A DNA stretch of 14,313 nt from Flavobacteriaceae bacterium (GTDB taxonomy: Bacteria > Bacteroidota > Bacteroidia > Flavobacteriales > Flavobacteriaceae). The stretch lies in NCBI GenBank assembly GCA_030618945.1, contig JAUXCI010000035.1:1-14313 (forward strand), read 5' to 3'. This document shows positions 1 through 14,313 of this stretch, piece by piece. Below the pieces are notes generated by a model. That model saw only the letters and a list, made by a program, of their open reading frames with translations. It ran no database searches and was not told where the DNA came from. Positions within the stretch are counted from its first letter, which is position 1. Each line of letters starts with the position of its first letter. Both the position numbers and the translations under genes were made by a program.

Positions 1-1252
1 CTATGCATTCTCCAAACCCTAGTCTTACCCCTTCATTTTGACAATAGCCTCTCATTATAACAGAATCACCATCGTTGATAAACTTTCGCTCAGTTCCGTC
101 CGACATTTTTATAGGATTTTTACCTCCCCATGTTAGTTCCAGCATAGAGCCAAAACTGTCTTTTTCTTTTCCTGAAATGGTTCCACTGCCATATAGATCC
201 CCAGCTCTAACATTACAACCATTAATAGTTTGATGCGCCAATTGCTGGGAAATACTCCAATAGAGATTCTTGAAATTAGTATTGCTCACTATGGTTTCAT
301 CTTGCTTTTTAGGCCTGATTGAGGTTTGTAAATGAATATCATAACTTGTTTCACCTTCTTCCTCTAAATATGCTAAAGGTTTAAGATCCTGTACCGGTCC
401 TGCAACCTTAAAGGGTTCCAATGCATCCAAAGTAACAATCCAAGGTGAAATTGTCGATGCAAAACTTTTGGCTAGAAATGGTCCTAGTGGTACATATTCC
501 CATTTTTGAATATCTCTGGCACTCCAATCATTAAATAAGACCATCCCAAAGATATTTTCTCTGGCCTCTGCAATAGGAATTGATTTACCTAATTTATTGG
601 CATCTGTTGTAACAAAAGCCATTTCAACTTCAAAATCCAATAATTTGCAAGGGCCGAAGGTGGGTGATGTACTACCCTGAGGCATGGTTTGCCCTACTGG
701 TCTTCTAATTTTTGTTCCAGAGACAACAATTGACGAGGCTCTCCCATGATAACCTACCGGTAAATGAAGCCAGTTTGGAAACAAGGCATTTTCCGGATCT
801 CTGAACATGCTTCCAACATTTGTTGCATGATCTTTACTGGAATAAAAATCAGTGTAATCACCAATCTGAACAGGTAAGAGCATTTCAACATTAGCAATGT
901 CATAAATAACATTCTCACAATGACTTTTGTTATCCCTAAGTTTTGGATTCTTCTTATCAAATACATCAGCAATTCGATTTCTTACCAATCGCCAGGTCAT
1001 TCTGCCATCAGCAATGAAATCATTTAAATTGTCTTGCATAAATATATCATCGGTCAAAGGAATGCCCTCAAAATATCCAAGTTGATTTAAGGCCGAAAGA
1101 TCTATGACATAATTACCAATTCTGCTGCCAATGGTAGTGATGTCATCCACGGTTAGGAAAACACCAAATGGAATATTCTGAATTGGAAAATCTGAATTCT
1201 TATCGACGTTTAACCATGATTTTCTTTTCGGATCGTTGGCAGTTATTTTCAT
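1..1252 (-). CDS. fahA: Fumarylacetoacetase, 3' end cut by window edge
   Basis: Hydrolyses 4-fumarylacetoacetate to fumarate and acetoacetate, the last step of tyrosine/phenylalanine breakdown in the cytoplasm. The frame opens with ATG at 1252-1250 (MKITANDPKRKSW) and stays open for 417 codons to the window edge. The N-terminal domain is followed by the catalytic domain with DFYSSKDHATNVGSMFR (about 135-151), NWLHLPVGYHGR (160-171), the metal-binding DFEVEMA (206-212; E208 and E210), NDWSARDIQKWEY (241-253; D242) and GPFLAKSF (257-264; K262). By comparison with human FAH, D135, H142, E208, E210 and D242 correspond to the Ca2+ and catalytic-site residues. The readable end, RLGFGEC, is close to the usual C-terminus, so only about ten residues are probably missing. 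It has no stop in the window and is easy to overlook for that reason. It diverges from glyA across a 142-base gap. The family call is very secure. Confidence 0.96.
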   Translation of the reverse strand, partial: MKITANDPKRKSWLNVDKNSDFPIQNIPFGVFLTVDDITTIGSRIGNYVIDLSALNQLGYFEGIPLTDDIFMQDNLNDFIADGRMTWRLVRNRIADVFDKKNPKLRDNKSHCENVIYDIANVEMLLPVQIGDYTDFYSSKDHATNVGSMFRDPENALFPNWLHLPVGYHGRASSIVVSGTKIRRPVGQTMPQGSTSPTFGPCKLLDFEVEMAFVTTDANKLGKSIPIAEARENIFGMVLFNDWSARDIQKWEYVPLGPFLAKSFASTISPWIVTLDALEPFKVAGPVQDLKPLAYLEEEGETSYDIHLQTSIRPKKQDETIVSNTNFKNLYWSISQQLAHQTINGCNVRAGDLYGSGTISGKEKDSFGSMLELTWGGKNPIKMSDGTERKFINDGDSVIMRGYCQNEGVRLGFGECI

Positions 1253-1310
1253 AATTTTTGAGAATTTAATAAAAAAGCACTTTCTATTTAAGAATACAAT
1301 TATTCTATTC

Positions 1311-1318
1311 CAAATATA
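1311..1318 (-). promoter_or_regulatory. Possible -7 element for fahA
   Basis: On the minus strand this reads TATATTTG, matching the Bacteroidota -7 consensus TAnnTTTG, about 58 bases before the fahA ATG. I see no good TTG (-33) element at the usual 17-20 base distance, so support is one-sided in an AT-rich gap. Confidence 0.35.
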
Positions 1319-1332
1319 TAAGTTTCTACCTA

Positions 1333-1358
1333 TTTGACGATTGAATTTATTACTTTTG
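1333..1358 (+). promoter_or_regulatory. Probable glyA promoter
   Basis: TACTTTTG at 1351-1358 matches the Bacteroidota -7 element TAnnTTTG exactly and lies 36 bases before the glyA ATG, giving a leader of about 30 bases. The nearest -33-like TTTG (1333-1336) has only 14 bases of spacing, shorter than the usual 17 or more, so the -33 half is uncertain. The same TACTTTTG octamer occurs in the sucC promoter at 9955-9962. Confidence 0.55.
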
Positions 1359-1394
1359 TTATGATTTTAACATTAAATAATAAAACTAAAATTC

Positions 1395-2672
1395 ATGCAT
1401 CGAGATCAGATAATTTTTGACCTAATCACAGAGGAAAAAGAAAGACAGACCAATGGTTTGGAGTTAATTGCTTCAGAAAATTATGTTAGTGAACAGGTGA
1501 TGGAAGCAGCAGGATCTGTACTTACTAATAAATATGCCGAAGGATATCCCGGAAAACGGTATTACGGAGGATGTGAGGTTGTAGATCAGGTGGAGCAAAT
1601 AGCAATTGACAGGGCCAAAGCTTTGTTTAATGCAGAATATGTTAATGTTCAGCCCCATTCTGGTTCACAGGCGAATGCTGCTGCGTATCAGGCTGTTTTA
1701 AAACCTGGCGATACAATTTTAGGTTTTGATCTGTCGCATGGTGGTCATTTGACCCACGGTTCTCCTGTCAACTTTTCAGGAAAATTATATAAAACGGCAT
1801 TTTATGGTGTTGAAAAAGAAACAGGTGTTTTGAATTATGATAAAATTCAGGAAAAGGCACTTGAAGTCAAACCACAATTGATTATAGCTGGTGCTTCCGC
1901 TTATTCCAGAGATATAGATTTTAAAAGATTTAGAGAGATTGCTGATAGTGTTGGCGCCATTCTTTTGGCAGATATTTCTCATCCTGCAGGATTAATTGCT
2001 AAAGGTATTTTAAATGACCCTATCCCTCATTGCCATATTGTAACTACAACTACTCATAAAACTTTAAGAGGTCCAAGAGGTGGTATTATAATGTTGGGTA
2101 AAGATTTTGAGAACCCTTTTGGAGAAAAAACCCCAAAAGGGACTGTAAAAAAGATGAGCACCCTCCTGAATTCTGCTGTTTTTCCAGGTAATCAAGGAGG
2201 TCCTTTAGAACATATAATTGCCGCTAAGGCTATTGCCTTCGGAGAGGCTTTGGAAGATGATTTTCTCACATACCAGATTCAGGTTAAAAGGAATGCAGCA
2301 GCCATGGCTGCGGCCTTTGTCATCAAAAACTACAATATTATTTCTGGCGGTACAGATAACCATATGATGTTGATTGACTTAAGAAATAAAAATATTACAG
2401 GGAAAGAAGCTGAAAATGCATTGGTAAAAGCCGAAATTACTGTAAACAAGAATATGGTTCCTTTTGATGATAAATCGTCGTTTGTCACCTCAGGAATAAG
2501 AGTAGGTTCGGCTGCGATTACTACTAGAGGACTAAAGGAATCGGACATGAGTTTAATTGTTGACCTGATAGACGAAGTACTTATGAACTTTGAAAATGAA
2601 GAGGTGTTGGAGCAGGTAGGTAAAAAGGTAAATAAACTTATGCAGGAAAAACCACTTTTTGCCGGAGCGTAA
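1395..2672 (+). CDS. glyA: Serine hydroxymethyltransferase
   Basis: PLP enzyme that interconverts serine plus tetrahydrofolate with glycine plus 5,10-methylene-tetrahydrofolate; cytoplasmic, and the main source of one-carbon units. The 425 residues match the usual bacterial length. Visible landmarks are [13 protein letters not shown] (20-32), [20 protein letters not shown] (45-64), QPHSGSQAN (86-94), [11 protein letters not shown] (112-122), LADISHPAG (191-199) with D192 and H195 contacting PLP, and [14 protein letters not shown] (217-230), in which K222 is the Schiff-base lysine. PGNQGGP (264-270) and SGIRVGS near the C-terminus are also present. ATG at 1395 gives the canonical short N-terminus and sits a sensible distance after the TACTTTTG promoter element. 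The next gene begins 74 bases after the stop and could be co-transcribed. No anomaly seen. Confidence 0.98.
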
Positions 2673-2746
2673 AATTCTTTTATGATAATAGTCATCTAAT
2701 CCTCTGGAGTTTTACAGTATTTTTACTTTGTAAAATCTTTTGGTAT

Positions 2747-4621
2747 ATGGGCTCGCATTCTGTAAAGGCTATAGTAAGTTTAAGAGAGCGAAAAGAGTTT
2801 TTATATCATTTGTTGAATGATATAAAGGCCCTTGACATGATGATCAAGGAGGATGTATTTGAGAAAGACATTCAAAGAATTGGCGCAGAACAGGAATTGT
2901 GTTTGGTAGATAAAAACTTCTTGCCTTCAAACCAAGCCTTAAAAATTCTGGAAAAGATAAATGACAAGCATTTTACTACTGAATTAGCCTTATTTAATTT
3001 AGAGATTAATCTTGATCCATATGAATTGGGTGGTCATTGCTTTTCAAAGATTGATAAGGAGTTGACCAAATTCATTTCAGAGGCTGATAAGGTTGCACAC
3101 AGCATTGAGGAGAATAAAATTATTCTCACCGGAATTCTTCCTACATTAGAGAAAAGTGATCTTATTTTTGAGAATATCACCCCTCATACACGATATAGGG
3201 TTTTGAATAAAGTATTGAGGGATATTAGGGGCGATGATTTTATGCTTAAAATCAAAGGAGTGGATGAGTTGATAATTAATCATAAATCCATTTTGTTTGA
3301 AGGCTGTAATACAAGTTTTCAAATGCATCTTCAAATTCCCATAAACCAAATAGTTGAAAAATATAATTGGGCACAGGTAATTGCCGGACCGGTATTGTCG
3401 ATTTCAGCTAATTCACCTTTGCTTTTGGGTAGAGAATTGTGGAGTGAAACAAGGATAGCGCTGTTTCAGCAGAGTGTTGATCTTCGAAATAGGTCCTATC
3501 TTTTAAGGGAACAAAAACCTAGGGTTTCCTTTGGTACTGACTGGTTAAAAGAATCGTTTATAGAACTTTATCAGGATGATATAGTGCGTTATACTCCATT
3601 GCTTACGACTGAAATAGATGAAGATGCCATAATGATATTAAAGGAAGGGAAAGTACCTAAGCTTCAGGCCCTTAATATACACAATGGTACTATTTATAGA
3701 TGGAATCGATTATGCTATGGTCAGAATAATGGTATTCCCCATATGAGAATTGAAAATCGTTATATTCCAGCCGGACCAACCATTAAAGATGAAGTAGCGA
3801 ATACCATGTTTTGGGTAGGTTTAATGCAAGGAATGCCTGAAAAATATAAGGACTTTCATCTAAAAATGTCGTTTAAAGAAGTTAAAGAAAACTTTGTGAA
3901 TGCAGCAAGAACAGGAATTAATACTTTCTTTAATTGGTTTGGAAAAGGACTTTCGGCAAAAAAATTGATACTAAGTGAATTACTTCCCATAGCCCGTGAT
4001 GGTTTGATAAAATCAGGTGTGGCTTTAGAGGATGTTGAGTTTTATTTAAACATTATCAAAAAAAGAACAGAAAGCAGGCGCACTGGCGCAGAATGGATAA
4101 AGGATAGCAATAGACATCTTAAAACAAGTATGCCCAGAAATATTGCAAATGCAACTATGACGGCTCATATGTATAATAATCAGAAAGCAGGGAAGCCTGT
4201 ACATGAATGGAAAATTGCCAAAGAGGATAATGTGTTGAATTTGAACGTAAATATCACAAAGCTGGATAAATTTATGACGACAGAAGTATTTGTGGTCAAA
4301 GAAAACGATCTCGTAGAGCTGGTTGCTAAAATCATGGAATGGAAAAATATTCACCATATCCCAGTTGTAGATGATTTGAATAAGGTTACGGGTATTATCA
4401 CAGATACGAATCTCATGGATATTTTGGGTAAGGATCAAAAACTCATTGTTGCGAAAGACATAATGATTAAGAAAATTATTACGGTTGACTCTGAAACCAG
4501 TATAGAAAAGGCTAATAGCATCATGATTGAGAATAAAATTGGATGTTTACCCATTTTGGAAATGGGAGAACTTGTTGGTATTCTGACCAAAAATGATTTG
4601 AATAATTTACTCCAATCTTAA
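2747..4621 (+). CDS. GCS2-type carboxylate-amine ligase fused to two CBS domains
   Basis: Residues about 40-400 show the pattern of the glutamate-cysteine ligase GCS2 / YbdK-like family: GAEQELCLVD (46-55), FNLEINLDP (83-91), LTGILPTLEKSDL (127-139), CNTSFQMHLQIP (187-198), SANSPLLLGRELWSETR (220-236) and a late GTIYRWNR...PHMRIENRYIPAGP block (314-344) whose Glu/Arg residues belong to the ATP/Mg2+ site. These enzymes join an amine to a carboxylate by way of an acyl phosphate. Residues about 503-624 form a CBS pair (KFMTTEVFVVKENDL...HHIPVVDD and KDIMIKKIITVDSETS...GCLPILE), a module that usually binds adenine nucleotides and regulates its partner. At 624 residues the protein is much longer than a bare ligase because of the helical linker (about 400-500) and this module. 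The true substrate is unknown, and glutathione synthesis should not be assumed because no glutathione synthetase gene lies beside it. Its stop is 6 bases before the next start, so translation of the two is probably coupled. Confidence 0.88.
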   Translation: MGSHSVKAIVSLRERKEFLYHLLNDIKALDMMIKEDVFEKDIQRIGAEQELCLVDKNFLPSNQALKILEKINDKHFTTELALFNLEINLDPYELGGHCFSKIDKELTKFISEADKVAHSIEENKIILTGILPTLEKSDLIFENITPHTRYRVLNKVLRDIRGDDFMLKIKGVDELIINHKSILFEGCNTSFQMHLQIPINQIVEKYNWAQVIAGPVLSISANSPLLLGRELWSETRIALFQQSVDLRNRSYLLREQKPRVSFGTDWLKESFIELYQDDIVRYTPLLTTEIDEDAIMILKEGKVPKLQALNIHNGTIYRWNRLCYGQNNGIPHMRIENRYIPAGPTIKDEVANTMFWVGLMQGMPEKYKDFHLKMSFKEVKENFVNAARTGINTFFNWFGKGLSAKKLILSELLPIARDGLIKSGVALEDVEFYLNIIKKRTESRRTGAEWIKDSNRHLKTSMPRNIANATMTAHMYNNQKAGKPVHEWKIAKEDNVLNLNVNITKLDKFMTTEVFVVKENDLVELVAKIMEWKNIHHIPVVDDLNKVTGIITDTNLMDILGKDQKLIVAKDIMIKKIITVDSETSIEKANSIMIENKIGCLPILEMGELVGILTKNDLNNLLQS

Positions 4622-4627
4622 GTTGCT

Positions 4628-5803
4628 ATGAACAGATCATCCTTAAACGCCACTCAGTTGTTTACATATGAAAATAGGCTATTGGGCGAGTTCCATGGCA
4701 GAAAATCAAGTCCTACAGTGATCGTTATTGCCGGAATTCACGGCAATGAAAAAGCAGGTGTTCACGCAGTTAAAAATGTTTTGAAAAAAATTAAGAGAGA
4801 CAAAGTCGTTTTTGATGGTAACTTGTTTTTTATATTGGGAAATATCAATGCATTGAATAAAGGGATTCGTTTTGAACAGATTGACTTGAATCGGATCTGG
4901 AGAAATAAGAATATGGAGGATCTTATTAATTTTAAGGAGGAACCCAAACAGGAAGTTAAAGAACAATTGAATATTTACGAACTCATAAAGGAAATTCTGG
5001 AAAAGGAAAATGGACCGTTTTATTTTCTGGACCTTCACACGACTTCTGCTTCATCGGTTCCATTTATAACAATAAGTGATTCTTTGAACAATAGAAAATT
5101 TTCATCAAATTTTCCAATTCCTGTGGTCCTTGGCATTGAAGAATATCTCGATGGCCCTCTTTTGACTTTTATCAATGAGTATGGACATATAGCGATGGGT
5201 TTTGAAGGAGGTTCACATCAAGACCCCACTTCTATAGCAAATTGTGAGGCTTTTATTTGGAAGACATTGGTACGCTCTAAATGTGTACAAAAATCTCAGG
5301 TAAAAGACTTTGATAAGTATAAATTAATACTGGCGGATCTCTGTTGTAAGTATCAATTTTTTGCCATTAATTATCGATATCTAATAGAAAATGGAGAGAA
5401 ATTTGAAATGAAACTGGGCTTTAAAAATTTTGAGCCTATTGAAAAAGGTCAGCTATTGGCTATTAGTAATGGTGAGGAAATTAGAGCCAAAGAGACGGGC
5501 AGAATTTTTATGCCCTTATATCAGGACTTGGGGGAAGATGGTTTTTTTATTTTGCATAAAATTTCTAAATTCTGGCTTAAGGCCTCCATTGTAGCCAGAA
5601 AATTAAAAATAAATCAATTTTTAAGGTTAATCCCAGGTGTGCGACAGGAACGTGGTAACAATTTCACCTTGATTGTCAATCCGAAAATAGCGAGATTTAT
5701 GACCAAAGAAATTTTTCATTTATTTGGATACAGACAACAGATTTATAAAGATGATAAGTTTCACTTTATAAAAAGAGATAGAAAAGTAACCGAATTACTT
5801 TAA
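4628..5803 (+). CDS. Succinylglutamate desuccinylase/aspartoacylase-family zinc hydrolase
   Basis: Predicted cytoplasmic zinc amidohydrolase of the M14-like AstE/AspA family, which removes acyl groups from N-acyl amino acids or related amides. The metal and catalytic motifs are intact: AGIHGNEKAG (35-44) supplies H38 and E41, DLNRIW (86-91) supplies the substrate-contacting Asn-Arg, FLDLHTTSAS (133-142) supplies the third zinc ligand H137, and GFEGGSHQDP (191-200) supplies the probable catalytic E193. There is no signal peptide. The C-terminal half (about 225-391) is less familiar and ends in a basic tail; it probably contains the family's beta domain. ATG at 4628 lies 6 bases after the stop of the GCS2-CBS ligase, a strong sign of an operon and of linked function. 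Neither astA-D nor other arginine-catabolism genes are nearby, so a role as AstE proper is unlikely. The substrate is not predictable from sequence. Confidence 0.85.
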   Translation: MNRSSLNATQLFTYENRLLGEFHGRKSSPTVIVIAGIHGNEKAGVHAVKNVLKKIKRDKVVFDGNLFFILGNINALNKGIRFEQIDLNRIWRNKNMEDLINFKEEPKQEVKEQLNIYELIKEILEKENGPFYFLDLHTTSASSVPFITISDSLNNRKFSSNFPIPVVLGIEEYLDGPLLTFINEYGHIAMGFEGGSHQDPTSIANCEAFIWKTLVRSKCVQKSQVKDFDKYKLILADLCCKYQFFAINYRYLIENGEKFEMKLGFKNFEPIEKGQLLAISNGEEIRAKETGRIFMPLYQDLGEDGFFILHKISKFWLKASIVARKLKINQFLRLIPGVRQERGNNFTLIVNPKIARFMTKEIFHLFGYRQQIYKDDKFHFIKRDRKVTELL

Positions 5804-5814
5804 ATAATTTTGAT

Positions 5815-5842
5815 GGGATCAATTAGTTTTGATCCTTTTATT
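5815..5842 (+). terminator. Intrinsic terminator between convergent genes
   Basis: GGATCAA (5816-5822), loop TTAGTT and TTGATCC (5829-5835) form a 7-bp stem, extended by a G-U pair and followed by TTTTATTTTT on the plus strand. It sits in the 34-base gap between the convergent deacylase and mtnN genes and overlaps the mtnN stop. It may work weakly in the other direction too, but the minus-side T-run is poor. Confidence 0.75.
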
Positions 5843-6584
5843 TTTCAAAATAATTTTTAAGAATTCCCAAAGCGTACTCGCTGGCAATTTCTTTAGCAAA
5901 TTTCGGAAAATCGAGGTGTGAATTATCATTTGAATTATCAGAAATTGTTCTGATGATCGTGAAGGGAACCTTATATTCGAAGCAAACCTGAGCTACTGCT
6001 GCACCTTCCATTTCTACACAAAGCACTTCGGGTAACCCCTTTTTTATTTGCTCTCTATCCACTTTATCTGAAATAAACTGGTCGCCAGAGGCAATTTCTC
6101 CCAAATGAATTTGTGGCTGATCTATTTGAAACTCATTTAAAACCTCCTTTGTAAGGTATAGATCAATTTGAGTAATAAAATTTTTAGCAGCGAGTTGTAA
6201 ATTTTTAGTCCTAATCATATCAGTTTGGAAAGCTCTTTTACCCAACAAAGGAATTTCATATTTAGGAATTAAGGGGCTGGCATCCATGTCGTGTTGATAT
6301 AGTTCCTTACCAATTACGATGTCTCCGATCTTAACCTTGTTATTTATTCCTCCTGCGACTCCGGTAAATATGATCTCATCAATTTCAAAATCATTGATAA
6401 GTTGTGTTGCAGTTGTTGCTGAAGCCACCTTACCCCATCGGGAAAAAACCAATACCACCTCCTGATTAAACAGTTTGCCGTGATAGTAGGTACGCTGTCC
6501 TTTTTCAATTGTTGACCTAAGCTCAAGCTGATGGTGAAGGGCCTGAATCTCTTCCTTCATAGCGCTGATAATACCAATACTCAT
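5838..6584 (-). CDS. mtnN: 5'-methylthioadenosine/S-adenosylhomocysteine nucleosidase
   Basis: Cleaves the N-glycosidic bond of methylthioadenosine, S-adenosylhomocysteine and 5'-deoxyadenosine, releasing adenine. This relieves product inhibition of SAM-dependent enzymes and recycles the nucleosides. The 248-residue protein matches MTAN closely: MSIGIISAMKEE with the acid-base E12, FTGVAGGINNKVKIGDIVIG (73-92), ASGDQFISDK (165-174), CVEMEGAAVAQVC (189-201) with the ribose-binding Glu residues E191/E193, and TISDNSND (213-220) with the adenine-protonating D216. It is about 15 residues longer than the E. coli enzyme, with the extra length mainly in the middle. It starts 24 bases after the lolD-like gene on the same strand and is probably transcribed with it. 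It ends at a hairpin shared with the convergent deacylase gene. Confidence 0.94.
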   Translation of the reverse strand: MSIGIISAMKEEIQALHHQLELRSTIEKGQRTYYHGKLFNQEVVLVFSRWGKVASATTATQLINDFEIDEIIFTGVAGGINNKVKIGDIVIGKELYQHDMDASPLIPKYEIPLLGKRAFQTDMIRTKNLQLAAKNFITQIDLYLTKEVLNEFQIDQPQIHLGEIASGDQFISDKVDREQIKKGLPEVLCVEMEGAAVAQVCFEYKVPFTIIRTISDNSNDNSHLDFPKFAKEIASEYALGILKNYFEK

Positions 6585-6608
6585 TATAATTGAATGCTTT
6601 GTTGTGAA

Positions 6609-7262
6609 TTAGATAATTTTACCATCCTTCATTTCAAGTTTTCTGTCTGCCATATTAGCCAATTCCAAATTATGCGTTACAATCACAAAAGTTTGACCAA
6701 ACTTTTCTCTTAAAGTAAAAAATAACTCATGTAAGTTTCTTGATGAAGCAGTATCGAGATTGCCGCTGGGTTCATCCGCAAAAATGATGTCTGGTTTGTT
6801 GATCAAAGCCCGGGCAACAGCTACTCTTTGTTGCTCACCTCCAGAAAGCTCGTTGGGTTTGTGATGAATGCGATTTGATAAATCTAAAAAGTCAAGCAAT
6901 TCCTTTGCTTCTTCTTCAACCTTGTTTTTTGAGCGATTGGCGATAAAACCAGGAATGCATACATTTTCAAGCGCCGTAAATTCAGGCAATAACTGATGGA
7001 ACTGAAATATAAACCCGATATGCGTATTTCTAAACTTAGACAGGGATCGGTCATTCAGTTGTTTAATATCAGTTTTATTAATAAGTAAAGTATCACAAGA
7101 AGTTGGTTTATCCAAAGTGCCCAGAATCTGGAGTAGGGTCGTTTTACCAGCGCCGCTAGGTCCAACAATGGCAACAATCTCACTTTTTTTAATATGTAAG
7201 TCTACGCCTTTGAGAACCTCAAGTTCACCATAGTATTTATGAATGTTTTCAGCTTTGATCAT
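6609..7262 (-). CDS. lolD: LolD-like ABC transporter ATP-binding protein
   Basis: ATPase of the MacB/LolD branch of ABC systems, which act on outer-membrane lipoproteins or other periplasmic cargo by mechanotransmission. All motifs are present in 217 residues: Walker A GPSGAGKT (34-41), Q-loop with [18 protein letters not shown] (84-101), signature [15 protein letters not shown] (139-153), Walker [14 protein letters not shown] (158-170) and the switch His in VTHN (195-198). The [16 protein letters not shown] stretch and the short length are typical of LolD rather than of import ATPases. No LolC/LolE permease gene is next to it; in Bacteroidota the permease is often encoded elsewhere, so the partner cannot be named from this window. 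mtnN follows 24 bases downstream and the two probably share a transcript. The ABC call is certain; the Lol assignment rests on motif style. Confidence 0.82.
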
Positions 7263-7359
7263 GATGAAAAATTATGCTGGTGAAAATACAATATTTATAT
7301 GATTTATCAATAAGTGCCTATGCTAATCTAAGTCAATATTTGACCAATAGAATACATGG

Positions 7360-9777
7360 CTAACCTTTTTTAAACCAACTTTTAGCATTGTTATAATCCA
7401 GGTAGTAAAGTAATTTGATAGAAATCAGATTACCAGTAGGTTGGTCCAAAAGATTAGATAAATTTTCTCCGAAAGACAGATAGGCTTGATCGTTGTCGCT
7501 CTGTATTGAATTTCTATATAGCGCCACTAATTCAGATCCTCTGGCAAATTGCCAAACATATCTAAGGTCCAGGTTCCAGCTATTAAAATTCAAATCGTTG
7601 TTGTCAGTATACGGATGATCAATTAGGTAACCATCATCGGTGAGTTCATAATATTGATCCTCATAGGCAACCGTTGACCAATAGTGTCTGAAAACAAGAG
7701 AGATAGAAGATTTATCATTGAAATTGTATTTGCTCGATACGTTGTTTTCAATCTGATCATTATCTCTTACACCAAATATAATGGTATCGTCATCAAGTGT
7801 TGTTACATACCCGGGTTCATTGTAGCTTTTATCCAGAATAATACCATAGCCAAACTCCAATTTATCGTTCACTCTGAATCTTGGGAATAAGCCAATTTCA
7901 GGTGAGTACTCATCGGTGTCATATCTTTTTCTGTATTCGAGACTCAATTTAAAAGCCAAACGTTTTCTGAAATCGGAGGAGAAAAAGCCTTGGGTCGAAA
8001 ATTGAGGATTTCTAACCCAATAACGCCCTTCTGTTCTAGGCTCAAAAAAATCTAAACGATCTCCAATATTCGTCCCTATTTCCAGGCCATATGACATTTG
8101 CTCTAAGTTGGTGACAAAAAAATCTAACTCAAAATAATTACCAGTAGTTACGTTGGGATCATTTCGTCTAAAATGACCTCCAAAAAAACTGATTCGTAAA
8201 TTATTAAAATGTTCTGTAGGTTCAAAGATTCTATATGAAACGTTACCCATGAAATCATTATAATTATTTGTTCTTTGAAACCCTAAATCATTTTTGTCAT
8301 AGTTCTCATCTGCAAACCGATGCCTTAAGCTGTATCTAATTTTACCTTTTGTTTTTTCAAACTCGAGTCCTGAGGCAAAGCCTGTGGTATTTATGTCGTT
8401 TTCATGAACGGTACTTGTGCTGCCATCGGCACTAAAACGATAAGAATTTGATTTATTGGCTAGACTCATAACCAAGGAGGTAACATTAGCATCTCTAAAA
8501 TCACCTTCTCTCATTACATTTGTATTGACGATTCCTATCGAAGAATTCTTATTAAACTCTTGATCAATTACCAAAACATTATAGTTGGCCAGTGGTTCAG
8601 TCTTAATTTTTGTTTTTTCTCCGGTGATTGTATCTTGAACAGTGGCGTATGTTTCATCTGTTACGGCGTTCAAAACAGCCAGTCCAAGTCCTTTTTTAGA
8701 TCTTCCAGTTACCTTGATAACATTTAATACCTTAACCTCATCAGGATTGTCAATTATCTCTTCATCGTCAAAATTGTCATAAACTTCATCACGACCAACA
8801 GGGGTTCCTCCGATTCGCCTGGAAAAAAACAGGTTACCTTTTTCTAGCAAATCTGCACCTTCAATAAAGAATTGTCTTTGTTCCGCGAATACTTGTTCAA
8901 ATGGACCAAGGTTTAGAACCACATTATCAAAGCCTACTTGAGAAAAATCCGGAATAAGAGTAGCGTACAAAGTAAAATTATCTGTGATACCGTATTTTAT
9001 ATCCATACCGAAATTAAGGTCAGTCACTGTGTTCCCATCGTAACTATCAATAATAAATGAAGTGAACGGTGACAAACCCAAACGGACAGGTGGGTTTACG
9101 TCAATAAGGCCTGTCAACAGGCCATAGTATTGTGTGTAATTACCAATAGATTTGTCAATATAAACCCAGGAATATTGTTCGCTGCTATTTTCAATCCTTC
9201 TGTGAAAATTTACCCCCCAAGTTTGTTCCTTTTCTTTGGCAAACCTCAAGGCTGAATAAGGTATTTTAATTTCTACAACCCACCCTTTGTCGTCAAAACT
9301 AACTTCGCTGAACCAAACTTCACTCCAGCTAAAATCTTGCCCATTTGAGGGAGATGCCTGAGCGTCTAATTGAGTCCCTCCGGCTGATACAAAAAATTCA
9401 TATTGATTTTGACCATCATTATTCGGGTTAATACCAATTGCGAAAAAGTCAGCAGTTCCGAAATTATCTCTTTCGCTGAGTTGCCTCATGATCTTGTCAG
9501 GATTGGCATCAAACAAAGTAGCACCTATGTAAATCGCCTGATCCGTATAAACAATTTTCACTTCCGTTTTCTGTTCTTCAGGCTCCGAATCTCCATCACC
9601 AGGACTAAACATAACAAAATTTTTGGCTATTTCAGCATTTTCCCAAACAGATTCGTCTAGTATTCCGTCTATGACAGGGGCCTCAGTAACCCTCAAGGCT
9701 TTAAGTTGCTTTTGCGTCGATTGGGAATATCCTGAAAGAAATGAAATAAGACTGAAAAAGAGAACAATTTTTCTCAT
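7360..9777 (-). CDS. DUF5916 outer-membrane protein with CBM9-like N-terminal domain
   Basis: Large secreted/outer-membrane protein of 805 residues. A signal peptide (MRKIVLFFSLISFLSGYS, then Gln19) is followed by a carbohydrate-binding-family-9-like domain (about 25-215): APVIDGILDESVWENA (33-48), VKIVYTDQAIYIGATLFD (73-90), DFFAIGIN (110-117), YEFFVSAGGTQLDA (126-139) and GWVVEIKIPYSALRF (165-179). From about 225 to the end lies a DUF5916-type region rich in alternating aromatic/polar strands, including PPVRLGLSPFTS, LIPDFSQVGFDN and FEQVFAEQRQFFIEGADLL, as expected of a beta-barrel. DUF5916 proteins are common in Bacteroidota and have no settled function; the N-terminal fold suggests glycan or ligand binding at the surface. 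It is not in a polysaccharide-utilisation locus here: there is no SusC/D pair or glycoside hydrolase nearby. It diverges from sucC, and 97 bases separate its stop from the lolD-like gene. Confidence 0.86.
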   Translation of the reverse strand: MRKIVLFFSLISFLSGYSQSTQKQLKALRVTEAPVIDGILDESVWENAEIAKNFVMFSPGDGDSEPEEQKTEVKIVYTDQAIYIGATLFDANPDKIMRQLSERDNFGTADFFAIGINPNNDGQNQYEFFVSAGGTQLDAQASPSNGQDFSWSEVWFSEVSFDDKGWVVEIKIPYSALRFAKEKEQTWGVNFHRRIENSSEQYSWVYIDKSIGNYTQYYGLLTGLIDVNPPVRLGLSPFTSFIIDSYDGNTVTDLNFGMDIKYGITDNFTLYATLIPDFSQVGFDNVVLNLGPFEQVFAEQRQFFIEGADLLEKGNLFFSRRIGGTPVGRDEVYDNFDDEEIIDNPDEVKVLNVIKVTGRSKKGLGLAVLNAVTDETYATVQDTITGEKTKIKTEPLANYNVLVIDQEFNKNSSIGIVNTNVMREGDFRDANVTSLVMSLANKSNSYRFSADGSTSTVHENDINTTGFASGLEFEKTKGKIRYSLRHRFADENYDKNDLGFQRTNNYNDFMGNVSYRIFEPTEHFNNLRISFFGGHFRRNDPNVTTGNYFELDFFVTNLEQMSYGLEIGTNIGDRLDFFEPRTEGRYWVRNPQFSTQGFFSSDFRKRLAFKLSLEYRKRYDTDEYSPEIGLFPRFRVNDKLEFGYGIILDKSYNEPGYVTTLDDDTIIFGVRDNDQIENNVSSKYNFNDKSSISLVFRHYWSTVAYEDQYYELTDDGYLIDHPYTDNNDLNFNSWNLDLRYVWQFARGSELVALYRNSIQSDNDQAYLSFGENLSNLLDQPTGNLISIKLLYYLDYNNAKSWFKKG

Positions 9778-9886
9778 GAAAAAGGGTAAAAATTTGTAGT
9801 ATTTAGCGACTACGAATTTATACTTCCGGTGTTTAATTATGTCTTAATAAAGTGTTAAACTATTTATTGTCTCTGATGCAATTAAT

Positions 9887-9902
9887 CATGTTTTGGAACA
9901 TG
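9887..9902. repeat. Perfect 6+4+6 inverted repeat, possible operator
   Basis: CATGTT TTGG AACATG is a perfect dyad inside the 212-base divergent gap between the DUF5916 gene and sucC, about 35 bases upstream of the sucC -33 element. It has the size of a binding site for a dimeric regulator but could be chance. No regulator gene is next to it. Confidence 0.3.
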
Positions 9903-9934
9903 GCATATGATGAAAAAAAATAACGCGCTCATCA

Positions 9935-9962
9935 TTGTTTCTCAATTAAATAATTACTTTTG
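9935..9962 (+). promoter_or_regulatory. sucC promoter
   Basis: TTG at 9935-9937 and TACTTTTG at 9955-9962 are separated by 17 bases, matching the Bacteroidota primary-sigma promoter (TTG, 17-23 bases, TAnnTTTG). The start of transcription is expected near 9967, giving a leader of about 23 bases before the ATG at 9990. Confidence 0.78.
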
Positions 9963-9989
9963 TATACAAATATATTTAAACGACTAAAA

Positions 9990-11186
9990 ATGAATTTACA
10001 CGAATATCAGGGAAAAGAAATTTTAAATAGTTTCGGCGTAAGGATTCAGCGAGGCATAGTTGCCGATAATCACAATAAAGCGGTTGAAGCTGCCAAGCAA
10101 TTATCTGTTGAAACAGGCACAGGATGGTGGGTCATCAAGGCTCAAATTCATGCAGGAGGACGCGGTAAAGGCGGAGGGGTTAAGCTGGCTAAAAGTCTTG
10201 AAGAGGTTGAATCGATTTCAAAAAACATTATTGGAATGATGTTAAAAACTCCTCAAACGTCGGCTGAAGGTAAAAAAGTTAACCAGGTGTTGATCACTGA
10301 GGATGTGTATTATCCTGGTGCTAGTGAGCCCGAAGAATATTATATGTCGGTTTTGTTAAATCGATCTACGGGTAAAAACATGATTATGTATTCAACCGAA
10401 GGAGGAATGGACATAGAAACGGTTGCTGAAGAAACTCCACACCTGATCTTTACTGAAGAAATTGATCCTGCTGTTGGCCTTTTAGGTTTTCAGGCAAGAA
10501 AGATTGCCTTTAACCTAGGTTTATCCGGAAAGGCGTTTAAAGAAATGGTAAGGTTTGTATCCTCTCTATACACAGCTTATGTCAAGTCTGATTCATCTCT
10601 TTTTGAGATCAATCCTGTGTTAAAAACTTCGGATGATATGGTTCTTGCGGTTGACGCTAAAGTAACTTTGGATGACAATGCTTTGTTCAGACACAAGGAT
10701 TATCTTGACCTTAGAGATTTAAGGGAAGAAAACCCGATTGAGGTTGAAGCCAATGCAGTCGGTTTAAATTATGTTGATCTCGATGGAAATGTTGGATGCA
10801 TGGTTAATGGTGCTGGACTTGCGATGAGCACAATGGATCTGATCAAACAGTCAGGTGGTGAGCCGGCTAATTTTCTTGATGTAGGAGGTACGGCTGATGC
10901 TGAAAGAGTTGAGACCGGTTTTAGAATCATTTTAAGAGATCCAAAAGTAAAAGCCATATTGGTTAATATTTTTGGAGGAATTGTGAGATGTGATAGAGTA
11001 GCACAAGGTATTGTAGACGCTTATACCAACATGGGAGACGCTATAAAGGTTCCGATTATTGTAAGGTTACAAGGTACAAATGCTGTTGAAGCAAAAGTAT
11101 TGATTGATAATAGTGGATTGGACGTTATTTCTGTTGTAGAATTCAAAGAAGCCGCTGAAAGGGTTCAGGAAGTACTGAGCCAATAG
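9990..11186 (+). CDS. sucC: Succinyl-CoA synthetase (ADP-forming) beta subunit
   Basis: Beta subunit of the TCA-cycle ligase that converts succinyl-CoA, ADP (or GDP) and phosphate to succinate, CoA and ATP; it works as a complex with SucD. The start chosen is ATG 9990 ([12 protein letters not shown]), the family's canonical N-terminus, giving 398 residues. An in-frame TTG at 9960 would add ten residues but lies inside the promoter -7 element. The ATP-grasp domain has [16 protein letters not shown] (50-65), the nucleotide-specificity region and Mg2+-binding EINPV (206-210) followed by [12 protein letters not shown]. The C-terminal CoA-ligase domain has [12 protein letters not shown] (272-283), [11 protein letters not shown] (297-307) and [10 protein letters not shown]. 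sucD is not in the window; in many Flavobacteriia the two genes are apart. A strong hairpin terminator follows, so sucC is probably a single-gene transcript. Confidence 0.97.
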
Positions 11187-11210
11187 GCTAGTTTCCGTTC
11201 ATCATATATA

Positions 11211-11240
11211 AAAGGCCTGATTAGTTTCAGGTCTTTTTTT
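11211..11240 (+). terminator. sucC intrinsic terminator
   Basis: AAAGGCCTGA (11211-11220), loop TTAGTT and TCAGGTCTTT (11227-11236) make a 10-bp stem with one G-U pair, running into a seven-T tract (11234-11240). It lies 24 bases after the sucC stop. The loop plus closing pair (ATTAGTTT) is identical to that of the hairpin at 5816-5835. Confidence 0.88.
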
Positions 11241-11579
11241 GTTTTATCAGATCAAAAAAATACAATATTCAATGCTAATTTATGAAAATCTTCTTTTTCA
11301 AATCTGAAAAACCAATATTTTATTCATGCCATTTTGTGAGAAACGATCAATTTTTAGTGTTTTTGCATTCCCCGTTTTCCTTAAAGGATGCAAGTAAAAT
11401 AAGTAATTTGCAAATAATATTGCAAGAGTTTTTGAAGAATATGACATGGGAAAGGAGTAGAGGCGTCAAGTTAAGTAACTAAATTACAGTAAGTTAAATC
11501 TTAGTTTGTATGAATATTCAGTAATTTACAAGATCTAACGGTTTCTGGGGATATTACAAATTCACATTTTTATCTATTG

Positions 11580-11608
11580 TTTGATACTTGTTTTATCGCC
11601 TACATTTG
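11580..11608 (+). promoter_or_regulatory. Promoter of the small secreted-protein array
   Basis: TTTG at 11580-11583 and TACATTTG at 11601-11608, 17 bases apart, match the Bacteroidota promoter TTTG / TAnnTTTG at every fixed position. It is the closest match in the window. The transcript should start near 11613, leaving a leader of about 245 bases before the ATG at 11859. I find no equally good promoter nearer that ATG or in the gaps between the following small genes, so this one may serve the whole array. Confidence 0.72.
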
Positions 11609-11802
11609 AACTATGGTTTTCAAGTGAAATCATACTTCTTTAACAAACAATAAAATTTAACAAATAAAGCATGAGATAAAATTACTTTCTAAATTTTTCA
11701 CAATAATAAAAAGATCAATGTTAAATATGACTGGGTTCTTTTTAAACTTTAGAAACTTTCTTCTCAATTCTTGTTAAATTTCTTTTACGACAATTTTTCT
11801 TA

Positions 11803-11829
11803 TTTGAAATTAGATTCAAACTTTTGAAT
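11803..11829 (+). promoter_or_regulatory. Two mutually exclusive small hairpins in the leader
   Basis: TTCAAA (11815-11820) can pair either with TTTGAA upstream (11803-11808, six-base loop) or with TTTGAA downstream (11823-11828; with one more base each side the dyad is ATTCAAA-CT-TTTGAAT). It lies about 30 bases before the start codon at 11859. The stems are short and AT-rich, so this may be chance or an operator rather than an RNA switch. Confidence 0.25.
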
Positions 11830-11858
11830 TACTAAGTATTAACATAAATATTTCAATT

Positions 11859-12203
11859 ATGAAAAAGATAACTTTATTATTCGCCTTTAGTATTGTAAGC
11901 TTGATTGGTTACGCTCAAGAAACTAATAAATCAACAACAAATTTATCGGAAAGTCTAGAACGGAAAACAGAATACATTATTGTATTAGATGATGAAGTTG
12001 TAGGTAATAATATAGATATGTTGCTGAATGGCAACAATATAAGAGAGAATTTAAAAATGGATTTTCACACTCATGAGTTAGTCCATGACGTTCCAGAAGC
12101 TATCGATATCGAAAGTAAATTTATTGATGGTGCTTATTCTTATAATGAATATGCTGTTAATTATTCTTCAGCGCAGTTTTTTGAACCTTCAATAGGATCT
12201 TAA
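11859..12203 (+). CDS. Small secreted protein with HELVH motif, array member 1
   Basis: Not a family I can name. The 114-residue product has a clear signal peptide (Lys-Lys, hydrophobic 5-16, GYA before Gln20), so it is exported and probably about 95 residues when mature. A polar Ser/Thr/Glu stretch (21-37) precedes TEYIIVLDDEVVGNN (37-51), then FHTHELVHDV (69-78) and FIDGAYSYNEYAVNY (88-102). The HELVH at 72-76 recurs in the three genes that follow, and IDGAYSYNEYAV lines up with the LDDGTYTLKVYT of members 2 and 3, which suggests remote homology. It lacks their FPNGEE block and their C-terminal strands. It is the most diverged member or a related founder. It lies first after the long leader and 77 bases ahead of member 2. 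Confidence 0.75.
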   Translation: MKKITLLFAFSIVSLIGYAQETNKSTTNLSESLERKTEYIIVLDDEVVGNNIDMLLNGNNIRENLKMDFHTHELVHDVPEAIDIESKFIDGAYSYNEYAVNYSSAQFFEPSIGS

Positions 12204-12280
12204 ATCAACATCATTCAAAAGTTATCTTCCCAATCATACTAATAATAATATCATTCATTAAACTCATAAACATAAACATC

Positions 12281-12667
12281 ATGAAAAAAATCGTATTAAT
12301 TATCGCTATTGCTTTAACAGGAATTACAACTTATGCCCAGGATCAGAAAGTTGCTCCAAAAGAGACCATAACAAAATATGTAACTACTTTTCCTAATGGA
12401 GAAGAGGCCATAACTATTACTGACAAATCGTCTTCAACTCAATTAAAACTTACTTCTGCAGACAATTTCTACAAATACGAAATTCTAGAATCATCTAATC
12501 ACGAATTAGTACATGGTCAAAGTAACAAAGGGAAAATCTGTGATATTGACAAAAGCAAATTGGATGACGGAACTTATACGCTAAAAGTTTATACCAGCGA
12601 TTTCGTAATTACCTCTGATATTACAATTGATAACAATCAATATTTATTAGAAGGTAGCATCCAATAA
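12281..12667 (+). CDS. Small secreted protein with FPNGEE and HELVH motifs, array member 2
   Basis: Unnamed family; 128 residues with a signal peptide (MKKIVLIIAIALTGITTYA before Gln20). The mature part begins with a short polar linker, then KYVTTFPNGEEAITITD (32-48), FYKYEILESSNHELVHG (63-79) with HELVH at 74-78, one cysteine (C87), and IDKSKLDDGTYTLKVYT (89-105) leading to two predicted beta strands at the end. The last part resembles the strand-turn-strand pattern of type IX secretion C-terminal domains and DUF3244-like beta sandwiches (Leu, Asp-Gly-x-Tyr, alternating hydrophobic residues), so a small beta-sandwich fold is likely. That is inference from pattern only. From residue 32 on it matches member 3 at 69 of 86 positions. 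The gap to member 3 is 30 bases with no promoter or terminator visible. Confidence 0.85.
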   Translation: MKKIVLIIAIALTGITTYAQDQKVAPKETITKYVTTFPNGEEAITITDKSSSTQLKLTSADNFYKYEILESSNHELVHGQSNKGKICDIDKSKLDDGTYTLKVYTSDFVITSDITIDNNQYLLEGSIQ

Positions 12668-12697
12668 TCCAAACAAGTAACAATAAAAATATATATC

Positions 12698-13087
12698 ATG
12701 AAAAATTTAGTTCTATTAATCGCCATTACCTTATTGAGTGTATCAACTTACGCTCAAGCCGATACAAACAAACAATCTGAAAAAGTAATTAAATATGTTA
12801 CTACATTCCCAAACGGTGAGGAAGCCATTACTGTAACTGATCGTTCAACTTCTGACGAACTCAGTTTGTCTTCAGCGGATGATTTCTACAAATATGAAAT
12901 TCTGGAGTCATCCAATCACGAATTGGTACATAGTTCCAATAACCAAGGGAATATTTGCAATATTGATAAAACTAAGTTGGATGATGGTACTTATACATTA
13001 AAGGTATACACTAAGGATTTCGTGATCACTTCTGATATTACCATTGAAAATGGACAAAATGGTCAAATTGATTCATCGATCAACTAA
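12698..13087 (+). CDS. Small secreted protein, close paralogue of the preceding gene, array member 3
   Basis: 129 residues; signal peptide MKNLVLLIAITLLSVSTYA before Gln20. It repeats the layout of member 2 residue for residue from about position 32: KYVTTFPNGEEAITVTD, FYKYEILESSNHELVHS with HELVH at 74-78, single C87, and KLDDGTYTLKVYT (93-105). The two genes differ at many third codon positions where the protein is unchanged (for example in the codons for KYVTTFPNGEE), so the duplication is old and the protein sequence has been kept by selection. Differences cluster in the linker after the signal peptide, the turn after HELVH and the C-terminal tail. Function unknown. The tail is rich in Asn/Gln/Gly. 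Member 4 begins 34 bases later. Confidence 0.85.
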   Translation: MKNLVLLIAITLLSVSTYAQADTNKQSEKVIKYVTTFPNGEEAITVTDRSTSDELSLSSADDFYKYEILESSNHELVHSSNNQGNICNIDKTKLDDGTYTLKVYTKDFVITSDITIENGQNGQIDSSIN

Positions 13088-13121
13088 GCATCCTTAGCTA
13101 GTCTTAATTTAAATTTTAAGT

Positions 13122-13481
13122 ATGAAATATATATTCAATTTTATAATGATGTTTATAGGCTATATGGGATACTCACAAAGTAATATTAGCGGAAGAGAAA
13201 GCAATCATGTTACTACTTTTCCAAATGGAGATGAATCTATTACCATCATTGAAAATTCAAAATCAAGTGTTTTAAAACTCAGCTTATCAGAGGATTTTCA
13301 AAGATATCAGAGCCTGGAACTTTCAAACCACGAAGCAGTTCACAGTTATTCTAATAAAAAAAGAATGAAACTGATAAATAAAGCAGATCAAAAAAAAGGG
13401 AACTATACGGTAATTGCATCTGATGATCGTTTAGGTGCTTCGAAAAAGGATTCAATTAACGAAGTAAAACAGGGGTCATAG
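13122..13481 (+). CDS. Diverged and shortened secreted paralogue, array member 4
   Basis: 119 residues; signal peptide ending GYS before Gln19. It keeps the core HVTTFPNGDESITI (29-42), LKLSLSEDFQRYQSLELSNHEAVHSYSN (51-78) with HEAVH at 70-74, and a weak form of the DDGTYTLKVYT strand (KKGNYTVIAS, 91-100). After that it departs from members 2 and 3: the terminal TSDITI strands are replaced by a charged tail of Lys, Asp, Glu and Gly. The conserved Cys is missing. It may be a decaying or re-purposed copy; the frame is intact and the signal peptide is good, so it is probably expressed. A 14-bp hairpin follows 7 bases after the stop. Confidence 0.78.
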   Translation: MKYIFNFIMMFIGYMGYSQSNISGRESNHVTTFPNGDESITIIENSKSSVLKLSLSEDFQRYQSLELSNHEAVHSYSNKKRMKLINKADQKKGNYTVIASDDRLGASKKDSINEVKQGS

Positions 13482-13488
13482 AGAATCC

Positions 13489-13525
13489 AATGATCCATTA
13501 AACCGGGGGGATTTAATGGATCATT
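13489..13525 (+). terminator. Perfect 14-bp hairpin with G-rich loop after the array
   Basis: AATGATCCATTAAA (13489-13502) pairs perfectly with TTTAATGGATCATT (13512-13525) across a nine-base loop CCGGGGGGA. It lies between array member 4 and the DUF2911 gene. No T-tract follows, so it may be a U-less terminator, a transcript-end stabiliser or a processing site. The six-G run stands out in an AT-rich gap. Confidence 0.5.
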
Positions 13526-13561
13526 CTAAAGACCATCGTAAACACATTAAAAACAGAAAAA

Positions 13562-14131
13562 ATGAAAAGCTCAAACTTAATCAAACTATTTATTTTACTA
13601 GTACTAGGATTCATTTTAAATAATGACCTAATAGCTCAACAATTTTCTGGAGTAGATCAAAATCCACATGACATAGTGTATTATCGACCAGGTCTTGACA
13701 AAACTCCACAGATTAAAGTGGTATACGGCAGGCCAAATGCAAAAGACAAGGAAGTGTTTGGAACTCAAGTTCCTTTTGGAAAAATATGGAATACAGGATC
13801 TAATGAATCAACCGAGGTTAAGTTCTATTGCGACGTAATGTTTGGGAATAAATTCGTTAAGGCAGGAAAGTATTCCTTATATGCCATTCCAAACAAGAAT
13901 TACTGGATCATTATCTTAAATGGTAAAACGGACACTTATGGAGCCCATTTTTATGATCCAAAATATAATATTGCTACAATTGAAGTGCCAGCCGTAAAGG
14001 GTCAAAGATTGGAAAATTTTTCAATCGGGTTTTCTTCAAAGAATTACGGGACTCAAATGATATTGGCCTGGGCCGAAACGAGGGTTAAAATCCCTTTGTA
14101 TACAGAAGAAAGATTAATTTCAAGAATATAG
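13562..14131 (+). CDS. Secreted DUF2911 family protein
   Basis: 189 residues with a signal peptide (hydrophobic 7-19, cut before Gln26 in LIAQQF). The mature protein matches DUF2911: NPHDIVYYRPG (34-44), PQIKVVYGRPNAKDKEVFG (49-67), VPFGKIWNTGSNESTEVKFYCDV (70-92), GKYSLYAIPNKNYWIIILN (102-120), then the Gly-Ala-His-Phe-Tyr-Asp block and a late LAWAET strand. The usual family sequence is WRTGANE-ST; here it reads WNTGSNE-ST, a small departure. DUF2911 proteins are widespread in Bacteroidota, presumably periplasmic or exported, with no established function. It follows the secreted array by 80 bases on the same strand but is separated from it by the hairpin at 13489-13525, so co-transcription is uncertain. 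No promoter of the TAnnTTTG type is obvious in that gap. Confidence 0.92.
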   Translation: MKSSNLIKLFILLVLGFILNNDLIAQQFSGVDQNPHDIVYYRPGLDKTPQIKVVYGRPNAKDKEVFGTQVPFGKIWNTGSNESTEVKFYCDVMFGNKFVKAGKYSLYAIPNKNYWIIILNGKTDTYGAHFYDPKYNIATIEVPAVKGQRLENFSIGFSSKNYGTQMILAWAETRVKIPLYTEERLISRI

Positions 14132-14148
14132 TTATTGATTAATTTGAT

Positions 14149-14194
14149 TTTATCTGATTCGAAAGCATCGCCATATGCTTTCGAAGAAGATAAA
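14149..14194. repeat. Long hairpin with tandem G-A mismatch
   Basis: TTTATCT, then GA, then TTCGAAAGCAT (14149-14168), pairs with ATGCTTTCGAA, GA, AGATAAA (14175-14194) around a six-base loop CGCCAT. This gives 11 bp, two opposed G-A mismatches and 7 bp. Tandem G-A pairs are well tolerated in RNA. It begins 17 bases after the DUF2911 stop and is followed by an A-rich, not T-rich, stretch, so it is not a classical terminator; it may protect the 3' end of the message. Confidence 0.55.
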
Positions 14195-14220
14195 GAATTA
14201 AAAAAAAGGGAGAATTATTT

Positions 14221-14261
14221 TAAAAATAGGTTTATCCAATTATTGGATAAACCTATTTTTA
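14221..14261. terminator. Perfect 20-bp dyad, probable bidirectional terminator
   Basis: The arm at 14222-14240 (AAAAATAGGTTTATCCAAT) is the exact reverse complement of 14242-14260, with one base between and one more T-A pair outside. The GGTTTATCC core is flanked by A-run on the left and T-run on the right, as expected of a terminator working on both strands. This suggests a convergent gene entering from the right. Confidence 0.75.
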
Positions 14262-14313
14262 TGTTTGGGAAGCATCATTGTACAGTTGTTTTTTTTGCCA
14301 AACCATTTGTACC
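14262..14313 (-). other. Possible 3' end of a convergent gene, frame not decidable
   Basis: On the minus strand all three frames are open from the right edge. One ends at TGA 14277-14275 (reading ...GLAKKTTVQ), one at TAA 14261-14259 (...WQKKQLYNDASQT) and one inside the hairpin. The bidirectional terminator makes a convergent gene likely, but about 50 bases do not allow a choice. Confidence 0.25.

Follow-up and report, generated by a model that had tools for sequence, protein, structure and literature searches.

Small secreted HExxH proteins arrayed in Lutimonas and neighbouring Flavobacteriaceae, a possible variant of the T9SS sorting-domain fold

Introduction

T9SS sorting domains (CTDs) occur widely in Bacteroidota, where they are as a rule regarded purely as export tags. 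DUF3244 (PF11589) is represented by the small Bacteroides proteins 3d33, 3sd2 and 4g5a. HExxH peptidases of about 100 residues are also known, the minigluzincins, and these and other zincins have a helical site and a further zinc ligand.

Parts of a CTD that bear on export have been described in several studies, reported here from their accessible text. Two CTD elements are important to T9SS function in Porphyromonas: the β3–β4 loop, which has a conserved glycine, and the strand at the C-terminus, which has a conserved lysine (PMC11285876). A review describes the motif E lysines as required for efficient secretion (PMC10202324). A lysine near the CTD C-terminus, Lys1110 in RemZ, is almost invariant and functionally important, and its contacts are not conserved (PMC10994853). 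Sixteen point mutations in the RgpB CTD revealed no indispensable side chain; the glycine could be replaced by Pro, not by Arg, and is absent from mirolase, a real cargo; and PPAD was still secreted with a His tag at its C-terminus (PMC11285876). PorA of Porphyromonas gingivalis differs from the proteins considered below in having a FimH-like domain and acting on PorXY-SigP signalling, and the accessible text of PMC7712824 does not mention HExxH.

Here we describe four adjacent genes, A to D, in a 14,313-nucleotide stretch of a Flavobacteriaceae genome (the window; contig JAUXCI010000035.1 of assembly GCA_030618945.1, which is 79.9% complete), each encoding a small exported protein with an HExxH motif. 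Our main reading, to which we give a probability of about 40%, is that a stand-alone CTD-like sandwich has been turned into a secreted protein with a binding role, in which the His-Glu-His site would serve a metal or another shared ligand.

Layout and distribution of the array

The first-pass annotation described a four-gene, plus-strand array of exported proteins of 114–129 residues, which the ORF coordinates and signal-peptide-like starts confirm (Table 1). The same coordinates give intergenic gaps of 77 (A–B), 30 (B–C) and 34 bases (C–D). At the N-terminus of each protein is a hydrophobic stretch resembling a signal peptide, with YAQ or YSQ as its last residues, and the closing Q is invariant among the matches listed for A (120), C (120) and D-type proteins (115). 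The positions given earlier for HELVH in A, B and C and HEAVH in D, and the TTFPNG(E/D)E segment common to B, C and D, were found again in the translations.

Table 1. Features of the array and its flanks, in coordinates of the window
Feature	Position	Strand	Description	Basis
Terminator-like hairpin	11210..11237	+	3' of sucC, followed by a T run	
Bacteroidota-type promoter match	11577..11608	+	TTG 11577-11579, TTTG 11580-11583, TACATTTG 11601-11608	
Presumed array leader	11609..11858	+	Begins with a short hairpin 11612-11634, then TTCTTTAACAA	
Gene A	11859..12203	+	114 aa, exported; HELVH at residues 72-76, codons 12072-12086	ORF list and alignments
Gene B	12281..12667	+	128 aa, exported, CTD-like; HELVH at residues 74-78, codons 12500-12514	
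Gene C	12698..13087	+	129 aa, exported, CTD-like; HELVH at residues 74-78, codons 12917-12931; Asp113 at the position of the CTD β7 lysine	
Gene D	13122..13481	+	119 aa, exported, fast-evolving paralogue; HEAVH at residues 70-74, codons 13329-13343	
DUF2911 protein gene	13562..14131	+	Signal peptide; PF11138, E 3.2e-38; constant downstream neighbour of the array	

Profile searches and a contig scan placed the array only in Lutimonas and neighbouring Flavobacteriaceae. The scan, tilted to close relatives because it used two peptide patterns only, returned 22 loci in 19 named genomes or MAGs titled Lutimonas, Flavobacteriaceae, Flavobacteriales, Flavobacteriia or Bacteroidia. One profile (A2) gave matches in 9 of 249 same-family genomes, three of which carry the array: the window's own (G000), the single-contig genome G025, and G146. 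The other matches were the CTD-only proteins L005 and L008, a 101-residue secreted protein without HExxH (L006), and three restricted to the first 45–65 positions (L007, L009 and L010). Profile A6 gave matches in 8 of 397 same-family genomes, a draw overlapping the first, five of them with A near whole length and three over the first 28–43 positions only. Across the order, profile A5 matched in 1 of 395 genomes, the window's own, at E 1e-5 and with only 11 candidates scored per listed genome. The earlier proposal of a lineage-restricted secreted family is supported.

Short proteins made up of a signal peptide and a CTD also occur in these bacteria. In the window's genome, L019 (contig C22, 461-811) encodes 116 residues, all accounted for by a signal peptide followed by a T9SS CTD of almost textbook form; L005 and L008, from other genomes of the family, have 112 and 111 residues, and L056 of G025 is a closely similar short frame.

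The array proteins had not been assigned to a family in the first pass, and we likewise found no characterised family that took all four, either by Pfam and NCBIfam profiles or by homologue names; a literature search, mostly judged from bibliographic entries, yielded no paper recognised as describing them. UniRef names among the listed homologues are mostly hypothetical protein, and the Lutimonas vermicola homologue P0055 carries the name Por secretion system C-terminal sorting domain, which is incomplete.

Candidate phage and defence origins were rejected. A tblastn search of 50,697 phage records with C gave no match at E 1e-5, PHROGs matches reached only E 0.014 to 0.24, and PADLOC gave no match for A–D at E ≤ 1. 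No Rfam family reached its gathering score in the window, and a tRNA search found none.

Similarity of B and C to T9SS sorting domains

A B/C profile aligned to a T9SS CTD profile with a score of 28.0, against 19.0 or less in 100 shuffles (hhalign); the local match spans only 27–33 columns, chiefly in the C-terminal half. The reference set of 20 CTDs was drawn from 26 loci of G000 and G025, minus eight with a wrong segment or none, minus one duplicate, plus three CTD-only proteins; these three had come in through the A–D family's own profile, and the comparison was repeated without them. A and D alone gave no match to the CTD profile (68 and 15 of 100 shuffles, respectively, scored as high). 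The structural model of C is all-beta and of low confidence (pLDDT 57.2, pTM 0.35). A Foldseek search with it returned DUF3244 and T9SS CTD structures as nine of the top ten hits, none at E ≤ 0.001. The model of A (pLDDT 55, pTM 0.18) was too poor for a fold comparison with C. These weak but consistent signals support, and do not prove, a predicted β-sandwich of the CTD/DUF3244 kind for B and C.

Besides the fold match, B and C resemble T9SS type A CTDs (TIGR04183, PF18962) in a PN(P/G) start, an L-x-x-G-x-Y stretch and the place of the final strand. They differ in standing alone behind a signal peptide, in carrying HExxH after the glycine position, in having Asp in place of the β7 lysine, in an extra tail, and in scoring below the curated cut-offs: C reached 15.6 of 23 bits with TIGR04183 and 13.6 of 27 bits with PF18962, B reached 13.4 with each, and A and D were not among the matches. 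At the motif E β7 lysine position, which HMM alignment and the residue ranges of the RemZ structure match place at Asp113 of C, Asp stands in 35 of 35 B/C genes and in all 120 C matches listed, whereas a Lys or Arg, located by eye, precedes the last hydrophobic stretch in 20 of 20 CTDs. The place of the glycine at the start of β4 (motif Lβ3β4) falls at residue 73 of C, where the 120 matches listed have N in 118 and S in 2; this column is the residue before HExxH in two alignments, and others shift it by one residue. B and C also continue for 3–15 residues (median 12) past the last strand. PF11589 itself touches only 2 of 43 members, with a best E of 0.025, and its cut-off is reached by none of the 43; the DUF3244 protein 3sd2 differs further in having no HExxH at the equivalent place.

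B–D might be exported T9SS cargo reduced to a signal peptide and a CTD, shed or surface-anchored, with HExxH as a surface feature; proteins of this make-up exist (L019, L005 and L008), and the UniRef name of the L. vermicola homologue points the same way. The machinery is in place as well, SprA having been found in all three genomes searched, so a real CTD should function in this lineage. Against this, the lysines of motif E described in PMC10202324 (accessible text) have been lost, the key one being Asp in 35 of 35 B/C genes, the chain runs on into the extra tail, and the TIGR04183 and PF18962 scores stay under their cut-offs. The changed places suggest that B–D are probably not routine T9SS cargo, an argument that the RgpB, mirolase and PPAD results weaken, since a CTD can often do without any one residue and can tolerate a tag at its end (accessible text of PMC11285876); the lysine's unconserved contacts (PMC10994853) count against it too. 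With two CTD marks replaced, we hold routine T9SS export to be somewhat unlikely, and less likely than a periplasmic or released binding protein.

Relationships and selection among the four genes

The first-pass annotation attributed the array to tandem duplication, which holds well for three of the genes. B and D are 67% and 34% identical to C, respectively, and D scored 144.8 against the B/C profile, a value that none of 100 shuffles reached (shuffle maximum 19.6; hhalign); by sequence, B, C and D are paralogues. In a tree of 44 B/C/D-type sequences, D forms one group (support 99/98) on very long branches that drew a warning from the tool of possible false joining, and B, next to C, is a single group that is moderately supported (87/77). 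The second copies in a neighbouring clade require several changes on this tree, and the two L033 copies pair with each other (100/99), which points to duplication or gene conversion more than once.

For A the same origin is less secure. A scored 35.8 against the B/C profile, with none of 100 shuffles as high; once the five motif columns were deleted the score fell to 14.7, which 3 of 100 shuffles equalled, so sequence comparison makes A only likely to be homologous to B and C, linked mainly through the motif. Alternatively, A could be unrelated to B–D, having acquired its HExxH separately and being merely adjacent, an account compatible with any reading of B–D. It would fit the score without the motif and a model of A that shows no fold; yet every array locus that extends far enough has A immediately before the other genes, and a K-x3-G-x-(Y/F) stretch follows the motif at a similar distance in A and in B/C. 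We consider a separate origin of A unlikely.

The array had also been described as a conserved core in otherwise fast-changing sequence. That description suits A and D, with dN/dS of 0.13–0.36 and 0.20–0.45, respectively, and does not suit B and C, for which B/C-type pairs gave 0.04–0.17 where measurable (dS was saturated in three B/C pairs). On these values B and C are constrained along their whole length, under purifying selection.

The HExxH site and its possible role

HExxH is present in all 120 C matches listed (the best 120 of 499), in 118 of 120 A matches (the best 120 of 159) and in 113 of 115 D-type matches (the best 120 of 529, with five B/C-like rows set aside), a sum of 351 of 355 proteins in lists that possibly include the window's own; each of the four exceptions lacks one His. 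Among the array genes themselves (the window and the 22 loci, leaving out L040 for its runs of N), 63 of 64 have the motif, the exception being D of G025 with HEVKP. The listed homologue P0244 also reads HEVKP, and three further listed matches lack one His. Such conservation speaks against a chance occurrence of the motif. The D-type matches listed have the first H in 114 of 115, E in 115 of 115 and the last H in 114 of 115, with A, V, L, I or E in third place and V, A, N, K, I, M, Y, D or F in fourth; the C matches listed have L in third place and V, L or I in fourth. In the A-type alignment A6, the only residues invariant past Q20 are H72, E73, H76 and Y98 (40 rows, which like the 43 of alignment A5 are a hand-picked diverse set). 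The proposed HE(L/A)VH thus stands as a shared site in all four proteins, and its true pattern is the looser HExxH, with middle letters that vary in the D type.

Because the H, E and H are strict even in the fast-evolving D and A, we read the motif as a site for a metal or small ligand common to the four proteins. Under our main reading, A–D would be carried across the inner membrane by conventional signal peptides, and B and C, and D by descent, would each be a single Ig-like β-sandwich of the T9SS-CTD/DUF3244 kind without cargo. The places relevant to T9SS would have been altered, the glycine to N or S followed by HExxH, the β7 lysine to Asp, and the end by the 3–15-residue tail, so that the proteins would be retained in the periplasm or released. 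The His-Glu-His site would bind the same ligand in each of the four, the likeliest candidate being a divalent metal, and the remainder of A and D would diverge to suit different partners. Metal binding, the export route, loss of T9SS recognition and the fold of A are all inferred here. Two His residues four apart in a strand lie about 13 Å apart, so a shared metal would need a helical turn at the motif or the bridging of two chains.

In place of a ligand, the motif might form a protein–protein contact without metal, through which co-made A–D assemble into a hetero-oligomer or surface layer. Adjacent genes with short gaps (77, 30 and 34 bases), and one common patch kept while A and D diverge, would be expected of such partners, but strict H, E and H around a variable middle in D would fit ligand chemistry better than they would a packed interface, and we find the contact site doubtful. 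That A–D are minimal zinc peptidases of the zincin kind is very improbable: the exact HExxH pattern in 351 of 355 listed homologues and the example of minigluzincins, which carry HExxH in chains of some 100 residues, are set against an all-beta, low-confidence model of C that puts HE in a loop and the following LVH in a strand rather than showing a helical site, no third ligand common to the A, C and D alignments by eye, and no catalytic peptidase family for A–D in Pfam or NCBIfam at E ≤ 10 with HMMER filters on. PepSY_2, a propeptide domain, touches C at E 0.083, and Peptidase_S49, a serine family, touches 1 of 40 A-type proteins at E 0.039.

We class B–D as a new form of the CTD/DUF3244 sandwich rather than as T9SS cargo. 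A fuller account is that, in Lutimonas and neighbouring bacteria, the export residues of a CTD-type sandwich gave way to an invariant metal-binding HExxH, and the domain then multiplied into a secreted metal-binding or metal-dependent family; taken whole, it is quite doubtful. If the main reading is true, a stand-alone CTD with its export marks replaced next to a strict His-Glu-His site and under purifying selection would mean that a tag can become a functional protein; the family would offer a natural experiment on the CTD residues needed by the translocon, and a handle on proteins currently labelled hypothetical or sorting-domain protein.

Promoter, leader and neighbourhood

The array lies behind its own predicted promoter. 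All 20 loci tested have, about 215–298 bases before the ATG of gene A, a TAnnTTTG box and a TTG that ends 21 bases ahead of it. We take this pair to be the Bacteroidota-type promoter consensus, and the box in the window fits the transcript start near 11613 guessed in the first pass. A sigma-70 scan of the window gave 15 matches against 17.0 in shuffles, no excess, as expected for another promoter type. A hairpin and T run like that 3' of sucC can be seen by eye at the corresponding place in most rows of a nine-locus alignment.

The hairpin that opens the leader is present in most of the 20 loci, with a sequence that varies between lineages; its mean z is −1.98 over the 20 loci and −1.24 in the window alone, and RNAalifold gave no consensus structure for it. 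In 15 of the 20 loci it is followed by TCTTTAACA, which presumably resembles a boxA antitermination element. Codon bias in G025 gave no clear sign of very high expression, with A–C at the 59th–83rd percentile of 29 background ORFs and D at the 28th.

An imperfect palindrome, GGGAnnTTnnAAnnTCCC, lies at 11547-11564, just upstream of the promoter, and is better kept in other Lutimonas loci (L075). As a candidate regulon operator it was rejected: the sole other exact copy in G025 falls within a TonB-receptor-like ORF, and there is none in G000, so no regulon is seen.

The upstream neighbour of the array varies, being sucC in 7 of the 15 loci shown and another gene or a contig end elsewhere. Downstream, a DUF2911-like ORF of 188–203 residues follows in 12 of the 12 loci shown that extend there, called by sequence, with Pfam run on the window's copy only. 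Between D and this gene the window has a hairpin at 13489-13525 (z −3.76, −19.1 kcal/mol) with no equal in 11 other loci (−12.8 kcal/mol or weaker). Past the DUF2911-like ORF the order is again constant in L021, L022, L024, L025, L027, L029, L030, L032 and L037, with a short opposite-strand gene (135–157 residues), an ABC ATPase and two MacB-like permeases, several loci also having an adaptor, all names being our reading of the ORFs. L029 carries a second DUF2911-like ORF.
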